From Symmachiella macrocystis (lineage in GTDB: Bacteria > Planctomycetota > Planctomycetia > Planctomycetales > Planctomycetaceae), in the NCBI RefSeq assembly GCF_007860075.1, contig NZ_SJPP01000001.1, forward strand, positions 1,510,501 through 1,574,500: DNA of 64,000 nucleotides. The letters run 5' to 3'. The first letter of the stretch is position 1. The number at the start of each line of letters is the position of its first letter. Positions 1-64,000 of the stretch are shown here, piece by piece. The notes under the pieces are model-generated. The model ran no database searches and had not been told where the DNA came from. It worked only from the letters and a program-made list of their open reading frames with translations. The position numbers and the translations under genes are program-made.

Positions 1-3000
1 CGCATCGTCCAAAGCCGCGTCGACTTCGTCCAATATACAAAACGGGCTGGGACGGCTTTGGAATAAGGCCATCAACATCGCGACAGCGGTGAGTGTTTTT
101 TCTCCACCGCTCAACAATGAGATGCTGCGTAACTCCTTACCCGGCGGTCGCGCAACCACATCGATGCCGCATTCTAGAATGTCCTCGGCATCCTCCAAGA
201 TGATGTCGCCATCGCCGCCGCCGAATAATTTGCGGAATAAGCCTTGGAAATGTCCGCGGATTTCTTCAAACGTCTCCTTAAACAACCGCCGGCTTTCGGA
301 ATTGATCCGACGGATGATCTCTTCCAACGAACTTTTGGCGTCCGTCAGATCCTGAAGTTGTTCGCTGAGCTTGCCGTGACGCGATTCTAAGTCTTCGAGT
401 TCCTGCAGGCTGTCGACGCTGACATTGCCGATTGATTTGAGTTTGCGGCGCAGCGTTGAGATTCGAGATTCAATCGCTTTGCGAATTTCGACAATCACTT
501 CCGGCGGCTGTGCCTCCCACGATTCGCTGGGTTCGCGGATCGTGGCCTCCTCGTTTTGCTCCTGGTCGGCGTCGAGATGCTTCTCTGCTTCATCAAGATG
601 CTGTTCCGGATCGTCGGCTGAGGCCGTTTCCGTCTCGGTTTCTACCGAATCGACGTCGTTGCCGGCCTCTTCTTCGCTCGAGGCAGCGGTTTCGGGAGTT
701 TGTTCGTGTCGGGCTTCGTCCACATACAGCTGAATCGCGGAAACGCCCTGTTCGGCAACTTCCACGACGTTGACGCCGAATTCTTCTTGGAGCCGCTCTT
801 CGACATTTGAGATTTGGTGTCGTAAGTCGCGTCGATTCATTTCCTGTTCATGCGCGCGTTCTTCTAACTCGCGCAGCGCATGCCGATATTTCAGCTCCTC
901 CGCCGAAAGTTGGCTGCGAATCGCGCGGACCTCTTCCCGCTCACGTTCGCGTTGCGCGAGATCGATGGACAGGCCCTCTTGAATCAACGCGTGCTCCGAC
1001 AAAGCCGCGGTCGAATTGAGCAGTCCTAACGTCAGGTTGTCTCGTTTCTCACGAACGATTTGCAACCGCCGTACCGCTTCCTCACGATGCGCATCGCGTT
1101 GAAATTGCTCTTCCCCCAGGCGGGAACGTGCGGATTGCAGGTTTTCCAACCGTTCTTCCTGCTTGGCCATTTCCAATTTGTCTGAACTGAGTTGCTCGCG
1201 GCGGGCGGTCAACTCCTGTTCCATTTGTTCGACCTTGCGTTCGCCGTTATGAATCAACTGTTGTTCATCGGCGAGTTGCGACTCCACTTTCGCCAGCGCT
1301 TCGGCGGCCGCCATGCGCTCAGCGCGGCATGTTTCGAGTTCGTTGGTTTTCTCCACAACCGACTCGCGGGCATCGGAAACGCTCCGCTCCAGTCGCTCGC
1401 ATTCCATCTGTTGGCTGAGCATAGCGGATTTGGTTTCCGCCAAGGTCTCGGCGTGCGTTTCCTGCTCCGCTTCGAGTGTCCGCAATTCCACGGTGCAGGC
1501 CTCTAATTCGGCCTGTTTTTGTATGAATTCTTGTTCAGCTTCCTCGATACGACTATCGAGCCGTTGCAAATCAGTTTTCAGACGTCGCAATTCGCTGCGC
1601 CGCGAGACCACGGTCGTTTCTCCCTGAAACGTACCTGCATAGACACGTCCATCAGCTTCCAACAATTCGCCCTGCAGCGTGACGAACCGGCAACCGTGAC
1701 CGGCGCCGGCCGCTAATTCCAAAGCTACTTTGAGCGAATTGACGATCCACGTATCTCGCAACAACGCCGCCGGCAAGGTGGGAACCGTTGCGGCGGATTT
1801 GACCAACTGGTCCGCACGCGCAATCACGCCAGGCCGGTCCGACAGATCGACCGTCGCTGAGGGACCGTTTTCGGCAGATTGTCCAGTACTGTCAGTGACC
1901 GCTAAGAATCCGACGCGCCCGGAAATCTGGCATGCCGTGCCTTGCAAGTATTCCAACAAGGGATCCGCATCTTCTAGCACGATTAATTGCGAACGGCTTC
2001 CTAAGGCGACTTCGATCAAAGCCGCGTGTTCCAAATCGACTTGCAACAGATCCGCAACGCTTCCGCGAATTTGATTCCACGGGGTGAGATGACTTTCCCG
2101 CGCACGCGTTAGAATCTCGCGGACACCGACACCGATGCCTTCGTTGCGTGATTCCAAATCCTCCAGAACCTGCAAGCGGGCTTTCCAACCGGTCCGCTGT
2201 TCGCGATGTGTGTTGAAAGCGTGTTCGGCGTCCATGCGTGCTTGCGATAATTCTTCAAGCCGTGTCCGCTCTTCGGTCAGTCGGGTCCGCAATTCGGTTT
2301 GCCGGTTTTGCGAATTTTGCAATTCGCGGTGATGCACTTCGAGTTTTGAGTTGGCCGCGGTCAATTCCTGTTGGCGGGCGCCGATGCGTTTTTCGTCTTC
2401 GACCAACGCAGCTTCTATGGTTTTGATCCGGGCATCGTTGGTGGCTATCCGGCCGCCCAGCACGGCGACGCGTTGTTTTGCCTCTAATGTTTGTTCCCGT
2501 GCCGCTTCCAATTGCTGCAACCGGTCGGTCAGGGTTTGTCCGAACTGCGACAACTCCTGTTCGCGGGCGATCAAAGCGGCATTGCGGGCTTCATAGTTTT
2601 GTTCGTAGTCCTCCAAACTGGCGAGCGTCTGCTGCAACTCTCCGGCGATATCGCGGGCGCGAAGCGTGAGATTGGATTGTTGCGACATCAACCGCTGAAG
2701 TTCGGCCGAGAGTTCGTCGCGACGACCGCTTTGATGTCGGGAGGTCGCCTGAAAACCGGCGATGGCTTCTCGATTGGCGGCGGTCCGTTGTTGTGACTCC
2801 TGCAGCGCATCTTCGACCGTTGTCAGTCGGATGTCGAGCGCGGCCTGTTGTTTTTCAATTTCACTAGATTTGGCTTTCAATTCATCGATTTCAGATTGCC
2901 AACCGTCATGGCTTTGAGAAATCGCGCCCAGTTGCGTCGTCAACTCACGATACTCGTCAGCGGCGAATCCGACACGCAATTCCTGCAATTCCGAGGAGTA

Positions 3001-3642
3001 CTTGCGATACCGGGAGGCCTTTTTCGCCTGTTGCCGCATCGTATTGAGTCGCCCGCCCAACTCCTGCACGATGTCTTTCAACCGCAACAGGTTTTGATCG
3101 ACCCGTTCCAATTTGCGTTGCGCATCGACTTTGCGGGCCTTGAAACGGCTGATTCCAGCTGCTTCTTCGAAGACCGCGCGGCGGTTGACATTACTGGCTT
3201 GCAGCAACTGATCGACGCGGCCTTGTTCGATGATGCTATAGGCGCCGGTGCCGGTGCCCATCAACAAGTCGCGGACATCTTTCAGTCGCGAGGGCGACTT
3301 GTTGATCAGATATTCCGATTCGCCGCTGCGATACAACCGGCGGCCGACTTGGACTTCATCCGCCTCGATGCCCAAGAACCGCGTGGAGTTGTCGAAGCTG
3401 AGCGTCGCTTCGGCGAATCCCGAGGGTTTACGGCCCGCGGCTCCATTGAAGATAACGTCTGTCATCTCCTTGCCGCGCAGACTTTTGGCGCTTTGGTCGC
3501 CGAGAATCCACTTAATCGAGTCGACGACGTTGCTCTTGCCGCTCCCGTTGGGACCGACAACGCACGTGACACCGGGTGCGAAATCGAATCGGGTCCGGTC
3601 GGCAAAACTTTTGAAGCCGAACATCTCGAGCGACTTCAACAT
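1..3642 (-). CDS. smc: Chromosome segregation ATPase SMC (3' end outside window)
   Basis: The reverse-strand frame is open from an ATG at 3642 through the window edge, giving 1214 residues. Residues 30-38 form the Walker A loop GPNGSGKSN after the typical N-terminus (FGFKSFAD). Two long coiled-coil arms flank a hinge at about residues 494-667. The C-terminal head shows LLSGGEKTL at about 1175 and the Walker [15 protein letters not shown] at the edge, so only a few dozen residues are missing. SMC dimers with ScpA/ScpB load and extrude DNA loops for chromosome organisation. The start follows AAGGG at a 7-base spacing. The second arm, at about residues 974-1044, holds an Asp/Glu/Ser/Thr-rich stretch unlike the heptads around it. 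The gene lies 224 bases downstream of the FlgI-like gene on the same strand. Identification is near certain. Confidence 0.97.
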
Positions 3643-3866
3643 CTGCAGCCCTTAACACTTGGAAACATGATTGAAAACGTCTGCATCCGTAATGCAACGT
3701 GACTTGGTCGAGGTTCGGTCGCGCGTTGACAATTTGTTTTCCGCACAAAAACGGGGATGGGCGAAGTTCTCGATCCGCTGTTTTTGCAACCGTATGATGC
3801 ATCCACAGTTTCGCGAAAGCCTCGCCACTCCCGTTGACCAAGAGGCTTGTCCGACGATGACGACGA

Positions 3867-5768
3867 TCACTCGTCGTCCAAATTCAAAATCCCGCTTAAG
3901 AATCCCGGCTTCTTAAGAACTTCCGGTTCAGCCTCCTCGTCGGGACGCACATCCGTCACCGAGGCCTCACCGGCTTCGTCCGATTCCTCGACGTCGTCAG
4001 ATTCTTTTTCTTCAACAATGATTTCGCCGCTTGAGTCACGAATGACCGGATACAGGTTCGGTGTGCGGTTCACGCCGCCAACCCGTGCCTTGCGACGACC
4101 GCCGGACGAACCCGACTCGCTCCCGGCGATGGGACGCATGTAAACCCGTCCCCCTTGGGGCAAGGCATCAACTTCCAACCGGCCCGGCAAATTGAACTGT
4201 ACACTGGCTTGTGACAACATTTGGGCCACATCAGGATAACTGGCGTCCATATCGGCGACAGCCGCAATGACGTCGGCGACACGGGTACTGACTTCTCTAC
4301 GCTGGTCAGGCTCGCCCAATTTGTACTTGCTAACGATAATTTTGTCGTCGCCAGATCGCGCATTGACCATGATGTGTGGTCCAGCTGTTAAAGCGACCGG
4401 AGTCTGCATGCGTTGTTCATCGCCGAATACTACGATTTCAGAGCGTTGCGAACGCGTCAGGTGCACCATCGGCTCACCCGACGAAGGCAGTACGCGAAGC
4501 GTAAACTGATCGTTCAGATGTTCCCCACGAATGAAGGGGTCGTCTTTGTTGAGCGTCCACAAGGCTCGCACCGCACCGTAACGCAGTTCGACACTCTCTT
4601 CGTTAATCAACTGCCGCAAACCATAATAGGAAACCGTATCGTCGATGATCGATAAGGCGGCCAAGGCATAAACACGAAACGCGCGTTCCTCGCGAGCCGC
4701 TTCGACCAATGTTTCCGCTCCGCTATTGTCACCCAAATAGGCCAATGCTTCCGCGGCATAGAATCGAACTTCCAGGCTCGTGCTGTCCTGTAAAACCTGT
4801 TTTAAAAACGGAATGGACGGCTTGCCGATCGCTTCGAACCGCAAGGCCGAAATACCCGCTAGAGAAGGACTCATCATTTTTTCTTGCAGACGGACCAACC
4901 GTTCCCGCTGTTGAACGGCGTTTTCTCGAAAAGCGATTTGGCGAATGACTTGCAGGTACCGAGAATGGTTGTTCTTGTAACTTTCCTGCACGTCCAATTG
5001 AATGTATTCGTCGGTCTTGGCTGTAGCTAGGCCTTTGCGTTGGCTGTTTTTGTAGCCGAAGAACCGTTGGTTGATGCGGTTTTCTACACGTCGTGCGTTC
5101 CGAAAACTGATGTACTTGCTTTGCAGATAAACGCCAAGCGTCCGTTCCTTGCGGGCTTTACCGCCGGCCAGGACACGTCCTCGTTTGAGCAACGTGGAAG
5201 CGTCGCTATCCTCGACCGAACTGGCTGAGACCAAGACCGGGCCTTTGGCGGTCGCCCAAGTATGCCCCTTCATCGGAGCACGGCCGGAAACGATCGCTTG
5301 TTCGGTTAAAAAGCATTCCATCATCCAACCACCACGCAAGCTTGTGGAGTCGCTGTTGGGAGGCAACGCGATTTCGACGTCGAAAATATCCCCCTTCTTC
5401 ACGACCGGCGGAATATAGGCCCGCACGAGCACCAGTGCTGTATTGGGAGAACGTAGGATTTTATTGGGATTGCGCACCTTGCGGCGACGCATGTCATCCA
5501 ACAACCAGGAGCGATAAATCGATGGCGGCGGATCTCCGCCGGTGCCGTCCAAGCCGGTGACCAATGCGACCCCTTTGACTTCCATCGCCTGCGTTCCAGC
5601 AATGGTGATCATTTTAGCCAGGTAATCGGTCTCGACGGCATTGTTGTTGAGGTCGATATTTTCTTCGTCCTCAGGCGTCTGAGACCGAAAGTTGATGATC
5701 TCGGCGCAGCCTGTCAGCGTGATTGAGAACAACAGGCCCCACAACAACATTTTTGTAGATCGGGTCAC
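3867..5768 (-). CDS. FlgI-like lipoprotein with internal HEAT-repeat region
   Basis: The 633-residue protein starts at a GTG preceded by GGAG (7-base spacing) and overlaps the stop of the upstream small gene by four bases (GTGA). A lipobox (TLTGC, Cys21) ends a signal peptide. Residues about 66-150 match flagellar P-ring protein FlgI: GLDGTGGD, then PPVVKKGDIFDVEI and SLRGG. A HEAT-like helical repeat region follows at about 310-425, and a FlgI-like C-terminal segment (VADVIAAVADM through GRLEVDALP) comes after it. An acidic tail ends the protein. FlgI normally has about 360 residues, a cleaved signal and no HEAT repeats. No other flagellar gene is nearby. It may be a planctomycetal P-ring variant or a repurposed outer-envelope ring protein; the architecture is visible, the role is inferred. 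Confidence 0.75.
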   Translation of the reverse strand: MTRSTKMLLWGLLFSITLTGCAEIINFRSQTPEDEENIDLNNNAVETDYLAKMITIAGTQAMEVKGVALVTGLDGTGGDPPPSIYRSWLLDDMRRRKVRNPNKILRSPNTALVLVRAYIPPVVKKGDIFDVEIALPPNSDSTSLRGGWMMECFLTEQAIVSGRAPMKGHTWATAKGPVLVSASSVEDSDASTLLKRGRVLAGGKARKERTLGVYLQSKYISFRNARRVENRINQRFFGYKNSQRKGLATAKTDEYIQLDVQESYKNNHSRYLQVIRQIAFRENAVQQRERLVRLQEKMMSPSLAGISALRFEAIGKPSIPFLKQVLQDSTSLEVRFYAAEALAYLGDNSGAETLVEAAREERAFRVYALAALSIIDDTVSYYGLRQLINEESVELRYGAVRALWTLNKDDPFIRGEHLNDQFTLRVLPSSGEPMVHLTRSQRSEIVVFGDEQRMQTPVALTAGPHIMVNARSGDDKIIVSKYKLGEPDQRREVSTRVADVIAAVADMDASYPDVAQMLSQASVQFNLPGRLEVDALPQGGRVYMRPIAGSESGSSGGRRKARVGGVNRTPNLYPVIRDSSGEIIVEEKESDDVEESDEAGEASVTDVRPDEEAEPEVLKKPGFLSGILNLDDE

Positions 5769-5968
5769 GAAATCGCTCCGTCGATTTTGAGTAAGCCTGA
5801 TTCCGGATACACGGCATTTTGGCCATCGTTTTCGCGAATCCGAAAATCGATGCCGCATCCGCCCGCACAGCACACGACCACGGCCAGAGCCGAAATCGTG
5901 ACGAACTGTGATCGGAATAGTGTGAAATGTCTAAAGAGAGAGGTGAGAAGTGGCGGGAGAATAAGCAC
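5765..5968 (-). CDS. Small putative lipoprotein, coupled to the FlgI-like gene
   Basis: This 67-codon frame has a hydrophobic stretch ending in a lipobox-like CCAGGC, followed by about 28 polar residues. Its TGA stop overlaps the GTG start of the FlgI-like gene (GTGA), a typical translational-coupling arrangement and the main argument that it is real. The only usable in-frame start before the hydrophobic stretch is GTG at 5968, without a clear ribosome binding site and with a long pre-hydrophobic segment. I recognise no family. It could be an outer-membrane accessory to the FlgI-like lipoprotein. Confidence 0.45.
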   Translation of the reverse strand: MLILPPLLTSLFRHFTLFRSQFVTISALAVVVCCAGGCGIDFRIRENDGQNAVYPESGLLKIDGAIS

Positions 5969-5986
5969 AGTTGCTTAATGGGTCAA
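5958..5986 (-). promoter_or_regulatory. Candidate sigma-70 promoter
   Basis: Read on the reverse strand, TTGACC (5986-5981) is followed after 17 bases by TATTCT (5963-5958). It would drive the small lipoprotein/FlgI-like pair, but the predicted start of transcription (about 5951) lies inside the small frame, downstream of its GTG at 5968. Either the promoter is a chance match or the first frame starts elsewhere. Confidence 0.3.
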
Positions 5987-6196
5987 GACCAGTCAAACAG
6001 GAATGCTTTAGAGGGGCCAGTCCACCGCCCCACAGGGGCAAAACAAGCCAGCCCAGGGCAAGGTGCATGAGCAAAGCGAACATACCGCCGCCCTGGGTCG
6101 AGGGGGACCGGCAACAATCCAACCCTGAAAGGGCGGCACATAATTTTGCCGATGCACCGAATATCACAACGCAATCGCGTTTTGAAATAACGCGCG

Positions 6197-7300
6197 CTAC
6201 GAAATCCAACCGCCACCCAAAACACGGTCGTCGTCGTAACAGACAACGGCTTGCCCGGGCGCGACGCCATACTGCGGCTCGTCGAAGTGGACGGTCATGC
6301 GGTCCGCCGCGGTGATTTCCACCTCGGCCTCGGCGGGTTGATGCAGGTAGCGGATCTTCGCCCGGCAACGGAATTTGCCCGGCGGGTCATCGATCAGCCA
6401 ATTCAACCGGTCCGCAACCACTTCTCGGCAGGCCAAATCTTCGCGCTCGCCGATTACCACCTGTTTTGAGTCAGCATTGATGGAGACCACGTACCGCGGG
6501 CTGCCGAAGGCAATTCCCAATCCCTTGCGTTGGCCAATCGTGAATTGTTCGTAACCCGCATGCTGTCCCACGACGTTGCCCGCCGTGTCGACAATCTCAC
6601 CGGCTGTCTCAAATTCCCCGCGGTAGCGGCGAATGAATCCGGCGTAATCTTGATCGGGAACGAAACAGATTTCCTGGCTATCGGGCTTCTCCGCCAACCG
6701 GCACCCCACCTCGCGGGCGATATCGCGGATCTCGGTTTTGTTGTATTCCCCCACAGGAAACTGCACGTGGGATAGTAGGTCGCGATCCAACCCAAACAGG
6801 ACGTAGGATTGATCCTTGCTGTCATCCACCCCACGCACCAACGCGGGCCGGTCTTCACCCTCTGCGGAAACCAGGCGTGCATAATGTCCGGTGGCGATGC
6901 TTTCAGCCCCGACTTGCCGCGCATAATCCCACAACTTGCCAAACTTCAGCCAGTTATTGCACATCACGCAGGGGTTGGGTGTCCGCCCGGAGAGATATTC
7001 GTCGGCGAAATAATCCTTGATCCGCCCGAAAGCGTCGCGAAAATTGACCGCGTGAAAGGGAATATCGAGTGCATCGGCCACGCGGCGCGCATCGGCGGCG
7101 TCGCTGGCACTACAACAGCCCTGTTTGTGGCTCGCCACAATCGGCAGCGCATCGCTCCCCACGGCACAGGTCGTCTCTTCATGCACGCCCGACCGCATGA
7201 ACAGCCCGATCACTTCGTAGCCATCGTTACGCAACAGGTGCGCCGCGACCGAACTATCGACGCCCCCACTCATCGCCAACACAACACGTTTTGCCACCAC
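6197..7300 (-). CDS. mnmA: tRNA-specific 2-thiouridylase MnmA
   Basis: The 367-residue protein has the N-terminal PP-loop SGGVDSS (residues 11-17). The catalytic cysteine pair is Cys114 in NPCVMCN and Cys212 in SQEICFVPD, and the C-terminal beta-barrel region ends in VLGGGWIS. MnmA transfers sulfur to C2 of the wobble uridine in tRNA-Lys, -Glu and -Gln, receiving it through an IscS/Tus-type relay in the cytoplasm. Length is normal for the family. Two adjacent GTG codons are possible starts (7300, 7297), preceded by GGAG at about 11 bases. It is a stand-alone housekeeping gene. Confidence 0.96.
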   Translation of the reverse strand: MVAKRVVLAMSGGVDSSVAAHLLRNDGYEVIGLFMRSGVHEETTCAVGSDALPIVASHKQGCCSASDAADARRVADALDIPFHAVNFRDAFGRIKDYFADEYLSGRTPNPCVMCNNWLKFGKLWDYARQVGAESIATGHYARLVSAEGEDRPALVRGVDDSKDQSYVLFGLDRDLLSHVQFPVGEYNKTEIRDIAREVGCRLAEKPDSQEICFVPDQDYAGFIRRYRGEFETAGEIVDTAGNVVGQHAGYEQFTIGQRKGLGIAFGSPRYVVSINADSKQVVIGEREDLACREVVADRLNWLIDDPPGKFRCRAKIRYLHQPAEAEVEITAADRMTVHFDEPQYGVAPGQAVVCYDDDRVLGGGWIS

Positions 7301-7479
7301 CGTAGAACTCGCTCCGCTGAAACTCAGGAAAACCCCAATTCGCGTATTCTACGCAGTGGCAGCCAATTTGGCGAATCCACCGCGAAACTTACAGGATTTT
7401 CCACGTGAGCAGTGGCGGAGAACACAGCGATCTCAAAAGCGAGGATGCGTTTGCGCAGGCAATTCGAAATGGGATCCAC

Positions 7480-7509
7480 AAACAGCTAGTCCTAAGGATC
7501 TAGCTGTTT
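7480..7509 (-). terminator. Hairpin, likely terminator of the HlyD-type gene
   Basis: AAACAGCTAG (7480-7489) pairs exactly with CTAGCTGTTT (7500-7509), and the ten-base loop can itself fold (TCCT/AGGA). It lies about 35 bases past the stop of the reverse-strand HlyD-type gene. The T run is only TTT on that strand and TTTT on the other, so the terminator call is moderate. Confidence 0.5.
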
Positions 7510-7544
7510 TGCCGGATTTGAGCAGACTGGCCTGAACAAGGCAA

Positions 7545-8711
7545 TTAGTCCTGCGGGCGGACCTTGATGGTCGTGCGATAGGGCACGGTCGGCCACAGTT
7601 TGCCGGCCTGTTCAACATGCACAGCGACTTCGGTGACGCAGTTGCTGCGCGATCTGGATCCTGTGGCAGGCAGCGCCTGGGACGAGGTCTTCACCACACG
7701 ACCGACGCGGTGGACGTCGTTGGGGAATTCCAAATCGAGTTCGCTTCCCTTCTCGAATTTGTTGACTTGGGTCGAGGGGATGTTCACGATGAGGTATCGC
7801 TGCTCGGGATCCAAGATTTCGACCAGCGGCTCCGTTGCGGAGACAGTGTCGCCTGCTTCTCCAGCGACGACGCCGATTGTGCCCGGCAAGGTGGCTCGCA
7901 CGGTGAGATCCGCTTGCGTCGCTTCCAACCGCCGCAGTGTGTCCTGTGCTTCGGCCAAGCGGGCTTCGGCGACGTGAATCCCCATCGACAAACGGACTTT
8001 ATCCGGAAGTTCGGTTTGAAGTTGTTTTAATTCCGCCACGCGGGCTTCGCATAAATCGATTTGAGCGGAGGCGACTTCGATTGCATTTTCCGATTCATGC
8101 ACCTTGAGCATCGTCACGACGCGGGCTTGCTCGTCGACAAAGGAGGGTTCGTCCTGCCCAATCTGCCGGATGAGACCGACCGGGGTCCGCTGACGGTTGT
8201 TCTCTTGGAACTTCTTCATCAATTGTTTGTGAGCGATCTGATCGACTTCGCGCGAAAGTTTGTCCTGCAGGTACCGCGCCGATTTGAGACGTGATTCGAA
8301 AATCTCGTGATCGAGATCATCGAGCCGCCATTGCAATTCGACCACAGCCCGCGCCTGAGCTTGGGACAACTCAGCATCGAGTTGTTCCACGGCATTTTCT
8401 GCCTTGAGCCGGTCCGCATCCAACTGCGCATCGGAGAGTACAAACATCGGGTCGCCGGTTTCGATCGATTGTCCTTCGCTGACGAGCACTTCGGCAATGC
8501 GCGCATTGCGTGCAGCGATCACCGGTTTTGAGACCACGTGTAGGTAGCCCACGTACTCGGCGTCACTGGGACGCTGCACCCAGAGCGCCAACCCTGATCC
8601 GGTTCCGATCGATGCTAGCACCAAGGCGAACACCAAGAGCGGCCGGCGGGGGTGCAGGTGTTGATCATCCTCTTGGACAACCTGTTCGGTTTCGATGACG
8701 GGTTTGTGCAT
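7545..8711 (-). CDS. HlyD-family membrane fusion (periplasmic adaptor) protein
   Basis: The ATG at 8711 is preceded by GGAGG at 9 bases, so it is preferred over a start 12 codons upstream; the product has 388 residues. One transmembrane helix lies at about residues 22-48. A lipoyl/barrel-sandwich half follows (IAEVLVSEGQSIETGDPMF), then a long alpha-helical hairpin rich in Gln, Glu, Ala and Arg (about 90-270). The second lipoyl half (LPGTIGVVAGEAGDTV) and a beta-barrel domain complete the protein. These adaptors link an inner-membrane ABC, MFS or RND pump to the outer membrane. No pump or TolC partner is adjacent, so substrate and partner are unknown. Confidence 0.85.
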   Translation of the reverse strand: MHKPVIETEQVVQEDDQHLHPRRPLLVFALVLASIGTGSGLALWVQRPSDAEYVGYLHVVSKPVIAARNARIAEVLVSEGQSIETGDPMFVLSDAQLDADRLKAENAVEQLDAELSQAQARAVVELQWRLDDLDHEIFESRLKSARYLQDKLSREVDQIAHKQLMKKFQENNRQRTPVGLIRQIGQDEPSFVDEQARVVTMLKVHESENAIEVASAQIDLCEARVAELKQLQTELPDKVRLSMGIHVAEARLAEAQDTLRRLEATQADLTVRATLPGTIGVVAGEAGDTVSATEPLVEILDPEQRYLIVNIPSTQVNKFEKGSELDLEFPNDVHRVGRVVKTSSQALPATGSRSRSNCVTEVAVHVEQAGKLWPTVPYRTTIKVRPQD

Positions 8712-9121
8712 TTGGAGTTGCCTCCGTGTTTTTTGCTTATCAGTCAACTTTGCGCACCCTACTGTTTCAAGTCTCTGCGGCTACGTCTCATTGGGCCCAT
8801 ACATATCGGAATTCGAAGAGCGGGCGGCATTCCCGACATCGCAATCGATTCCACAGCATCATTCGGATCGGCCCGAATGACGCATCGATTGATTAGATTC
8901 GGCACAAATCTACTAATCACAACACGAAACTAGGTGGCGCGCCGTATAAGGGTTTTGAACTCCGGAGTCGGTCCATCGTGCATAACCGCCATAATCGGCA
9001 CAGTCGATTTAAAATCATCTCGGAATCACGACCCGAATTATTGATTTTGACTGGATATCCGACCCTGCGCTGGATAGTGTACATGCATACACATAACCTC
9101 CTCCCTGAAAGCGCTGAATCC
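8712..9121. other. Divergent intergenic region with two small inverted repeats
   Basis: The 410 bases separate the divergent HlyD-type and ImmA/IrrE-type genes. TGATTAG (8890-8896) is inverted as CTAATCA (8913-8919). GTGT (9076-9079) is inverted as ACAC (9088-9091) around a palindromic core, about 30 bases upstream of the rightward gene. Both are possible operators. An upstream GTG at 8978 keeps the rightward frame open, but the added residues look non-coding. Confidence 0.35.
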
Positions 9122-9865
9122 ATGCAAACAGAGACTACGATCGCTGAATGGAATGCGGCCTTGGAAGCTGTCGCAGAAGAAATGCTCGACGAAGCGCAGA
9201 TCATCGCTCCGCCGGTGGATGCGGCACTCATCGCGCGGCGGTTGCGGATTACGGTGGCAATCGATCGCTCCTTACAACCGCGAGGGGTCCACAAACGGTT
9301 GTCGGGACGCTCCTCGATTTTTGTCCGACCGGACGACCGCCCGGAACGCCTGCAGTGGGCCGTCGCTCACGAATTGGGGGAATCGACCGCCTATCGTGTT
9401 TGCGAAAAATTGATGCTGCCCGACGAGGATGTGGCCGCAGCAGACCGAGAGACATGGGCCAACCTTCTCGCTGCCCGGTTGATGTTGCCCCGACAATGGT
9501 TTTTTGAGGATGCAACGCGGCTAAATGGAGATGTGTTGGAATTAAAAACGATCTATCGCACCAGCAGCCATGAAGCGATCGCTTGGCGGTTGTTGGACCT
9601 GCTGCGACCGACGGTGATTACGATATTTGACCAAGGTCACATCACCAGCCGCCGCGCGAATACCGGATTTAGTCCGCCTCAGTTGGAATCGCTAGAAAAG
9701 AATTGTTGGCAGGATGTGCACCAGGTCCAAAAGTCCCGCACGCATTGCCAGAGGGGCCTCCAAGTCCAATGCTGGCCAGTGCACGAACCGGGTTGGCGGC
9801 GAGAGATCTTGCGAACGACGACTCTCGACGAATTCGCCGATATGGGAACAGATGACTGGGACTGA
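9122..9865 (+). CDS. ImmA/IrrE-type metallopeptidase-like protein with altered zinc motif
   Basis: From the ATG at 9122 the product has 247 residues. The family pattern is visible: WAVAHELGES at residues 79-88 corresponds to the HExxH helix, and WANLLAARLMLP matches the conserved AN-x-FAA-x-LLMP helix. The second zinc-binding histidine of HExxH is a glutamate here (HELGE, residues 83-87), so peptidase activity is doubtful. ImmA/IrrE proteins cleave repressor-like partners, usually encoded next door as an XRE-type regulator. No such partner is adjacent. A regulatory or remnant role is possible. The start is uncertain because no strong ribosome binding site is visible; GTG at 8978 is the alternative. 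Confidence 0.7.
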   Translation: MQTETTIAEWNAALEAVAEEMLDEAQIIAPPVDAALIARRLRITVAIDRSLQPRGVHKRLSGRSSIFVRPDDRPERLQWAVAHELGESTAYRVCEKLMLPDEDVAAADRETWANLLAARLMLPRQWFFEDATRLNGDVLELKTIYRTSSHEAIAWRLLDLLRPTVITIFDQGHITSRRANTGFSPPQLESLEKNCWQDVHQVQKSRTHCQRGLQVQCWPVHEPGWRREILRTTTLDEFADMGTDDWD

Positions 9866-10278
9866 CCCCAGCTGTGCTCGTGCTGCCAACGTCGGAAATT
9901 TTGTGTTTACCCTCAGTAAAAAGATCAACCACGAAAGACGCGAAATACACGAAAATACAGACAGAGGCTGCGACGTCGTCTTGTGGCATTTCCGTTGAAC
10001 TCAAAGAAAAAAAGTTGGGTGAACAACGTCGGTTCTTTTTCGTGACATTCGTCGTTTTCGTGGTTCCTCTTTTTTCTGAACAAATCGAATTATCGATGCC
10101 GCTCGAGCGAGAAGGTTTTGCCAATCACCTAAATTCTCAACCGATTGGGTTCGGCGGCACCTGGTGGACGGCATGACTGTTGGCATTGTAAAATCTTGCC
10201 GCGCGGTTGCGTTTCGATAGCATGCAGCCCGACAGTCGAACTAACTTCTCAAGCAACAATTTTACACGAACGACGAAC
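9866..10278. other. Intergenic region dominated by an ACGAAA-type inverted repeat
   Basis: The 413 bases contain no convincing gene. The notable structure is the imperfect inverted repeat at 9929-10065, annotated separately. Confidence 0.5.
9929..10065. repeat. Imperfect inverted repeat of CACGAAA units
   Basis: The left arm at 9929-9956 carries three spaced units (CCACGAAA, GCGAAA, ACACGAAA). The right arm at 10036-10065 is its approximate reverse complement (TTTTCGTGAC, GTCGTTTTCGTGG). About 80 bases separate the arms. Such ACGAAA-rich segments look like a dispersed intergenic repeat, but other genomic copies cannot be checked here. A long hairpin RNA is possible. Confidence 0.55.
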
Positions 10279-11040
10279 ATGAATACGGATCGTAAAATCG
10301 CTCTCGTTACCGGAGCCAGCAAAGGGGTCGGCCGGGGGATTGCAGTCGGATTAGCCCGCGACGGTTGGGATGTGGCCGTGAATTTCAACGGGGACCGCAA
10401 CGGTGCCGCTGCGACTGCGGCAGCCATCAGTGAGCTGGGTCGACAGGCTTGGGTGCTCCAGGGAGACATTGGTTACCGCGATCAAGTCGAGAGCATGTTT
10501 GCCGAACTTGAGGCAGCAGCCGGGACGCTCGACCTGCTAGTCAATAATGCCGGCGTACAAACCTGGGCGCCACTGTTGGAACTGACCGAAGAGGACTTCG
10601 ACCGCACGATTCGCACGAATCTCAAAGGAACGTTTCTGTGCACCCAAGCAGCCGCGCGGCACATGAAGGACTCAGGGGGTGGGGGCATCATCAACATCGG
10701 CTCGGGGGCCAATAAAACCCCCTTTCCGAATCTGGTCGACTACTCCGCCTCGAAAGGGGGCATCGAGAACCTCACGCGCGTCTCGGCGGTCGAGTTGGGG
10801 CCACACGGCATTCGGGTGAACTGCGTCGCCCCCGGTGCCATCGAAATCGAACGGACGAAACTGGAGAGTGGTGACTATTCGGCAACCTGGAGTCCACTGA
10901 CGCCTATGCGTCGCGTGGGGCAAGTCGACGACGTCGCCAAAGCGGTGGTTTATCTCGCCGGCGACGGCGCGGACTTTATCACCGGGCAGACCGTCTATGT
11001 GGATGGGGGGCTTTGGTCGCAAGGACCGTGGCCGTACTGA
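10279..11040 (+). CDS. Short-chain dehydrogenase/reductase (FabG-like)
   Basis: The 253-residue classical SDR has the nucleotide loop TGASKGVGRG (11-20), NNAG at 89-92, Asn114, Ser142 and the catalytic YSASK (Tyr155, Lys159). It ends with the common tail GQTVYVDGGLW. Such enzymes oxidise or reduce alcohols and ketones with NAD(P) in the cytoplasm. The frame extends 24 codons upstream, but those residues lack family character, so the ATG at 10279 was chosen despite no clear ribosome binding site. The substrate cannot be predicted: the gene stands alone. Confidence 0.9.
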   Translation: MNTDRKIALVTGASKGVGRGIAVGLARDGWDVAVNFNGDRNGAAATAAAISELGRQAWVLQGDIGYRDQVESMFAELEAAAGTLDLLVNNAGVQTWAPLLELTEEDFDRTIRTNLKGTFLCTQAAARHMKDSGGGGIINIGSGANKTPFPNLVDYSASKGGIENLTRVSAVELGPHGIRVNCVAPGAIEIERTKLESGDYSATWSPLTPMRRVGQVDDVAKAVVYLAGDGADFITGQTVYVDGGLWSQGPWPY

Positions 11041-11384
11041 AAAAGTGGCCGGTGATTAGTGGCCAGTGGCCAGGGTTTGTTCTTCAGCAGTTTATGGTAT
11101 GGGGTGCTGCTTGGGCTAACGAACTTGCACATTACGCTTTGGGGGCGAGGGGACGTCTTCGGTCGGCGTGAGAAGAAAATGTTGGGAAAGCTTAGGAAAA
11201 CGTTGTTTTTTGTTATTGCTGGCGAATCTTTTTTGCTAGTGCGGTGTTTCTATTGGATGCGGGGTTGCAACTTCTGGTGATCGTACCGACTTGGCGAATG
11301 TTCAACCCGCACGGGCCCCTATAAGGAATCGGCTCTTCCCGACCGGTCATGTGGCTGCGACATATCTCATACAGGAGCAAAACA
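11041..11384. other. Intergenic region without recognised gene
   Basis: The 344 bases hold a short duplicated phrase near the left end (GTGGCC repeated at about 11044-11068) and nothing that looks coding. The final bases carry the ribosome binding site GGAG of the next gene. Confidence 0.4.
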
Positions 11385-12218
11385 ATGCAAAAACGATGGT
11401 TTCCCTTGCTGGCAGGTGTCGTGTTTTCGACGTTCATTTTTACGAGTTTGGTCGAGGCCCAAGACGAAGGCCCGCAACGGCGGAGGCGTGACGGTGGCGG
11501 ACCACGTGAAGGTCGCGGGGGACGAGGCGGCGCTGGTCCCCGACGCGGGGGAGATTTACTTTCGCTGCTACGGATTGAAGAAGTCCGTACGGAAATCAAG
11601 CTGGAAACAGGACAAGAGGAATCGGTCGATGAAATCGCCAAGAAACTGCGGGGCGAGCGGGGTGAACGTGGTGAACGACGTAACTTCCGCGATCTTTCCG
11701 AAGAAGAACGGACCAAAATGTTCGCTGAACGCCGCGAAGCCGCTGAAAAGCGTGCCGCCGAAGCGAAAAAAATGTTGGCTGGCGTGTTAAACGAAAAACA
11801 AATGAAACGGCTAAACGAAATTAAAATCCAGGTCGAGGGTGTTCGCGCGCTCAACGACAACGAAGTGGCAGCCAAGTTGGAAATCACTGACGAACAACAA
11901 GGCAAGATCGAAGCGGCCGAAGAAGCCAACCGCGAAAAAAAGCAGGAAGCGATGCGAGGACGTCGTGGAGGACGCAAAAGCGGAGATCGTGAAGCTGCGA
12001 TGAAAAAGATGGAAGAACTGCGCAAATCGGCCGAAAGCAGCGTGCTGGATATTCTCACCAAAGAACAACAGGCCCAATTTGCCGCTATGCAGGGCAAGAA
12101 GTTCGACATGCCGCAACGCCGGTTAGGCGGTCGGGGACGGGGAGATCGACAACGCGGAGACCGACAACGTGGGGATCGCCCGCGCCGCAATCGTGATCGA
12201 CAGAATAACGACGAATAG
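11385..12218 (+). CDS. Exported Arg/Gly-rich, Glu/Lys-rich protein of unknown function
   Basis: The ATG at 11385 follows GGAG at 8 bases and starts a signal peptide cleaved near LVEAQ; the product has 277 residues. After it comes an Arg/Gly-rich segment, then a mostly helical, highly charged body. The body has repeated helix-turn phrases such as VLNEKQMKRLNEI and KLEITDEQQGKIEA, which resemble the LTxxQ helices of Spy/CpxP-type periplasmic proteins. The tail has repeats of GDRQR. Low complexity limits inference: a periplasmic metal- or stress-related helical protein is possible. It is alone in its orientation context and has its own promoter region. Confidence 0.8.
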   Translation: MQKRWFPLLAGVVFSTFIFTSLVEAQDEGPQRRRRDGGGPREGRGGRGGAGPRRGGDLLSLLRIEEVRTEIKLETGQEESVDEIAKKLRGERGERGERRNFRDLSEEERTKMFAERREAAEKRAAEAKKMLAGVLNEKQMKRLNEIKIQVEGVRALNDNEVAAKLEITDEQQGKIEAAEEANREKKQEAMRGRRGGRKSGDREAAMKKMEELRKSAESSVLDILTKEQQAQFAAMQGKKFDMPQRRLGGRGRGDRQRGDRQRGDRPRRNRDRQNNDE

Positions 12219-12724
12219 CCATCCGTCGTCTGCATAATGTGCCGACAGTCGAATCTGATGGTCAAATGACAAGCGAATTTCGGAAACCCAAAAATGACGC
12301 ATCCAGACACCGGTCGGGTCGATAGCCCTGCCGGTGTCGTCGTCGTTTGGCGGATACCTTGTAGGAAGTCGCCAGATTGGCCATTCGCGGCAGCCAGTGT
12401 TCTTGATCAGGAAAGTCAGAACACCTATTCAAGATTTGTGCTGGTCTCACGAACAAGAGTGTATTGATCGGCGATTGACTGAGACGAGCGAAACTGCTTA
12501 CCCAGGCACACCTTTGAAAAAACCGTGCTTCCCCAAAACCGTCCGACCGGTTAGTCTGGTAGACAGGTAGATTGTTCTACAGCAGCGTTTTGCCGAAATT
12601 CTGCAGACGGCATCCGGTTTTTCCCTATCGCTAATGCATGCATTGATTCGCATACTAACCGTTGTCGCCGATTGTCCAGAATTAATTGCTCATGAATTCC
12701 ATGGCCTTATTGAGAGAATTGCAC
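12219..12724. other. Intergenic region with one hairpin
   Basis: The 506 bases hold a strong hairpin (12306-12338, listed separately) and otherwise no gene or RNA that I can recognise. Confidence 0.4.
12306..12338 (+). terminator. Stem-loop downstream of the Arg/Gly-rich protein gene
   Basis: GACACCGG (12306-12313) pairs with CCGGTGTC (12331-12338), with an inner GGG/CCC pairing. It is 88 bases past the stop codon and lacks a T run, so it may be a Rho-assisted 3' end or a processing structure. Confidence 0.35.
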
Positions 12725-14719
12725 ATGAGACTCGCTTCGAATTGTTTGCGGTTTGCCACGATTGCGGTTGTATTGACGCTGACGAGTTCTGCATTCTCCG
12801 CTGAGACCCAACCAGCCAAGTCGCCGATCGGGCAGGTCATCCCCGATTTCACGCTTTCCGATTTTCGAGGGAAGGAGCAATCGCTCTCGGAGATTGGCAA
12901 AGATAAAGTGGTGGTGGTCGCTTTTCTCGGTACCGAATGCCCTTTGGCCAAGCTGTACGCTCCGCGGTTAGTGGCTTTGAACAAAAAATTCGCCGATCAA
13001 GGCGTGGCATTTATTGCCGTGAATGCCAACTCGCAAGATTCGATCACCGAGATGGCCGCTTATGCGCGGCTGCACAAAATTGATTTTCCGATGCTCAAAG
13101 ATGCCGGGAACAAAGTCGCCGATCAGATGAGTGCCGTCCGTACGCCGGAGGTGTTCGTGCTCGACAAAGATCGGACAGTGCGATATTGGGGACGCGTGGA
13201 CGATCAATACGGCGTGGGCTATCAGCGCGATCAACCGCAACGAAACGATCTGGAATTGGCGCTGCAAGAGTTACTCTCCGGCAAGCCAGTCTCCACGCCG
13301 GTGACGGCCGCCGTTGGCTGTCACATTGGTCGCGTCAAGCAGCCGAATGAAAACAGCGAAGTGACCTATTCGAATCAGATCGCGCGCATTTTGCAAAATC
13401 GTTGTGTCGAATGCCATCGCGAGGGGGACATCGCTCCGTTTGCCTTGACCGATTATGACGAGGTCGTGGGTTGGTCAGAGATGATTGCCGAGGTCGTGGA
13501 TGAACAACGGATGCCCCCTTGGCATGCAAACCCCAAACATGGCGAATTCAAGAACGACCGCGCGCTGACCAAAGAAGAAAAAGAACAGATCTTTACTTGG
13601 GTGAAAAACGGAGCTCCGGAAGGGGACAAGACTCAACTTCCCCCCGCCCGGGAATTCGTGTCCGGATGGGAGTTGCCTCGCGAGCCTGATTTGGTGGTCA
13701 ACATGCGAGAAGAACCGTATCGTGTGCCGGCCACGGGGACGGTAGAATACAAATACTTTTCCGTCGACCCCGGTTTTAAAGAAGACAAATGGGTGACCGC
13801 CTTTCAAGCAGCGCCGGGCAATCGCGCGGTCGTGCATCACATTTTGATCATGACGCGCGAACCAGGCCAACGGCGCGTCGGTATGGGGGGTGGGGCGCTT
13901 GGATTTTTAGCAGCCTATGTACCGGGCCTGCGGGCGGAGCCGTTTCCCGAGGGGATGGCTAAAAAGATTCCCGCCGGTTCGGAGATCGTGTTTCAAATGC
14001 ACTACACGCCGATCGGCACAGAACAAATCGATCTGAGTTCCTTGGGGATGATCTTTGCGGATCCGGAAGCGGTCACGCACGAAGTCCGCACGCACAGTGC
14101 GGTCACCAACGAGTTTTTGATTCCGCCCGGTGCCTCGAATCACAAGGTCGAAGCGGATACGTCGAAGTCATCCTTCGCCAGCCAACTGCTCAACATGATG
14201 CCGCATATGCACCTCCGGGGAAAATCATTCCGTTATGAGGTGCGATATCCAGATGGAAAAACAGAAACGTTGTTGGACGTGCCGCATTACGATTTCAACT
14301 GGCAAACTTCGTATCGACTGGTGAACCATAAAGAACTACCGGCCGGCACGACGATCCATTGCGTGGGAGCTTTTGATAACTCGAAGCAGAACCTCAACAA
14401 TCCAGACCCCACCCAGTCGGTCGCCTGGGGTGATCAAACTTGGAATGAAATGTTCATCGGTTATTTCGACGTCGCCTTTCCGGTGGAATCGGGAAAAGAG
14501 ATGCCCTTCCCTCCCCCGCGGCGCAATCGCGGGCCGACACCGGAATCGATCATGGCTAGATTGGATGCCAATCAGGACGAAAAAATCGAAGTCAGTGAAG
14601 TGCCGCTGTTATTGCGGGGCCGGTTCAAGAAAATTGACACCGATGATGACAATCTGATCACCATCGAGGAACTGCGCGAAGCGTTCAAGCGTGGTCGCCG
14701 CGACAAGGATGATGAATGA
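12725..14719 (+). CDS. Exported redoxin / cytochrome c / copper oxygenase-like / EF-hand protein
   Basis: The ATG at 12725 begins a good signal peptide (cleavage near AFSAE), giving 664 residues. Domains in order: an AhpC/TSA-type redoxin (about 35-195) with a single Cys72 in GTECPLAK; a haem-binding CVECH at 227-231; and a copper type II ascorbate-dependent monooxygenase-like region. That region has an adjacent His pair (VVHHILIM, about 365), MHYTP and MPHMHLRG. Two EF-hand loops (DANQDEKIE, DTDDDNLIT) lie near the C-terminus. The location is periplasmic. It probably performs a redox reaction in which the haem feeds or drains electrons for the copper site. The peroxiredoxin-like part has no visible resolving cysteine. 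The substrate is unknown. The upstream in-frame TTG and ATG codons would lengthen the signal region and are less likely. Confidence 0.85.
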   Translation: MRLASNCLRFATIAVVLTLTSSAFSAETQPAKSPIGQVIPDFTLSDFRGKEQSLSEIGKDKVVVVAFLGTECPLAKLYAPRLVALNKKFADQGVAFIAVNANSQDSITEMAAYARLHKIDFPMLKDAGNKVADQMSAVRTPEVFVLDKDRTVRYWGRVDDQYGVGYQRDQPQRNDLELALQELLSGKPVSTPVTAAVGCHIGRVKQPNENSEVTYSNQIARILQNRCVECHREGDIAPFALTDYDEVVGWSEMIAEVVDEQRMPPWHANPKHGEFKNDRALTKEEKEQIFTWVKNGAPEGDKTQLPPAREFVSGWELPREPDLVVNMREEPYRVPATGTVEYKYFSVDPGFKEDKWVTAFQAAPGNRAVVHHILIMTREPGQRRVGMGGGALGFLAAYVPGLRAEPFPEGMAKKIPAGSEIVFQMHYTPIGTEQIDLSSLGMIFADPEAVTHEVRTHSAVTNEFLIPPGASNHKVEADTSKSSFASQLLNMMPHMHLRGKSFRYEVRYPDGKTETLLDVPHYDFNWQTSYRLVNHKELPAGTTIHCVGAFDNSKQNLNNPDPTQSVAWGDQTWNEMFIGYFDVAFPVESGKEMPFPPPRRNRGPTPESIMARLDANQDEKIEVSEVPLLLRGRFKKIDTDDDNLITIEELREAFKRGRRDKDDE

Positions 14720-15054
14720 GGGAAGAGGGTCAGCGAGAAGCCGGGAGACTGACGCAGGCCCCAAACGCTATTCAGCGGTTGTTGTCTGGATCCGTGGTTT
14801 TTGCTTTCGTGGTCGCAGTGAGTGCGCGATATCCGGCTCACGTTGCGCCGGCCCTCACCCCCGGCCCGTCTCCCAGAGGGAGAGGGGGAGATTGTTGCGA
14901 CGCGTCATTGGGAGGCGGTTAACAGGGCCATTCAGTGATCAGCTCCTTTCTGATGACGGCCCCGTTTTTGAGTGCTGTTGCCTGTGAATGCGGGTATGAT
15001 GAAGAATCGCACCTTTGATCTTCACCAGACCTCGCCGTAGCAGGAAGGCCGACC
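14720..15054. other. Intergenic region carrying a GC-rich repeat
   Basis: The 335 bases contain the left copy of an inverted GC-rich repeat (14850-14890) and end with the AGGAAGG ribosome binding site of the next gene. Confidence 0.5.
14850..14890 (+). repeat. GC-rich dispersed repeat, left copy
   Basis: The unit CCCTCACCCCCGGCC followed by CTCCCAGAGGGAG contains an internal hairpin (CTCCC/GGGAG). The reverse complement of nearly the same unit occurs at 16977-17014, so two copies in opposite orientation flank the gene at 15055-16962. Confidence 0.7.
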
Positions 15055-16962
15055 GTGATCTGTATTTCTAAGACCTGCCGCAACAGGCTGTTTGCTGTCG
15101 TTGCTTTCATTGCCGCACTGACCTGCGTAGGACAGGCTAGGAGTGCTGTTGCGGAGGAAACCCTTGCGACTCAACAGCCATTAAAACAGGTCGAGATCTG
15201 GACGACCGATGCGCCGCCTGAATGGGCATTCTGGCAGCGGCAGTTGATTGACAAACTCGCGCCGGCGGCGATGGAGTTCGTCCACAAATACACGCGGCCC
15301 GACGGCACGTTGATTTGGCGCGACGAATGGCCCGGCATGGATGGTTCGGATGATGGGTATGAAAGTTTCTACAATTTCCCGCTTTATTATGCGCTGGGCG
15401 GCCCTACGGAAATCCGTGACGTCTCGGACAAATTGTGGGATGCGGTGACCCGACAGTTCACCAAGTACGGGCAAGTCCACAACGAATTCGACGCCTACTA
15501 CGATTGGATGCATCACGGGGAAAGTTATACCTACTTTTACTTCTTGAGCATGTCCGATCCGACCAACGCGAAATTTCGCGAACGGGCGGCACGGTTTGCC
15601 GGACTGTATCTTGGCGAAGACGCTGAGGCAAAGAACTACGACGCGGCTAAACATCTGATTCGTTCGCCGTTGACCGGCAGTCGGGGGCCACGGCATGTGA
15701 ATACGGCGGAGGATTGGGTCACGCATCGGCCAATTTTGTCCGAGTATCCCCTGCCCTTTGACGACATTCCGAATATCTCCAGCAGCGCCGACTGGGATGA
15801 TGATGCGAAGTTTCCCAATATTCTTGAGGCACTCAACAAACGGATGATGCAAGGGGATGTGCCGCTGAACCTGACATCGACGAGCCTGATCGCCAATGCG
15901 TACATGCTCACAGGCGATGAGAAATACAAAACTTGGATCGCCGATTATGTTGCTGCTTGGCAAAAGCGCACGAAACAGAACAACGGCATCCTACCGGACA
16001 ACGTAGGGCTGTCGGGGAAAATTGGCGAGAACATGGAGGGCAAATGGTGGGGCGGCTATTACGGTTGGCGGTGGCCGCACGGACTGTTCAATCAAATGGA
16101 AGCGACAATCATCGGCGGCGGCAACGCCTATCTGGTGACCGGCAATGCCGATTCTCTGGAGTTGCCCCGCGACGTGTTCAGACTAGTGGAACAACAAGCC
16201 AAGAAGGAAGAGGGCAAGATCGTCGTCCCGCATCGGCATGGGGATGATGGCTGGTATGACTATCGCCCGATCAACCCCAAGTACCCGGCGCAATTGTGGT
16301 TTCTGTCGCGTGACGAGGATGATTGGCAACGTTTGCTGAAATTCACAGAACCGGAAGATTTCAAAACGCTCAACTACCACAAAGCCAAAGGCGATGCCGA
16401 ACACATTGTGCCTTGGCTGGGATTTCTCCGTGGTGAGAACCCCGACTATCCGGTGCAAATCCTCAAGAGCACTTGGCTGGAAACGCAGCGGCGGTTGAAG
16501 GAGATTCGCAACGACCACACCACGCCGCACGAACAGGATGTGCATCACTGGCAGAAATTGAACCCAGTGGTTTTAGAGGGCTTGGTGCAAACGATGCTCG
16601 GCGGCCCGAACCACATTTATCACGGCGGGTTGGTGAATTGCAGCGTGCGGTATTTCGATGCGGACCGGCACCGCGCGGGAGTCCCCCCCGATGTGGCGGT
16701 TTTGGTGGATCGTGTGACCGACGCGGGGATCTCACTCAAACTGGTCAACCTGCATCCGACCGAAGCACGGAATGTGATCATCCAAGGCGGTGCGTACGGC
16801 GAACACCAGATCACGACCGTCCGCCAAATCGTGCACTACCCACACCAGTTCTACCAAGTCGATGCTCCGACGTTTCAGGTCCACTTGGTCCCCAGCGGCG
16901 TGGGACGACTGGAGATTGGACTAAAACGTTTCGCCAACCGCCCTGCGTACTTGCAACCGTGA
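15055..16962 (+). CDS. Exported protein of unknown function, probable alpha/alpha-barrel enzyme
   Basis: The GTG at 15055 is preceded by AGGAAGG at 6 bases, giving 635 residues. A signal peptide ends near residue 33 (SAVAEE). I do not recognise the family. The body is rich in aromatic and acidic motifs typical of helical toroid carbohydrate-active enzymes: WRDEWPGMDGSDDGYESFYN, YYDWMHHGESYTYFYFLS and KWWGGYYGWRWPHG. A beta-rich C-terminal part follows (about 540-630). A periplasmic glycan hydrolase or lyase is a reasonable guess but no catalytic residues can be assigned. The gene is monocistronic and flanked by inverted repeat copies. Confidence 0.85.
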   Translation: MICISKTCRNRLFAVVAFIAALTCVGQARSAVAEETLATQQPLKQVEIWTTDAPPEWAFWQRQLIDKLAPAAMEFVHKYTRPDGTLIWRDEWPGMDGSDDGYESFYNFPLYYALGGPTEIRDVSDKLWDAVTRQFTKYGQVHNEFDAYYDWMHHGESYTYFYFLSMSDPTNAKFRERAARFAGLYLGEDAEAKNYDAAKHLIRSPLTGSRGPRHVNTAEDWVTHRPILSEYPLPFDDIPNISSSADWDDDAKFPNILEALNKRMMQGDVPLNLTSTSLIANAYMLTGDEKYKTWIADYVAAWQKRTKQNNGILPDNVGLSGKIGENMEGKWWGGYYGWRWPHGLFNQMEATIIGGGNAYLVTGNADSLELPRDVFRLVEQQAKKEEGKIVVPHRHGDDGWYDYRPINPKYPAQLWFLSRDEDDWQRLLKFTEPEDFKTLNYHKAKGDAEHIVPWLGFLRGENPDYPVQILKSTWLETQRRLKEIRNDHTTPHEQDVHHWQKLNPVVLEGLVQTMLGGPNHIYHGGLVNCSVRYFDADRHRAGVPPDVAVLVDRVTDAGISLKLVNLHPTEARNVIIQGGAYGEHQITTVRQIVHYPHQFYQVDAPTFQVHLVPSGVGRLEIGLKRFANRPAYLQP

Positions 16963-16976
16963 CAGGCACGAACAAA

Positions 16977-17014
16977 CAAGCTCCCTCTGGGAGAGGGCCG
17001 GGGTGAGGGTTTTC
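16977..17014 (-). repeat. GC-rich dispersed repeat, right copy (inverted)
   Basis: CTCCCTCTGGGAGAGGG followed by CCGGGGTGAGGG is the reverse complement of the copy at 14850-14890, with small differences. Its position just after the stop of the preceding gene could also give it a 3'-end hairpin role. Confidence 0.7.
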
Positions 17015-17099
17015 GCACCACAGCTGTCAAATATCACCACCTTGCGAAGGGGCGATCTGTCGTCCTGCGTGAAAAAGGTGCGTCGTGACGCACCCGACC

Positions 17100-17792
17100 T
17101 TATGCGGCTTTGCGCTTGGTTTTTTCGCGTTTGGTTTGTTCGCATTGATAAACCATGGCGTTGCCTTGTTTGCCGATGGTGGAGACGGCGCCGGTTTTGC
17201 GGAGGCAGTAGGCCATCTTTTGTGCCAGCCAGCGAGGGATTTCGCTGCCGCGGGCGATGTCGGCGGTGGTGAACTCCGTCGGCAGGTCGGGGGGGAGCAT
17301 GGTGAGCAGATCGTTGTTGGTCCGCAGCACGAGTTTGCTGACAACACGTTCGAGCGAACGGTCTTGGACACGATATTTCTTGCGGGTCCGCCGCGACTTG
17401 AGCGGGGGCAGGCGATGCTCTTGTTGTTCGGTGAGCAGCACTTCCAGCGTCAATCGCGGGTGCGGAAAGACATTGACGAAGTGCACCAGTTCTAGAAACA
17501 AGTCATGGAACGTTTCGCGCTTGGGGCTGGCGCGGCGGGAGATGATTTTACCCCGCTTGCGATCGTATTTGACGAGTTGTTTGCGAGCGGCAAGCGGTTT
17601 GACGACGATCACGTCGTGTTTTTTCGTCAGGGCACGGATTTTGTCGCGAATGGCGCCGAGCGACGCGCATTGGATTTCGATCAGCATCTCATCCACGATG
17701 CCGTCGATGCGATATCCGGCGAGCGTCACTTCTTGTTGTGACTCGTCGGTGCAATAGAGCGATTTGAGTTGCCGGTGTAGGCTGGTTTCCAC
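17100..17792 (-). CDS. PD-(D/E)XK-like nuclease-fold protein with C-terminal winged helix
   Basis: From GTG 17792 the product has 230 residues (METSLHRQLKSLYC...). The segment RIDGIVDEMLIEIQ matches the D...ExQ core of PD-(D/E)XK nuclease-fold proteins. The helix CASLGAIRDKIRAL and strand HDVIVVKPL follow. The C-terminal 80 residues look like a winged-helix DNA-binding domain (FTTADIARGSEIPRWLAQKMAYCLRKTGAV, then a GN turn). This suggests a DNA-acting nuclease or repair-related protein. A TTG at 17837 would extend it by 15 residues, but that stretch overlaps a 16-base sequence also found near 39934. No partner gene is adjacent. Confidence 0.7.
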   Translation of the reverse strand: METSLHRQLKSLYCTDESQQEVTLAGYRIDGIVDEMLIEIQCASLGAIRDKIRALTKKHDVIVVKPLAARKQLVKYDRKRGKIISRRASPKRETFHDLFLELVHFVNVFPHPRLTLEVLLTEQQEHRLPPLKSRRTRKKYRVQDRSLERVVSKLVLRTNNDLLTMLPPDLPTEFTTADIARGSEIPRWLAQKMAYCLRKTGAVSTIGKQGNAMVYQCEQTKREKTKRKAA

Positions 17793-18095
17793 GTTTTTAA
17801 AGTTGCTCAGTTTTGAGATAGGGCGACTGACAGCCAAATCGTTGCCGAGACAAGGCGGCGGGATAGTATGCGAAGTGTCGAGGAGGGGTCCAGACCGGGT
17901 TAGCGGCGATTGGGTCGATAGGTGGCCGACAGAGTCAAGCGCTCATGTAAGAGGGACTGGGTGGCCTTGTCGCGGGTCGTGGGGAAACCTCGTCTTGCCC
18001 TCTTTGAGCGGACATAGTAAAACCCCATCTCAAATGCGCGCGGCAGCGAAGCCGCGCCTCGACTTCGGTTTGCCATAGTCAAGGACGACTCACCG
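17793..18095. other. Divergent intergenic region
   Basis: The 303 bases lie between the leftward nuclease-like gene and the rightward ABC exporter. Nothing distinct is visible except the 16-base TTTTGAGATAGGGCGA (from 17811), also present near 39934. Confidence 0.35.
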
Positions 18096-20309
18096 GTGTT
18101 AACCAGCATAGCCCGCACGTTTCCATTCATCTGGCCCTACCGACGCCGCCTGATGGTGTCGGTCTTCTTTGCCTTAGCGGTGGGTTTGTTGTGGGGAACC
18201 AATCTATCTATTTCGTACCCAGTGTTTGAGGTATTGCTGGGGGACCAGAATATGGACCAGCATGCACTGGAGGAGATCGCGAAACTAGAAGCGGACAAAG
18301 AAAAGCATCGGCAGGATATTGCCGAACTCCATGAGGAAATGGAACTAGCAGGGAGTAGTCGGGCCCAATCGCGAATTGAGTCCGAAATCAAAGTCAATAC
18401 GGATGAGCTATCGGAAACGGAAACCCAACTCGCTTGGCAACGCTGGCTGCTGGCACACGTTTATAAGCATTTGTCTGAGGACCGCTTTAGCGCGTTCGCT
18501 GCGATCATGGGGGTTTTATTGGTAGCGACAGTCCTCAAAGGGATCTGCGTTTTCATTCAGGAATATCTCGTCGGTGGCGTTGTGCAATTGAGCATTATGA
18601 GCATTCGCAAACGGCTGTTTCGCAATACGCTGGCGCTGGATTATCAGTCTCTCTCGGCCGAAGGGACCTCGGAACTGACATCGCGATTCACGTATGACAT
18701 GGACGTGCTAACCAACGGCTTGTACCTGTTGGGGGGCAAGGTAATTCGCGAGCCGATCAAAGCCGTCGTCTGCTTGAGTGGGGCGTTGTGGATCAATTGG
18801 CGGTTGACGGTGCTTTCGTTCATTATCGCGCCCCTGGCGGGCATCGTGTTTTATCGTTTTGGCCGCACCCTGAAAAAGGCCAGTCATCGCTCGATTGAGA
18901 GTATGGCGCGGATGTACAAAGTCATCGGCGAGACGTTTGACTCGCTGAAAGTTGTCATGGCATTCAATGGGCAGCGTGCACAGCGGCGGCGATTTCACCA
19001 CGAAAACAAGACATTTTTTGAAAAGTCCATGAAGTTGGTCAAAATCGATGCGTTGACCAGTCCCACCACAGAGTTTTTGGGCTTGGTGGCGGTTTCGCTC
19101 GGCTTATTTCCGGCTGTTTATTTGGTTCTCAGTGGCAATGAATCGATTTGGGGAATTCGACTGGCCAACGGACCCATGACGCTCCCGGAATTGGCGTTGC
19201 TATACTCCTTCCTGGTGGGCATTAGCGACCCGGCACGAAAATTGTCGAGCATTTACGCGAAATTGAAACGCGCCTCGGCCGCAGCGGATCGAATTTTCAC
19301 ATTCATGGACCGGCGGTCGGCCGTCGTGGAGACACGGCAACCGAAACAATTGCCTCGGCATAGCGTTTCAATCGAGTTCAATGATTTGAATTTTGCCTAT
19401 CACTCCAAAGCGGAGCATACGCCGCCGTTGGCTCTGAGGGAGATCAACATGTCGGTCATGGCTGGTGAAACGATCGCGGTGGTTGGCTCGAATGGTTCAG
19501 GCAAGTCGACCTTGATCAATTTGTTGCCCCGATTTTTTGACCCGGACCACGGCAGTGTGATGGTCGACGGCATTGATATTCGCGATGTTCGGTTGGCGGA
19601 TCTGCGTGCTCAGATTGGCGTCGTCACCCAGGAAACGTTGCTGTTTGACGAGACGATCGAGAGCAATATCCGCTACGGCTGCCCCGGGGCGACCGATGCG
19701 GAGGTGGAGCAAGCGGCGCGGCAAGCGCACGTGATGGAGTTTCTGGCCAAGCTTCCCGCCGGAATGCAGACCCGAGTGGGGGAAAAAGGTTGCCGGCTCT
19801 CTGGCGGGCAACGGCAGCGGATCGCCCTGGCTCGGGCAATTTTGCGAAATCCGTCGATTCTGATCTTAGACGAGGCAACCAGCGCCATCGATTCCCACAG
19901 TGAATTGTTAATCCACGAGACTCTGGAGGAATTCACCACGGGGCGGACGACGTTCATCATCACCCATTCTCTGGGGCAAAGCATGTTGAATCTGGTGTCG
20001 CGGATTGCTGTCATGGATCACGGGCAATTGACGGCGATGGGGACGCACGAGGAACTCCTCCAGGAGTGCGATCTGTATCGCAAGTTGCACCATGTGCAGT
20101 CCCAACAGCGGACCGCATTGCAGGTGGTCGGCGGCTACAGCGAAGAAAACGTGATTTCGCTGGATAACGGTGCAGCTGACGAGGAGGACGGGCGTGGACC
20201 GGTAGGTACAGGCCCCCGCCGGACGACGCGCACGCCGCCACTATCGCAGGATTCGGCACACGTGGGCGATCATCCTCTGAAAGGTCCCTTGCGGAAAAAG
20301 GCCCACTGA
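18096..20309 (+). CDS. MsbA-type ABC exporter (fused permease and ATPase) with extra coiled coil
   Basis: The GTG at 18096 follows AAGGA at about 10 bases; the product has 737 residues. The N-terminal membrane domain (about 15-360) is followed by an ATPase with Walker A GSNGSGKST (about 464-472), signature LSGGQRQR (about 568), Walker B ILILDEAT (about 588) and an H-loop (IITHS). It fits the type IV exporter family of lipid A and multidrug flippases and acts as a homodimer. Between the first two membrane helices (about residues 52-120) lies an unusual charged helical insert that looks like coiled coil. The last 60 residues are polar and disordered. The substrate is unknown; MsbA-like lipid export is a guess. 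Confidence 0.9.
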   Translation: MLTSIARTFPFIWPYRRRLMVSVFFALAVGLLWGTNLSISYPVFEVLLGDQNMDQHALEEIAKLEADKEKHRQDIAELHEEMELAGSSRAQSRIESEIKVNTDELSETETQLAWQRWLLAHVYKHLSEDRFSAFAAIMGVLLVATVLKGICVFIQEYLVGGVVQLSIMSIRKRLFRNTLALDYQSLSAEGTSELTSRFTYDMDVLTNGLYLLGGKVIREPIKAVVCLSGALWINWRLTVLSFIIAPLAGIVFYRFGRTLKKASHRSIESMARMYKVIGETFDSLKVVMAFNGQRAQRRRFHHENKTFFEKSMKLVKIDALTSPTTEFLGLVAVSLGLFPAVYLVLSGNESIWGIRLANGPMTLPELALLYSFLVGISDPARKLSSIYAKLKRASAAADRIFTFMDRRSAVVETRQPKQLPRHSVSIEFNDLNFAYHSKAEHTPPLALREINMSVMAGETIAVVGSNGSGKSTLINLLPRFFDPDHGSVMVDGIDIRDVRLADLRAQIGVVTQETLLFDETIESNIRYGCPGATDAEVEQAARQAHVMEFLAKLPAGMQTRVGEKGCRLSGGQRQRIALARAILRNPSILILDEATSAIDSHSELLIHETLEEFTTGRTTFIITHSLGQSMLNLVSRIAVMDHGQLTAMGTHEELLQECDLYRKLHHVQSQQRTALQVVGGYSEENVISLDNGAADEEDGRGPVGTGPRRTTRTPPLSQDSAHVGDHPLKGPLRKKAH

Positions 20310-21262
20310 ACGGCCGGCTGCAGTTGGACATGATGAGTCCAAAGTGTCCTGAAGAACTTTAGCAATAACTGAATGACAAGCCGGATTTGCGCGGCGGCGC
20401 GGGGAACGCTAGGGCAAAGAACTCCAGATTGGCTTATTGAGATGTCGGTAGCCGATGTTGCCGGAGAGAACCTCCACAACGGTGCCAATTCTCCTCGGCT
20501 CGCATGATCTGTTGAAAAAGGTCAGAAAAACGATCCGTTCGGTTGACAATTCCTCAAGAATTGGGCACGGTCAGGGAAAGTTGTTGATGCTGCCGGTTGA
20601 CTTGTGAGTTGCAAATTGCGAATAATGGAATGCGGCAGAGTTGGGATGTCCGGCCGGTGATTGGAGCACCAACTATTGAGATTCGTCACGCCGAATGTGA
20701 TGCCGGGTCTGAGTCTGGACGGGAAATGCCCAGGATTTGATGATCGGAATGGTAGTCCGACAGTCTGGGTATTTTGGATTTCCCCCAACATCAAAAAGAA
20801 GGGTGATACGGTTTTCGCGACAGAGACATGGACGCTATCCAAGCGACGATGCGACCCTTTCAAAAACCGCCCCACTCGACGTGGCCGCACGTCTGGGGAG
20901 GCGAAGGAAATCAAGCGGCTCCTCATCGAGGAGGCGCAAAATTTCTACATCCGAGGTGTGTAAGGAGAGATGAATTGCGCTCCACAAGCCCCTCAGGGAC
21001 ATTGCTGACTCTCTGGATGAACAAACAGAATAAAACTCTGTCTGAAAATAATGGCGATAGGGCCACGGCGTAGACCGCTGGCCACGCGCCGCATCTGACA
21101 ATGAAATGTCGGGTGAATAGCATGTTGTCGTTGGATCGGAAACGACAGAAACTAACAGATTGAATGGAACTTTGGGAACCGACGTATCAAAGAGTGAGGC
21201 CGCACACCAGGGGCCGTACACGGACGTGCGTAGACCACTTTCCAGAAAGGGAGTGATAACCG
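20310..21262. other. Long leader/intergenic region before the sigma factor gene
   Basis: The 953 bases have no gene with recognisable features; the frames in it are short and lack family motifs. Visible structures: CAATTC/GAATTG (20547-20552 with 20558-20563) just after a TTGACA, and a stem TGTCGTT/AACGACA (21126-21132 with 21141-21147) about 120 bases before the start codon. A long 5' untranslated region or an unrecognised small RNA is possible. Confidence 0.35.
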
Positions 21263-22954
<1,692 letters not shown>

Positions 22955-22984
22955 GCAACTGCCGGATCAGCAATGACAGATTTC

Positions 22985-23023
22985 AGCCACCGTAAGCCAT
23001 ACGCTTGCGGTGGCTGTATTTTT
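22985..23023 (+). terminator. Rho-independent terminator of the sigma factor gene
   Basis: AGCCACCGTAAGC (22985-22997) pairs with GCTTGCGGTGGCT (23003-23015), a 13-pair stem with a five-base loop, followed by GTATTTTT. It lies 31 bases past the stop codon and works only on the forward strand, since the other side lacks a T run. Confidence 0.9.
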
Positions 23024-23070
23024 GTAGGGCGCCCGCAGGGATCCACGTCCGCTGACACGCGTGCCGTCGG

Positions 23071-24240
23071 TCATTGCCCTGCGGAGCGGCTACCGTCGGG
23101 CGAACCGGCGATGGGAATACCCTCCGGCAAGGGGCGAGCTGCGACGTTGAAGCCGTTGGCGTGCACGACCGTTTGCAATTCGCGAAACAAGCCGAAGCTG
23201 TCGGGGTAGACCCACATGGTGAGGGTCGTCTCAGGTGGGGCGCCTTTGAGGACTTCCACAAATCGCGATCCAACGCGGAGCGCTTCCTCGGCGGTTTCCG
23301 CATCCACCTCCGATGTCACTTGCATCTGCCACGCTGTCACCGCAACGCGGAACATTCCCGGACCGTGCTTCAACTCATCGACCATCGACAATGGCTTGCG
23401 TTCGACGAGGTAGCGCATGCGGTAACCTTCAATGGGCCCAATGAATCCTTGATGCGTGCGTGTCCGCGAGAGCAACGCGCGGCGGTGCCCGAGATGGGTT
23501 TTCAAACTATCGATCAACTGTTTGAGCGGAACGTAGGAAATACGATTGTTTTCGAGACGAAAGTGGTATTCCTCTCCCTCGACAATTTGGCTGACCGGCG
23601 TCAGCTTGTGGATGATTTCTTTGACTGGCGGTCGTTGGGTATCGCGGGTTTTGATTTCGTCGGCCAAGATCGCCAAGTGCGTCATATCGTCCGCAACGTT
23701 CTGCTTGCGCGCGTTGAGCTCTGCCGTTTGCCGATCCACCTGGGCGCGGATCTGCTTCGACTCTTTTCGAGCTGCCGTTGCCGCTGCCGCGAGTTCGTCT
23801 TGCGAGGCAATGGCACTGGCAAGCTGCGGCGTGACATCTGCGACGTCGCGATTGAGTTTGTCAATCTCTCGCTGCAGTTGTGTGATGTCGGCCAGCAATT
23901 GTGGAGAAGGTTGCGGCGGCCGGACCGGCTCCGGTTTTGGCTTGGGTTCGACTTTGACAACAGGGGGGGGCGGTTCGGGCGGTAGCACTTCCTCGCTGGG
24001 TGATTCCGTGGCAGCGCCCATTGCCACTTCGATCTTGGGTGGCGGTTCCACAACAATCGGCGCGGGCACGGGTTCAGCGGGGATTGCCGCCGTTTCGGTC
24101 TCCGGAGTGGCCGGCATCTGGCTCACCCGGACTCCGGCAATCACGATGAGGATGATCAAGATTCCAACGATGTTGGCAATGATATCCAGAAACGAGTCGG
24201 ATCCCGATTCCAGATCACCCTTTTTGCGACGGCGGCTCAT
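23071..24240 (-). CDS. TolR/MotB-type single-helix protein with membrane aspartate (motor operon, third gene)
   Basis: The ATG at 24240 overlaps the stop of the upstream gene (ATGA) and follows a perfect AGGAGG at 7 bases. The 389-residue protein has one N-terminal helix beginning FLDIIANIVGILI, whose Asp19 sits where TolR, ExbD and MotB carry the ion-binding aspartate. A Pro-rich linker and coiled coil (about 110-200) follow. The periplasmic domain (about 215-375) has RISYVPL and MWVYPDSFGLFRELQTVV. This domain resembles that of the preceding gene product (RFLP; LIVRPEGSVTYYMARKFL). It most likely forms the force-transmitting rod of an ion-driven motor with the ExbB-like protein. It carries no recognisable OmpA peptidoglycan-binding motif. 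Confidence 0.8.
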   Translation of the reverse strand: MSRRRKKGDLESGSDSFLDIIANIVGILIILIVIAGVRVSQMPATPETETAAIPAEPVPAPIVVEPPPKIEVAMGAATESPSEEVLPPEPPPPVVKVEPKPKPEPVRPPQPSPQLLADITQLQREIDKLNRDVADVTPQLASAIASQDELAAAATAARKESKQIRAQVDRQTAELNARKQNVADDMTHLAILADEIKTRDTQRPPVKEIIHKLTPVSQIVEGEEYHFRLENNRISYVPLKQLIDSLKTHLGHRRALLSRTRTHQGFIGPIEGYRMRYLVERKPLSMVDELKHGPGMFRVAVTAWQMQVTSEVDAETAEEALRVGSRFVEVLKGAPPETTLTMWVYPDSFGLFRELQTVVHANGFNVAARPLPEGIPIAGSPDGSRSAGQ

Positions 24241-26681
24241 CGGGAGACCTCCTGTTTTGTTCCAACAGCGGCTGCCTCTCCGTAAGTCGTCTTAGTCGAA
24301 AGTCCCCCCTTGCGGAGCGCCTGTTCGATTGGCTTGGAAATATGGACCGCTTGCGACGAGACGCGAAATCTGACATAGGGAACCCAATAAAATCCCGAGG
24401 GGGGATCGCCCCACGTCTTGGCGTTTTCATCAATGTCCACGATCACCGCGCGCACCACTTGTTGCTCTGTTTCCCCATGTCCAAGAACGATCGCCATCTC
24501 CAACTTACCAACTTGGATGCGGTCAGGCGTGACCACCACGTTGACAGACCGTTCGATACCGATTCCCGCGCGGCGCGACAAACCCCAGCCTCGCTTGGAT
24601 AGATTCTTTTGCATCCGATCCATTTGTTGTTGACGGTTGAGGGTCAACTGCGGCAAAGTGGGTTGGCCTTGCTGTCCAATCGCCGACGGCGATGACGTTC
24701 CGCCAGCTTGCGGAGATTTTGGTGCAGAGTTTTGCCCCGGCGAGCCTGTCGAACGACCGACGTAAGGCGCTTTGGCCAATTCGTTTCCAGTGGGATGCGC
24801 TTGAGGGCCTGCTTGTCCGCGGCCCGGTTTTCCATCGCTCGAAGGAGATTGCGGTCCACGCGCATTCGCCTCTGTGCTGGTTTGCGGCGGACTTCCCGGT
24901 TGCCCCCCTTGCTCTGTCGAGCCGGTTTGCCCGCTGTTGTTGCCGCTCAGATTCTGCTCAAGCGGGTTGCGAGTTCCCGCCTGCGTTGGATCGAGATCAT
25001 CGAACAGCGGAGAGGTGCCGTTGTCGCTATCCGAGGGCTGTCGATTGCCCCCCGAGGACTGTGGATTCCCGCCGGGCGATTGCGTCCTGCCGGAGGCCTG
25101 TGGGTTACTCCCCTTAGGTCCCAGTCCAGCGAGGCTTGCCGCTTGGTCTTCGTTTGCAGCTCCTCGGCTCCAACCCGGTTCCAAGGCCTGCGCGTCGGAC
25201 GGGGAGAGGAAGCGTCGCGGGATTTCACCGGCGTGCTCAAAGGCGTCGGTCGGATCTTCTGCCGGTGCACGGGTCGCTGGGATTTGATGCCCGCCCGGAT
25301 TCTTAGAGCCGTTTTGACCGTACTGCGACGGAACTTCATCCCATCCCGGCAACGATGATTGCGGATTCTGTTTCGGCTGTGTTGGTTGCAAGCGACGTCC
25401 GCCTGGTCCGCGACCCTGAGTTCTGGGCCCCTGAGTCCCGCGACTAGCTGACCCCCTGCCCCCCGAAGCATTTCCCTGTTCGGCAATGCGACGACGATGC
25501 CGACGAGCTTTTGCCGCAAAGCGTGAGGCGTTGGAGGTCCCTTGAGAGAATGGCAGTTCCGGGTCGGCCATTTCTTCCTCGTCAGGAAACTCGGACAATG
25601 CATCCATGCTGCCGCGGACCGCGTATTTGCGAATCACGTCGCTACGATTTTTGAGTGATTCTGCAATGGCTTGTCGCAAAACTTGCTGTGCTTGAGGATC
25701 AGCGGCCGGTAATTCCCAGGCGAAGTCTTCTTCGATCAATTCATAGCCGTAGGGCTCTTGCCATTCGGTGAGAAATTTGCGGGCCATATAATAGGTCACA
25801 CTCCCTTCGGGCCGCACGATCAACATGACATACGGTTCCTCCGCGTTCAGAGCGTTCGGCGCATTGGCTAACCGGGTCCAATGGTCGTTCAGCGCCCGGA
25901 CCCCGGCCAGCAACGGGTTGTAGCCATCGGTGAATCCTTCCAATTGCGACGGCCCGAGAAAGACGTTTTCCGGGAGAAAACGGATACCCTTTTTTGTGCA
26001 TTCGACAAAAATGGGCCGCCGCGTTGTTCCTTGACGACCGTCGTAGGGAATCAACGCATATTTACTGGGCGACGTAGCTCGGCGATTTTCCAGTTCCTCC
26101 AATTTCTCTTCCGTTTTGCGGATTTTCAACAACAACCGCTTCCGCTCCGCTTGAATTTCCTGGCTCTCATCGCCAACGCGCGATTGATCGGTCTGCAATT
26201 TGTCCAGCGCTGCCTGTTGTTGTTTCAGATCCTGCCGCGCGGCATCCAATGCGCGCTGGGCTGCCAACAATTCCGCGGACTGTTCAGCCAGTTGTTGCCG
26301 GCGGCGCTCTTGCTGAATTTTCAAATCCGCGATTTGGCGGCGGAGTTTGATATTGGGATCCGGCACGGTGATGAGCGGTGGGATCGGTTTGGGTTCCGGC
26401 GGCGGTTCGACTTTGGGAAGGACCACAACAAACTCCGGCGCGGCGTCGAGCGTCTCGCGATCCGGCGATTCATAGGGGGCGACCTCGATAAACGGATTGG
26501 GTGTGGGGGTTGGCTCTGGGGCTTTGACTTCCACAACTTTTTTCTTCTGCGCCGACTCATCACCGATCATTTGTGTGGTGACGATCAACAAGAAGATCAG
26601 CGCTCCCATCGCGCACACCAAAACCGCCAAAAACGGAAATAGCGAGACGGTCAAATTAGAGCGTGATGGACGGCGGCTCAT
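24237..26681 (-). CDS. TolR/MotB-like single-helix protein lacking the membrane aspartate (motor operon, second gene)
   Basis: The 814-residue protein begins MSRR like its neighbour, and its helix (SLFPFLAVLVCAMGALIFLL) aligns with the neighbour's so that Ala19 replaces the ion-binding Asp19. A Pro-rich linker and a coiled coil (about 105-205) follow. The periplasmic domain (about 210-345) has RPIFVECTKKGIRFLP and LIVRPEGSVTYYMARKFL. A long Gln/Pro/Gly/Ser-rich disordered stretch (about 385-650) precedes a C-terminal beta-rich domain (about 680-800, VNVVVTPDRIQVG and FYWVPYVRFRVSS). It is probably a second, non-conducting stator or rod subunit of the same complex. The disordered part could cross the cell wall or periplasm. 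Confidence 0.8.
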   Translation of the reverse strand: MSRRPSRSNLTVSLFPFLAVLVCAMGALIFLLIVTTQMIGDESAQKKKVVEVKAPEPTPTPNPFIEVAPYESPDRETLDAAPEFVVVLPKVEPPPEPKPIPPLITVPDPNIKLRRQIADLKIQQERRRQQLAEQSAELLAAQRALDAARQDLKQQQAALDKLQTDQSRVGDESQEIQAERKRLLLKIRKTEEKLEELENRRATSPSKYALIPYDGRQGTTRRPIFVECTKKGIRFLPENVFLGPSQLEGFTDGYNPLLAGVRALNDHWTRLANAPNALNAEEPYVMLIVRPEGSVTYYMARKFLTEWQEPYGYELIEEDFAWELPAADPQAQQVLRQAIAESLKNRSDVIRKYAVRGSMDALSEFPDEEEMADPELPFSQGTSNASRFAAKARRHRRRIAEQGNASGGRGSASRGTQGPRTQGRGPGGRRLQPTQPKQNPQSSLPGWDEVPSQYGQNGSKNPGGHQIPATRAPAEDPTDAFEHAGEIPRRFLSPSDAQALEPGWSRGAANEDQAASLAGLGPKGSNPQASGRTQSPGGNPQSSGGNRQPSDSDNGTSPLFDDLDPTQAGTRNPLEQNLSGNNSGQTGSTEQGGQPGSPPQTSTEANARGPQSPSSDGKPGRGQAGPQAHPTGNELAKAPYVGRSTGSPGQNSAPKSPQAGGTSSPSAIGQQGQPTLPQLTLNRQQQMDRMQKNLSKRGWGLSRRAGIGIERSVNVVVTPDRIQVGKLEMAIVLGHGETEQQVVRAVIVDIDENAKTWGDPPSGFYWVPYVRFRVSSQAVHISKPIEQALRKGGLSTKTTYGEAAAVGTKQEVSR

Positions 26682-26795
26682 TCCGGTTTCCGCTAGGGAG
26701 GGAGGACATCAACCCAACAGGCAAGCTGTGTGAGGCGATGTTGAAAGTCGGAGACAACCTGCTGGGGACAATTTGCGACTTCAAGACTCGAAACA

Positions 26796-28265
26796 CTACG
26801 CCGCTTTGCTGCGGACCGTTAACAAGTGCACCGCTGCGCTGAGGTTGTGCAGCGTTTCGTCAAACGCTTCGACGGAACGAATGGCGCTGAGGTTTTCGGC
26901 AAGTGTTCCCTGCAGACGCACTAGGTTTTCTTCCTGTTCGACGATGCGGGACAACAACTCCCCTTGATGCTGCAGTTGCCCAACCTGAGCCGTCATCGCT
27001 TGTGAAGCGGTGCTCAGTTCTGAATTCCAGTGTTCGGCGGTCGAAGAAATCGAGGTGGTGATCTGTTCGGTTTGCACCTTGAGATCGTCTCGCACAGTGG
27101 CAATTTGATTGAACAACAATTGTCGCTGCTCATCCATCGATTCCTGCGCGGCTCGTTGTTGTTCCGTCATGGATTCGCGCTGGGCATCCATCATGCTGGC
27201 GATTTGCTGTGAGACACCTTGGTAACCGCTGAGCAGTTCTTGGCGAGCTGTGGCCAATTGCTGGGCGTGGTCGGCCAACGTCGACTCCGTCCCGGCGTGC
27301 AGCGAGGCGGCTAGGGAGGACTGTTGTTTCTCCATGGTCTCCGACCACCGCTCGCGCAATTGCCCGAGATTCGTTTGCCAAGCGTCCGCATGCTGGGCGA
27401 CGATGGCTTCTGTTTGAGTCAGCAACTGTGCAGCCGCCTGTTGTTCGGCTTGCAGCAACGGACTGGTCGCATCCGTCTCTGGGAACCAACTGCTAATGTG
27501 ATTGAAGGCGAGTTCGTCGACTTCGTGCAAAATGTTCTGTTCTGATTTCTCAACCCAAAAGGTCAAGAAGACGAGCACTAACGTCAGCCCCAAACCGAGT
27601 GTGGTGGTATCGAAGGCAATTCCCAAACCACCGGTCACTTTGTCCATCGAGGAGGTGAGTTGCTCCGGTTTGACATTGGCAATCGCGATCGTGATCCCCA
27701 TCACTGTGCCCAAAAAACCCAAAATGGGAATCGCCCAAGTGATGGTGCGGATCAGGCTGTAGCTTTCGTGTAAGCGTTCCGACCCGATATCCGAGAGGTA
27801 CTGTTGATGTTCGTATAGGTTTTTTGTTGAGCGCAATCCCCGCACGTTTTGGCAGACTTCGGCGATGCGGCGTACTATAAAAGTGCGTTGAATCCGCCGG
27901 GGGAGTTCGCAAACGACAACCATCATCCGTGTGGCATTTTGCACGGCGTCGTCGGTTTCGCCCGGCAACTCATAAAGTCGTTGTAGTTTCAAAGCCCGTC
28001 GTTGTGTGGTAAGCGAGAGGGCCTTCATCGCCAAAATCGCGATGCCCAAAAAGAACAACGTCGTCTCGGTATAGGACAATATATGCCCCGTGCAATACCG
28101 GCGGGCGAGCGCCTGTTGCACGGGTAGATAAGGCAACGCCGCATAGAATCCGGCGGTAAGCGCTGCCCCCCAGAGCACGGGGGACATGAAAATCGTATCC
28201 AGCCAACCTCGGCTTTTGAGCGTGAGGTTGTCGAGATTATTCCCGGTCGATGTTTGCGTCGCCAT
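26796..28265 (-). CDS. MotA/TolQ/ExbB-type proton channel protein with long coiled-coil tail (motor operon, first gene)
   Basis: The 489-residue protein has four likely membrane helices (about 28-50, 66-85, 173-195, 208-235). The last two carry the family signatures WAIPILGFLGTVMGITIAIANV and GLGIAFDTTTLGLGLTLVLV, with the conserved Gly and Thr residues that line the ion path. A long Gln/Glu/Ala-rich coiled coil (about 270-470) follows in the cytoplasm, as in ZorA-type proteins. ExbB, TolQ and MotA pentamers convert proton or sodium flow into rotation of a dimeric partner. The two TolR/MotB-type genes follow in the same direction after 114 bases. No TonB, Tol-Pal, chemotaxis, Zorya or gliding genes are nearby. 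Confidence 0.9.
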   Translation of the reverse strand: MATQTSTGNNLDNLTLKSRGWLDTIFMSPVLWGAALTAGFYAALPYLPVQQALARRYCTGHILSYTETTLFFLGIAILAMKALSLTTQRRALKLQRLYELPGETDDAVQNATRMMVVVCELPRRIQRTFIVRRIAEVCQNVRGLRSTKNLYEHQQYLSDIGSERLHESYSLIRTITWAIPILGFLGTVMGITIAIANVKPEQLTSSMDKVTGGLGIAFDTTTLGLGLTLVLVFLTFWVEKSEQNILHEVDELAFNHISSWFPETDATSPLLQAEQQAAAQLLTQTEAIVAQHADAWQTNLGQLRERWSETMEKQQSSLAASLHAGTESTLADHAQQLATARQELLSGYQGVSQQIASMMDAQRESMTEQQRAAQESMDEQRQLLFNQIATVRDDLKVQTEQITTSISSTAEHWNSELSTASQAMTAQVGQLQHQGELLSRIVEQEENLVRLQGTLAENLSAIRSVEAFDETLHNLSAAVHLLTVRSKAA

Positions 28266-28667
28266 GATGACTCAACTTCTCTCAGAAAAGCGAACGGTAC
28301 GGATAGGAGATAACGGTTCCCAAGCTCAGCGCATCCAGCCGCCCGGAATCGAAGCAGCCGTTACAATCGGTAGTATCGGACTAGATTCACGCGTCTGTTG
28401 ATCAAATCCGTGCAGCGTGCGCGGATGGGGACAAATGAGATGCGGAGCAACTCAGAAGCAAGAGAGCAACGCAAATCGTGTAGTACAGCCTTGGCAACAC
28501 TGTCAAGACGTGTGCTAACCCAGCAATTGGGCTTCGATGCATGCGACAGACAACCCCGGCGGATTGGAAGGTGAGCATCAGTAAGGAGTTGAACGGTTTC
28601 GCGTTAATCTTAGAATCGCGTAGCGGTTTCTCTCCCAGTGGTTGTCTTTTTTCACTGGGGAATTCAA
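28266..28667. other. Divergent intergenic region
   Basis: The 402 bases separate the leftward motor operon and the rightward MBOAT gene. I see no gene or clear structured element. The right end carries GGGGA, the ribosome binding site of the next gene. Confidence 0.35.
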
Positions 28668-29570
28668 ATGGCATCCGTCACCAATTTGAGATCCAATCAC
28701 GACGCAAAACTCGCCGCATGGTTGCCACTGTTTGTTTTGCCGGTCGTTGCTATGTGGTCGACGCGCAACAGCGCGGCTTGGCTGTGCATGTGGGCGCTCG
28801 CGTTTTCTATTTATGCGGGACTCAAGTGGCTGAGTTACTCCAAATACGTTGAAAACCATGTTTGCACAGTGCGGCGCGCCATCGGTTATCTGGTCGCGTG
28901 GCCGGGAATGGATGCGAAGTCATTTCTGAGTACAAGCCGAAACGTTGCACCACCTCACCCGCGGGAATGGTGCGCTGCCGTCGCAAAAACGGTCATTGGA
29001 TGTGCGTTGATCGGAATTGCGGTTGCGCTTGTGGACTGGAATATTTGGGTGGCAGGTTGGATGGGAATGGTGGGCATTACGTTGGCTTTGCATTTTGGAG
29101 TATTTCATCTGCTGTCGACCGCTTGGAGGCAAGCGGGGATCGACGCATGCCCGATAATGCACGCCCCGCTGCTGGCGACATCTCTTAACAATTTCTGGGG
29201 AAAACGCTGGAACCTCGCCTTTCGAGATTTGGCGCACACCTATGTCTTTCGAATGTGCGTGGGACGATGGGGAATCGCCGCCGCCACCATGGCCGTATTT
29301 GTTGTGTCGGGCGTGATCCATGATGTGGTGATCTCCCTTCCTGCACGGGCGGGGTACGGCCTGCCGACTTTGTATTTCGTGGTACAAGGCGCGGGAGTGA
29401 TGTTCGAGCGTAGCCGTCTGGGCAAACATCTGGGGCTGCGGCACGGCGCGGTCGGCCGCATCTATTGTGCGGCGCTGATTTTGGCACCGGTCGGTTTGTT
29501 ATTCCATCCGCCATTTGTAGAGCGCGTTGTTGTACCGATGCTCACGATTCTCCGCTGGGATAGGAGTTAG
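28668..29570 (+). CDS. Wax synthase-like MBOAT-family acyltransferase
   Basis: The ATG at 28668 follows GGGGA at 7 bases; the product has 300 residues and about eight hydrophobic segments. The segment ATSLNNFWGKRWNLAFRDL matches the conserved wax synthase pattern (FWGRRWN) of the MBOAT_2 group. SGVIHD provides the membrane histidine expected for catalysis. Relatives use acyl-CoA to esterify long-chain alcohols or other hydroxyl acceptors. The next gene starts three bases after this stop, so the two are probably translated together. The acceptor is unknown; a lipid or wall component is possible. Confidence 0.8.
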   Translation: MASVTNLRSNHDAKLAAWLPLFVLPVVAMWSTRNSAAWLCMWALAFSIYAGLKWLSYSKYVENHVCTVRRAIGYLVAWPGMDAKSFLSTSRNVAPPHPREWCAAVAKTVIGCALIGIAVALVDWNIWVAGWMGMVGITLALHFGVFHLLSTAWRQAGIDACPIMHAPLLATSLNNFWGKRWNLAFRDLAHTYVFRMCVGRWGIAAATMAVFVVSGVIHDVVISLPARAGYGLPTLYFVVQGAGVMFERSRLGKHLGLRHGAVGRIYCAALILAPVGLLFHPPFVERVVVPMLTILRWDRS

Positions 29571-29573
29571 ACA

Positions 29574-29984
29574 ATGAACCTGGAACTACTCATTTTTTGT
29601 GGCGGAATGCTGCACTTTGGGATTCTGATTGCCAGCGCGCTCGTGCCGCAAGTTTTGGATTGGAAATCCTCGCTGGCCAAACTCGACAGCCTGTCGCGTC
29701 AATTGGTGTGGGTGCATGGTGCGTTTATTGTTCTGGTGATTGTTGGGTTCGGGTTGCTGTCGCTGTTCTGTGCGGGCGAACTGGCCAGCGGTACGCATCT
29801 CGCGCGAGGCGTTTGTCTGTTCATTGCCATATTCTGGGGAGCGAGGTTGGGCGTGCAGTTTTTTGTCTTTGATGCCAAGTCCTACCTCACCACGACGTTC
29901 TTAAAGATTGGCTACCATGGGCTGACGGTTGCGTTTCTTTATATCACCATCGTGTTTGCGCTCGCAGCATGGCACCCGCTTTAA
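29574..29984 (+). CDS. Small four-helix membrane protein paired with the MBOAT gene
   Basis: The ATG at 29574 has GGAG at 8 bases and lies three bases past the preceding stop. The 136-residue protein has four predicted membrane helices with a short HGAF in the second. I recognise no family. Tight coupling suggests a subunit or stabiliser of the acyltransferase. Confidence 0.8.
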   Translation: MNLELLIFCGGMLHFGILIASALVPQVLDWKSSLAKLDSLSRQLVWVHGAFIVLVIVGFGLLSLFCAGELASGTHLARGVCLFIAIFWGARLGVQFFVFDAKSYLTTTFLKIGYHGLTVAFLYITIVFALAAWHPL

Positions 29985-30129
29985 TCCACAACGCCTGCGT
30001 TCTGGTGTTTCGTCATCCGCAGCATAACACCGAGGGATAGATGAGATGTTGCCTCACTCTTCACACACACTCACGCCCACGCTAACTACCGGGGATCGAT
30101 CGGCGTTTCGCTGCGATGGCCGCAATTCC

Positions 30130-31026
30130 TCAGGAATTGCACAAACGTTGCCCCAGGGCGATTGCGCCGAGCACGCCAGCTTGGCTTTCGAGGCCGGGCG
30201 GGACGATGAACGTGTCGATCGCATCGGTGATGGATGCAGAGTCTACATAGCCGGCGAGAAGTTCCTGTACTTTCCTGCGGACCGGTTCGAAAAGATGCGG
30301 TCGCATGACGCCGCCGCCGATGATGATTCGCTGAGGCGACAGTGTGCAGAGAAAGTTCACCAGTGCAAACGCCAGGTATTCCGCTTCGAGCTCCCAAGCG
30401 GGATGATCATCGGAAAACTCTTCGGCAGGCTGTCCCCAACGCTCGCCGATTGCCGGGCCGGCTGCCAAGCCTTCCAGACAATCGCCGTGGAATGGGCAGT
30501 GTCCGGGGTACGGGTCGCGGCTGAGGTCATGCGGAATGCGGACGTGTCCCATTTCCGGATGGATGAGACCATGCATCAATTGGCCGTTGATCATCCCACC
30601 GCCACCGATACCCGTCCCGATGGTTAAGTAGATGAAACACTCCAGGTTTTTTGCCGCCCCCCACCGCCATTCGCCGAGGGCAGCCGCGTTCACATCGGTA
30701 TCGAAGGCAACCGGGACACCCAACGCCTCATGCAACGGACCGACGACGTCGGTGTCTCTCCAACCGGGCTTGGGCGTCGATGTAACGTACCCGAACGTCG
30801 AGGAATGCAAATGGGGATCCACCGGTCCAAAGGAGCCGACACCGATCGCAGCGACCGGGCCAAATTCTGTGGACTGGGCTTCGAAGAACTGGATCGATCT
30901 TTGCAGCGTCTCTTCGGGGCTGGTCGTCGGAAAACGTTCGATGGCACGGACATCATCGGGTCCGGTCCCGATGGCGCACACAAACTTTGTTCCGCCAGCT
31001 TCAATTCCACCTACAAGTTCTTTCAT
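30130..31026 (-). CDS. ROK-family sugar kinase (fructokinase type)
   Basis: The 298-residue protein begins with the phosphate-binding EAGGTKF. It has [19 protein letters not shown] with the catalytic aspartate, then GTGIGGG. The zinc-binding [17 protein letters not shown] (about 172-188) is diagnostic of bacterial ROK fructokinases such as Mak. It phosphorylates fructose or a related hexose with ATP in the cytoplasm. A LacI-type regulator lies 118 bases upstream in the same direction, so the pair probably forms a sugar-responsive unit. No transporter is adjacent. Confidence 0.92.
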
Positions 31027-31144
31027 AGTCTTTAGTTTGGGCGAATGCGAACAGTCGAGTCAAGCGCCCTGCCATTCTTTTTGCCCAATGACCACGGTGT
31101 CGACGTCGAAAGCCTGCGAAGCCGTCCGCTTTCGCTGGGGGCTC

Positions 31145-32230
31145 TCAACGATGACCGACCGAATCTCCCCGCACGAAGCGCGGCTCGATGGAAAGACAGG
31201 CGTTTGGCAATTGCTCTTTCGTACGCAGCAGCGATTCCATTTGCCGCACAGCCAATTGCCCGATTTCATGCGCCTGAATATCAAAAGTTGTCAGCGAAGG
31301 ATGCAGTCCTGAAATCAAAGCCCAATCGTTGTTGCCGGCAATGATGCTCATCTCTCTACCGACTTGTATGCCGCGGGCTGTGAGGGCACCGTAGACTCCT
31401 GTGGCGACCCCGTCGCATGCTGCGAACACGGCTGTGGGCCTCGGATCGGTAGCGAGGACTGCTTCTACCAGGTGCTGCACGGTTTCAATGGTGAGCGGTG
31501 GTTTGATAGGCATTGTCCACCCGCCGGTTGGTGGTTCTACGAACCGTTGAACATGTAAGCCACGACGATGAGCCTGCGCAAGGAATCCGGTTTCCCGATT
31601 GAGCATCAGCAGTTGACTCGGCTTAGGACTCACAAAGGCCACACATTGATGGCCATGATCGGCCAGGAAATCCGCGGCCATTTTTCCGATTAGCACGTCG
31701 TCAGCACCAACACTGTCACCCCAGTCGCAACCGTCGGGGCGGCCGTGCAACCAAACGGTGGGCAATTCCCGAAATTCTCGCAATAACCGGCAATTGGAAT
31801 CGGCCAACATGCGACCTTGCAACGGTCCGATTAGAAAAACGCCATCGAGTTCGTTGGAATCTAAATGATCAGGAATTTCATCCAAGTCGGGGACATGCGT
31901 CATTTGCAGCCGTAGTCCGAATCCGGACAGTGCATCTTCGACGCCGCACAGGGTGGCGTTCACAACCGGCAATGACGTCAACGATCTGTCCAAGCCCATC
32001 GTAACCACGACGAGCCGCTTGCCGGACAACGCGTTGGTGCCATGGCCGTTGTTCGCCTCTTTGACGCTGGGTCGCCGCAAACGACGGTAATTCAGCGCCT
32101 CGGCCGCTTCTCGAATGCGTTGTTTGGATGCTTCGCTAATCGCCGGGTCGTCGCGCAGGGCACGACTGACGGTACTGACGGCACAATTCGCCGCTTCCGC
32201 GACGGTTCTAATTGTGACGGTTTCTTTCAC
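31145..32230 (-). CDS. LacI-family transcriptional regulator
   Basis: The GTG at 32230 follows GAGGA at 9 bases; the product has 361 residues. The N-terminal helix-turn-helix is clear (IRTVAEAANCAVSTVSRALRDDPAIS), followed by a hinge and a periplasmic-binding-protein-like sensor domain that includes the DGVATGVYGAL and ISIIAGNNDW type phrases. It likely represses or activates carbohydrate genes in response to a sugar. The downstream ROK kinase is the natural candidate target. Confidence 0.93.
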   Translation of the reverse strand: MKETVTIRTVAEAANCAVSTVSRALRDDPAISEASKQRIREAAEALNYRRLRRPSVKEANNGHGTNALSGKRLVVVTMGLDRSLTSLPVVNATLCGVEDALSGFGLRLQMTHVPDLDEIPDHLDSNELDGVFLIGPLQGRMLADSNCRLLREFRELPTVWLHGRPDGCDWGDSVGADDVLIGKMAADFLADHGHQCVAFVSPKPSQLLMLNRETGFLAQAHRRGLHVQRFVEPPTGGWTMPIKPPLTIETVQHLVEAVLATDPRPTAVFAACDGVATGVYGALTARGIQVGREMSIIAGNNDWALISGLHPSLTTFDIQAHEIGQLAVRQMESLLRTKEQLPNACLSIEPRFVRGDSVGHR

Positions 32231-32309
32231 GGAATTCGTTCCTCTAGTAAATCAGTACATCCCCATTCGATCAGCGAGTGCAATGGACGGCCGGACAATT
32301 CAAGAATAG

Positions 32310-32720
32310 TCAATTGGATTTCAGATTAAAGTCTATCGGATTATCCCCTGCTTTCACAACGGCTGTTAATTCCGATTGGGAATTGTATTTTGGGGGAATA
32401 TTTTCAACGAAGTTTGCTTCCGTTTCTGGGTCGGATTCGTCCTCAATGGGGGTTCGCACTTCAACCCTGTGCTCGCCGAGTACGGCCCCTTTTACCCCGG
32501 CTAGATAATACAACGTGTATTGGCCTTCTGCGTCCGTATATCCGGCCGAAGAGCGGGCACCCTTCGGACCGAACAAGACCTCAACACCCGCCAAAGGCGC
32601 GTCATCCATCGTTATGGTTCCGTAGACCTGGCCCAACTCGGGTTGATCACTCGAACCGCAACCAGTCACCAGAAACATGACAATGCTAGACAACAATAAT
32701 CGATTCCAACCGCTGAACAT
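32310..32720 (-). CDS. Small lipoprotein with carboxypeptidase-regulatory-like beta-sandwich
   Basis: The ATG at 32720 has GGAG at 7 bases; the product has 136 residues. The signal peptide ends in a lipobox (VTGCGSS). The remainder resembles the beta-sandwich typical of planctomycetal lipoproteins next to DUF1559 genes (VYGTITMDDAPLAGVEVLFGP, then SSAGYTDAEGQYTLYYL). It is 76 bases downstream of the DUF1559 gene, probably in one operon. Confidence 0.85.
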   Translation of the reverse strand: MFSGWNRLLLSSIVMFLVTGCGSSDQPELGQVYGTITMDDAPLAGVEVLFGPKGARSSAGYTDAEGQYTLYYLAGVKGAVLGEHRVEVRTPIEDESDPETEANFVENIPPKYNSQSELTAVVKAGDNPIDFNLKSN

Positions 32721-32796
32721 TGATTTCTCCAAAGGCCCTTTGGCGGGCGAGACGTAAACAGACTTGATTGATTACGCCGATACAGGCTGATACGAA

Positions 32797-33798
32797 TTAG
32801 TTAGAAACAATGCTGCCATCGATGATTTCGCCATCGTTCCTAAGACCGATGTTGGATATCATGTCCTGATCCGCATTTTCGCTGATGAAAAGGACATGGC
32901 CGTCAGCCAATAAGAAAAAGCAACCGCCTGTATGCTGGCTAGCAAACGCATTCACTGATGTGCCATTAACTGCAAACGACGAGGGCGCCGGTTGCAGTCG
33001 CATCGCACACGAAGCAGATCGCGTATCGGGGGCGATTCCCACCCAATAGGCGCCATATTTTTCGAACAATGCACCTGCTGCCCGTGTTTTATCGTCGTCG
33101 ACGTCGATACGAATCTTTTCGCCGATAGCGAAAACATTGCTCGAACCGTCAGTCATATGCTTCATCCGCACAGGCCCGACCGTGGTACCGTTCACGAACA
33201 TGGCTTCGACTTGCCTTCCAGTCACCGGATGTATACCCGAGCCATCCCAGTCGATTCCTGCAACAGCCGCGTAGTTTGATTTCCCGTGAGCACCTGCGGT
33301 TGCGGGGGGGCGTTCCCAACGCGACGGATTTAAGTCCGGATCAACAGCTGTCGGACAAATATAGGCGGGAATGACCGTACGTTGAAGTTCGGCATTGCCG
33401 GCGAGAGCCTGAGCTCCCGTCGCTTTAGCGCACACAACTACGTTATTGCCGGGATCTAACTCTTTGTACAAATTCCCCAGGTCCAAGTGCGGCATGATCA
33501 TTACCGCCCAACCCCAGCCTTTATTCGCAAGGAGTGAGGCCGATACCTGATCGCAACCAGTCGCTGATTCATTGGGCGGGTCACCAAGAAATCCTGCCGG
33601 GAAACAACTGAACAAGTCATGGTAATTGTGGAGCGCTAATCCGATTTGTTTGAGATTGTTACGGCACTGGGTCCTGCGGGCAGCTTCACGCGCTTGTTGC
33701 ACTGCTGGCAGAAGCAACGCGATCAAGATGGCAATGATGGCGATGACCACCAATAGTTCGATCAAAGTGAATCCGCGCCGACTGTTTCTTGTCTGCAT
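32797..33798 (-). CDS. DUF1559 prepilin-like protein
   Basis: The ATG at 33798 follows GGGAGG at 8 bases, giving 333 residues. The class III (type IV pilin-like) signal RRGFTLIELLVVIAIIAILI is followed by LLPAVQQAREAARRTQCRNN and the body with NYHDLFSCFPAGF, as in the large DUF1559 family of Planctomycetota. Cleavage after the glycine by a prepilin peptidase is expected. These proteins are numerous per genome and of uncertain function, probably pseudopilin-like or surface proteins. The near end of the C-terminus (FFLLADGHVLFISENAD) matches the family. Confidence 0.94.
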   Translation of the reverse strand: MQTRNSRRGFTLIELLVVIAIIAILIALLLPAVQQAREAARRTQCRNNLKQIGLALHNYHDLFSCFPAGFLGDPPNESATGCDQVSASLLANKGWGWAVMIMPHLDLGNLYKELDPGNNVVVCAKATGAQALAGNAELQRTVIPAYICPTAVDPDLNPSRWERPPATAGAHGKSNYAAVAGIDWDGSGIHPVTGRQVEAMFVNGTTVGPVRMKHMTDGSSNVFAIGEKIRIDVDDDKTRAAGALFEKYGAYWVGIAPDTRSASCAMRLQPAPSSFAVNGTSVNAFASQHTGGCFFLLADGHVLFISENADQDMISNIGLRNDGEIIDGSIVSN

Positions 33799-34309
33799 GT
33801 GAAGTGCCTCCCTTTGATTGGTGATGTCGTGCCGAGCGTCATGCCTTGTCGAAGTGACGACGAATTGCGGCGGTGAAGTTTGAAAGTGCCGCAGCCAGGA
33901 GTTGCCCAGCAATATTTGAAACAACATCCACACTTATAAACGTTTCCGTAAAATAAATAAAAGATTTTCTTAGTTTTATTCAAATTTTCCTTAAGTTTTT
34001 CTTAATTCCCGTAGAAATAGCAGCAAGTCGCAAGTAGCTTGAGGATGAATGGGAAATCCGTTTTTGAAGTTCATTTCGCCCACAGCGTGTCGACATCGCG
34101 CTAACGTTCATGCATTTCTGCACAACTATTGACGCAAACCACCTTGCTGAACGGTCGTTGACGCGGGTCACGGAATTCGTAGTTTTTGCCAATATGACGC
34201 GGCGAAATCTTACTGGTCAGCACGAATCTGCATTGTATTTGTTTTCATGGGCTCAATTCTTGAGGCGAGCCGATCCCACGTTCATCTTGCAGTGAATAAG
34301 GACCACCCA
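33799..34309. other. AT-rich divergent promoter region
   Basis: The 511 bases lie between the divergent DUF1559 and VCBS genes. A strongly AT-rich patch spans about 33930-34010, with AATAAAA (33956-33962) inverted as TTTTATT (33974-33980). Promoters for both genes are expected here. Confidence 0.45.
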
Positions 34310-36370
34310 ATGAAACAGCTCTTAATTGCCATACCACTTATTCTATTAAGTTGCGTCGCCATCCCCGCCAGCGGAGCTGACAAAACCAAACCGCGCGCGA
34401 CGGCGAAATCAAACACAAGCAGCGGGAACCAGGTCTTCCCCCCCGGCGCATCGATTCCCGTCTCCCCCCAGCGAAAACTGGCACAGATCGGCAATACCGA
34501 AGAATTCGAATCGGTGATCATGGGACGTGTCATTGGGACGGCGGATGTATTTGGCAACGGCCCCTATGACCTGTTTCTCTACCCCGATCGCATTTTTCCA
34601 TTTCGAGGATTTGATGAACAAGGGACGCCCTATTATGGAAAAGTGGTGAAGATCAAGGAAAACCATGATGCGCGGATGGAGGGAGCGATCCTCACCGGTC
34701 CGGACAATGAGATATATTGCGTGCATGGACACCGCCGCAAAATCCGCGTTTCCAAATTCGACCGTAGCAAAAAAGAGTTCCAACCTTACGCCGAATCGGG
34801 ACAGCTGGATGTGCCCGCTGGCGTTGGTGGTGGGATGGCTGCGCGGATCGACGACAATGGCAAGCTGGACGTTTATTTTACAATTTCCGACGGCGTCGCA
34901 TACCGCCCGCCGGGGCCGCATCATCATTCTCCGGCGTACATCCCTTATGACGGCGCCGGGTTTTGGCGAGGAAAAATTCCCCGTCGCATGATGTACCACG
35001 CCCGATTTGATTCGCTCCGTTTGAAAAAGACCGAGAGCGTGCATCGCAGCGGGGAAGGTCCCGGCGAGTTCCTGTTTAGCGTGAACGGAATGGACGTTCT
35101 CAATCTCGGCGCGGAACGGTCGCCGGGGATTGTGACGACTGAAAAGCAAAGCGTGTTGCGATTTTTCCCCATTGACCCCGATACCGGAGAACTCGGCCCC
35201 AAACAGTACGTCAACAACGAAGACCAAGTCGCCCTGCGGCATTCAGTCATCAACGCCGCTGTCAAAGCGATTCCCAATCCCGAGACAGGCCTGTCGAATC
35301 TGATTGTCACCGACACCGGTCTGGTTTGGTTTTATCCGCACACGGGTCAGTTCTCAGAAAACGGTTCGCCGATTTACGGCGCAGCCCAGCCGGTGAAAGC
35401 TGAAGGTTTGCGATTGGCATTGGGCCAACTGCCGGTGATCAGTCCGGGAGACATGGATGGCGACGGCCTCGTGGACCTCATGGCTGGAAATGATGCCGGC
35501 AAATTGTTGTTTGTCAAAAACATCGGCACCAAGCAGCGCGCGGAATTCGATAACCCTGTGGCCGTATTGGTCGGTGGAAAACCGTTGGATATCAAGCCCG
35601 GGTACCGCGGATCCATTCAAGGGCCCGGCGAAGCGATGTGGGGTTATACTTGTCCCACGGTGTGCGACTGGAACGGCGATGGCCGGCAGGATGTGATCCT
35701 CAATAGTTCTTTGGGCGACTACATGTTGCTGTTGCAAGAGGAATCCACGTCCGACGGCCAACCGGTCTTTTCCGCCCCCAAGACGATGTATGGCGACGGC
35801 ATTCAACTCCACTTGGCATGGCGCAACCAACCGGCAGTCACGGACTGGGGAACCGACGGCCCGCTCTGCTTGATTGCGTTGGATGAGAAAAACTTGCTCC
35901 GTCAATTCTGGCGCGTCGACGATCAAAACGTCGATCGCGGTGAATTGTTGACCTTTGAAGATGGTTCGCCGATCCCCGCCAACGTCGACGAAGCAGCCGG
36001 GCAGACCGGTCGTGCCAAACTGGTGGCCCATGACTGGGACGGCGATGGCGATGTCGATCTGTTGCTCGGAACGTCACGCGGCCTGTCGTTTCCAGCGTCG
36101 AAGTCGTTCCATTTGCCCAGCGATTATGGCGACGATCGCGCCGCTTCGATTTTGTTTCTGCGCAACGTCGGTGACAATACTCACCCACAATTCGAGTACA
36201 TCCAACAGTTGGCCTTTGACGGTGAACGGATCAAGCTGGGGATTCACTCCTGCTCCCCGATCCCGCTCGACGTCGGCCGCGGCAAGATCGATTTGTTGTG
36301 CGGTGAAGAGCAAGGTTCGATCCGCTACTATCCCCGCGAATTGTTGACAGTCATTGGCCACAAAGAGTAG
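34310..36370 (+). CDS. Exported FG-GAP/VCBS repeat protein
   Basis: The ATG at 34310 follows AAGGA at 8 bases; the product has 686 residues with a signal peptide ending near PASGA. It shows repeated beta-propeller blades with calcium-loop motifs DMDGDGLVDLM, DWNGDGRQDVI and DWDGDGDVDLL. Such proteins form seven-bladed propellers that bind glycans or proteins outside the cytoplasm. A Gfo/Idh/MocA gene follows 262 bases downstream in the same direction, which suggests a carbohydrate role but does not prove it. Confidence 0.88.
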   Translation: MKQLLIAIPLILLSCVAIPASGADKTKPRATAKSNTSSGNQVFPPGASIPVSPQRKLAQIGNTEEFESVIMGRVIGTADVFGNGPYDLFLYPDRIFPFRGFDEQGTPYYGKVVKIKENHDARMEGAILTGPDNEIYCVHGHRRKIRVSKFDRSKKEFQPYAESGQLDVPAGVGGGMAARIDDNGKLDVYFTISDGVAYRPPGPHHHSPAYIPYDGAGFWRGKIPRRMMYHARFDSLRLKKTESVHRSGEGPGEFLFSVNGMDVLNLGAERSPGIVTTEKQSVLRFFPIDPDTGELGPKQYVNNEDQVALRHSVINAAVKAIPNPETGLSNLIVTDTGLVWFYPHTGQFSENGSPIYGAAQPVKAEGLRLALGQLPVISPGDMDGDGLVDLMAGNDAGKLLFVKNIGTKQRAEFDNPVAVLVGGKPLDIKPGYRGSIQGPGEAMWGYTCPTVCDWNGDGRQDVILNSSLGDYMLLLQEESTSDGQPVFSAPKTMYGDGIQLHLAWRNQPAVTDWGTDGPLCLIALDEKNLLRQFWRVDDQNVDRGELLTFEDGSPIPANVDEAAGQTGRAKLVAHDWDGDGDVDLLLGTSRGLSFPASKSFHLPSDYGDDRAASILFLRNVGDNTHPQFEYIQQLAFDGERIKLGIHSCSPIPLDVGRGKIDLLCGEEQGSIRYYPRELLTVIGHKE

Positions 36371-36632
36371 TCCGCGAAAACAGCTTCTCGGTATTTTTCC
36401 AAGCCGTCGGAAATCGTAGTGAATTTCCGCCGACTTGTTGCGTGAATTGCTGCGGAAAAAATCGGGACGACGCTTGTTTTCTGCACTAAAAAGATGGCTA
36501 ATGGAAATTGACCTCAACGATTTCATAGCGCTATGTGTAACGCACGATATTGACCGTTGGGGGGCGAATTCCTTGTTGGTTCACTTCATGGCGGTGCAGC
36601 GCCGTCTCGTACGTTCATCCGGAGAGTGACTC

Positions 36633-37910
36633 ATGCGTCCTGATCAGTCCCGTGACAGCCACACGAACGATATCCACACAACAGCTTGCGTCCGGCATGC
36701 GGGAGTCGATCGGCGACTGTTTCTTTCCGCCGCCACGGCAGCGGCCGCCACGGCCATGCTTCCGAATTTTGCCCATGCCGCCCCGGAGAAAAAATGGCGA
36801 GTGGGTGTCATTGGACACACCGGCGCGGGAAATTACGGTCACGGTTTGGATACCGTCTGGCTGAGCCTACCGGAAACCGAGATTGTCGGCTTGGCCGATG
36901 CCAACGACAAAGGCCGTGCTGCTTGCAATCGCAAAATCGGCATGGTGCCGGATTTCGCCGACTACCGTGAGATGCTCAAACAGACGCAACCCAACATCGT
37001 CGCAGTCAGCCCACGGCATCTTCACGAACACCACGACATGATTCTTGCCGCGATCGATGCCGGCGCGCAGGGCATTTATTGCGAGAAGCCATTCTGCCGT
37101 ACCCCGCAGGAAGCGGATGAAATCGTGGCAGCCTGCGAAAAGTCCGGAACGCGTTTGGGGCTAGCGCATCGCAATCGCTATCACCCGGCTGTTCCGGTGG
37201 CAATGGCCGCTCTGAAGGAGGGAGTGATCGGCGATTTGTTGGAGATTCGTTGCCGAGGAAAAGAGGACCACCGCGGTGGAGCACAGGACATTTGGGTCTT
37301 GGGCACGCATCTGTTGGATTTGGCTCATTATTACGGCGGAAACGCCACCGCCTGTTCGGCGGTGCTGTTAAATGGGACGCGGCCGGTTACGAAGGAGGAT
37401 GTTGTCGAAGGTGGCGAAGGGCTGGGGCCGTTGGCCGGGGATCGACTGTTTGCCCGTTACGAAATGGAAAGCGGGATCCCCTTGTATTTTGACTCGATCA
37501 AAAACCAAGGCGTGAAGGAAGCGAATTTTGGAGTGCAATTGATCGGGAACAAAGGGTTCATGGATTTCCGCATCGACATTGAACCGTTGGTGCACTTAGT
37601 GCCGGGTAACCCTTTCTTTCCCACGGACAAGGCGCGACCTTGGATTCCGATCAGCAGCGCTGGCATCGGCAAGCCCGAGCCGATTGAGAATCTCGGAAGA
37701 CTGGTGTCGAAGCACATCCTGGCGACCCGCGATCTACTGGCCGCCGTTTCGGAAGACCGCCCCCCGCTCTCCAGTGCCGAAGATGGCCGCGCGATCGTGG
37801 AGATGATTCATGCGGCGTTTGCCTCGCACGTTAAAAACGGCGAGCGCGTACAATTGCCACTTGAATCACGCACGCATCCGTTGGCGGACCTGGCAGCCCA
37901 ACCTTCTTGA
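36633..37910 (+). CDS. Tat-exported Gfo/Idh/MocA-family oxidoreductase
   Basis: The ATG at 36633 has GGAGAG at 7 bases; the product has 425 residues. A twin-arginine signal is present (VDRRLFLSAATAAAATAML). The Rossmann part starts WRVGVIGHTGAGNYG, and the family's EKP motif is at IYCEKPF, followed by HRNRYHPAV. These NAD(P)-dependent enzymes act on sugars or sugar derivatives; exported planctomycetal members are common. Cofactor is loaded before Tat export. The substrate is unknown. Confidence 0.92.
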   Translation: MRPDQSRDSHTNDIHTTACVRHAGVDRRLFLSAATAAAATAMLPNFAHAAPEKKWRVGVIGHTGAGNYGHGLDTVWLSLPETEIVGLADANDKGRAACNRKIGMVPDFADYREMLKQTQPNIVAVSPRHLHEHHDMILAAIDAGAQGIYCEKPFCRTPQEADEIVAACEKSGTRLGLAHRNRYHPAVPVAMAALKEGVIGDLLEIRCRGKEDHRGGAQDIWVLGTHLLDLAHYYGGNATACSAVLLNGTRPVTKEDVVEGGEGLGPLAGDRLFARYEMESGIPLYFDSIKNQGVKEANFGVQLIGNKGFMDFRIDIEPLVHLVPGNPFFPTDKARPWIPISSAGIGKPEPIENLGRLVSKHILATRDLLAAVSEDRPPLSSAEDGRAIVEMIHAAFASHVKNGERVQLPLESRTHPLADLAAQPS

Positions 37911-37979
37911 GCGTCGCTATAGGGCTGGGCGATCCAGAAAAACCTATTCGCCCAAGAATTGCGAGATGCTCGCAAAGAC

Positions 37980-39674
37980 TTAAGGCGTATCAATCGGCCC
38001 TGGTTTGGGCGGACGAATGAAGTGCACGAGCAGTGCCAGTCCCAAAAAGGCGGCCGCGCCGGCGACGCCGTACCATTGTGACTTGGACCAAATCGCCCAA
38101 CCTGCGCCGAAGGCGGAGAGCGACAGGGCGATTAGCATGAGGACGTTCCAAAAGATACGTTTTCCGCCCTGTGGCAGATTACTACCCAGGATGCTGCGGC
38201 TATTCATCATCAAAAAGAACGTACCGTAGGCGATCGGTAGTAGGACCATCCCGAACACACTGGTCGGTACCGCCAGCCAAAACGCGGCTTTTCCGGACCA
38301 GACAAACGGACCCAGCACGCCGATAGCCGGCGCCAAGCACCCCAAACGGTGTGGCAGTCCCTCGGGGGGAAGTCCCAGAATTTCGCAGAATGTAAATCCA
38401 GAAATCAGCATCAGAATTGTGATCGTCGACAGCGCCATGCCCAGCACACCGAACCCGAAGACATAATTTGCGAAGTCTCGACCGATCAGCGGGGCCAGTG
38501 AATTCGCTAGATTGAAGGCGTCGCGTTTGACCAGCATCGCTGCCATCCGTTTGTCCGCTTCGGGCAGTGCATCGGCCAGTTTTTGTTTTTCGTCGTCGCT
38601 GAGATTGGCATAGTCGGCACCCGCTTGATTGCTAACGCGGGATTGCAGAATCCCTTGATAGGCGGACACTATTTTCGCCGGAGCCGTGACGCCCGATCCA
38701 TCATCCAACAACCCCGCTGCCGGCTTGGCATGAAATTGACTGGCTGAGGCGATCACCACGCAGCCGGTGGCGATGATGAACGGAATCGCCATGCCGGTCG
38801 ACAAATCGAAAACGGCCAAGCCACGAAAATGTTTGTCCCAGCCGCGACGCAACATAGAATACGGAAGGAGAAACGTCATGTTGATCCCCACAGCGGTCGC
38901 CACAGCGGTGATCATCACGTCGCGTTGCATCTCCACAATCATTTGTGACCAGAACTCAGAGGAGCTTCCCGTGGCGGCCAAAGCTTCATTAAACGTGGCT
39001 GCCGGTTGGCTCAACATATTGAGATTGGGAATGAAGCCAGCCATGATTTCGTCCCACGGCAAACCTTCGTCGCTGAGGCTGATTTTGATGACCACGCCAA
39101 AAAAGCAAATCACGATTGCGCCGACCAGCAAGCGCAACATGCCTTCGTAGAGTCGGATGCCCCAACTTCCGCTGTCGTAGAACCATGTAATGATGATGGC
39201 GATGGTCAACATCACAGCGCAGATGATGGCGATGTCCGTATCTGAGGTCATGCTGGGTAACAGGTTTTGAGTCACCGCCGCTGTGCCAAGGCTAAACTGC
39301 GGGAGACACCAAACGATGTTTGCGACCAGCGTAGCGATGGCCCACCCCCAGCCCAGTACCGGATTGATGTGATCGTTGATTGCCTGAAACGGTCGTTTGC
39401 CGGTGGAGAGGGTCACGTAGGAAATGGCGCTGAGCATAATCACGCCCATCACCATCGCCATGACTTGCAACCACATCAGGCTGTAACCGGCCAGCACTCC
39501 CAAATACAAACTGCCCGCCAGCGAACCACCCCCGAGTGTGATCGCCGATTGCAACCAACCGGGACCGGAGAGCCGCAGGTAGGTCCAAAGTTTTGCTCCG
39601 CTGCCTTTCTGAGCAGCTTCGATGAGCATCTGCCGTTCCGGGCTTTGTTGGGCATCTTCTAATTCAGTCGGCAT
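37980..39674 (-). CDS. Nramp-superfamily transporter with non-canonical metal-site motifs
   Basis: The 564-residue protein has about eleven membrane helices and the family start SGPGWLQSAITLGGGSLAGS. In classical Nramp proteins the corresponding helix carries DPGN, and helix six carries MPH. Here those positions read GGGS and LLPYS, so the Mn/Fe coordinating residues are replaced. A soluble insert (about 310-390) with KQKLADALPEADKRM sits between helices. Nramp-related transporters with altered sites are known to carry other cations such as magnesium. Selectivity here is unknown. The gene is monocistronic. Confidence 0.85.
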   Translation of the reverse strand: MPTELEDAQQSPERQMLIEAAQKGSGAKLWTYLRLSGPGWLQSAITLGGGSLAGSLYLGVLAGYSLMWLQVMAMVMGVIMLSAISYVTLSTGKRPFQAINDHINPVLGWGWAIATLVANIVWCLPQFSLGTAAVTQNLLPSMTSDTDIAIICAVMLTIAIIITWFYDSGSWGIRLYEGMLRLLVGAIVICFFGVVIKISLSDEGLPWDEIMAGFIPNLNMLSQPAATFNEALAATGSSSEFWSQMIVEMQRDVMITAVATAVGINMTFLLPYSMLRRGWDKHFRGLAVFDLSTGMAIPFIIATGCVVIASASQFHAKPAAGLLDDGSGVTAPAKIVSAYQGILQSRVSNQAGADYANLSDDEKQKLADALPEADKRMAAMLVKRDAFNLANSLAPLIGRDFANYVFGFGVLGMALSTITILMLISGFTFCEILGLPPEGLPHRLGCLAPAIGVLGPFVWSGKAAFWLAVPTSVFGMVLLPIAYGTFFLMMNSRSILGSNLPQGGKRIFWNVLMLIALSLSAFGAGWAIWSKSQWYGVAGAAAFLGLALLVHFIRPPKPGPIDTP

Positions 39675-40080
39675 GGTGTCTGTCTCTTTCCCGTCAGGCG
39701 GCGGCAGTCGTTAGTCGCTCAGCGACGCTGCAACACTCGATCGATCGGTGTTTCTATTCCTGTAAATCCGTGGCGACGAACTGCGCCACAGGAGGAATTC
39801 GTAGGCTTGAAGTTTTAAGACAGCCATCCTATCCCAAATCGACAATGCGAAACAACTCAACCGCGTTGCTGCACATTTTCGGGCGAATACGGAGCGGGTG
39901 CCGTTCCTGCAGAATCAAACTGACAACGGCGTCTTTTGAGATAGGGCGAACCTGCCAAATTCGCCTTGCCGGGGTTGGGACGCCTCATTATGATCCCCGC
40001 CCCTTATTCGCGAGCCGTTGCTCCAGGCTACCGAATTCCAACTCCGTCCGCTGACCGAGAATTCTGCGAGACTCTAGAAG
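39675..40080. other. Divergent intergenic region
   Basis: The 406 bases contain no recognisable gene. The 16-base TTTTGAGATAGGGCGA near 39934 recurs at 17811. Confidence 0.35.
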
Positions 40081-40767
40081 TTGAAAACTCCACAGAAACA
40101 ACAACACGACCGTGTTCTGCAATTGATCACCATCTGGTTCGTCATGGGTGCCGCGCTGCTGCTAGCGCTCACGTATTCCGGACCGGAAGTCGGCGAAGCA
40201 TACATTGCCGACGCGGGACTTGTGCAGATGGGAACATTGGCGATTCTGATTGTGGCGACGATTTCAGCCGCGACGCTCGCGATTCGTTGTCCGCAAAATC
40301 GGGTGAACCTCGGTTTGTTAGCCTGTGGTTTGGCAATTTACGCCGGTCGCGAGCATGACCTGCATCGGTTGGAGTTTCTCCGCGAACATTATACGCGCCT
40401 GGATTTTTACCTGATGCCCGAGATCCCCCTGTGGCAAAAACTGTGCTTTGGGGCGTTCGTAGTATTTGTCATCGCCATCATCGCTACCTTTGTGGTGCGG
40501 ATGACGGGACAGGCTCTACGTGATTTGAAACGGGCCGAGCCATGGGCTATTTTTGGATTAGCTTGGTTCACCACATTGACCGCTTCGCAGATCTCCGACC
40601 GATCGTGGTTGAACAGTACGTTCGCCGGACGGAGCTTTGAGGAAATTGCGGAATTCGTAGCGGCAGGATTTGCGCTGTTGGTGGTCTATCATTTCCCACG
40701 GGTTGCTGCACCCGTTGCTGCCACCTCGGAATTGGCGCCGCAAGCCGCATCGGCCAAAGCCGTCTAA
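40081..40767 (+). CDS. Hypothetical integral membrane protein
   Basis: A 228-residue frame with about five membrane helices ends 13 bases from the convergent efp stop. The start is a TTG without a good ribosome binding site; an internal ATG (residue 22, in WFVMGAALLL) lies inside the first helix. A polar loop (GREHDLHRLEFLREHYTRLDFY) and a cytosolic stretch (RMTGQALRDLKRAEPW) lie between helices. I recognise no family. Hydrophobic periodicity and length support a real gene. Confidence 0.65.
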   Translation: MKTPQKQQHDRVLQLITIWFVMGAALLLALTYSGPEVGEAYIADAGLVQMGTLAILIVATISAATLAIRCPQNRVNLGLLACGLAIYAGREHDLHRLEFLREHYTRLDFYLMPEIPLWQKLCFGAFVVFVIAIIATFVVRMTGQALRDLKRAEPWAIFGLAWFTTLTASQISDRSWLNSTFAGRSFEEIAEFVAAGFALLVVYHFPRVAAPVAATSELAPQAASAKAV

Positions 40768-40780
40768 CAGGGCGAAGACA

Positions 40781-41350
40781 TTATTCGCGAGCGCGTTCGA
40801 TGTAATCGCCGGTTCGCGTATCGATTTTGATCTTCTCGCCAGTCTCGACGAATGCCGGGACTGTGATCGTGGCGCCTGTTTCTACCGTTGCCGGCTTGGT
40901 CAATGAGCTGGCAGTATTTCCCCGCGCGGCTGGCTCGGTATAGGTGACTTCCAACACGACGTGTGGCGGAGCCGTGATGTCGATCAATTGCTCGTTCCAA
41001 TAGAGCAGTCCGCAGGTCATACCTTCTTGCAGGTACTGCGCCGCATCTCCACAAGCATCCTGGGCCAATGGATATTGTTCGTAGGTTTCGTTGTCCATGA
41101 AGACCAAATTTTCGCCGTCGCGATAGGTGAACTGACCTTCGCCTTGGCGGACATCGGCGCCTTCCAGGCTATCACCACTCTTGTAGGTCCGATCCAAAAT
41201 CGTGCCCTTAAATAGGTGTTTCAGCCGCGTTTTATACAGGGCTTGCCCTTTGCCCGGTTTGACAAAGTTTAATTCCAGCATGTTGTAAGGTTCACCGTCG
41301 ATGATGACCTTAACACCCTTACGAAAGTCGCCGGCGTTGATCTGTGGCAT
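40781..41350 (-). CDS. efp: Translation elongation factor P
   Basis: The 189-residue protein has the EF-P order of domains: a KOW-like N-terminal domain with the FVKPGKGQA loop, whose Lys34 is the position modified by beta-lysine in E. coli, followed by two OB folds. EF-P relieves ribosome stalling at polyproline runs. It is divergently arranged with epmB, the lysine 2,3-aminomutase-like enzyme of that modification pathway, which supports modification of Lys34. The ligase EpmA is not in this window. Confidence 0.97.
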   Translation of the reverse strand: MPQINAGDFRKGVKVIIDGEPYNMLELNFVKPGKGQALYKTRLKHLFKGTILDRTYKSGDSLEGADVRQGEGQFTYRDGENLVFMDNETYEQYPLAQDACGDAAQYLQEGMTCGLLYWNEQLIDITAPPHVVLEVTYTEPAARGNTASSLTKPATVETGATITVPAFVETGEKIKIDTRTGDYIERARE

Positions 41351-41605
41351 GGATTGAACTCGAAAAACTCTGGTGAATGAAAGCCTAGCGACACAGCAAT
41401 CTGAGCCGCCGCTGTTTTAGAATCAGCAATAACAAGCAGTCCGCGGACCTGTTTTGGTCGTGGAAATCGCCGCGAGAATAGCAAAATCCTCTCCGCTTAG
41501 CTACCGTGAGGACCTGCCGTGGTCATGCCGCCATGCGATGCCTGCAGCGACTTGACCCTCCTGGATTTTCATAACCTTGGGCGTTTTCCCACAAGGTGAC
41601 TCCCC

Positions 41606-42631
41606 GTGCCAACTCCTCACGCCACCACGCGTCAAACACTTTCACCACAAGAAGATACAGCGAATTGGCATCGCGCGTTGGCCGCTGCCGTGCGTGATCC
41701 CGATGAACTGATCGACCTGCTAGGACTGGGTGACGTATATCGCGAACCGGCTCGCCGAGCCGCAGGGTTATTTCCCCTGCTGGTCCCGCGTGATTACCTG
41801 GCGCGGATCGAACCGGGCAATCCCCGCGATCCGCTGTTGTTGCAAGTCCTGCCGTTGGCGAACGAGGAAGCGGTCGTCGATGGATTTTCTGCCGACGCGG
41901 TCGGGGATGCTCAGGCACATCGCTCGCCCGGGCTGTTGCAAAAATATACCGGCCGGGCACTGTTGATCACCACCGGCGCCTGTGCGGTACATTGCCGGTA
42001 CTGCTTCCGCCGCGAATTTCCTTACGGCGAAGAACCACGGACGATGGAGGATTGGGAACCGGCATTCGCTGATATCGCGGCCGATTCTTCTCTGCACGAA
42101 ATCATCCTCAGCGGCGGCGATCCGCTGATGCTGACCGATGCGCGGCTGGCCATGTTTATCGAGCGGTTGGATCGCATTGAGCATTTGCGTCGCTTGCGGA
42201 TTCACACCCGCCTGCCGATCGTGCTGCCGCAACGTGTCACGGACACGTTGTTGGAAATGCTCACCACAATGCGGTTGACGCCGATTGTTGTCATGCACGC
42301 GAATCATGCCCACGAGTTGCAAGGCGACTGCGCAGCCGCGCTGCGAGAATTGGTGCGCGGCGGCGTGACGGTGCTGAATCAAGCCGTACTACTCAGGGAC
42401 ATCAACGATACGACCGAGTCCCAAGCCGAGCTGTGCGAACGTCTAGTCAATTTGGGAGTCATTCCGTATTACCTACACCAACTCGACCGGGTGAGCGGCG
42501 CGGCTCACTTTGAAGTTCCGGAACAAACCGGGGGCGGCATCATTGAGGAATTGCGCAAACGACTGCCCGGTTATGCGGTACCACAATTCGTGCGCGAAAT
42601 CGCCGGTGAATTGCACAAGACGCCTTTGTAA
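41606..42631 (+). CDS. epmB: EF-P beta-lysylation protein EpmB (radical SAM lysine 2,3-aminomutase)
   Basis: The GTG at 41606 follows AAGGTGA at 6 bases; the product has 341 residues. The radical SAM cluster motif CAVHCRYC (Cys126, 130, 133) is followed by FRREFPY, and ILSGGDPLM is typical of the KamA/EpmB group. The C-terminal YYLHQLDRVSGAAHFEV also fits. EpmB converts alpha-lysine to beta-lysine for EpmA to attach to EF-P. Its divergent placement from efp (255 bases apart) is strong context. Confidence 0.94.
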   Translation: MPTPHATTRQTLSPQEDTANWHRALAAAVRDPDELIDLLGLGDVYREPARRAAGLFPLLVPRDYLARIEPGNPRDPLLLQVLPLANEEAVVDGFSADAVGDAQAHRSPGLLQKYTGRALLITTGACAVHCRYCFRREFPYGEEPRTMEDWEPAFADIAADSSLHEIILSGGDPLMLTDARLAMFIERLDRIEHLRRLRIHTRLPIVLPQRVTDTLLEMLTTMRLTPIVVMHANHAHELQGDCAAALRELVRGGVTVLNQAVLLRDINDTTESQAELCERLVNLGVIPYYLHQLDRVSGAAHFEVPEQTGGGIIEELRKRLPGYAVPQFVREIAGELHKTPL

Positions 42632-42655
42632 TTGGCTTCGCCCAGACAACCTCGC

Positions 42656-42865
42656 TCACGTCTTTCCGAAGGGCCATGGTTTGCCGCAGTCGGGACAGAA
42701 ATCGGCGATGCGTGCAATCGCCCGGCTGCAGCCGGGGCATTTTTGTTTTTCCAGCTCGCGGGATGGATTTAAAATCTGATACACGACGAGCACAACCGCC
42801 AACAGCGCAAAACCGCCGGCAAAGATCCAGATGGCCAAATCTCCCACGAAGAAACTGAGCGACAT
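42656..42865 (-). CDS. Small membrane-anchored zinc-ribbon protein
   Basis: The ATG at 42865 follows GGGAGG at about 10 bases; the product has 69 residues. One membrane helix (about 8-32) precedes a two-knuckle zinc ribbon (CPGCSRAIARIADFCPDCGK). It lies 52 bases downstream of the AOR-family gene in the same direction and may be co-transcribed with it. Function is unknown. Confidence 0.75.
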   Translation of the reverse strand: MSLSFFVGDLAIWIFAGGFALLAVVLVVYQILNPSRELEKQKCPGCSRAIARIADFCPDCGKPWPFGKT

Positions 42866-42917
42866 TTTTCGAGCGCCTCCCACAGGCCTTGCGCTCTCGC
42901 GCGTGATTAAAGAGGAC

Positions 42918-44723
42918 CTACTCCGCTTCTAACTCCTGCAGTCGTGAAGCAGGAATCCAGCCGTCGCGATCCCATCCACGCCCCAGATTATACGCCGCTA
43001 CCAATTCACTCAACTGTGTCGGTGATAAATTCGCACCGCCGCTCGGGCCGGAATCCTCCGGAAGCGGGTCACTTAAAAACCGCGCGGGCAGTGTATCTTC
43101 GGCGGGCGTCCAGCCTTGCCTGATGTTGTACAACTTCTTGGCCGTCACAATCCGCTGCGCCGTCGTCCGCAGTTCAGCAGCTGTGACACCGAATCCGGTG
43201 ATCAAATTCAACATCTCGGCCAACTCCTCATGATAATCAACGAGAACGCCCCGCAGAAATTTACAGAGGATCAAAGAATCCATCAGTGCAGCTCGGTCTT
43301 CGGTTTCAATCGCCGGGGCGACAACCTCCGGACCGGCATGTAGTCGGTCATACTGCGCGCTGAAATCGACTTCATAGGCGCCCGAACGATTATGATCTGC
43401 ACCACGCGTCCCGACGGCAAATCCCAAAGCCATGGTTTGCAGTGCCCGTGGTTCATAACCGGGCAACTCAAGTCCTTTGACGTGCGGCGCGAAATCCGAG
43501 GTATTTTGTCCGATCCGCGCCGCTGCAATTCGCGACCCTTCCGCCAACAAATCTCCCAAGTCTTGCCGGGCTCCGATTTGCTTAAGCATCGACAATACGG
43601 CGGCGCTATTTCCAAAGCGCAGATCTGCAGCCTTTAAGAAACCGCGCTCCGCGCACTCCATGGCAAAAGCGATCGTAGCGCCTGCGCTGATCGTGTCCAT
43701 GCCGAGTTCATCACACAATGCCGACGCAGCCAGCACCGCTTCGGGGTCGGCGATGCCGCACAGCGGTCCTAAGGCGAAAAGGTTTTCATATTCCATCCGC
43801 ACGCCGGCCTGGTTGTCGTGGCGATGATAAATGTGCTCACAACCGATCGTGCAAGCGGCACACGACGCGCGGGTTCGTTCGTGCGAGACCGCCATTGCCT
43901 CCGGCGCCAGTGTGGCTGCGCCCTCGAAAGTAGAGGTCTGAAAGTTTCGCGTCGGTAACACCGCCAACCGGTTGAACGCTAACAAGTTCCCCGCTGTCCC
44001 CAATTCGCGGTACTTGGCTGTCGCCGGGCCGAATGATTTTTTCGACAGCGTTTTACTCAGCGCAACCAGCCCTTCCGCATCATGAAACGGAGTGAGCCGA
44101 TCACCGCGCACCGCAACCGCCTTGAGATTCTTGGCCCCCATCACGGCCCCCATGCCGCCGCGTCCCGCGTGCCGACCGTCATGTGAAATCGTGGCATACC
44201 GCACCAGGTTTTCACCGGCCGGTCCGATCGCAGCAAATCGAAATCCCTGACCAAGTTGTTGGCTCAAAGTTTCTGAAGCAGCGCTACTGCTTAGGCCCCA
44301 CGCCGCCTGAGCAGGCTCGTAACGCACACTCTCCGGCTCAATCACTAAACAAGTTGGTTCCTCGGCCGCACCCACAATCACCAGAGCGTCGTAACCGGTT
44401 TTTTTTCCAGCGATTGCAAAGTGCGATGAAGAGAGCGAATCGTTGATCCGCTGTGTGAGCGGCGACTTGCCCATCACCACAAACTTAGCCGACGTCGTCA
44501 GCGGACTCCCCACCAGCGGGCTGAACACAAATAACAACGGCGCCTCGGCTGCGAGCGGGTCGAACCCATCACGGCTCTCCTGCAGCAAAATCCAAGTCCC
44601 CAGCCCACTCCCCCCCACAAACCGCCGTAAAACCTCCCCCGAAATCGGCACCGCAACCGCCGTACGCGCGGACAAATCCACACGCAAAAAGCGACCATGA
44701 TAACCGGGCGGGGTAGAAGACAT
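42918..44723 (-). CDS. Aldehyde:ferredoxin oxidoreductase-family tungsten/molybdopterin enzyme
   Basis: The 601-residue protein shows the AOR N-terminal domain (FLRVDLSARTAVAVPI and FVGGSGLGTWIL). DGRHAGRGGMGAVMGAKNLKAVAVRG is a family hallmark, and the [4Fe-4S] ligands CAACTIGC (about 286-293) pair with a later Cys in LILCKFLRG. It binds a bis-pyranopterin tungsten or molybdenum cofactor and oxidises aldehydes with ferredoxin as electron acceptor. The MoaD-like gene lies 83 bases upstream in the same direction. A cytoplasmic, oxygen-sensitive enzyme is expected, unless this subgroup is adapted to air. The natural substrate is unknown. Confidence 0.93.
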   Translation of the reverse strand: MSSTPPGYHGRFLRVDLSARTAVAVPISGEVLRRFVGGSGLGTWILLQESRDGFDPLAAEAPLLFVFSPLVGSPLTTSAKFVVMGKSPLTQRINDSLSSSHFAIAGKKTGYDALVIVGAAEEPTCLVIEPESVRYEPAQAAWGLSSSAASETLSQQLGQGFRFAAIGPAGENLVRYATISHDGRHAGRGGMGAVMGAKNLKAVAVRGDRLTPFHDAEGLVALSKTLSKKSFGPATAKYRELGTAGNLLAFNRLAVLPTRNFQTSTFEGAATLAPEAMAVSHERTRASCAACTIGCEHIYHRHDNQAGVRMEYENLFALGPLCGIADPEAVLAASALCDELGMDTISAGATIAFAMECAERGFLKAADLRFGNSAAVLSMLKQIGARQDLGDLLAEGSRIAAARIGQNTSDFAPHVKGLELPGYEPRALQTMALGFAVGTRGADHNRSGAYEVDFSAQYDRLHAGPEVVAPAIETEDRAALMDSLILCKFLRGVLVDYHEELAEMLNLITGFGVTAAELRTTAQRIVTAKKLYNIRQGWTPAEDTLPARFLSDPLPEDSGPSGGANLSPTQLSELVAAYNLGRGWDRDGWIPASRLQELEAE

Positions 44724-44806
44724 GATTTCTCGTTTTACGCGATTCCGTGAGGCATTCCGCGATTTTTATTAGAACTCTTGGCCACAGATTGAAATCACCA
44801 CGAATC

Positions 44807-45073
44807 CTACCCCCCTGCGTCGGCGGAGAGGATGAGGACGTTGTCGCCGTCGGTTAGTGGGGTTTCGGCGGCAGTGACGAAGGCGCGGCCGTTGATGTTT
44901 GCTAGATAGCCCGATTTGAGGCGACCATCACGCTCCAGACACACATCGAGTAATTGCGGAAGTTCGCGACCGACGGCCAATAACAGCGATCGCAAATCAC
45001 CGGCCGTGACGTTCAATTCCTTCACACCGGCGCGTTGTCGCGGAATTCCGAATAACTCCACATGAATCGGCAT
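44807..45073 (-). CDS. MoaD/ThiS-family sulfur carrier protein
   Basis: The 88-residue ubiquitin-fold protein has NGRAFVTAAETPLTDGDNVLIL and ends in the Gly-Gly tail (DAGG) used for thiocarboxylate activation. GGGAGG and GGGGAT lie just upstream of the ATG at 45073. MoaD supplies sulfur for molybdopterin. Its position directly before an AOR-family gene suggests a dedicated carrier for tungsto/molybdo-pterin of that enzyme. No MoeB-type activator is in the window. Confidence 0.9.
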   Translation of the reverse strand: MPIHVELFGIPRQRAGVKELNVTAGDLRSLLLAVGRELPQLLDVCLERDGRLKSGYLANINGRAFVTAAETPLTDGDNVLILSADAGG

Positions 45074-45255
45074 ACCATCCCCCTACCTCCCGAACCAATC
45101 TCGGCTGTTACGTGTCGACAACGATTGCCACACCATCTGTCCTATCGGTTGTGCGGCCGCTTTGCAATTCCACCACGGGATCTGATTGTTTACCTTGCGC
45201 TGCTTCGCTAACATATCGCACGTCAACGGCCCCGTTTTTTGCAAAAATCGATTCG

Positions 45256-48200
45256 ATGTCCTCCGCTCCCCTCGAACCTTCACTGGCCGCTCTTGAACGG
45301 CAAATCCAGCATGCCCTGGCGGCGGATCGGCATCGCTTGCGCCGTCGCGCACGGTCCATTCGCCAAGCCCAACAGCGCAAACAGCCGTTTGATAAAAACC
45401 TAGCCCGGCTGGCGGACGAAGTCCAGCAGAGCGTCCAGCTGAGGAAATCGCGGCTCGCAGGCCGTCCGACGGTGACTTTTGATGAAGAACTGCCGATCTT
45501 CGCTAAGCGGCAGGAAATCGCCGATGCGATTGCCAACCATCAAGTTGTGGTTGTCAGCGGCGAGACCGGATCGGGTAAATCGACGCAATTGCCTAAAATC
45601 TGCCTCGACATGGGACGCGGTATCGATGGCATGATCGGGCATACCCAGCCGCGGCGCATCGCCGCCCGTTCTGTCGCCGCCCGCGTCGCCGAAGAATTGG
45701 GCAGCACAGTCGGCCAGTCGGTGGGCTTTAAAATTCGCTTCACCGATGCGACCAGTCCCCGCACGTATGTCAAACTGATGACCGACGGGATCTTGTTGGC
45801 CGAATCGCAGGGGGACACGTTTCTTAATCAGTACGACACGATCATCATCGACGAAGCACACGAACGGTCGTTGAACATCGATTTTCTGCTGGGCTTCGTC
45901 AAACGCCTGTTACCCAAACGGCCGGAACTGCGGTTGATCATCACGTCGGCCACGATCGATGCCCAGCGGTTCAGCGAACATTTTGCCACGGCGACGAGAC
46001 CGGCGCCGGTGATCGAAGTTTCGGGACGGACCTATCCCGTCGAAGTTCGTTATCGCCCGCTCGAAGGAGACAATGACAGCGAAGAGGCCGATCTGCAGCG
46101 AGGCGTGCTGAATGCGGTCGAAGAGCTAACCGCCGAAGATGATGGCGACGTGTTGATCTTCATGCCGACCGAACGCGACATCCGCGAAACGGCACAGGCT
46201 CTCCGCGGGCGACAAATCGCCGGCAGCCGCATGGGGAAAGGGACCGAGATCCTTCCGCTCTACGGTCGCTTATCGACTGCTGAGCAGAACCGCGTGTTTC
46301 AGTCGCACAACCATCGCCGTATTGTGATCGCGACCAATGTCGCAGAGTCTTCGCTGACCGTGCCGGGGATTCGTTCCGTGATCGATGCGGGGACCGCGCG
46401 GATCAGCCGGTATTCCGCACGGTCCAAGGTTCAACGTCTGCCGATCGAACCGATTTCCCGCGCGTCGGCCGACCAGCGCAAAGGCCGTTGCGGCCGTTTG
46501 GGACCGGGGATTTGTATTCGTCTCTACAGTGAGCAAGATTACCTGACGCGCGATGAATTCACCTCGCCGGAGATTCAACGCACCAACTTAGCAGCCGTCA
46601 TTTTGCAAACGTTGTCGCTGAAACTGGGCGCCATTGAAGAGTACCCGTTTCTCGATCCGCCCAAACCCATTGCCATTCGCGAAGGCTATAGCACGCTGTT
46701 TGAGTTGGGTGCGATTGACGACCGCGATCAACTGACCGACATCGGCCGCAAACTGAGCCGTCTGCCCGTCGATCCCCGCGTGGGGCGGATGGTCTTGGCC
46801 GCTCACGAAGAAAACTGTTTGCGGGAAGTTCTGATCATCGCCGCTGCATTGGAACTGCAAGACCCCCGCGAACGCCCGGTCGACAAACAACAGGCGGCCG
46901 ACACCTGCCATGAACAATTTGTTCACGAAGAATCGGACTTTCTGGGCTACTTGAAACTGTGGGATTTCTACGAAGGTCTCAAACATGACCTTTCGCGGAA
47001 TCGGTTGCGTAAGGCTTGCCAGCAAAATTTTCTCTCCTACAACCGCATGCGGGAATGGCAGGAGATTCACCGGCAACTGTTGCAAATCGTCGAGCAGAAT
47101 AAACTCAAACAACAGCCGCGTCGCGACGATTACGATGCCATTCATCGCTCCCTGCTGACCGGATTATTATCTGGGATCGCGAACCGGACCGACACCTATG
47201 AATACACCGGCGCCGGCGGACAAAAGCTAAACCTGTGGCCCGGGTCGGCGACGTTTGAGAAAAAACCAAAGTGGGTTGTCGCCGCTGAGTTGGTCGAAAC
47301 CACACGGCGCTACGCCCGCGTTGTGGCCCGCATCAATCCGAATTGGATCGAACCGCTGGCTGGTCACCTTGTCGTCCGCACGCACAGTGAACCGCATTGG
47401 GTCCCCGAAACCGGATCGGTGATGGCGTATGAAAAAGTGACGCTCTTTGGCCTGCCGATCATTCCGCGCCGGCGGATTCCCTATGGCAGCGTCAATGCTC
47501 CGGTGGCGCGGGAGATGTTTATTCAACATGGACTGGTCGAAGGCGACTGGCAGACCCCAGTCAAGTTTTTCGCGCACAATCAGCAACTCATCGAACAACT
47601 CGAAGAGATGGCCGCCAAGTCGCGCCGCCGTGATTTTTTTTTGGGCGAGGAAGCCCGCTACGAATTTTACGACAGCCGCATTCCCCCGCACGCCTATGAT
47701 GGAGCACGACTGCGGAAGTGGCTCCGTAAAGTTGAGCAGACCACGCCAAACATCTTGCACATGACGCAAGCGGATCTGTTGGTCGACCATTCCGAAGCTG
47801 TTACGGATACCGATTTCCCCGATGCGATCACTATCGACAAAATGCAATTGCCGCTCGAGTACCATCTCGAGCCGGGCAGCGACGAAGATGGTGTGACGTT
47901 GACGATTCCGCAGGCCGGTCTGAATCAATTGCAGCCGCACCGATTGGAATGGCTTGTGCCGGGATTGATTGAAGAGAAGATCCTGGCGCTGATCAAATCG
48001 CTGCCCAAATCCTCGCGGCGAAGTTTGAATCCCTTGGCCGAGACAGCCCGCAAGGTGGCGGCGGAAATTAGCTTTGGTGAAGGAGAATTCGCAACGGCGG
48101 TGGCAGACAAGTTGGCGGAGATCGCCGGCACCCGTTGTGCCGCATCGGAGTTTCAACAGGTGCAATTGCCCAATCATCTGCGGATGAACGTCCGCGTGAT

Positions 48201-49179
48201 CGACTCCGAAGGCGAAGCGCTTGGCGAGGGGCGGGACCTGACGAAAATCCGTAAGAGCCTAGGGGCCGCTGCGGCCGCGAATTTCTCCGCCATCGACGAT
48301 CCCACTTGGAACCGCGACGGCATTGTCACGTGGGACTTCGGCGAGCTTCCCAAACGGGTCGACATTCAGCACGGGGGTTTAGCGCTCAAAGGGTATCCCG
48401 CACTGATCGATACCGGCGCAGCAGTGAATCTACGGTTGTTGGATTGTCCGCTCAAGGCGACCTTCGAAACCCGTGGCGGATTGCGGCGGTTGTTTTATCT
48501 AGCGGAGCGCCGCGAATTAAAAGCACAGGCCGATTGGCTGCCGAACATCGATCGCATTTTGCTCAATGCGGCAACGCTGCCGGATTCTGCGATATTCCGG
48601 CAGTGCATCGCCGAATTGCTCACTGACCGGGCTTTTTTACCGACCAACGCGATTCCCCGTTCGGCTGAAGAATTCGAACAGCAACGCCACACCGGCAATC
48701 AGCGAATCGGCCGCGCCGTGCAGGAAGTTGCGGGCCTGTTGGAACCGATGCTCACCGCCTATCAACAGGCCTTGGTCGCCGTGGAATCGGCCGCCGGCAA
48801 GGGGTGGGATGCGGCCGTTGCGGACATGCGATTGCAACTGCAAGAATTGACCACAGCCGGTTTTTTGACGCGCACCCCGTGGAATTGGCTGCAACAACAC
48901 CCGCGCTATTTCGAAGGCATTCGTCGTAGACTCCACAAACTCGCCCAGGGCGGCGCCCCGCGTGACAAAGAGCAACACGCCGTCATTCAACCCCGCTGGA
49001 ACGCCTACCGCACCCGCGCCGCCGAACATCACCAGCGCGGCGTGTACGACCCAGAACTGATCCAATACCGCTGGATGCTCGAAGAACTCCGCATCTCATT
49101 GTTCGTCCAAGAACTCGGCACCAGCATCACGATCTCGCCACAGCGGTTGGATAAGCAAGGGGCGAAGGTCCGGGCCTAA
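45256..49179 (+). CDS. hrpA: ATP-dependent RNA helicase HrpA (DEAH box)
   Basis: From the ATG at 45256 the product has 1307 residues, close to E. coli HrpA. Walker A is GETGSGKS (about 102-109) after NHQVVVVSG, DEAH is at IIIDEAHERSLNIDF (about 198), and the SAT motif and QRKGRCGR follow. The HA2, OB-fold and C-terminal DUF3418-type regions complete it. An upstream GTG at 45112 would add 48 residues that lack family character. HrpA resolves ribosome collisions and remodels RNA. The gene is divergent from moaD. Its last 33 codons recur as a diverged copy at 49989-50090. Confidence 0.96.
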   Translation: MSSAPLEPSLAALERQIQHALAADRHRLRRRARSIRQAQQRKQPFDKNLARLADEVQQSVQLRKSRLAGRPTVTFDEELPIFAKRQEIADAIANHQVVVVSGETGSGKSTQLPKICLDMGRGIDGMIGHTQPRRIAARSVAARVAEELGSTVGQSVGFKIRFTDATSPRTYVKLMTDGILLAESQGDTFLNQYDTIIIDEAHERSLNIDFLLGFVKRLLPKRPELRLIITSATIDAQRFSEHFATATRPAPVIEVSGRTYPVEVRYRPLEGDNDSEEADLQRGVLNAVEELTAEDDGDVLIFMPTERDIRETAQALRGRQIAGSRMGKGTEILPLYGRLSTAEQNRVFQSHNHRRIVIATNVAESSLTVPGIRSVIDAGTARISRYSARSKVQRLPIEPISRASADQRKGRCGRLGPGICIRLYSEQDYLTRDEFTSPEIQRTNLAAVILQTLSLKLGAIEEYPFLDPPKPIAIREGYSTLFELGAIDDRDQLTDIGRKLSRLPVDPRVGRMVLAAHEENCLREVLIIAAALELQDPRERPVDKQQAADTCHEQFVHEESDFLGYLKLWDFYEGLKHDLSRNRLRKACQQNFLSYNRMREWQEIHRQLLQIVEQNKLKQQPRRDDYDAIHRSLLTGLLSGIANRTDTYEYTGAGGQKLNLWPGSATFEKKPKWVVAAELVETTRRYARVVARINPNWIEPLAGHLVVRTHSEPHWVPETGSVMAYEKVTLFGLPIIPRRRIPYGSVNAPVAREMFIQHGLVEGDWQTPVKFFAHNQQLIEQLEEMAAKSRRRDFFLGEEARYEFYDSRIPPHAYDGARLRKWLRKVEQTTPNILHMTQADLLVDHSEAVTDTDFPDAITIDKMQLPLEYHLEPGSDEDGVTLTIPQAGLNQLQPHRLEWLVPGLIEEKILALIKSLPKSSRRSLNPLAETARKVAAEISFGEGEFATAVADKLAEIAGTRCAASEFQQVQLPNHLRMNVRVIDSEGEALGEGRDLTKIRKSLGAAAAANFSAIDDPTWNRDGIVTWDFGELPKRVDIQHGGLALKGYPALIDTGAAVNLRLLDCPLKATFETRGGLRRLFYLAERRELKAQADWLPNIDRILLNAATLPDSAIFRQCIAELLTDRAFLPTNAIPRSAEEFEQQRHTGNQRIGRAVQEVAGLLEPMLTAYQQALVAVESAAGKGWDAAVADMRLQLQELTTAGFLTRTPWNWLQQHPRYFEGIRRRLHKLAQGGAPRDKEQHAVIQPRWNAYRTRAAEHHQRGVYDPELIQYRWMLEELRISLFVQELGTSITISPQRLDKQGAKVRA

Positions 49180-49421
49180 GGCTGTAGGAGAAAATTGCAA
49201 AAAACTACGGCATTCGACGAACCTAGTGCCCGTCAGATTCGTCTCAATGGTATTCGGAAGGTAGCCGGATACGATTGGCCGGATCGCACTGCTAATGCGT
49301 GTGCCCTAATGGGCGTATGAGTTCGCATCCCATGCCTACGGCTAAGGAATTAACGTTTTCTGTGGTACTTAATTTTAGGCTCCCTTATAAATTGGGATGA
49401 CGACCTAACTAGGTGATTGAG

Positions 49422-49982
49422 ATGCAAAAAGTGCAATTACTCGGTGACTCTGTTTTTGTGATTCAGAATTTTCTTTCGCACTCTGAAAGTAAAGAACTCA
49501 TCCGTATGAGTGAAATCCGAGGGTTCGAAGATGCTCCGATCACCACGTCGTCAGGATTCGAAATGCGGAAGGACGTCCGAAATAACAGTCGTGTGATGGT
49601 TGATGATGTTGCGCTAGCGGAGGACCTCTGGACGCGTGCAGAACAGTATTTGGTACCGACTTGGTCCTATCGTAAGCCTGTCGGATTCAACGAAAGGTTT
49701 CGGTTCTACCGCTATGAAGTTGGACAAACGTTCAAACCGCATTTTGACGGTTATTTTGCCCGCACCAATGGACAACGCAGCGAGTTTACGTTCTTAGTCT
49801 ATTTGAACGACGACTTTGATGGCGGTGAAACGAGATTCTTTGAACCAGAATCGATCTGTGTAAAACCTGAAACGGGATTAGCCCTCGTGTTTCATCATCC
49901 ACAGCTACATGAAGGATCTGTTGTTGTGAAAGGGAAGAAATACGTGCTACGCACGGATGTGATGTATGGCGGAGACAATTAG
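49422..49982 (+). CDS. 2-oxoglutarate/Fe(II) oxygenase (prolyl 4-hydroxylase type)
   Basis: The ATG at 49422 has AGGTGA five bases upstream; the product has 186 residues. The iron ligands are HFD (His107, Asp109) in TFKPHFDGYFART and His163 in HHPQLHEGSVV, and Arg177 in YVLRTDVMY is positioned to bind 2-oxoglutarate. It probably hydroxylates a prolyl residue or small molecule. Base composition is much more AT-rich than hrpA (60-base lines of about 37-50% GC), and the gene is bracketed by two copies of the hrpA 3' end, which supports acquisition from elsewhere. A GTG at 49413 is the alternative start. Confidence 0.88.
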   Translation: MQKVQLLGDSVFVIQNFLSHSESKELIRMSEIRGFEDAPITTSSGFEMRKDVRNNSRVMVDDVALAEDLWTRAEQYLVPTWSYRKPVGFNERFRFYRYEVGQTFKPHFDGYFARTNGQRSEFTFLVYLNDDFDGGETRFFEPESICVKPETGLALVFHHPQLHEGSVVVKGKKYVLRTDVMYGGDN

Positions 49983-49988
49983 CCGAGC

Positions 49989-50090
49989 CTCGAAGAACTC
50001 CGCGTTTTATTGTTCGTCCAAGAACTCAGCACCAGGATCACCATCTCGCTGCAACGACTGGATAAACAAGGGGTGAAGGTACGGGCGTAA
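49989..50090 (+). pseudogene. Diverged remnant of the hrpA 3' end
   Basis: Thirty-three codons plus TAA align without gaps to the last 33 codons of hrpA (49078-49179), with 27 of 33 residues identical (ending DKQGVKVRA versus DKQGAKVRA). Many differences are silent third-base changes. It has no start codon and begins abruptly after the oxygenase gene. Silent divergence suggests this copy came from another, once functional hrpA rather than from a recent local duplication. Confidence 0.85.
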
Positions 50091-50171
50091 TGACAGTTCA
50101 CGCGTAACGGGAGGGCGAAGATCCTGCTGAGCCGCGCTGGTACGTTGGAAGTGATCAATGGGATTCTTTTC

Positions 50172-50325
50172 CTGGTTCCCAAACTCCGCTTGGGAACCTC
50201 ATTCGCCGAAGCTCCGCTTCGGCATCGCACACGAAACTTGGAAACGCTATTGTGTAATTCCGCCAGCGAAGCGGAGCTTCGCGAAGATGCGTTCCCAAGC
50301 GGGAGCTTGGGAACGAGGGATAACG
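50172..50325. repeat. Palindromic GTTCCCAAGC-type intergenic repeat cluster
   Basis: GGTTCCCAAACTCCGCTTGGGAACC is a near-perfect palindrome at 50174-50198. A second hairpin, GTTCCCAAGC...GCTTGGGAAC, is at about 50292-50316, and GAAGCTCCGCTTC-like arms lie between. The arrangement is typical of dispersed palindromic elements. A partial copy (GGAGCTTGGGAACG) appears at 52556-52569. Confidence 0.75.
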
Positions 50326-50378
50326 CGACGCATTATGCGGACCACGGTTCCCATGCAACAGTTCGCTCTTCCGCTCTA

Positions 50379-50837
50379 TCACATGTTGGGTGGATCGTCG
50401 AAGGGGACGACGAATCTGATGCCACCACAGTGTTGGCAATCAAGTGGCGGCTGGGCCAGCCAGTTTGCCGAGAGCAGCATTGGTTTTTTGTGACGCGGGC
50501 ACTCCAAATCTAGCTGGGGAATTGAAATCACAGAGTACTTCCGTGCTGGATCAAAAAATGCGTAGAGCCGATCCGCGACCGTGTGGTAGTACGGATCAAC
50601 AAAGCTAATGGCAGATTGCGGCGGTTTTTGGATGTGCTCCAGAACTTGGCCATCGATCTTCTGATGAATGCGAACTTGCAGTCCGCAGATCGGACAGTAG
50701 TAACAGTACGCGGGGCTGTTGACGTTGTGGTTTGAGATGCCTGGAAAGTGAAAAGTCTCGCAGCCTGACGTACCGACCTCCCCACAGTTGGTGCAAATCG
50801 TGTTGAATGTCATGTCGATCATATGGCGGGTCATCAT
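50379..50837 (-). CDS. Multi-zinc-ribbon hypothetical protein
   Basis: The 152-residue frame has four Cys pairs: CTNC, CPIC, a Cys-x3-His type ECPRHKKP, and CQHC near the end. This suggests two composite zinc ribbons around a helical middle (SAISFVDPYYHTVADRLYAFF). It could bind nucleic acid or be a structural zinc protein. The exact start is uncertain between 50837 and an ATG at 50813. No family is recognised. Confidence 0.6.
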   Translation of the reverse strand: MMTRHMIDMTFNTICTNCGEVGTSGCETFHFPGISNHNVNSPAYCYYCPICGLQVRIHQKIDGQVLEHIQKPPQSAISFVDPYYHTVADRLYAFFDPARKYSVISIPQLDLECPRHKKPMLLSANWLAQPPLDCQHCGGIRFVVPFDDPPNM

Positions 50838-51132
50838 TCAGTGCGACGCTCTTGCGCGTGAATTGTTCCCAATGTTCATTTCAGAGTCGAGCAGCCGCAA
50901 GAGATGTTTCTGGATTATTTACCATTGTTCGTCTCTCAGATCCATGTCATACTTCGCGCGACACGTTGTCAAGGGAATTGTTTCCAACATGCCTATTTCC
51001 TAAACGGGAACGAGACCTTTTCAACAAGTCATTCATTTTGAAAACAAGCGTTAAGACTACGGCATCAGGGACTATTGTTCCCGTTGCTTGGCTGAAGAAA
51101 GGCCCGTCGGTGCAGCATCGACTGGATTCCAC
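50838..51132. other. Intergenic region before gltS
   Basis: The 295 bases hold two copies of a GTTGTCAAGG/GAATTGTT-like phrase (GCGTGAATTGTTCCCAA near 50858 and AAGGGAATTGTTTCCAA near 50971) but no recognisable gene. It probably contains divergent promoters. Confidence 0.3.
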
Positions 51133-52356
51133 ATGGACGAGCCCATAATCGTCAACCTCGATAGTTCATGGACAATTATTGTTGCCGTGATTGTGCTTTA
51201 TGCAGGTCGATTTGCGACCTCGCACATCCGGTTTTTGCGGGAATTCAATATCCCTGAGGCGGTCAGTGGGGGCATACTGTGTTCTGTCGTGGTCGCAATT
51301 GTCTTCTCGATGTCAAATCATCAGATAACATTTGATTTGACTCTGAGAGATACGCTGTTGTTGGTTTTCTTTAGCACGATTGGATTGTCGGCAAAGTTTC
51401 GCACCTTGCTCGCGGGCGGAAAGGCCTTGGCATTGCTGGTCGTCTGCTCAATAGGATTTTTGATTTTACAAGACGTGGCAGGCATTGCTGTGGCGATGAG
51501 CTTTGGGCAACATCCCGCGTATGGATTGATTTCGGGCAGTATTGCATTCGCGGGCGGTCACGGCTCCGCTATTTCCTACGGCCAACTTGCCGCTGAACAA
51601 GGCCTTCCTGGAGCGTTGGAGTTGGGGATGGCCAGTGCCACGTTCGGATTGATCGCCGGTGGTCTCATTGGGGGACCGATCGCTCGGCGACTTATGAGTG
51701 GGCACAATCTGTCCGGAGAAATCAAGAATCAGGCGTTCGTTCCCGGACCGGATGAAACGAGCGATCCCGGGCCCGTGACTCTGAATGGGATGCTCGACTC
51801 GATCTTCGCACTGGCGATTTGCATTGCCGCTGGGGCCGCTGTCAATGAATGGTACACACAACGCAGTGAAATCCCGCTTCCTGGATTTCTAACTGCAATG
51901 TTTGTGGGTATCGTGATTACAAACTGTCTCGATGTCCTGAAGATTGATTTACACAAAGCTTCGATCAGCCTCTGTAGCGATGTGAGTTTGCAGCTCTTTT
52001 TGGCGATGAGCTTGATGAGCCTACAATTGTGGAGCTTGCAAGGTGCGTTTGGTTACTTGTTGATCATTCTGCTAACGCAAATCGCGGTCATGGTCCTGTT
52101 TGCCTTGTACGTCGTTTTTCCAGCGATGGGCCGGGACTATGATGCTGCCGTGATCGCCGCCGGTTTTTCCGGACTTGGCTTGGGGGCGACACCGGTCGGG
52201 ATTGCCAACATGCATGCGGTCACCGAAAAATATGGGGCTTCCCAAAAAGCATTTCTGGTGGTGCCGCTTGTCGGAGCATTCTTTCTAGACATCGCTAACG
52301 CCGTAATTATTCAGGGCTTTCTAGCAACGCCGCTTTTTCGAAATGCCGCAGGTTGA
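51133..52356 (+). CDS. gltS: Sodium/glutamate symporter GltS
   Basis: From the ATG at 51133 the protein has 407 residues and about ten to twelve membrane helices. The family repeats are present: SIAFAGGHGSAISYGQL and FATIGLSAKFRTL-type in the first half, and GLGLGATPVGIANMHAV in the second, then FLVVPLVGAFFLDIANA. It takes up glutamate with sodium. The gene lies in the lower-GC block after hrpA. An upstream TTG at 51088 would add 15 residues, less likely. Confidence 0.93.
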   Translation: MDEPIIVNLDSSWTIIVAVIVLYAGRFATSHIRFLREFNIPEAVSGGILCSVVVAIVFSMSNHQITFDLTLRDTLLLVFFSTIGLSAKFRTLLAGGKALALLVVCSIGFLILQDVAGIAVAMSFGQHPAYGLISGSIAFAGGHGSAISYGQLAAEQGLPGALELGMASATFGLIAGGLIGGPIARRLMSGHNLSGEIKNQAFVPGPDETSDPGPVTLNGMLDSIFALAICIAAGAAVNEWYTQRSEIPLPGFLTAMFVGIVITNCLDVLKIDLHKASISLCSDVSLQLFLAMSLMSLQLWSLQGAFGYLLIILLTQIAVMVLFALYVVFPAMGRDYDAAVIAAGFSGLGLGATPVGIANMHAVTEKYGASQKAFLVVPLVGAFFLDIANAVIIQGFLATPLFRNAAG

Positions 52357-52555
52357 ACTCCTGCTAAAAAAGTTGCTCAAACGGATCCCGTAGAGAGACT
52401 CGACACGCAATAAAAATCGAGCACCCACCGCTCCGAAAGTTTTTTTCGGGGCGGCGCAATCGCAGAGGTCTGTGGATTGCCGGCAACTCGTCCAAAAGTC
52501 CTCAAGCCAATTTTAGTCAGCCCAGAGCACATCGCTCTGGACCGCCAACTAAGTG

Positions 52556-52569
52556 GAGCTTGGGAACGC
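52556..52569. repeat. Partial copy of the GTTCCCAAGC repeat
   Basis: GGAGCTTGGGAACG matches one arm of the repeat cluster at 50172-50325 and lies just past the metY stop. Too short to say whether it is a remnant of a complete element. Confidence 0.4.
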
Positions 52570-52581
52570 GGAATGAGCATG

Positions 52582-53859
52582 CTAACTCGCCGCCGCTAGC
52601 GCTTGGTCCAGATCTGCCAGAATATCATTGATATGCTCGATCCCGACCGACAGTCGCACCATTTCCGGGGTGATGCCGGCTGCGCGTTGTTGGTCTTCCG
52701 TGAGTTGCGAATGCGTGGTGGTTGCTGGGTGGATCGCCAAGCTTTTGGCGTCGCCGACGTTGGCGAGGTGTGAGAACATTTTGAGGCTTTCGATGAACTT
52801 TGTCCCCGCGGCCCCGCCCCCTTTGATGCCGAACACGACCATTGCCCCGCCCTTGCCGCCCAGCAAGCGTTGCACCTTCTCGTAATTTGGATTCGACTCC
52901 AAGCCGGGATATGTTACCCATTCGACGGAGTCGTGATGCGATAGATGGCTGGCGACTGCTACGGCGTTTTCGCAGTGACGTTCCATCCGCAGCGGCAACG
53001 TTTCGATGCCCTGCAGAAACATCCAAGCGTTATCTGGGGAAATACAGGCGCCTAGGTTCCGCAGCGGCACGACCCGCATCCGCAGCAGATAGGCCATCGG
53101 CGTCAGATCGCCTAGGTCGGTGGCCCAGCGGATGTTGTGATAACTGGCATCGGGCTCGGACATCAGCGGAAATTTTCCCGACGCCCAATCGAACTTGCCA
53201 CCATCCACCACGATGCCGCCGATCCCCGTTCCGTGACCGCCCAGCCACTTGGTCAGCGAGTGTACCACAATGTCCGCCCCCTGCTGCAAGGGACGTTGCA
53301 AGGCCGGCGTTGAAAACGTTCCGTCCACAATCAGCGGCAACCCGTGGTCGTGAGCGATGCGGCTGATGGCTTCGATGTCCGTCACATCCAGTCCGGGATT
53401 CCCGATCGTTTCACAAAACAGCAGCTTGGTTTTGTCGGTGATCGCTCCACGAAAATTTTCCGGATCGCGGGCATCGACAAAGTTGGTGTTGATGCCGAAT
53501 TGCGGCAGGATGTCGTTGAACTGTGTGAACGTTCCGCCGTACAGATTGTTGGCGGCCACAATTTCATCGCCCATGCCGCAGATGTTGATTACGCTGTAAA
53601 AAATCGCGCTCGTCCCCGAAGCGACCGCCAGCCCGGCGACGCCCCCTTCGAGCTCCGCCACCCGCTTTTCGAGCACGTCATGCGTGGGATTCATGATCCG
53701 CGAATAAACATTCCCCAACTCACGCAGCGCAAACAAGTCAGCTGCGTGTTCGGTATCGCGAAACACATAAGAACTCGTGCGATGCACCGGCACCCCGCGA
53801 GACATCGTTGTCGGATCAGGCTCGGTTCCGGCGTGCAGGCATTGGGTTTCGATATTCAT
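52582..53859 (-). CDS. metY: O-acetylhomoserine sulfhydrylase-type PLP enzyme (MetY)
   Basis: The 425-residue protein belongs to the Cys/Met metabolism PLP family. The N-terminus is [37 protein letters not shown] follows, and the Schiff-base lysine is in [13 protein letters not shown] (about residue 206). [14 protein letters not shown] is typical of the MetY branch. It makes homocysteine from O-acetylhomoserine and sulfide. Cystathionine gamma-synthase or a lyase is less likely given the length and the motif set. It is monocistronic. Confidence 0.88.
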
Positions 53860-54036
53860 GGTGGTGGTCTCGTGATCGTTGGGGGATTAGAATGCAAATT
53901 GAGGTGCGGTCTGTCGGCGACGACTTTCGGCCGCAGCGACACCGGCCATGTTAGCTGGATTTTTTGTTGGCGACAACAACGGGGCGCTGGACCGATCTTT
54001 CCTTGTCGACCCTGCTGCTCTACGCAAGGTACTGCT

Positions 54037-54462
54037 ATGACTGTTGATCGCGTATTAATGCTTGAAGACGAGGAAGAACGCGTTGTTCGTTTTCGCAAGG
54101 TACTTGCGAAACTCAATTCTGCCCTGCGGTTAATAGTCTGGGAGACTGCGCATAGCATGATCACTGAAGCGCCAGCTGAATTGCACAATGTGGCATTTAT
54201 TTCATTGGACCACGATTTGTATACCGAATCCGATATTGATCCGGGAGATGGGCTCGATGTCGCAAACTTTCTCGTTGAGCAACCGCCATGCTGCCCGGTG
54301 ATCATTCACACGACCAATTCCCCACGGGCGGTTTACATGACCGGCGCATTGGAAATCGAAGGCTGGGAGGTGATCCGCGCTGTCCCTTGGGGAGACAATT
54401 GGATTGAAGAAGATTGGCGATATCTCGTCAAGGAAATCTTGCGCCGCCCGTTGGATGCCTAG
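54037..54462 (+). CDS. cREC-type (cyclic-phosphate-processing) receiver domain protein
   Basis: The ATG at 54037 has AAGGT six bases upstream; the product has 141 residues. It is receiver-like: RVLMLEDEEERVVRFRKVL is the acidic start, FISLDHDL the conserved aspartate/histidine strand, and PVIIHTTNSPRAVYMTGAL the helix-loop region, with PWGDNWIEEDW near the end. These are features of the cREC family, proposed to act on cyclic-phosphate RNA ends or similar rather than be phosphorylated in two-component signalling. The frame extends far upstream but only as antisense of metY. No RNA-repair partner is adjacent. Confidence 0.8.
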   Translation: MTVDRVLMLEDEEERVVRFRKVLAKLNSALRLIVWETAHSMITEAPAELHNVAFISLDHDLYTESDIDPGDGLDVANFLVEQPPCCPVIIHTTNSPRAVYMTGALEIEGWEVIRAVPWGDNWIEEDWRYLVKEILRRPLDA

Positions 54463-54532
54463 TTTGTTAACGTGTCGCAATAAACTGGCTATTCGATTTT
54501 TCTTTGCGTCTCCGCTTCTTTGCGCGAGGTTT

Positions 54533-54862
54533 TTATTTCGCAGGCAAAGTCCGCACAAATTTCACCGCTTGGCCGATCCAATCGATCAGATCCGCCTCCA
54601 GTTCAACGCCGGCCGGTTCGACCATGACCCAACCTCGCATGGCCCGGCCGGTGATGTCGAATTCGCGTGTGTCGGGATCGCTCAATGCCGTTTCGTAATT
54701 CTCCACCCCCAGACGCAGAATTAAAAATTCTTTCCACACGCCGACACACATATTGCCGGACAGCATAAACCCCACGCCGCCGAACATCTTCTTTTCCGAA
54801 AACCCCTTGCGCCGCCGCATCAACGGCCGCACCCGCTCGGCAAGTTGTTCGTCATAGGCCAT
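54533..54862 (-). CDS. TfoX N-terminal domain protein
   Basis: From the ATG at 54862 (GGAG about 10 bases upstream) the product has 109 residues. EKKMFGGVGFMLSGNMCVGV and REFDITGRAMRGWVMVEP are the TfoX-N hallmarks. Length fits the small single-domain members whose role is unclear, not full TfoX regulators of competence. It is divergent from the RHH-type gene, 190 bases away. Confidence 0.85.
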   Translation of the reverse strand: MAYDEQLAERVRPLMRRRKGFSEKKMFGGVGFMLSGNMCVGVWKEFLILRLGVENYETALSDPDTREFDITGRAMRGWVMVEPAGVELEADLIDWIGQAVKFVRTLPAK

Positions 54863-55005
54863 TTCTAACGCTCTCCGCCGAATCCAAATTTCGTCATGCA
54901 CCAGCTTCGATGGAAGGTGGGTCTCACGTGCTATTTTAGTGGGGAAGCGGTTTTTTAAACAACAAACAATGAGCAGTGGATGACCAGCTGCCACACTTTC
55001 CGGTA

Positions 55006-55034
55006 TTGACTAATTATGCATCAATGCATATTAT
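55006..55034 (+). promoter_or_regulatory. Near-consensus sigma-70 promoter
   Basis: TTGACT (55006-55011) and TATTAT (55029-55034) are separated by exactly 17 bases, upstream of the RHH-type gene at 55052. The predicted transcript starts near 55041, so the leader would be only about 11 bases, just enough for the GGAGGG ribosome binding site at 55041. Confidence 0.75.
55015..55030. promoter_or_regulatory. Operator-like palindrome inside the promoter spacer
   Basis: TATGCAT (55015-55021), CA, ATGCATA (55024-55030) is a perfect 7-base inverted repeat between the -35 and -10 boxes. It sits where a repressor would block polymerase. The downstream gene encodes an RHH-like N-terminus, so autorepression is likely. 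Confidence 0.65.
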
Positions 55035-55051
55035 CCAACTGGAGGGAAATC

Positions 55052-55729
55052 ATGCCACGTAAATCTCGACAAACGCGGCCGCGGAGCCGCACGGATCGTC
55101 AAGCAGAGCCGTCAGCCTATGACCGGACCACGATTACGATTCCTCGCCAGCTCAAGGCGCGCATGAAAGCTGCCGGGGAGCGGGTGAATTGGTCAGCGGT
55201 GGCGTCCGAAGCATTTGAAGCCTGGCTCTCAGGACACGCAAACAAGGAGCAGCCGATGCCCGAACTACCCGACAAAGACGACGCCATCGAACGGTTGCGG
55301 CGTCTGAAGAATGAACCTGAGGCCCGGCATGGTGGATCCACCGGACGCGCTTATGTGCTAGGCCAGCACTGGGCGATGGCCGATGCGCATCCTGTGGAAT
55401 TGCAGCGACTGGAAGAGTTCTGTGCCGGGCCGCTGCTCGATGGGACGTGGGAAGACTTGAAGACGCGGTTTTCCGATCGACGCAAAGTCAAAAAACTATT
55501 CCGTGATTTTACAGCCTGGGTACTGGGCCACAAAGATCGCCTGCATAGCACCGAGGAAGCGAAGTTGTATCCCGCCGACGTCGAACAAGTGCGGCGCCAA
55601 GCGAAGCCGTTTTGGGAAGAGCGTGTCGGCGTGGAGGTGATTCCGGGCAAAGACTATGGACCAGAATTCTTGAGCGACTTCTCCGCCGGCGCCCTCGCCT
55701 TCTGGGACGAAGCCAAAGAACAACTCTGA
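55052..55729 (+). CDS. RHH-type DNA-binding protein with unknown C-terminal domain
   Basis: The ATG at 55052 has GGAGGG five bases upstream; the upstream in-frame ATG at 55016 lies inside the promoter. The product has 225 residues. A basic N-terminus precedes a ribbon-helix-helix-like segment (RTTITIPRQLKARMKAAGERVNWSAVASEAFEAWLSG, about 25-62). A 160-residue C-terminal domain, rich in charged and aromatic residues, follows (for instance GRAYVLGQHWAMADAHPVELQRLEEF and FWEERVGVEVIPGKDYGPEFL). I do not recognise that domain. RHH proteins often pair with a toxin, but no toxin is next to it. Confidence 0.75.
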   Translation: MPRKSRQTRPRSRTDRQAEPSAYDRTTITIPRQLKARMKAAGERVNWSAVASEAFEAWLSGHANKEQPMPELPDKDDAIERLRRLKNEPEARHGGSTGRAYVLGQHWAMADAHPVELQRLEEFCAGPLLDGTWEDLKTRFSDRRKVKKLFRDFTAWVLGHKDRLHSTEEAKLYPADVEQVRRQAKPFWEERVGVEVIPGKDYGPEFLSDFSAGALAFWDEAKEQL

Positions 55730-56283
55730 GCAGAGCGGAGGATGCGTCGCGAAGTACCTTTCCAGGTTGGGCGAATGATGTTCCCCAGACGAACAGCGGC
55801 TCAGTAGAAGTTTGGTCCTCCCGCTAGGCCGAAAGACCAGGGCGAAAAACAAATTTTCAAAATACGCCCTCAGGGTGTTAAATATTCTCTGAATACGGGA
55901 CATTTTATCATTGCGAGCCAGCGATGTCCTGGTTAGCATAAAACTCCTGGCGGATCTCTCTCACCCTGCGCGCATGGTCGCTCGTCTAATGCGGCATTCG
56001 AAGTTCCGGAAGACTTTGACGCGTGAAGATCTGGTCCCATTTCTACAAGTAGTTTCAAAACCATCTGACGCGTCGCACTGACACCGATCCAAACGTTTCG
56101 AGAACCAATGCAACCGGGTTTAGAAACTGGTTCTAGCAAACGTAAAGAGCACGGCTGACTGGCCTCCCTTCATTGATGCTGTAAGCGCTTTTGTCTGGCA
56201 AGTTCATGGCGGCAGAATTCATCATTCCAACTCGGCTGCTGTTGAATAGACCTGTGTACATTTAAAAACGCTTGGAGATGACA
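55730..56283. other. Intergenic region without recognised gene
   Basis: The 554 bases show no gene or repeat I can support. The right end carries GGAG, the ribosome binding site of the sulfatase. Confidence 0.35.
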
Positions 56284-58644
56284 ATGAAAAGACGAAATGT
56301 GTTCCTTGGGGCGTTTACTTTGCTGATGCTCTCCGTCCTGAGTGCCACGGTCGCCATGGCCCAAAAGGCTCAGGTCGACCGTACCGAACTTCCTCTCAAG
56401 GGACCGTGGTATCCCCCCATCACAACGCTTGATGCACGGGATGCTAAGGCGCCGCCAGTTTTCGAAGTCAAAGCGCCCAAGGATGCTCCGAATGTTGTGA
56501 TCATCCTGCTTGATGACCTTGGCTTCGGCGGCACGGGCGCGACGGGAAGCGTCTTGCCAACACCGCACTTCGACAAGCTCGCCAGGAACGGGCTGTTGTA
56601 TAACCAGTTCCACACCACGGCGCTTTGCTCGCCGACGCGGCAAGCCTTGATCACCGGTCGCAATCACCATTCGTGCAACCAGGCCAAGATCACGGAAGTC
56701 GCGACTTCTTTTCCAGGCGCAACAGGTATGTTGCCGAACGACATCGCCACAGTCGCTGAGACGCTCAGGCTCAACGGCTACAGCACAGCGGCATATGGCA
56801 AGCACCATGAAACAGCCGTTTGGGAAATCAGTCCTTCAGGACCATTTACGCGCTGGCCCAACTTTGTCGGTTTCGATGAGTTCTACGGATTCATGGGAGG
56901 TGAAACCAATCAATGGTCGCCGGCGGTCTATCACAATCTGAATCGCGTGGAGACGCCGGACGATCCCGACTACCATTTCATGAACGACATGGCAACGAAA
57001 TCCATTGAGTGGATGCGTTTCCAACAGGCACTCACACCCGATAAGCCGTTCTTTGTTTACTTCGCTCCAGGGGCGGTGCATGCACCACATCACGTGCCAA
57101 AATCGTATATCGACAAACAGAAGGGACGCTTCGATGAAGGTTGGGACGTGATCCGTGAACGGATCTTTGAGCAACAGAAAAAACTGGGGGTCATCCCAGC
57201 CGATACGAAGCTTGCCAAAAAGCCCGATGATATCAAGGACTGGTCCGAGCTCTCAGACAAAGAGAAAAAACTCTACGCCCGTCAGGCCGAAGTCTTCTCC
57301 GCGTTCCTGGACATGACCGACTACGAAACGGGTCGCGTCATCCAGGCGATCGAAGATATGGGCGAACTTGACAACACGTTGATCTTCTATATCGCAGGCG
57401 ACAACGGTACCAGCGCCGAAGGCGGGATGACTGGGCTGTACAATGAGATGACGTACTTCAATGCTGAACCGCAAGGTTCGGACATTGACGTGATGCTGAA
57501 GCACTATGACAACTGGGGTGATCCATCCACCTACCCGCATATGGCGGCCGGTTGGGCGGTCGCATTCGATTCGCCGTTTACGTGGACCAAGCAAGTCGCG
57601 TCCAATTATGGCGGCACGCGCAACGCGATGGTGGTGCATTGGCCGGAACGTATTAAAGCGAAAGGCGAGATCCGCTCGCAGTGGCACCACGTGATCGACA
57701 TCGCACCCACCATTCTTGAAGCGGCTGGATTGCCTCAACCGCGAATCGTGAACGGCGTGCCGCAGCGGCCGATCGAAGGAACCAGTATGGCCTACACTTG
57801 GGACTATCCAAATGCGCCAAGTCAACATACGACCCAGTACTTCGAGATGTTCGGTAACCGTGGCATCTACTTCGATGGCTGGTTTGCCGGCACGGTTCAC
57901 GTCAAGCCTTGGGCAAATCCCGAAAACCGGTTCCCGGAAGATACATGGGAACTCTACCACGTCGCCGAAGACTTCAGCATGTCAACGGATCTAGCCAAGC
58001 AGCATCCCGACATCCTCGCCAAGCTGCAACAAGTATTTCTCGGTGAAGCGGTTAAGTACAAAGTGCTGCCACTGGACGACCGCCGACAGGAACTATTCAA
58101 CCCCAAACTGGCCGGCCGCCCAGACCTGATGTTTGGTCGCAAAGAACTAACGTTGTACGAAGGGATGGACGGATTGCTCGAAAATGATTTCATCAACGTC
58201 AAGAACACGTCGTTTGAAATCGTTGCCGAGGTTGATAGCGGAGACAAACCGGTCAACGGAGTCATTGTCGCTCAAGGTGGTCGCTTCGGCGGTTGGTCAC
58301 TGCATGTCAAAGACGGCATTCCAAGATACACCTACAACTATCTGGGCCTTGAGCATTCTGTCGCCGCTGGCAAGACCAAACTACCCAACGGTAAATCCAC
58401 CGTAAAAATGGACTTTGCCTATAAGGGTGGAAAGAAACCAGGAGCAGGCGGCACAGCCACCCTCTACGTAAACGGTAAGTCAGTCGCGTCGACTAAAATC
58501 CCCAAAACGGAGTTCTCTGTCTTTTCAGCGGACGAATCAGCTGGGGTGGGCATCGACATGGAAACGCCTGTGTCGGAAGAGTACGACCGCTCCGGCAGCA
58601 AGTTCACGGGCAAGATTGACAAGGTGACAATCACGCTGAAGTGA
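56284..58644 (+). CDS. Exported arylsulfatase-family enzyme
   Basis: The ATG at 56284 has GGAG six bases upstream; the product has 786 residues with a signal peptide ending near VAMAQ. The sulfatase core begins PNVVIILLDDLGFGGTG (metal ligands Asp77, Asp78). The formylglycine motif CSPTR (Cys115) is present in TTALCSPTRQALITG, with HHETAVWEISP and GDNGTSAEGG further on. A C-terminal beta-sandwich (about 650-786) with GGWSLHVKDG and FTGKIDKVTITLK is like those of long arylsulfatases. It removes sulfate from a glycan or aryl ester in the periplasm, and needs a formylglycine-generating enzyme elsewhere. Confidence 0.93.
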   Translation: MKRRNVFLGAFTLLMLSVLSATVAMAQKAQVDRTELPLKGPWYPPITTLDARDAKAPPVFEVKAPKDAPNVVIILLDDLGFGGTGATGSVLPTPHFDKLARNGLLYNQFHTTALCSPTRQALITGRNHHSCNQAKITEVATSFPGATGMLPNDIATVAETLRLNGYSTAAYGKHHETAVWEISPSGPFTRWPNFVGFDEFYGFMGGETNQWSPAVYHNLNRVETPDDPDYHFMNDMATKSIEWMRFQQALTPDKPFFVYFAPGAVHAPHHVPKSYIDKQKGRFDEGWDVIRERIFEQQKKLGVIPADTKLAKKPDDIKDWSELSDKEKKLYARQAEVFSAFLDMTDYETGRVIQAIEDMGELDNTLIFYIAGDNGTSAEGGMTGLYNEMTYFNAEPQGSDIDVMLKHYDNWGDPSTYPHMAAGWAVAFDSPFTWTKQVASNYGGTRNAMVVHWPERIKAKGEIRSQWHHVIDIAPTILEAAGLPQPRIVNGVPQRPIEGTSMAYTWDYPNAPSQHTTQYFEMFGNRGIYFDGWFAGTVHVKPWANPENRFPEDTWELYHVAEDFSMSTDLAKQHPDILAKLQQVFLGEAVKYKVLPLDDRRQELFNPKLAGRPDLMFGRKELTLYEGMDGLLENDFINVKNTSFEIVAEVDSGDKPVNGVIVAQGGRFGGWSLHVKDGIPRYTYNYLGLEHSVAAGKTKLPNGKSTVKMDFAYKGGKKPGAGGTATLYVNGKSVASTKIPKTEFSVFSADESAGVGIDMETPVSEEYDRSGSKFTGKIDKVTITLK

Positions 58645-59019
58645 AGTCACGTGCCAAAAACCGCTATTCACACGGCTGGGGCACCGTGTCCCGGTCGTGT
58701 GATGGTTTGCGGCATCCGTTTGCGAGCAAGCGTCGAGTGCATCGCGATGCACCTTCCGAGGCAGGACGATTGATCCTCCTCACAAAAACAGCGCTGCAAT
58801 GCTCTTGCATCCGACACCCCCCCCGACACGCAAACGCCGACCACTCGCCTTCGATGCGCGTCGCTGCGTCATATGTCTTTCGGTCGGCTATTCTCACCGC
58901 AGAGGACACAGAGCAGCGCGGAGGGGGCTATTGGTGATCGAAATGTTGATGTGCGAAGAAACTATGGGCGGGAGGCTGCCCTACGGCACTTTGGACCGTG
59001 CGTTTTCGTCAATAATTAC
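58645..59019. other. Intergenic region without recognised gene
   Basis: The 375 bases hold only short frames with no family features. GCAGAGGACACAGAGCAGCGCGGAG (about 58899-58923, no function known) looks like part of a common planctomycetal intergenic phrase. Confidence 0.3.
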
Positions 59020-59628
59020 CTATTGATCACGCCGTGTCTGCCGAAACCACTTCGCAGCCTCTTTGCTTAACCGACTTGGCCATTCCGGTGAGCCAATAAC
59101 ATACCAACTTTCGAATCTCCCATTTGCGTCGAGTCGAATCACCAATTGCTCGTCAACCATATCACTATCTACGCCGAATGATTCTAACCCTTCCGGTGGA
59201 TAATACGCACCAATATCGTAAATCAAGTCCCACTCATATTCATCTCCATAATGTCCCTCGCCGTTTCGGACATAATAGGTGCCATCCGAAGACAACACGT
59301 TGTTGAATGTGGAATGGCGTCTTTCCTCACTCCACGTCGGCGACTCTCCCAGAATCGCTTCAATCTGTTGCCTATTTTTGCCCACAAGGTGATTTGAAAC
59401 CAAGTCATTAATCATTCTCTGAGGAATGGTAAATGCCTTCGCATCGCGCCGGGGGACATCGTTGGGATCCCAGGCCACCCACGTCTCCGATGCGAACGGA
59501 AGTTCATCGATCTTCGGTCGCAGCAAAACGATGCCGAAGACAACGAACAGCACCATTGCGATTAAGACGCTTCCGGCCAAAAAACGCCTCAAACTCCCAC
59601 TTCTCTTCAGATCATTTAACTCGTTCAT
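59020..59628 (-). CDS. Membrane-anchored hypothetical protein
   Basis: The ATG at 59628 gives 202 residues; a longer frame upstream has no coding character. One membrane helix (FLAGSVLIAMVLFVVFGIVLL, about 16-35) is followed by a soluble part with IPQRMINDLVSNHLVGKNRQQIEAILGESP. That segment resembles the SmpA/OmlA-like or BamE-like turn used in small periplasmic proteins (MxxxEVxxLLGxP). A beta-rich end follows. Function is unknown. Confidence 0.65.
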   Translation of the reverse strand: MNELNDLKRSGSLRRFLAGSVLIAMVLFVVFGIVLLRPKIDELPFASETWVAWDPNDVPRRDAKAFTIPQRMINDLVSNHLVGKNRQQIEAILGESPTWSEERRHSTFNNVLSSDGTYYVRNGEGHYGDEYEWDLIYDIGAYYPPEGLESFGVDSDMVDEQLVIRLDANGRFESWYVIGSPEWPSRLSKEAAKWFRQTRRDQ

Positions 59629-59737
59629 TGGGTTATCGTTTCTGTTTTCGTCTATACTTCTTTCGCTCAAACTGAATCTCTTATAGAGTGAATTGAGGAC
59701 GTAGCCGGTGATCGATGATTGAGGGCCACCAAACATT

Positions 59738-59902
59738 CTACATTGTGGGTTCAGGGAAGCGAAGGTTGTGGGCGCCGCCCGCGCAACGCACTTTGCGAAA
59801 AAGGCATTTCTGCAGATTAACAACCCAAAGTTCGCCGCCTTCACGATCACGCCCTAGAACGGCAAGCCGCTCCTCGGGACGAAATTCAATAACACTTTGC
59901 AT
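59738..59902 (-). CDS. Short frame, possible small protein or remnant
   Basis: A 54-codon frame reads MQSVIEFRPEERLAVLGRD... through ...GGELWVVNLQKCLFRKVRC and ends PEPTM. A TTG 11 codons upstream lies 4 bases past the FAD enzyme stop. The phrase looks protein-like (a beta-propeller-like strand pair) but no domain or start signal is clear. Confidence 0.3.
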   Translation of the reverse strand: MQSVIEFRPEERLAVLGRDREGGELWVVNLQKCLFRKVRCAGGAHNLRFPEPTM

Positions 59903-59938
59903 CGCAGTCTGAATTCTGATTTCCCCGCAAGCCAATTA

Positions 59939-62668
59939 TCATTCGGCACCCCCATTCACAAACCCATCAAGGTCCTCCAGCCGAATCTTCAACACCTCTA
60001 CGCTCTGCTTCCCGCCCGAAAATGCCACCAGTAGATGCCCCTCGTGCTCGATCACGTGGGGGTAGTCGATGCGGCGGCCGCCGATCAGGTAGCCCATGCG
60101 GGTGAAGACCAGGCCGTCGTCGCTGATCGAGAGGACCAGCGGGTCGCGTTTTTTGGGGTTGGCGTTGGAGACCAGGACGTAGCGGCCATCTTTAAGGCGC
60201 AGACCGTTGATCTTGGAGGTGGCGTCGGGGAAATCGGTCTTGGTCGGCCTGCTCCAGGTCCGGCCGTTGTCGACTGAAAACGAACGGTACAAAAATCCGC
60301 TGCGGCGGTTGTCGCGGAACAGTGCCATCAAATTGCCGTCGGGCAATTGCCACCAAAACGGTTCCTCCGCCGACAGTTCGCTACTCGAACCGAGCACCGG
60401 AAACGACTCCCATTGGTCGATGCCTTCCACGCCGCCGACGAGAAACTGCACGCCCGCTTTTTTGTAATTGTACGGGCGTCGTGACATCATCCATTGGCCG
60501 GTGGGGATTTTTTGGGGCGGGAAGTTATTGATCGCATTGTCATAAATGACCCCCTGGTCCTCCCAGGTTTCGTCAGCAGGATTCAGGCGAAAGGCGTGTA
60601 GTTCCAGCCCCGGTCCGAAGAACCCAGCGGCTTCATCCAGCGAGGCCAGCGCTAATAATTCGCCGTCGCGCTGCCAGAACCCGCGCGAAATCCACCGCCA
60701 CCCCTTAGTGGTCCGTGTGTTGTAATGCTCTGAATCGGGACCGGAGTTGGGTGGGATTGGTGTGAGGAATTTTGGCGCGCTCCATTTCAATCCGTCGGGA
60801 CTAGTGGCGAATTTCACCCGCTGCCCGACACGGTCTTCGACACCCGGTCCGTCACTCCACATCGCCCAATACTTGCCGCCGTGATGCACCAGGTAGTTGT
60901 GTTGATTGACTCCTTTCGATTTGCGCACGTCATTGACCACGGTGTGCTGGCTTTTGATGCGGGGTAGTTTGGCGAAATCGATCGTGTGCGGATCGTCCGG
61001 CACCCAATCGGCTTTGAGCATCACCGGTGAGAGCGGATTGTCTTTGGGGTGCGGCGCCGTGGCAGTGCTGTGCCGTAGGACTTGGCCTCGTTGCGCCAAG
61101 CGATCTTGCAGTTGTCCGATGGGAACAGCGCGGGGTGCGACGTTTTTCTCGACGGCAAGGTCAGCGGCGGCGCCGGCGGCTTGGCCGAGCGCCATCCAGG
61201 TGGGTTCCATGCGAATCGACGAAAACCCGACGTGCGTCGTCGAAGCAGCGACCGGCACAATCAAACCGTCGATCGTTTTGGGAATCATTATGCGGTAAGG
61301 AATTTCATACGGCCGCGTGATGTGATCCAGCATGCCGAGATAACCTTCGAGCACGATCGTGTCTCCCGGTTGTCGTTTGCGGCAGGGGAAACTATCGATG
61401 GGAAACTCACCGACAGCGATGCTGTCGTCGTGATGACGCGGCGTGTTGTCTTGGCCGTCGCCGGTGATGTCATGTTCGGTCAGCGTGTACTCACCGATCA
61501 ACCGCCGAGCTTCACGGACGTAAAGCTGAAACGGGAAATGCCCGTTGTCCGCGAATTCATCCTGCGCCAGATGCAGTTGGTTAGCCAATTTGCGATGAGC
61601 GGCCGGGACTTCGTCGTCGTTTTGCAAAAACCACAAAAGGCCCAATGCCAAATTGCGGTGCCGCGCACGGATCCGCTGGCGGGTTTCTTCGTCGCCTTCT
61701 ACATAGCCCGCATTTTCTTCGGGAAAGGGAAATCCCAACGGGCGGGGATTGATGTTCACGTCGGATTTATTGTTGGGAATCTCCGTGACCGATAGCGCCC
61801 GTACCAGCGTGCCGAAGTGCGCCGGATTGTAACCGCGGCCCGGTTTATACGATTTCGGTGCGTCCAACCGTCCCGCTTTGAGGTCGTCGAAGTAGCCCAG
61901 ATAGTTTGTGCGGTCATAGTCGGCCGGCGGCTCGGTGAGCGGATGGACGTTGGCCGGATCGGTCGTTAAGCAGAGGCGATAGGTGTAGGCGGGCAGCCGA
62001 TCGTCCGCCTCGCCGGTCGTGCCGGGCAGGATGGTTTTGTTTTGGTAGTCAAAATAAATCACCCCTGCATGCGGCTCATTGAATTCCTCGCGCGATTCGC
62101 GGCCGATGCGGAACTTTGCCCCGGCAGCAGCATACAGGTCGCCTTCGTAGGTCGCATCGATGAAGACCTTTGCTGAGAGCGTTCGCGATTCATCCGATTT
62201 GCGATTCACGATTTCGACAGCGACCAGGCGGTTGTTGGTGACGGTCGCCGACTTGAGCCGCCAGCCTTTAAGCACGGTGATCGTGGGGACTTCGCGCAAC
62301 ATCTCATCGAGCACGTCTTCGGCGACCGAAGGCTCATAGTAATAACCGTCGCGACATTTTTTTACGTTTTCATGATCGCGGCCGTAGGTGCGAACGTAGT
62401 GTTCGCGAACGCGCGCAATGTATTCGGTGAAGATTCCGCCGACCATCTCACGGTGTTCGATGTCGCTCTTGCCCAGCCCACCGGTCATCATGCCACCGAC
62501 GTGGTCGTGGTATTCAACAAGCGTCACGTTTCGCCCTGCCCTCCCGGCAGCAATCGCCGCTGTGATCCCCCCCGGCGTGCCGCCGATAACGACGACGTCG
62601 GGTTTGGCGGCGTGGACTGAGGTGGCGGAGAGTAGGCAGATCAGAGTTGCGAGTAAACTTCGGAACAT
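59939..62668 (-). CDS. Exported FAD-dependent oxidoreductase fused to a sialidase-like domain
   Basis: The ATG at 62668 follows AAGGA at 9 bases; the product has 909 residues with a signal peptide ending near VHAAK. The N-terminal part (about 22-540) is an FAD_oxidored-type domain: VVIGGTPGGITAAIAAG is the nucleotide loop, and GGMMTGGLGKSDI and VPVAASTTHVGFSSIRMEPTWMALGQAAGAAA are typical. The C-terminal part (about 580-905) reads as an exo-sialidase-like propeller with SVDNGRTWSRP, an Asp-box-like repeat, and SPDGLKWSAP. It probably acts on a glycan-linked substrate outside the cytoplasm. Cofactor loading before export is required. Whether both parts are active is unknown. Confidence 0.85.
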   Translation of the reverse strand: MFRSLLATLICLLSATSVHAAKPDVVVIGGTPGGITAAIAAGRAGRNVTLVEYHDHVGGMMTGGLGKSDIEHREMVGGIFTEYIARVREHYVRTYGRDHENVKKCRDGYYYEPSVAEDVLDEMLREVPTITVLKGWRLKSATVTNNRLVAVEIVNRKSDESRTLSAKVFIDATYEGDLYAAAGAKFRIGRESREEFNEPHAGVIYFDYQNKTILPGTTGEADDRLPAYTYRLCLTTDPANVHPLTEPPADYDRTNYLGYFDDLKAGRLDAPKSYKPGRGYNPAHFGTLVRALSVTEIPNNKSDVNINPRPLGFPFPEENAGYVEGDEETRQRIRARHRNLALGLLWFLQNDDEVPAAHRKLANQLHLAQDEFADNGHFPFQLYVREARRLIGEYTLTEHDITGDGQDNTPRHHDDSIAVGEFPIDSFPCRKRQPGDTIVLEGYLGMLDHITRPYEIPYRIMIPKTIDGLIVPVAASTTHVGFSSIRMEPTWMALGQAAGAAADLAVEKNVAPRAVPIGQLQDRLAQRGQVLRHSTATAPHPKDNPLSPVMLKADWVPDDPHTIDFAKLPRIKSQHTVVNDVRKSKGVNQHNYLVHHGGKYWAMWSDGPGVEDRVGQRVKFATSPDGLKWSAPKFLTPIPPNSGPDSEHYNTRTTKGWRWISRGFWQRDGELLALASLDEAAGFFGPGLELHAFRLNPADETWEDQGVIYDNAINNFPPQKIPTGQWMMSRRPYNYKKAGVQFLVGGVEGIDQWESFPVLGSSSELSAEEPFWWQLPDGNLMALFRDNRRSGFLYRSFSVDNGRTWSRPTKTDFPDATSKINGLRLKDGRYVLVSNANPKKRDPLVLSISDDGLVFTRMGYLIGGRRIDYPHVIEHEGHLLVAFSGGKQSVEVLKIRLEDLDGFVNGGAE

Positions 62669-63020
62669 AGTCGAGAATCCTTGAAACAAAGTAGCGACCG
62701 CGCGCGGCGGTGTTATCGTACGGTCAGCGCAGTTGGCAATATCTCATGATACGCGTTTGGATTGGCAATCGCGAACCGTGAAGGCGTAATAACAGCAATT
62801 TGTGAGTCTGGCAATCTGCGGGTGCAGGAGCATCACTCACAACGGAACCGGGTGGCAGCGATTGCAAAAGGCAATCGGTGTGCCGCAGGCACAAGAAGCC
62901 GCGATTAACGCGTGCAGTGTTTCGCAAAGTCCTCAATCAAATCTGCGCGGCAATTGCGGGTTCCTGCGGGCTGCGCCCGCCCCGAACTATTTTTAGGCGA
63001 GCGGCTATTGCGAAGGCCGT
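62669..63020. other. Intergenic region without recognised gene
   Basis: The 352 bases contain GC-rich short palindromes (GGCAATTGCGGG and CCGCAGG-like) but no gene I can support. Confidence 0.3.
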
Positions 63021-63311
63021 TCACCCCGCCTCGGCCGGTTCGATCTCGTCCTCAGCCAAGCAAATCATCAGGTGGTACAACTGTTTTTGTTCGCAGAATT
63101 GCAGATACTCGGCCGGCATTCTGTCGAGGGTTTTTTGGTCCCATTCGACCATGTATTTGCGGGGCGGTTTTTTCTTGGCGACCTCGGCGATTGCGCCGGT
63201 CCAGCCCGCCAAGGGGAAGTCGGGCATGTCGGGAGACGTGACGCCCTCTTTGACCCGCACGAGGGTGCCAATCGCAATTCCGGAAGAGCCTGCTGCGCGC
63301 TTTTTTGCCAT
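63021..63311 (-). CDS. Small conserved hypothetical protein
   Basis: From the ATG at 63311 the product has 96 residues. A basic N-terminus (MAKKRAAGS) is followed by a small beta-barrel-like stretch, with GTLVRVKEGVTSPDMPDFPLAG and WTGAIAEVAKKKPPRKYMVEW. The end is EYLQFCEQKQLYHLMICLAEDEIEPAE. The pattern is SH3- or Sm-like but I recognise no family. An ATG at 63335 is an alternative start. Confidence 0.65.
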   Translation of the reverse strand: MAKKRAAGSSGIAIGTLVRVKEGVTSPDMPDFPLAGWTGAIAEVAKKKPPRKYMVEWDQKTLDRMPAEYLQFCEQKQLYHLMICLAEDEIEPAEAG

Positions 63312-63583
63312 TCTGCCGCGTCCATCATTTTTCATTGGGGGACATTCGGACGATGCACCGAAAACGAGCAACGCTGGAACTTGTTCGCCCATTCCCGATC
63401 CAGGCCGGTCATTGGTCTATCAGGTTACAAAAATTCGCTCGTCTCGTCCAACCGGTCGTTTTAAGATAAGCACCACCCGGCTGTCGATGGCAAACGTTTG
63501 GTGTTCCCGCGCGTGGGGGAAATTTGGTATCACATATCTCCTTAATCAAACATCCATCTGTCTAAAAACGACGGGCCGCTATT

Positions 63584-63652
63584 ATGAAATGTCCGCTATG
63601 CGAGCAAAAACAAGCCGTGCGACTCCGCGAGGTGCATTGTGTTGCGCTTTGA
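63584..63652 (+). CDS. 22-residue zinc-knuckle frame overlapping the next gene
   Basis: ATG at 63584 begins MKCPLCEQKQAVRLREVHC and ends VAL. It has a CPLC zinc knuckle and a later Cys. It overlaps the next frame by 14 bases, and GAGGTG in its coding sequence would serve as that gene's ribosome binding site. It may be a leader peptide, or the true N-terminus of the next protein joined by a +1 frameshift or sequence error. Confidence 0.4.
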   Translation: MKCPLCEQKQAVRLREVHCVAL

Positions 63653-63947
63653 AGAGACCGCGTTTTGGGTGTTGCATCGCGGCAAAGAATACGGCCCCTT
63701 TGACTACCAGTGGAGCAAGGATCTACACGGAATCGAATTGATGTTCGAGGGCGACAAATTCGGCGAGTTTATCGGCCAACACCAATTGCACGCCGATCTT
63801 TCCTACTATCAACTCCCCCGAAAAGTCGCAACAGTCGCCTCGATCGTCCTGGGCAGTGTGGTCTACGGCATTCGCCAAGGCTGGAATCACGAACGCCGCA
63901 TCCAGTTTGCCCACGAAAACCTACGCAATAAACCGAGCAGTTTGTGA
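63639..63947 (+). CDS. Small hypothetical protein
   Basis: The GTG at 63639 gives 102 residues, beginning MLRFEETAFWVLHRGKEYGPF. The motif FWVLHRGKEYGPFDYQWS and HGIELMFEGDKFGEFIG look like conserved planctomycetal protein sequence. A zinc-knuckle frame overlaps just upstream. Function unknown. Confidence 0.6.
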   Translation: MLRFEETAFWVLHRGKEYGPFDYQWSKDLHGIELMFEGDKFGEFIGQHQLHADLSYYQLPRKVATVASIVLGSVVYGIRQGWNHERRIQFAHENLRNKPSSL

Positions 63948-64000
63948 CTGGTGTCGGTTCGCTGATTGACGCCGCGCGATTTTGACGACCGTGCCGGGAA

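What the first reader, a model, noticed from the sequence alone, without database searches (positions are those of the whole stretch)
23071..28265. Three-gene ion-motor operon with two unequal TolR/MotB-type subunits
One ExbB/TolQ/MotA-type channel gene is followed by two single-helix genes that both start MSRR and align across the helix. One keeps the ion-binding Asp19 (FLDIIANIVG); the other has Ala19 at the same place (FLAVLVCAMG). Their periplasmic domains are also alike (RFLP and LIVRPEG versus RISYVPL and MWVYPDSF), so they are paralogues. In described systems (TolQR, ExbBD, MotAB, GldLM, ZorAB) the rod partner is a homodimer carrying Asp on both chains. A conducting/non-conducting heterodimer would make a stator with one active site per rod pair, and the second protein adds a 260-residue disordered stretch that could span the periplasm. 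The channel protein has four membrane helices and a ZorA-like coiled-coil tail. No Tol-Pal, TonB, gliding, chemotaxis or Zorya genes are near.
Basis: partly seen in the sequence, partly recalled or inferred. Interest (0 to 1): 0.82.

Follow-up and report, generated by a model that had tools for sequence, protein, structure and literature searches.

The report
Planctomycete ion motor, mismatched rod pair
A three-gene bacterial envelope motor, conserved across planctomycetes, is built from one channel protein and two different rod proteins, one of which normally lacks the acidic residue that binds the driving ion, so it looks like a naturally lopsided version of ion-driven motors that are usually assumed to have two equal rods.

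Summary
Three adjacent minus-strand genes encode a MotA/TolQ/ExbB-type channel (A) and two single-helix rods: B with Ala19 and C with Asp19, aligned in register. The trio recurs in over 100 loci of many Planctomycetota families. C keeps Asp wherever it can be read; B is Ala, Ser or Thr in 80 of 89 non-redundant type-1 loci, and Ser in every readable type-2 trio, a deep sister form reaching other classes. All 45 distinct canonical ExbD rows from the same genomes keep Asp. B and C are paralogues by profile comparison.

The split is not absolute. New here: trio channels carry a TM4 Asp (D219) absent from canonical ExbB and ZorA. Most loci where B has Asp pair with a different channel lineage with Asn219. 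The link is suggestive only: independent events are too few for significance and several loci break it.

Best reading: a 5:2-class motor with a hetero-rod (5A:1B:1C) and one ion-binding Asp per rod pair. Complex, stoichiometry and rotation are inferred; cellular role unknown. New variant of a known kind.

The parts
26796..28265 (-). Gene A: channel subunit, 489 aa, MotA/TolQ/ExbB type with long C-terminal coiled-coil-like tail (cytoplasmic by inference)
   Evidence: Pfam PF01618 43.8 bits; matches in 77 of 99 relatives
27564..27755 (-). Channel TM3-TM4 with GFLGT187V and AFD219T220T221; T187/T221 align with the conserved Thr of canonical channels
   Evidence: Alignment with six own-genome MotA/ExbB-type channels; T187, T220, T221 invariant in alignment A3
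27609..27611 (-). Asp219 of channel TM4, an acidic residue typical of trio channels
   Evidence: D in most trio channels, hydrophobic or aromatic in six own-genome channels; W/L in the ZorA-type solved sequences
24237..26681 (-). Gene B: rod without the Asp, 814 aa
   Evidence: ORF; conserved in trios
26577..26633 (-). B transmembrane helix (FLAVLVCAMGALIFLLIVT) with Ala19 at 26625-26627
   Evidence: Hydropathy; register with C Asp19
26073..26354 (-). B coiled-coil-like segment, about residues 110-203
   Evidence: Coiled-coil-type profile hits
25737..26015 (-). B proximal periplasmic domain, strand order beta-beta-beta-alpha-beta-alpha-beta (residues about 223-315)
   Evidence: AlphaFold2, pLDDT mostly 80-98
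24645..25463 (-). B disordered linker, about 273 residues
   Evidence: pLDDT below 50 over model residues 204-476
24282..24635 (-). B distal domain with the same order of elements as the proximal one (residues about 683-800)
   Evidence: AlphaFold2, pLDDT 84-95 over most of it; the whole B model has TolR 5by4 at rank 9, prob 0.84, E 0.11
23071..24240 (-). Gene C: rod with the Asp, 389 aa
   Evidence: ORF; conserved
24136..24192 (-). C transmembrane helix (FLDIIANIVGILIILIVIA) with Asp19 at 24184-24186
   Evidence: D19 invariant in A1; 41 of 41 and 75 of 75 readable loci
23131..23571 (-). C periplasmic domain, ExbD-like strand order with a large insertion
   Evidence: AlphaFold2 mean pLDDT 84.3, pTM 0.79
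22984..23016 (.). 14-bp inverted repeat between C and the convergent sigma-factor-like gene; possible shared terminator
   Evidence: Pattern scan; the number of such patterns in the region is not above chance

Best explanation
The trio is a 5:2-class ion-driven motor whose inner rod is a heterodimer. Five copies of A form the channel ring; one B and one C helix sit side by side in its pore (inferred). C Asp19 is the only rod carboxylate and binds the driving ion against ring threonines T187/T221 (inferred from the equivalent residues of TolQR and ExbBD). In most members the ring carries its own TM4 carboxylate, Asp219, which may make a second rod Asp unnecessary or unfavourable. Force leaves through the periplasmic parts: C ends in one ExbD-like domain, while B has one near the membrane and a second on a tether of about 270 residues, long enough to reach peptidoglycan or the outer membrane. 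Shown: gene order, conservation, residue states, paralogy of B and C. Inferred: complex formation, 5:1:1 stoichiometry, ion flow, rotation. Cellular role: mechanical work in the envelope, not identifiable from the neighbours.
For: Trio kept as a unit in all 41 loci first read and in almost all others with enough sequence. C Asp19 wherever the residue is readable; B non-acidic in 80 of 89 non-redundant type-1 loci and in all readable type-2 loci. B helix positions 15-18, 20 and 26 are invariant in alignment A2, as expected for a helix with fixed packing. B and C homologous in helix and periplasmic domain with residue 19 in register. Channel threonines conserved. B Ala-to-Asp reversals arose at least three times on the rod trees and, except L094, pair with Asn219 channels; 3 independent pairs agree, 0 oppose. 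All 45 distinct canonical ExbD rows from the same genomes keep Asp, including both genes of tandem pairs.
Against: The link of B and C to ExbD/TolR is not significant by sequence profile (C2 helix vs ExbD helix 20%, E=0.001), and no fold hit passes E 0.001. The Asp219/B19 link has p=0.25 on independent pairs, Asn channels are one clade, and N/Ala occurs in five type-1 loci and N/Ser in one type-2 locus. My own prediction of Asp219 channels for the L084 and L086 genomes failed.
Confidence: 0.55

Rival explanations
1. C forms an ordinary homodimeric rod in the pore, and B is a TonB/TolA-like force transducer that docks on the outside of the channel ring and reaches outward through its disordered linker and distal domain.
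For: B has the outline of TonB/TolA: helix, proline-rich and disordered stretch, distal globular domain. An outside helix needs no Asp. A vWA transducer docking on a TolQR-like motor has been proposed in the PVC group (PMC12204202).
Against: The B helix is homologous to the C helix in register and follows the ExbD pattern (FPFLAV over TPMIDV). No conserved His is seen in the B helix (own reading of the sequences). Type-2 B has no disordered linker. Repeated reversal to Asp at exactly position 19 makes most sense if that position faces an ion site.
Confidence: 0.2
2. B and C form separate homodimeric rods that share one channel protein: C rods make active rings, and B rods make inactive or regulatory rings.
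For: One channel gene serves two rod genes, the open question also for AglR with AglQ and AglS (PMC9389320). In some genomes the channel gene is detached from the rods.
Against: Strict one-to-one pairing of B and C genes, often overlapping or nearly so, suggests equal amounts used together; an inactive ring kept for so long needs a special reason.
Confidence: 0.12
3. The system is not a rotary motor but a gated ion channel, envelope tether or sensor built from the same parts.
For: No function is known. B and C match no known rod family. The channel tail gives only coiled-coil-type matches.
Against: The channel threonines and C Asp19 are invariant in the alignments, the signature of coupled ion flow in MotAB/PomAB, ExbBD and TolQR (PMC12965293, PMC6677748).
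Confidence: 0.13

Closest known systems
ExbB-ExbD and TolQ-TolR (5:2 ion motors)
   Same: MotA_ExbB channel domain with the two conserved threonines; single-helix partner with Asp in the same frame; ExbD-like order of strands and helices in the modelled periplasmic domains
   Different: Two different rod genes, one normally without Asp; acidic residue in channel TM4; long coiled-coil-like channel tail; B with two domains and a long linker; no significant profile link to ExbD
AglR-AglQ-AglS of Myxococcus gliding motility
   Same: One channel with two MotB-like partners; hetero- or homodimer still unknown (PMC9389320)
   Different: Both AglQ and AglS keep the Asp; no gliding genes were seen as conserved neighbours here
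[quoted passage not shown]
   Same: Unequal pair of rod genes beside one channel gene, also in Planctomycetes
   Different: The TPH-vWA pairs are described with one Asp per monomer; vWA and TPR genes are not conserved neighbours here; whether those PVC loci overlap with these trios was not tested
ZorA-ZorB of Zorya defence
   Same: Channel with long cytoplasmic tail; weak profile hits to ZorA
   Different: Far below the ZorA cut-off, no conserved partner genes, residue 219 is W or L in ZorA-type sequences, two rod genes, and near-universal presence in the family, unlike defence islands

Membership tests
MotA/TolQ/ExbB channel family | PF01618 match above curated cut-off | tested here: met
   43.8 bits vs 22.9
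MotA/TolQ/ExbB channel family | Conserved threonines on the two pore helices | tested here: met
   T187, T220/T221 invariant and aligned with own-genome channels
MotB/TolR/ExbD rod family | Membership by curated profile (PF02472 ExbD, MotB, TolR) | tested here: not met
   No Pfam or NCBIfam ExbD/TolR/MotB hit for B or C
MotB/TolR/ExbD rod family (rod C) | Single helix with the essential Asp | tested here: met
   D19 in all readable loci
MotB/TolR/ExbD rod family (rod B) | Single helix with the essential Asp | tested here: not met
   Ala in the window; non-acidic in 80 of 89 type-1 loci
MotB/TolR/ExbD rod family | TolR/ExbD fold of the periplasmic domain | tested here: inconclusive
   Same order of elements in the models; TolR 5by4 rank 9, prob 0.84 but E 0.11 for B; no TolR hit for C
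5:2 rotary motor | Five channel subunits around two rod helices | not testable with these tools
5:2 rotary motor | Rod is a homodimer | not testable with these tools
   Two rod genes exist; assembly unknown
Zorya | ZorA match above curated score and conserved Zorya partner genes | tested here: not met
   ZorA 24.2 vs cut-off 100 bits; no conserved neighbours
TonB/TolA transducer (for B) | TonB/TolA family match and SHLS-type helix with His | tested here: not met
   No TonB/TolA Pfam hit; no conserved His in the B helix by reading the helices listed

The most novel reading that the evidence does not exclude
The motor family has moved one of its two essential carboxylates from the rod to the channel ring: rod B lost Asp19 when the ring had gained Asp219, and B takes Asp back in lineages that acquire a ring with Asn219. 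The result is an asymmetric rotor, one ion-binding rod helix and one silent one, with a changed number of ion-driven steps per turn.
Probability: 0.35. Interest if true: 0.85.

Novelty: new variant of a known kind. Interest (0 to 1): 0.7.

Why it matters
Whether both rod aspartates are needed in a 5:2 motor, and whether they act in turn, is an open question; recent TolQRA structures show the two Asp in unequal environments (PMC12965293). A natural motor with one Asp-bearing and one Asp-free rod, in which Asp has reappeared several times, makes that directly testable by comparing closely related natural variants. It also exposes a large, conserved envelope machine of planctomycetes with no assigned function and no profile in Pfam, NCBIfam or PADLOC for its rods.

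Tried and rejected
Profile search of B and C against Pfam, NCBIfam and PADLOC: only coiled-coil noise. Profile search against PDB sequences: coiled-coil noise for B and C, ZorA-type sequences for A. Fold search of the C domain: no TolR, no hit below E 0.001. Direct profile comparison of B or C with canonical ExbD: right register but not significant. Neighbour clustering: nothing conserved. A strict D/A rule for the pair: rejected, because B=Asp exists. A strict exchange rule between channel 219 and B 19: rejected as a rule, because N/Ala, G/Ala, D/Asp, E/Asp and N/Ser combinations exist; a prediction that the L084 and L086 genomes have Asp219 channels failed, while the prediction for L112 (non-acidic channel) held. 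Two essential-gene papers (Planctopirus, Verrucomicrobium) do not mention ExbB/TolQ/MotA-type genes in their main text.

Full report
CHECK OF THE OBSERVATION. A matches Pfam MotA_ExbB at 43.8 bits; B and C match no ExbD, TolR or MotB model. Each rod has one strong helix at residues 17-35. All three genes are under purifying selection (dN/dS 0.05, 0.13 and 0.10 against the same-genus genome G001).

CONSERVATION. A channel relative at E<=1e-15 was found in 77 of 99 relatives, including every one of the 60 other same-family genomes listed, though some of these are distant matches that may be other channel lineages. All 41 loci read in full had A, B and C in this order, with non-acidic B (Ala, Thr or Ser) and Asp in C. 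A scan of GTDB species representatives found 430 relatives of C; of the 80 kept, all but one carry planctomycete labels, the exception being an unnamed bacterium. In a phylum sample of 294 genomes, 53 matched the C profile. A second, deeper form (type 2) has a channel that often begins with a zinc-ribbon-like motif, a short B of about 270 residues and a C of about 375; it reaches more distant families of the phylum (f47 and f55), always with Ser in B and Asp in C where both were read. As a control, canonical ExbD genes of the same genomes, often in tandem pairs, kept Asp in 52 of 52 aligned rows (45 distinct rows).

PARALOGY AND REGISTER. Profile comparison of the helices aligns B Ala/Ser19 with C Asp19 (type 2 E=2.4e-7, type 1 E=3.1e-5), far better than 40 column-shuffled controls (best 0.021) or reversed profiles. 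Periplasmic domains: B1-B2 E=3e-8, C1-C2 E=1.7e-12, B2-C2 E=3.8e-6, while the direct B1-C1 comparison is not significant. The ExbD register is the same (FPFLAV over TPMIDV) but not significant.

FOLDS. The C domain models well (pLDDT 84, pTM 0.79): strands and helices in the ExbD order with a large insertion. B, modelled from residue 204 on, contains two confident domains with the same order of elements, joined by about 270 disordered residues. The fold search of B ranks E. coli TolR (5by4) ninth, with the joint highest probability of the list (0.84) but E=0.11, among many ribosomal and RNase H-like folds; nothing is significant. The C search gave no TolR. I treat the ExbD-like fold as likely, not shown; the ExbD topology itself is from general knowledge.

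THE SPLIT IS NOT ABSOLUTE. Placing residues by profile in all loci shows B with Asp in L094, L095, L112, L125, L127, L140, L141, L145 and L152. On trees of B and of C these form at least three separate origins nested among Ala lineages: the L125 clade (sisters L135 and L139), L127 (near L085) and L095/L112; L094 is a fourth. Remote trios of more distant families (L222, L266, L262, L265) carry Asp on both rods. The most economical history is an ancient Asp/Asp pair, loss of Asp in B on the way to types 1 and 2, and several later returns; the direction of the earliest step is inference.

THE CHANNEL CARRIES AN ACID. Trio channels have AFD219TT in TM4. The six other MotA/ExbB-type channels of the window's own genome have hydrophobic or aromatic residues there, and the ZorA-type solved sequences have W or L. 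In the L125 clade and in L127 the usual upstream channel is missing and a different channel lineage with AFNTT lies downstream of C; in L095 it lies convergent to C, and in L112 elsewhere in the genome. Counts over 89 non-redundant type-1 loci (channel 219/B19): D/A 69, N/D 8, N/A 5, D/T 4, D/S 1, G/A 1, D/D 1. All type-1 Asn channels form one clade. On the rod trees about three independent contrasts go the same way and none the other, p=0.25. I had predicted Asp219 channels for the L084 and L086 genomes and found Asn219, so the link is a tendency at best. MAG contamination could affect single cases where the channel is on another contig.

HOW IT MAY WORK. In TolQR the ion path is thought to use TolR D23 with TolQ T145/T178, in ExbBD D25 with T148/T181, and the two rod Asp are in unequal environments (PMC12965293); in PomAB the threonines are essential (PMC6677748). 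By motif, T187 and T221 of A take these places and C D19 that of the Asp. With B Asp-free, a B-C heterodimer would offer one ion site per rod pair. Why B stays Asp-free when the ring has Asp219 is open; a shared electrostatic budget of the pore is the simplest idea. By helix geometry Asp219 need not face the lumen, and this was not tested. The distal B domain on its tether is a plausible anchor in the cell wall or outer membrane (inference).

WHAT IS KNOWN. A review says it is unknown whether AglQ and AglS pair with each other (PMC9389320). [quoted passage not shown] I found no account of a rod lacking Asp or of a channel Asp of this kind, but the library holds only open papers. The class is therefore known, and this variant appears new.

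VERDICT. Real, conserved and unusual; the hetero-rod with one Asp is the best explanation at about 0.55; the relocation of the carboxylate is the most novel reading at about 0.35.

Noticed in passing
L226:4071-5759, L221:2259-4016, L223:3611-5158: Type-2 trio channels begin with a zinc-ribbon-like motif (MYFKFxCPxCGxxLK...CPYC), unusual for a membrane channel.
   Followed up: partly
window 22984-23016: 14-bp inverted repeat followed by a T run between C and the convergent sigma-factor-like gene 21263-22954; may end both transcripts.
   Followed up: no
L296-L299: The Asn219 channel gene stands alone in these genomes, away from any rod genes.
   Followed up: yes
G000:C1:696331-696570, G002:C45:18843-20999: Open frames of 2100 to 3547 codons contain short ExbD-profile matches; nature unknown.
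   Followed up: no
L135, L141, L145: MAGs labelled Candidatus Kuenenia stuttgartiensis carry trios that group with Planctomycetaceae and are probably mislabelled.
   Followed up: no
L262, L265, L267: Remote trio-like loci have Glu at the channel 219 position; in L262 and L265 both rods also carry Asp.
   Followed up: partly
L003, L002, L005 and other loci: Canonical exbB-exbD1-exbD2 operons with two different Asp-bearing ExbD genes are common in these genomes and may also be hetero-rod motors.
   Followed up: partly
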